Below, piece after piece: positions 1 to 6,888 of a DNA stretch of 6,888 nucleotides. Each line of letters begins with the position of its first letter. The first letter of the stretch is position 1. The stretch spans positions 1 to 6,888 of the forward strand of contig JAEOUK010000258.1 in the NCBI GenBank assembly GCA_016839385.1, read 5' to 3'. This DNA comes from Promethearchaeota archaeon (GTDB lineage Archaea; Asgardarchaeota; Lokiarchaeia; Sigynarchaeales; MK-D1). The notes under the pieces were generated by a model. The model was not told where the DNA came from, ran no database searches, and saw only the letters and a list, made by a program, of their open reading frames with translations. The position numbers and the translations under genes were made by a program.

Positions 1-1
1 G

Positions 2-649
2 AAAGGAGTTGAAGGACTAAACTGGTTCCGTAAAGATAGGTGGTTGAACGCTGAATCCCATACACAGAAAACAGGATTACCGGGTGTATTTGCGGGTGGA
101 GATATGTTGAAACCCGGACTTATGATAGAAGCAATTGGTCATGGGCGTACTGGTGCTCAATCTATTGATATGTACCTTGGTGGTACAGGGAAACTCTACA
201 TAGAGGATAATGTAACCATCCCATTACCAGAAATAAATCCGAATAATTGGAACACAAAACGACATCATGTAGATGAAATATCCCAAAGGGAACGTGATAC
301 AACTTTCAAAGAAGTGTCGTTGGGATTAAATGACAAAACTGGTCATATTGAGCCAATTCGATGCATTGGGTGTGCTATTATGCAAATAGATACTAATAAG
401 TGCATTGGATGTGGAACTTGCATAAAAAATTGTCCCGCTCAAGCAATATCCTTTAATTTAATGAAAAAATATTATGTATTTGGAGAAAGAATAATTCGTA
501 AAGCAGTAATTGATCCAAAATTATGTTTATGTTGTGGATTATGTGGCTCAGAATGCCCAGTAAATGCTATTTCAACTGTTAATTGGAATGATGGATTATA
601 TTTTGAAGAAATCGAATTATTTCTAAGGCAATCGGGAGGAAATAAATAG
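2..649 (+). CDS. GltD-like FAD/NAD(P)H oxidoreductase with C-terminal two-cluster ferredoxin domain (5' partial)
   Basis: The frame is open to the left edge, so the N-terminus and most of the FAD- and NAD(P)-binding domains lie outside the window. The first ATG or TTG inside is not the real start. What remains begins with the C-terminal FAD-contacting motif of the glutamate-synthase small-subunit family (LPGVFAGGD, then IEAIGHGRTGAQSID, about 80-171). A Cys pair follows (RCIGC, 359-373), the position where this family usually has EAxRCLxC. Next come two classical CxxCxxCxxxCP motifs (about 401-436 and 524-559), each expected to bind a 4Fe-4S cluster. Such proteins pass electrons between NAD(P)H, FAD and ferredoxin-type clusters in the cytoplasm. 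The stop TAG (647-649) overlaps the GTG start of the MvhD-like gene, so the two products probably form one complex. The physiological donor and acceptor cannot be read from this fragment. Confidence 0.88.
   Translation, partial: KGVEGLNWFRKDRWLNAESHTQKTGLPGVFAGGDMLKPGLMIEAIGHGRTGAQSIDMYLGGTGKLYIEDNVTIPLPEINPNNWNTKRHHVDEISQRERDTTFKEVSLGLNDKTGHIEPIRCIGCAIMQIDTNKCIGCGTCIKNCPAQAISFNLMKKYYVFGERIIRKAVIDPKLCLCCGLCGSECPVNAISTVNWNDGLYFEEIELFLRQSGGNK
634..640 (+). promoter_or_regulatory. Strong Shine-Dalgarno site for the MvhD-like gene
   Basis: GGGAGGA lies 8 bases before the GTG at 649, inside the last codons of the upstream oxidoreductase gene. It is the clearest ribosome binding site in the window. 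It decides in favour of the GTG start over the later in-frame ATG at 697, and it shows that the downstream gene was built to be translated, coupled to the one before it. Confidence 0.75.
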
Positions 650-1092
650 TGGCACGAAAGAATCGAGCGATACAACAGTCAACAAGTTCAACTGTAATGA
701 CCAATACTCCAAAAATTGTTGCTTTCATTTGTAACTGGCAAAGTAAAGATAAGAAGAAACACGTCGATTTTGTGGAAAAAAAATATTCAGCAAAAATAAA
801 ATTCTTCCGAGTTATGTGTGCTGCAAGGATTGACCGTGCTCTACTTTAGAAATGTGTTCAAGAAAAAATAGATGGTATTTTCATTGGAATTTGTAATCAT
901 GAAATGTGTCATTATCGTGGTGCTCTTGAGTTATCAGAACAACGTTTCGAGAACACTATCGATCTTCTCGATGCTCTTGGATATGATAAATCACGGATTC
1001 AAGTGTATGAAGATGATGGAGATAGTACAAATTCTCTACCAAAAGTGTTAGAGGAATTTACACAAAAAGTAAATGAATTGGGTGAATATTGA
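649..1092 (+). pseudogene. mvhD: MvhD-like hydrogenase/Hdr iron-sulfur subunit, split by one in-frame UAG
   Basis: The frame has 148 codons including the stop, close to the usual MvhD length of about 140. In methanogens MvhD carries a 2Fe-2S cluster and passes electrons from the hydrogenase to HdrA. Family motifs appear in order: IVAFICNW near codons 23-30, RVMCAARID near codons 54-62, ICNHEMCHY near codons 81-90, and a C-terminal EEFTQKVNELG. A TAG at 847-849 (codon 67) falls between the second and third motifs. Both halves share one frame, so an indel error cannot explain it; only a substitution or genuine UAG read-through can. Without read-through the products would be a 66-residue fragment and, if ATG 904 is used, a 62-residue fragment that splits the ICxxxxC motif. 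The second Cys of the usual CNWC is Gln (codon 739-741). I favour a recent nonsense mutation or a single-base assembly error; UAG decoding is less likely. Confidence 0.72.
847..849 (+). other. In-frame UAG codon inside the MvhD-like gene
   Basis: The TAG sits where methanogen MvhD has a hydrophobic helix residue (the Leu of FILKAF-type sequences), two residues after an aligned Leu-Leu. A Leu TTG codon would become TAG by one base change. No second stop occurs in the 81 codons from 850 up to the final TGA at 1090-1092. Two other genes here (the oxidoreductase and the sulfatase) appear to end in TAG, which speaks against routine UAG decoding in this genome. Confidence 0.8.
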
Positions 1093-1098
1093 ATTTGA

Positions 1099-1554
1099 TT
1101 ACTGAATATAACAAACCATTATCTCAACATCTGTATCTTTAAACACTTTTTTGATTATTTCCCTTACTTTTTCCCATTTCTTTTTATCTAACCCGGATGC
1201 AATTTTTGGCATTGCCAGTTTGGTTATTTTTTCTTTTACAATCTGATTTTTCATCTGGATAAGAGCTTCTTCCAAATTTTCGTAAGTGGGTATATTCCAA
1301 TAGCGTTCTTTTGTGATTAAATTGAATACACGGGTTCCTTCGGTTTTTATGCAAGTAGGATGTTTTAATTCTGCTTCACTTTTTTTTGCTAAAAGAGATC
1401 GTATTTTGAACTTCTTGTTGAAATGATAAGCAATTCCCGCATCCATTTGCTTGTCGGAGCTAATACAATGAACTAGATGATATTCCGAGCCAACTGAAAA
1501 TAAGTCTTGTTGAACTTCTCGAAACTCCATTAATAATCTATGGTTCCCAGTCAT
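1099..1554 (-). CDS. TARG1/OARD1-like macrodomain ADP-ribosyl (O-acyl-ADP-ribose) hydrolase
   Basis: This 151-residue single-domain protein resembles human TARG1 (about 152 residues) nearly end to end. The shared motifs are DLF (D17, the expected adenine-contacting Asp), VHCIS (28-32), DAGIA plus a following KKF, NLITKERYWNIPTYENL (78-94) and MPKIASGLD (115-123). TARG1 acts through Lys84 in LITK and Asp125 in GLD; both are present here as K82 and D123. That predicts removal of ADP-ribose from Glu/Asp side chains or deacylation of O-acyl-ADP-ribose in the cytoplasm. The usual Gly before the Asp of the first motif is Gln. The ATG at 1554 overlaps the sulfatase stop by 17 bases. A second ATG at 1530 gives 143 residues and starts where TARG1 homology begins; neither has a convincing Shine-Dalgarno, so the start is open. 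It is the last gene of a three-gene minus-strand run. Confidence 0.85.
   Translation of the reverse strand: MTGNHRLLMEFREVQQDLFSVGSEYHLVHCISSDKQMDAGIAYHFNKKFKIRSLLAKKSEAELKHPTCIKTEGTRVFNLITKERYWNIPTYENLEEALIQMKNQIVKEKITKLAMPKIASGLDKKKWEKVREIIKKVFKDTDVEIMVCYIQ
1147..1186 (+). terminator. Possible T-tract terminator for the redox operon
   Basis: Several T-runs (about 1147-1152, 1168-1172 and 1181-1185) follow the MvhD-like stop codon by 55-95 bases. Archaeal intrinsic termination needs little beyond T-tracts, so plus-strand transcripts could end here. The same bases encode a lysine-rich part of the macrodomain protein on the other strand (KKKWEKVREIIKKVFK), which alone would explain them. No hairpin is evident. 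Confidence 0.25.
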
Positions 1555-2902
1555 AAATATATCTTTGTGGACTTTTCTCTGGTACTAGAGGTTCTTGAAT
1601 TTCTCCTTTCAGAGCAGGATCATTCGTGGTCTCTAAAAATTTCATTAGCTGTTTTCTTAGTTCTTTTTTAATATTCGTATATTTTTGATTATAAGCAAGG
1701 TTTGATAATTCGTCAGGATCGGTTTCCAAATCATATAATTCCTCCTCAGGACGTGAACTGTAATACTCTGGGTGTTCTTTTAGGTAGGCTTTTCCCGACA
1801 AAGAAGTGGAAATATCATCCGGTATTTCAAATAGGAAGTCTAATGGAACAAAGTTACGAATATATTTCCATTTTTTTGTTCGAATGCACCGAATTGGATT
1901 AAATCCAATATCATGAAATGTTAATTCTCCATGAATTTTTTCTCGAGGAGAATATCTAAATTTAGAATTCTGTAAAAGCAACCCTGCAATACTTCTCCCT
2001 TGAATATCCCTAGGAATAGATACACCAGCGATATCAAGTATTGTAGGAAAGATGTCAATGTTTGAGACGAGATCATCAATCTTTCTTCTCCCGGGCACCA
2101 TTGAGGGCATATTTATAATTAGGGGAACACTCAATCCTGAATCATATAATGTGCACTTATGTCGAGGAAAAGGAATGCCATGATCCACTGTGAAGATAAT
2201 TAGAGTATTTTTAGCAATAGACGATTCATTAATTAAAGTATGAATTTTGCCGATATAATTATCTAGACTCTTCACACAAGAAACAAAATCTAATAAATCC
2301 TGTTTGACAGAAGAACTGTGTTGTGGAAGAGTTAAAGGTACAATTACTTCTTCTGGATCAACAGGAAATCGTGGTTTGGAAGTATTAAATGGACTGGAAT
2401 TATCTTCTAATCCATTAAAACGGTGAGTTTCAAAAAATCCTACTGAACAAAAAAACGGTTGTTGAATTTCTCCATTATCTACTTGTTTTATGAATTTCTT
2501 GAAACGACGAACTACACTCGTTCCCATATGGGGAAAATCAGATCGTGGGGAGGTTGTATCATATCCTAGTTTCTTGGGTTTATGGTGTGTATGTTGAAGT
2601 CCGATTAGATGTGTTGAGTATCCCGCAGTTTTCAAGAGTTGTGGAAGAGTATTATTATTTTCAGGAAGATCCCATCCCATATTCGTCAATCCCATTAACC
2701 CGTTAGAATGGGGCATTTTACCAGTTAATATTCCCCCACGACTTGGAGTACACTGAGGAGCGCAAGAAAAATGTTGAGTTAAGGAGACTCCTTCATTCGC
2801 TAATTTATCAATATTAGGTGTATTCACTGGTTTTCCATAGCAACCAAAATAAGTCCCAGTGTCATGAGTGATTATGAAAATAACATTCGGTTTGGTTTTC
2901 AT
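1538..2902 (-). CDS. Sulfatase, heparan N-sulfatase (SGSH)-like type I family
   Basis: The 454-residue protein covers a full type I sulfatase, which hydrolyses sulfate esters or sulfamates using a formylglycine. The core signature CTPSRGGILTG starts at C51, the Cys to be oxidised, with R55 following; an FGE or anSME maturase would be needed and is not in this window. Other active-site elements are HD (13-14), H160, D240-H241 in TVDHG and K249. The sequences CAPQCTPSR, LPENNNTLPQLLKTAGY and DHGIPFPRHKCTLYD are typical of N-sulfoglucosamine sulfohydrolase relatives, and the C-terminus has the common LYDLETDPDELSNLA. The first metal-binding position, usually Asp-Asp, is His-Asp. There is no signal peptide: MKTKPNVIFI is already the first core strand, so it looks cytoplasmic. 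Its ATG overlaps the previous gene's TGA (ATGA), indicating translational coupling. The exact substrate is not readable; heparan-like N-sulfate is one option. Confidence 0.9.
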   Translation of the reverse strand: MKTKPNVIFIITHDTGTYFGCYGKPVNTPNIDKLANEGVSLTQHFSCAPQCTPSRGGILTGKMPHSNGLMGLTNMGWDLPENNNTLPQLLKTAGYSTHLIGLQHTHHKPKKLGYDTTSPRSDFPHMGTSVVRRFKKFIKQVDNGEIQQPFFCSVGFFETHRFNGLEDNSSPFNTSKPRFPVDPEEVIVPLTLPQHSSSVKQDLLDFVSCVKSLDNYIGKIHTLINESSIAKNTLIIFTVDHGIPFPRHKCTLYDSGLSVPLIINMPSMVPGRRKIDDLVSNIDIFPTILDIAGVSIPRDIQGRSIAGLLLQNSKFRYSPREKIHGELTFHDIGFNPIRCIRTKKWKYIRNFVPLDFLFEIPDDISTSLSGKAYLKEHPEYYSSRPEEELYDLETDPDELSNLAYNQKYTNIKKELRKQLMKFLETTNDPALKGEIQEPLVPEKSPQRYIYDWEP

Positions 2903-4338
2903 ACGGGTTCTGCGTCCTTAAGCAGTTTATAATAGTTTTTTCGAACGTATTCTCCCGCGAGAGGACTAAAACTCGTAAAAGCCTCATAACCACCAACGGT
3001 TATGTATTCATTGAGTGGTAATAAATAAGCTATCCAATCATTAGAATTTTGAAAAATAAACGTATTCTTTCTACCTAATGGAGAATTATTATAGAATTCT
3101 TCTGCGATATCTTCAAATAATTCACCCGGAATTCCTGAAATAGAGAGATTTTTCTTTTTATCCTTAGTCCCAATTGTAATATAATGAACCACACTTTCAA
3201 CAACAAATTCGCTATTTTGACGCCTAACTGAAAATCCAGGAAAATTAGGTTTCTTGGATTCACTCATTATAAGGGGAAATCGAATCAAAATATGTTTTTT
3301 GAATAAGAATTTCAATCTATTCCCAAACCAGACTTTGGATTTATACTTTGTAAAATCTTTCATTGGGATAATAAATCTTCTAAGGTGGGTGTTAAATTCC
3401 ATTTTGTCAAAATAATCCTTATTCTGCAATGTTTTATATAGTTCAAAAGTTTTCTCTGCAAGTATTTGACCAATTCTTTTAGTATCTTCATATGTTCCCC
3501 ACTGAGAATAAATTGAATTTTCATTAATTAACGTATTTTTATGTTCTTTTGCTAACTCATCGAAATCCGTCCCACATGTAGTGATTGGATTTATATCTCC
3601 AGCTGGTGAGGTGAAAAATGCGACATTCAATTTATAATCTGAAATTTTATGGAGATGATTTACTAGTATTCCCGGATAATCTGCAGAGAGCATATTAATC
3701 TGTGAATTCAATGTAGTAGGGTGCATCGCATATGTTACTATCAAACCAATATTTTTCTTAGATTTCTTTTCACGAATGTCTATGATTCCTAAATCAGATT
3801 TCGATTTTCTATCTGGATGTCTTCGATTTATTATCAAGTTATCCTCTATTTTCTTTTTTGTCCATGCAATTTCACACTCTATAAGCTCAGACTTTAACTT
3901 TTCAATTAAATACAGTAGTTTTTTTGAAACCCAAACGTTGTATCTATCATCCATATAGTATGATCCGAACATTATCCCCTTCATAAATCCAACAATCCCA
4001 GTAGGAAATTGGAATTCTCCTCCTTGATCAAAGGATTTATGAGTATGTGTGCAGTGAACTAGCACATTTTCTGGAGGAATTGCAAATTGTGTTTGAATTT
4101 TTGATTTCAAATAATCAGTATATGCTATTGGAAGTTTGAGAAAATCCAATGAAAATAATATCAAGTAATTCCCACTATTTTCAAAAAGAAACGCGGAACC
4201 GTGGATATCGTCCAATTTACCATAACAAAAATTACCATATCCTGCTAAGGGTTTTCCTCGATAATTATCTGGTGTTAGATTCACCCGTCCAAAAGCCGCT
4301 TTCATAAAAATCAATTGGTGTTGAAGATTTTTAATCAT
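2899..4338 (-). CDS. Neutral/alkaline ceramidase-family hydrolase lacking the catalytic Ser
   Basis: The match is to the N-terminal catalytic domain of neutral ceramidases (Pfam neutral/alkaline non-lysosomal ceramidase): NLTPD near residue 20, LAGYG at 31-35, DDIHGSAFLF at 43-52, VHCTHTH at 94-100, YAMHPTTLN at 203-211, SPAGDINP at 244-251, and NEYITVGGYEA at 443-453. The zinc ligands of the Pseudomonas enzyme (two His, one Glu, one Tyr) have plausible counterparts in H98 or H100, H206, E444 and Y451. Its nucleophilic Ser, in GDVSP, is Asn here (N250), so ceramide hydrolysis should not be assumed. At 479 residues it lacks the C-terminal Ig-like domain and any signal peptide. Family homology begins at the second Met (MKAAFGRVN, ATG at 4305), which I slightly prefer; the 4338 ATG has only a weak, distant AGGA. 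It is the first gene of the minus-strand operon. Confidence 0.82.
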   Translation of the reverse strand: MIKNLQHQLIFMKAAFGRVNLTPDNYRGKPLAGYGNFCYGKLDDIHGSAFLFENSGNYLILFSLDFLKLPIAYTDYLKSKIQTQFAIPPENVLVHCTHTHKSFDQGGEFQFPTGIVGFMKGIMFGSYYMDDRYNVWVSKKLLYLIEKLKSELIECEIAWTKKKIEDNLIINRRHPDRKSKSDLGIIDIREKKSKKNIGLIVTYAMHPTTLNSQINMLSADYPGILVNHLHKISDYKLNVAFFTSPAGDINPITTCGTDFDELAKEHKNTLINENSIYSQWGTYEDTKRIGQILAEKTFELYKTLQNKDYFDKMEFNTHLRRFIIPMKDFTKYKSKVWFGNRLKFLFKKHILIRFPLIMSESKKPNFPGFSVRRQNSEFVVESVVHYITIGTKDKKKNLSISGIPGELFEDIAEEFYNNSPLGRKNTFIFQNSNDWIAYLLPLNEYITVGGYEAFTSFSPLAGEYVRKNYYKLLKDAEPV

Positions 4339-4422
4339 TTCAGTTAAAATTCCTAATGAAGTTCACAACACTTCTAGAGAAAGGGGCAAATATTCTAATA
4401 CAAAACTGTTGACTAAAAAAGT
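4339..4422. promoter_or_regulatory. Divergent intergenic region, probable back-to-back promoters
   Basis: The 84 bases separate the minus-strand ceramidase-family operon from the plus-strand beta-mannosidase, so both transcripts should begin here or just beside it. No Shine-Dalgarno precedes the mannosidase ATG. TATTCTAATA (4391-4400) is centred about 27 bases before that ATG, the spacing expected of an archaeal TATA element if the message is leaderless. On the other strand GATTAAAAA (about 4328-4336) sits a similar distance before the alternative start at 4305. Both matches are weak AT-rich boxes. I see no operator palindrome beyond the six-base TCTAGA near 4375. Confidence 0.45.
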
Positions 4423-6888
4423 ATGATTAAACCAGTCTTCAATATACCTTTGAATGATCACTGGCAAATTGTGCAAGAGGAAAAAGTAATAAAACTCACG
4501 TGCAATCTTCCACAAACTGTATTTGAATCCCTTTTCAAAAATGAAATTATAAAAAATCCATTTTATGGAGATGAAGAACATAATGTATCATGGGTATTCG
4601 AATCAGATTGGACATATGAAAAATGGTTTGATATAGACACGAAATTCCTTATATATTCGGAATTAAAATTGCGATTTTATGGTTTAGATACTATCGCAGA
4701 GGTGATCTTTAACGGTAAAAGCCTAGGAAAAACCGAAAATATGTTCAGAACTTATGAATTTGACATAAAAGATATTGCAAAAGCCACAGACAATCACTTA
4801 GAAGTCAAATTTACTAGTCCTATACATGCTGCACAAGAAAAGAAAAAGATTTGGAAAGATAATCTTTCTACTGGTTTGAATACAGCACTCCCAGGGGTAC
4901 CCTATTTACGTAAAGCTCAGTACAGTTTTGGTTGGGATTGGGGTCCAAAATTACCCGATATCGGTATCTGGAAATCTGTGGAAATCATCTGTAGTGACGG
5001 ATTATCTATCGAAACCGTTCATCCACGATGTTATTATTACTATGATAAAGAAACAGAACAGGACGCTGATTCCTATCCTGAAATAAAAGTTGTAAAAGTT
5101 GAAACTGATATCGTTCTGAATAACGATAATGATTATCCACATGTCCTTCAACTGCTTATCTTTTCTCCCTCAGGAAGAGAATACCAGAAAAATATTGTAA
5201 CTCATAAAAAAAAAGAAACAATTGATATTTTAATTGAAAATCCTGAATTATGGTGGACTCACGATCTAGGAGAACCCTTATTACATACAGTAGAGGTATC
5301 GATAGCCGAAAAAGATACAATTATTGATTCAAAAACATTAACAATCGGTTTAAGAGACATCGGATTAGTGAGAGATGCAAATGAATGGGGGGAGTCTTTT
5401 TATTTTAAGTTAAACGGGTTACCTGTTTTTGCAAAAGGAGGAAATTGGATCCCTATTGATAGTTTCATTCCTCGTGGACAAAAACTAGGGTTATACACTA
5501 TGAATCTCCAATTTGCTAAAGAAGCGAATTTCAACTTTATCCGTGTCTGGGGTGGTGGGATATATGAAACAGATGAATTTTATGATTTATGTGATCAGTT
5601 TGGTCTTCTTGTCTGGCAAGATTTTCCATTTGCGTGTGCAATATACCCACTATTTGATCCCGAGTTCCTTAATAACGCAATGGAAGAAGCAAAGCAAAAT
5701 GTCATGCGAATTCGACACCACGCTAGCCTAGCTTTGTGGTGCGGGAATAACGAGATTGAAGCGTTATTTGATTTATTAGTACTCGTATTTTCAAAAGTTG
5801 TATTCAAAAAGAAGAGATACAAGACTTCCTATATCAAATTCTTCGAAGAATTTCTCCCTCGATTAGTAAATCAATATGATCCCCAACATGATTACTGGCC
5901 TAGTTCTCCATCAAATGGAGGATTCACAAGTTCTAAGGGAGGTGGAATTCTGCAAGCAAATAAAGCTGGATTTGGAGATAAGCATTATTGGGGGGTTTGG
6001 CACGGAGGACGTCCCTTTGAATCGTATCGTAAACAGTACGGTTTTATGTCAGAATACGGTTTTGAAAGTTTTCCTCATATGCGCACTCTTTTTGAATTTT
6101 GCCCACCAGACCAGATGAACATGTTTTCTGAAATCATGGAAAATCACCAGAAAAACGGTGCGGGAAATAAGAAAATCTTGAAGTATATGAAGAAAAGATA
6201 CTCAATTCCCAAAGATTTTGAAAAACAAGTAATTCTTTCCCAAATAAGCCAAGCAGAAGCAATGAAATATGGTGTAGAACACTGGAGACGAAACCGAAAT
6301 AAAAATCATTGCATGGGCTCTCTTTACTGGCAATTAAATGATTGTTGGCCTGTAGCAAGCTGGAGTTCATTGGATTATTATGGTCGATGGAAAGCCCTTC
6401 ATTATTTTGCTAGACGATTTTATGCATCCATCATGCCATCTATTTTAGAGCATGAAAATTATATAGAATTCTGGATCACAAATGATACCAAATTTAACAA
6501 AAGAATATCTATTTCATACGCAATTTGTACCGCTGAGGAAGTAGTGAAAGCTAGAGATGGAGATTTAATTGGTGAATATCATGAGATACCAGCATTATCA
6601 TCACAAGTCGTTATTATTCAAGAAATTAAAGGAAAAGCAACAGGGAAGAAACAACACATGATATTTGTCAATGTTAAGAGCGAAGACGGTCAGACATATG
6701 AAAATTTTCATCTTTTGGGAAAACCGAAAGATTTTATGTTTGAAGAAGTAAAATTTGAATTGAGCCTCCTTTATGAAGGGCCTTCAACAAATTCATGTAG
6801 CATCCAAATTGAAAATGATAACTTAGCAGCATATGTCTTTATTGAGTCCCAAAAATACGATATCATTCCATCGGACAATTTTTTCTCC
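4423..6888 (+). CDS. GH2 beta-mannosidase (3' partial)
   Basis: The frame has 822 codons without a stop and runs off the right edge; family members are usually 820-860 residues, so little is missing. The ATG at 4423 follows an in-frame TAA at 4414, making it the first possible start. The order is an N-terminal sugar-binding jelly-roll with the beta-mannosidase hallmark GWDWGP (170-175) and GIWKSV, an Ig-like domain, and a TIM barrel from about residue 300 with KGGNWIP (338-344), RVWGGGIYE (374-382) and WQDFPFACAIYP (398-409). WCGNNE ends in the acid/base E444, and SEYGFES holds the nucleophile E544. QLNDCWPVASWSS (637-649) and a C-terminal beta-domain follow. It should release terminal beta-linked mannose from oligosaccharides or glycoconjugates. 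The N-terminus (MIKPVFNIPLNDHW) has no signal peptide, so it is probably cytoplasmic. It is divergent from the sulfatase operon and plausibly shares its substrate. Confidence 0.95.
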   Translation, partial: MIKPVFNIPLNDHWQIVQEEKVIKLTCNLPQTVFESLFKNEIIKNPFYGDEEHNVSWVFESDWTYEKWFDIDTKFLIYSELKLRFYGLDTIAEVIFNGKSLGKTENMFRTYEFDIKDIAKATDNHLEVKFTSPIHAAQEKKKIWKDNLSTGLNTALPGVPYLRKAQYSFGWDWGPKLPDIGIWKSVEIICSDGLSIETVHPRCYYYYDKETEQDADSYPEIKVVKVETDIVLNNDNDYPHVLQLLIFSPSGREYQKNIVTHKKKETIDILIENPELWWTHDLGEPLLHTVEVSIAEKDTIIDSKTLTIGLRDIGLVRDANEWGESFYFKLNGLPVFAKGGNWIPIDSFIPRGQKLGLYTMNLQFAKEANFNFIRVWGGGIYETDEFYDLCDQFGLLVWQDFPFACAIYPLFDPEFLNNAMEEAKQNVMRIRHHASLALWCGNNEIEALFDLLVLVFSKVVFKKKRYKTSYIKFFEEFLPRLVNQYDPQHDYWPSSPSNGGFTSSKGGGILQANKAGFGDKHYWGVWHGGRPFESYRKQYGFMSEYGFESFPHMRTLFEFCPPDQMNMFSEIMENHQKNGAGNKKILKYMKKRYSIPKDFEKQVILSQISQAEAMKYGVEHWRRNRNKNHCMGSLYWQLNDCWPVASWSSLDYYGRWKALHYFARRFYASIMPSILEHENYIEFWITNDTKFNKRISISYAICTAEEVVKARDGDLIGEYHEIPALSSQVVIIQEIKGKATGKKQHMIFVNVKSEDGQTYENFHLLGKPKDFMFEEVKFELSLLYEGPSTNSCSIQIENDNLAAYVFIESQKYDIIPSDNFFS

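What the first reader, a model, noticed from the sequence alone, without database searches (positions are those of the whole stretch)
847..849. A single in-frame UAG splits an otherwise continuous MvhD-like gene
Seen directly: TAG at codon 67, same frame on both sides, family motifs RVMC before it and ICxxxxCHY and EFTxKxxELG after it, and no other stop until TGA at 1090. An indel error cannot cause this. The options are a fresh nonsense mutation (one step from Leu TTG), a base-call error, or UAG decoding (suppression or pyrrolysine, known from some archaea). Against general decoding, two other genes in the window seem to end at TAG; if the sulfatase TAG were read through, it would gain a tail overlapping the macrodomain gene. 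For a functional frame, the Shine-Dalgarno and all remaining motifs are intact.
Basis: partly seen in the sequence, partly recalled or inferred. Interest (0 to 1): 0.75.

Follow-up and report, generated by a model that had tools for sequence, protein, structure and literature searches.

The report
Stop codon interrupting an archaeal MvhD gene
A small iron-sulfur electron-transfer gene in a DNA fragment from an Asgard (Lokiarchaeota-like) archaeon carries one ordinary in-frame stop codon where its relatives have leucine, most likely a fresh inactivating mutation or a sequencing error and not a new way of reading the genetic code.

Summary
An MvhD/FlpD gene (649-1092, +) is open except for TAG at codon 67 (847-849). 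Read through, it matches PF02662 end to end and 13 full-length homologues, 13 of 13 with Leu there. The window is syntenic with one Lokiarchaeota MAG (L001/G001), where the gene is intact and the codon is TTG.

The exciting reading is not supported. PylS passes its cut-off in 2 of 227 Asgard genomes, not in G001. G001 also lacks PylB, PylD over cut-off, a tRNA-Pyl match and a CUA anticodon among its tRNA calls. Two other window genes end in TAG where their L001 counterparts end. The TAG replaces a helix leucine, and no notable RNA fold follows it. The locus is known from one contig and its genome is not held, so reads are uncheckable and Pyl in that organism is not strictly excluded.

Verdict: a single-substitution nonsense lesion, real (about 0.58) or a consensus error (about 0.33); sense decoding about 0.04. 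A G001 paralogue has TGA at its CxxC cysteine, the published selenocysteine pattern. Ordinary; low interest.

The parts
649..1092 (+). MvhD/FlpD-family gene, interrupted (148 codons with GTG start and TGA stop)
   Evidence: PF02662 5e-25 on the read-through; 13 full-length homologues
847..849 (+). in-frame TAG at codon 67
   Evidence: homologues have Leu in 13 of 13; L001 has TTG
634..640 (+). Shine-Dalgarno-like GGGAGGA before the GTG start
   Evidence: read from sequence
904..1092 (+). in-frame ATG fragment after the stop (62 aa, from residue 86 of the full frame); lacks the first three strands and Cys28, Cys57 and Cys82
2..649 (+). C-terminal part of the upstream FAD/4Fe-4S oxidoreductase (GltD-like in the full-length relative), ending in TAG 647-649 overlapping the MvhD start
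1099..1554 (-). macrodomain-like gene, intact
   Evidence: Macro 4e-4, below Pfam's cut-off; 60.6% identity to the L001 counterpart
1538..2902 (-). sulfatase, intact, ending in TAG (complement of 1538-1540)
2899..4338 (-). ceramidase-like gene, intact
   Evidence: PF04734 just under cut-off; 64.9% identity to L001
4423..6888 (+). glycoside hydrolase family 2 gene, running off the contig end

Best explanation
The TAG is a normal stop codon created by one base change at a conserved leucine codon (TTG in the syntenic relative). Translation ends after 66 residues, so this allele makes no functional MvhD. The truncated product lacks two of the four modelled beta-strands (76-82 and 117-122), the two long helices (90-109 and 130-144) and two of the four cysteines 28, 57, 82 and 87 (Cys82 and Cys87). 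It is a recent loss-of-function allele in a Lokiarchaeota-like Asgard archaeon, because the rest of the gene still looks constrained. Shown: stop, homology, Leu in all homologues found, synteny, no Pyl genes detected in the relative. Inferred: that the mutation is real and fresh, and that the product is dead.
For: Leu at position 67 in 13 of 13 homologues and in the two PDB MvhD chains displayed (of 6 hits). L001, syntenic over all six genes, has TTG and an open frame. TTG is the only Leu codon one substitution from TAG, and TTG is 31 of 189 Leu codons in the window genes. No other internal stop in the six genes (2,273 codons). Substitution pattern is alike before and after the stop (codon positions 1-3: 0.33/0.18/0.58 and 0.34/0.21/0.55). 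The window protein breaks 4 of 48 columns invariant in the others, one of them the TAG; P0006 breaks 4 and P0013 breaks 5. No PylS over cut-off in G001, no PylB match, PylD only 19 bits against a 150-bit cut-off, no tRNA-Pyl match, and no CUA anticodon among 45 tRNA calls (overlapping loci give some genes twice) on 40 tRNA-family loci.
Against: No reads, and the locus is on one contig only, so an error is not excluded. No second lesion marks the gene as a decayed pseudogene. The organism's own genome is not held, and G001 is only 58-73% identical per protein, so the absence of decoding machinery in the window's own organism is inferred, not seen.
Confidence: 0.58

Rival explanations
1. Consensus or base-call error in a metagenome contig: the organism has a Leu codon there and the gene is intact.
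For: A single substitution with everything else intact. The locus is seen on one 6,888-bp contig only, with no second assembly to confirm it. The remainder of the gene shows no clear decay.
Against: No other internal stop in 2,273 codons, so the error density of the contig is not visibly high. Window MvhD has the highest MvhD/macrodomain distance ratio of 10 species (0.93; others 0.67-0.88), a weak hint of relaxed constraint.
Confidence: 0.33
2. UAG is read as an amino acid here, by pyrrolysine insertion or by an amber-suppressor tRNA (the published orphan tRNA-Pyl of some Lokiarchaeia would be a candidate).
For: The frame is intact on both sides. PMC9723677 (section 12 and found passages seen) reports a full Pyl system in Sifarchaeia and tRNA-Pyl without Pyl genes in Lokiarchaeia and Thorarchaeia. 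Here 2 of 227 Asgard genomes have PylS over cut-off with tRNA-Pyl(CUA) beside it.
Against: G001 has no PylS, PylB or PylD over cut-off and no tRNA-Pyl match and no CUA anticodon among its tRNA calls. The site is a helix Leu, not a known catalytic position. None of the 13 homologues has a stop there, and none of the listed MvhD matches in 227 genomes has an internal TAG (list cut). Two window genes end in TAG at their homologous ends. No notable RNA fold after the TAG (z +0.46).
Confidence: 0.04
3. The gene is now expressed as two pieces: a 66-aa N-terminal half and a re-initiated C-terminal half from ATG 904.
For: An in-frame ATG follows 54 bases after the stop, and the downstream part is conserved.
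Against: The second piece would start after strand 3 and Cys82. A search with the N-terminal piece returned nothing, but it did not return the window's own piece either, so short pieces may be missing from the database and this is weak.
Confidence: 0.03

Closest known systems
MvhD/FlpD family (PF02662), delta subunit of methyl-viologen-reducing hydrogenase and HdrA-associated electron-transfer protein
   Same: Domain match over its whole length; alignment A1 matches solved MvhD chains as a profile, among them 5odc_D and 8rvu_F; encoded directly after an FAD/4Fe-4S oxidoreductase
   Different: Interrupted by TAG. This subfamily has CNWQ where the two solved chains displayed have CNWC. Its partner in the relative scores best with PRK12771 and glutamate-synthase models, below their cut-offs, and only weakly with HdrA models
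Pyrrolysine (UAG) decoding of Sifarchaeia (PMC9723677)
   Same: In-frame UAG in an Asgard archaeon
   Different: No PylS, PylB or PylD over cut-off and no tRNA-Pyl match in the syntenic relative; a structural Leu in a redox protein, while PMC9723677 (section 12) stresses active sites of methyltransferases
VhuD-type selenoprotein (UGA, CxxU)
   Same: Same domain family with an in-frame stop; an example in G001 (L085) has TGA at the second Cys of CxxC; PMC13188914 passages list MvhD/VhuD as CxxU
   Different: There the codon is UGA at a cysteine position; here it is UAG at a leucine
Single-substitution nonsense alleles / pseudogenes
   Same: One base from a sense codon, frame otherwise intact, homologues intact
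   Different: No difference seen; reality not yet confirmed by reads

Membership tests
MvhD/FlpD domain family (PF02662) | whole-domain profile match over the curated cut-off | tested here: met
   88.3 bits against 22.3, profile 1-123 of 123, on the read-through
MvhD/FlpD domain family (PF02662) | single uninterrupted reading frame | tested here: not met
   TAG at codon 67
VhuD (NCBIfam NF045873) | score over the curated cut-off | tested here: not met
   42 bits against 215
Pyrrolysine-containing protein | pylS in the organism | tested here: inconclusive
   window's genome not held; not over cut-off in syntenic relative G001; 2 of 227 Asgard genomes positive
Pyrrolysine-containing protein | tRNA-Pyl(CUA) in the organism | tested here: inconclusive
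   no match in G001 by BLAST with the G177 tRNA-Pyl and no CUA among its tRNA calls; own genome not held
Pyrrolysine-containing protein | PylC in the organism | not tested
   no PylC search was run
Pyrrolysine-containing protein | UAG position conserved as UAG in homologues | tested here: not met
   Leu in 13 of 13
Pyrrolysine-containing protein | UAG rare as a stop (reported for Pyl archaea, but not for Sifarchaeia, PMC9723677 passages) | tested here: not met
   2 of 5 genes whose stop lies in the window end in TAG; a very small sample
Nonsense mutation / pseudogene | stop one substitution from the sense codon of relatives | tested here: met
   TTG in L001, the one relative with DNA at hand; TAG here
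Nonsense mutation / pseudogene | stop present in raw reads | not testable with these tools
   no reads; one contig only

The most novel reading that the evidence does not exclude
The lineage keeps a CUA-anticodon tRNA (such as the orphan tRNA-Pyl reported in some Lokiarchaeia) charged with a standard amino acid, and it suppresses UAG inefficiently. UAG could then drift into sense positions such as this leucine while still terminating genes.
Probability: 0.03. Interest if true: 0.7.

Novelty: new member of a known kind. Interest (0 to 1): 0.1.

Why it matters
As it stands it matters little: one interrupted gene in one contig. If UAG were read as sense here, it would be a code variation in the archaeal phylum closest to eukaryotes and could explain why tRNA-Pyl relics persist in some Lokiarchaeia. 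The practical lesson is a contrast within one gene family: UGA at the CxxC cysteine of a paralogue (L085) looks like real recoding, while UAG at a leucine does not.

Tried and rejected
Search for truncated relatives with the 66-aa N-terminal piece: no candidate, not even the window's own piece. First genome-contig scan with the single read-through protein: none confirmed; repeated with alignment A1, which gave L001 plus 79 distant loci (at most 35% identity) that were not used. Phylum search for a closer genome with the macrodomain: 5 of 227 match, G001 best at 60%. RNA fold after the TAG: weaker than the shuffle mean (z +0.46); the same stretch of L001 is near the mean too (z -0.40). Rfam on the window: 0 matches at gathering scores. 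Promoter and terminator scan of 600-1150: at chance. Papers: 'pyrrolysine' with 'Lokiarchae' gave 17, 15 listed, of which I opened PMC9723677 (found passages and section 12). 'Pyrrolysine' with 'MvhD' gave 12, 10 listed; no listed title is about Pyl in MvhD, and I opened only PMC13188914 (found passages). Two searches for archaea that read all TAG as Pyl, which I recall as published, found no such paper in this library. YN00 rates failed, and NG86 dS is above 1.5 or not computable, so dN/dS was not used. PylC was not searched.

A relative-rate test was run to see whether the gene had been decaying for long. The window MvhD/macrodomain distance ratio is the highest of 10 species (0.93; others 0.67-0.88), but its MvhD branch (0.345) equals those of L001 (0.349) and the 73-kb contig (0.345). 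I do not count it as evidence of decay. MvhD and macrodomain proteins were paired for 8 database contigs by equal longest-contig length (inference), with L001 as the ninth partner; the 4 of 13 MvhD homologues without such a partner were left out.

Full report
OBSERVATION. The frame 649-1092 (+) holds one internal stop, TAG at 847-849, codon 67. Read through, the 147-residue protein matches PF02662 FlpD over the whole profile at 5e-25. It matches 13 database proteins of 148-149 residues at 59-67% identity over 99-100% of the query. In the alignment 13 of 13 have Leu at position 67, inside the nearly uniform stretch LLKCVQEK. The other five genes examined in the window have no internal stop; the total examined is 2,273 codons, terminal stops included.

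WHERE IT COMES FROM. No genome is held for the window. The window's macrodomain protein is known from one contig of 6,888 bases, the window's own length, so the locus is most likely a metagenome contig seen once. The one close relative reached is L001, a 'Candidatus Lokiarchaeota archaeon' MAG (whole genome handle G001). Among 227 genomes of its phylum no other has the MvhD above 34% identity in the listed matches or the macrodomain above 54%. Its gene order and strands are the same as the window's: oxidoreductase, MvhD, macrodomain (-), sulfatase (-), ceramidase-like (-), GH2 (+). Protein identities are 72.6, 58.5, 60.6, 69.1, 64.9 and 64.6%. The organism is therefore an Asgard archaeon of the same broad lineage, but not a close species (inference).

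THE CODON. In L001 the MvhD frame is open and codon 67 is TTG; in the window it is TAG. TTG is the only Leu codon one base from TAG, and it is 31 of 189 Leu codons in the window genes. Identity to L001 and the distribution of differences over codon positions are alike before and after the stop: 58% and 60%; 0.33/0.18/0.58 and 0.34/0.21/0.55. Of columns invariant in all other sequences, the window protein breaks 4 of 48, one of them the TAG itself; the others break 0 to 5. The downstream part therefore looks constrained until recently. One result leans the other way: the mean MvhD distance relative to the macrodomain distance is highest for the window among 10 species (0.93; others 0.67-0.88), although its MvhD branch length equals that of two others. 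Pairing of the two proteins rests on equal contig lengths.

IS UAG READ AS SENSE? PylS (TIGR02367) passes its cut-off in 2 of 227 Asgard genomes, G177 and G178. Both have a tRNA-Pyl(CUA) beside it. G001 has only sub-cut-off PylS matches (2, best 9.7e-6), no PylB match and 19 bits for PylD against a cut-off of 150. BLAST with the G177 tRNA-Pyl gives no match in G001; 21 of 227 genomes match at E up to 0.1, of which only G177 and G178 are strong (next best 5e-4, G172). The Rfam tRNA search of G001 gave 40 matches, with 150 of 256 first candidates scored, so it may be incomplete. ARAGORN with introns made 45 tRNA calls on the 40 loci, some genes twice because loci overlap, none with CTA. The three unresolved loci (L173, L174, L176) I read by eye as Tyr-GTA, Phe-GAA and Lys-CTT (sequences; my reading). 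PylC was not searched.

PMC9723677 (section 12 and found passages read) says Lokiarchaeia lack the Pyl cluster but that tRNA-Pyl sequences were detected in Lokiarchaeia genomes, role unknown. That keeps a suppressor reading alive for the window's own organism, which cannot be searched.

UAG also terminates genes in this window. The upstream gene ends at TAG 647-649 within about a residue of its L001 counterpart, and the sulfatase ends at TAG at its homologous end (454 and 456 aa). Past their TAG the frames run 15 and 25 residues before the next stop. No notable RNA structure follows codon 67 (z +0.46).

STRUCTURE. The AlphaFold2 model (mean pLDDT 76.5, pTM 0.73, 14 sequences, K as placeholder at 67) places residue 67 in helix 63-71, between the second and third strands (49-55, 76-82). 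Ending at 66 removes strands 76-82 and 117-122, helices 90-109 and 130-144, and Cys82 and Cys87 of the cysteines 28, 57, 82 and 87, which are invariant in the alignment. The fragment should be non-functional (inference).

A CONTRAST THAT HELPS. G001 has a distant MvhD paralogue with one in-frame TGA (L085). It reads MCWK-(TGA)-GYGAGD, so the TGA sits at the second Cys of CxxC (my alignment by eye to CNWC). PMC13188914 (passages read) lists MvhD/VhuD as a CxxU selenoprotein family and says most sequenced Lokiarchaeia/Helarchaeales use Sec. That is what a recoded site in this family looks like. The window's TAG has another codon, another kind of residue and no conservation as a stop.

CONCLUSION. 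The best reading is a single-substitution nonsense lesion, real and recent (about 0.58) or a consensus error (about 0.33). UAG decoding is about 0.04 and split expression about 0.03. Reads across 847-849 would decide between the first two. Interest is low.

Noticed in passing
L085 (G001:C11:129209-129604, - strand): MvhD paralogue with in-frame TGA at the second Cys of its CxxC motif (MCWK-TGA-GYGAGD), most likely a VhuD-type selenoprotein (family listed as CxxU in PMC13188914).
   Followed up: partly
window 730-741 and alignment A1 columns 28-31: The window's MvhD subfamily has CNWQ where the two solved MvhD chains displayed have CNWC: one cysteine of the CxxC motif is replaced by Gln in the window protein and its 13 homologues (one of them CNFQ).
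   Followed up: partly
L001 6866-10447: The MvhD partner genes in the relative are a CCG-domain (GlpC/TfrB-like) protein and a GltD-like FAD oxidoreductase with C-terminal 4Fe-4S clusters, with only weak HdrA-model scores; possibly a distinct electron-transfer module of this Loki lineage.
   Followed up: partly
proteins P0023, P0024 (contigs of 82,020 and 155,108 bases): Two Promethearchaeota contigs encode the neighbouring macrodomain, but no MvhD from a contig of that length is among the 13 homologues; MvhD may be absent or broken there too.
   Followed up: no
L090 (G178:C93:54560-54985): A distant MvhD match in one of the two PylS-bearing Asgard genomes has an internal TAA.
   Followed up: no
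G178: PylS, PylB and tRNA-Pyl are present but no PylD match was found, unlike G177; this may be MAG incompleteness.
   Followed up: no
   Followed up: partly
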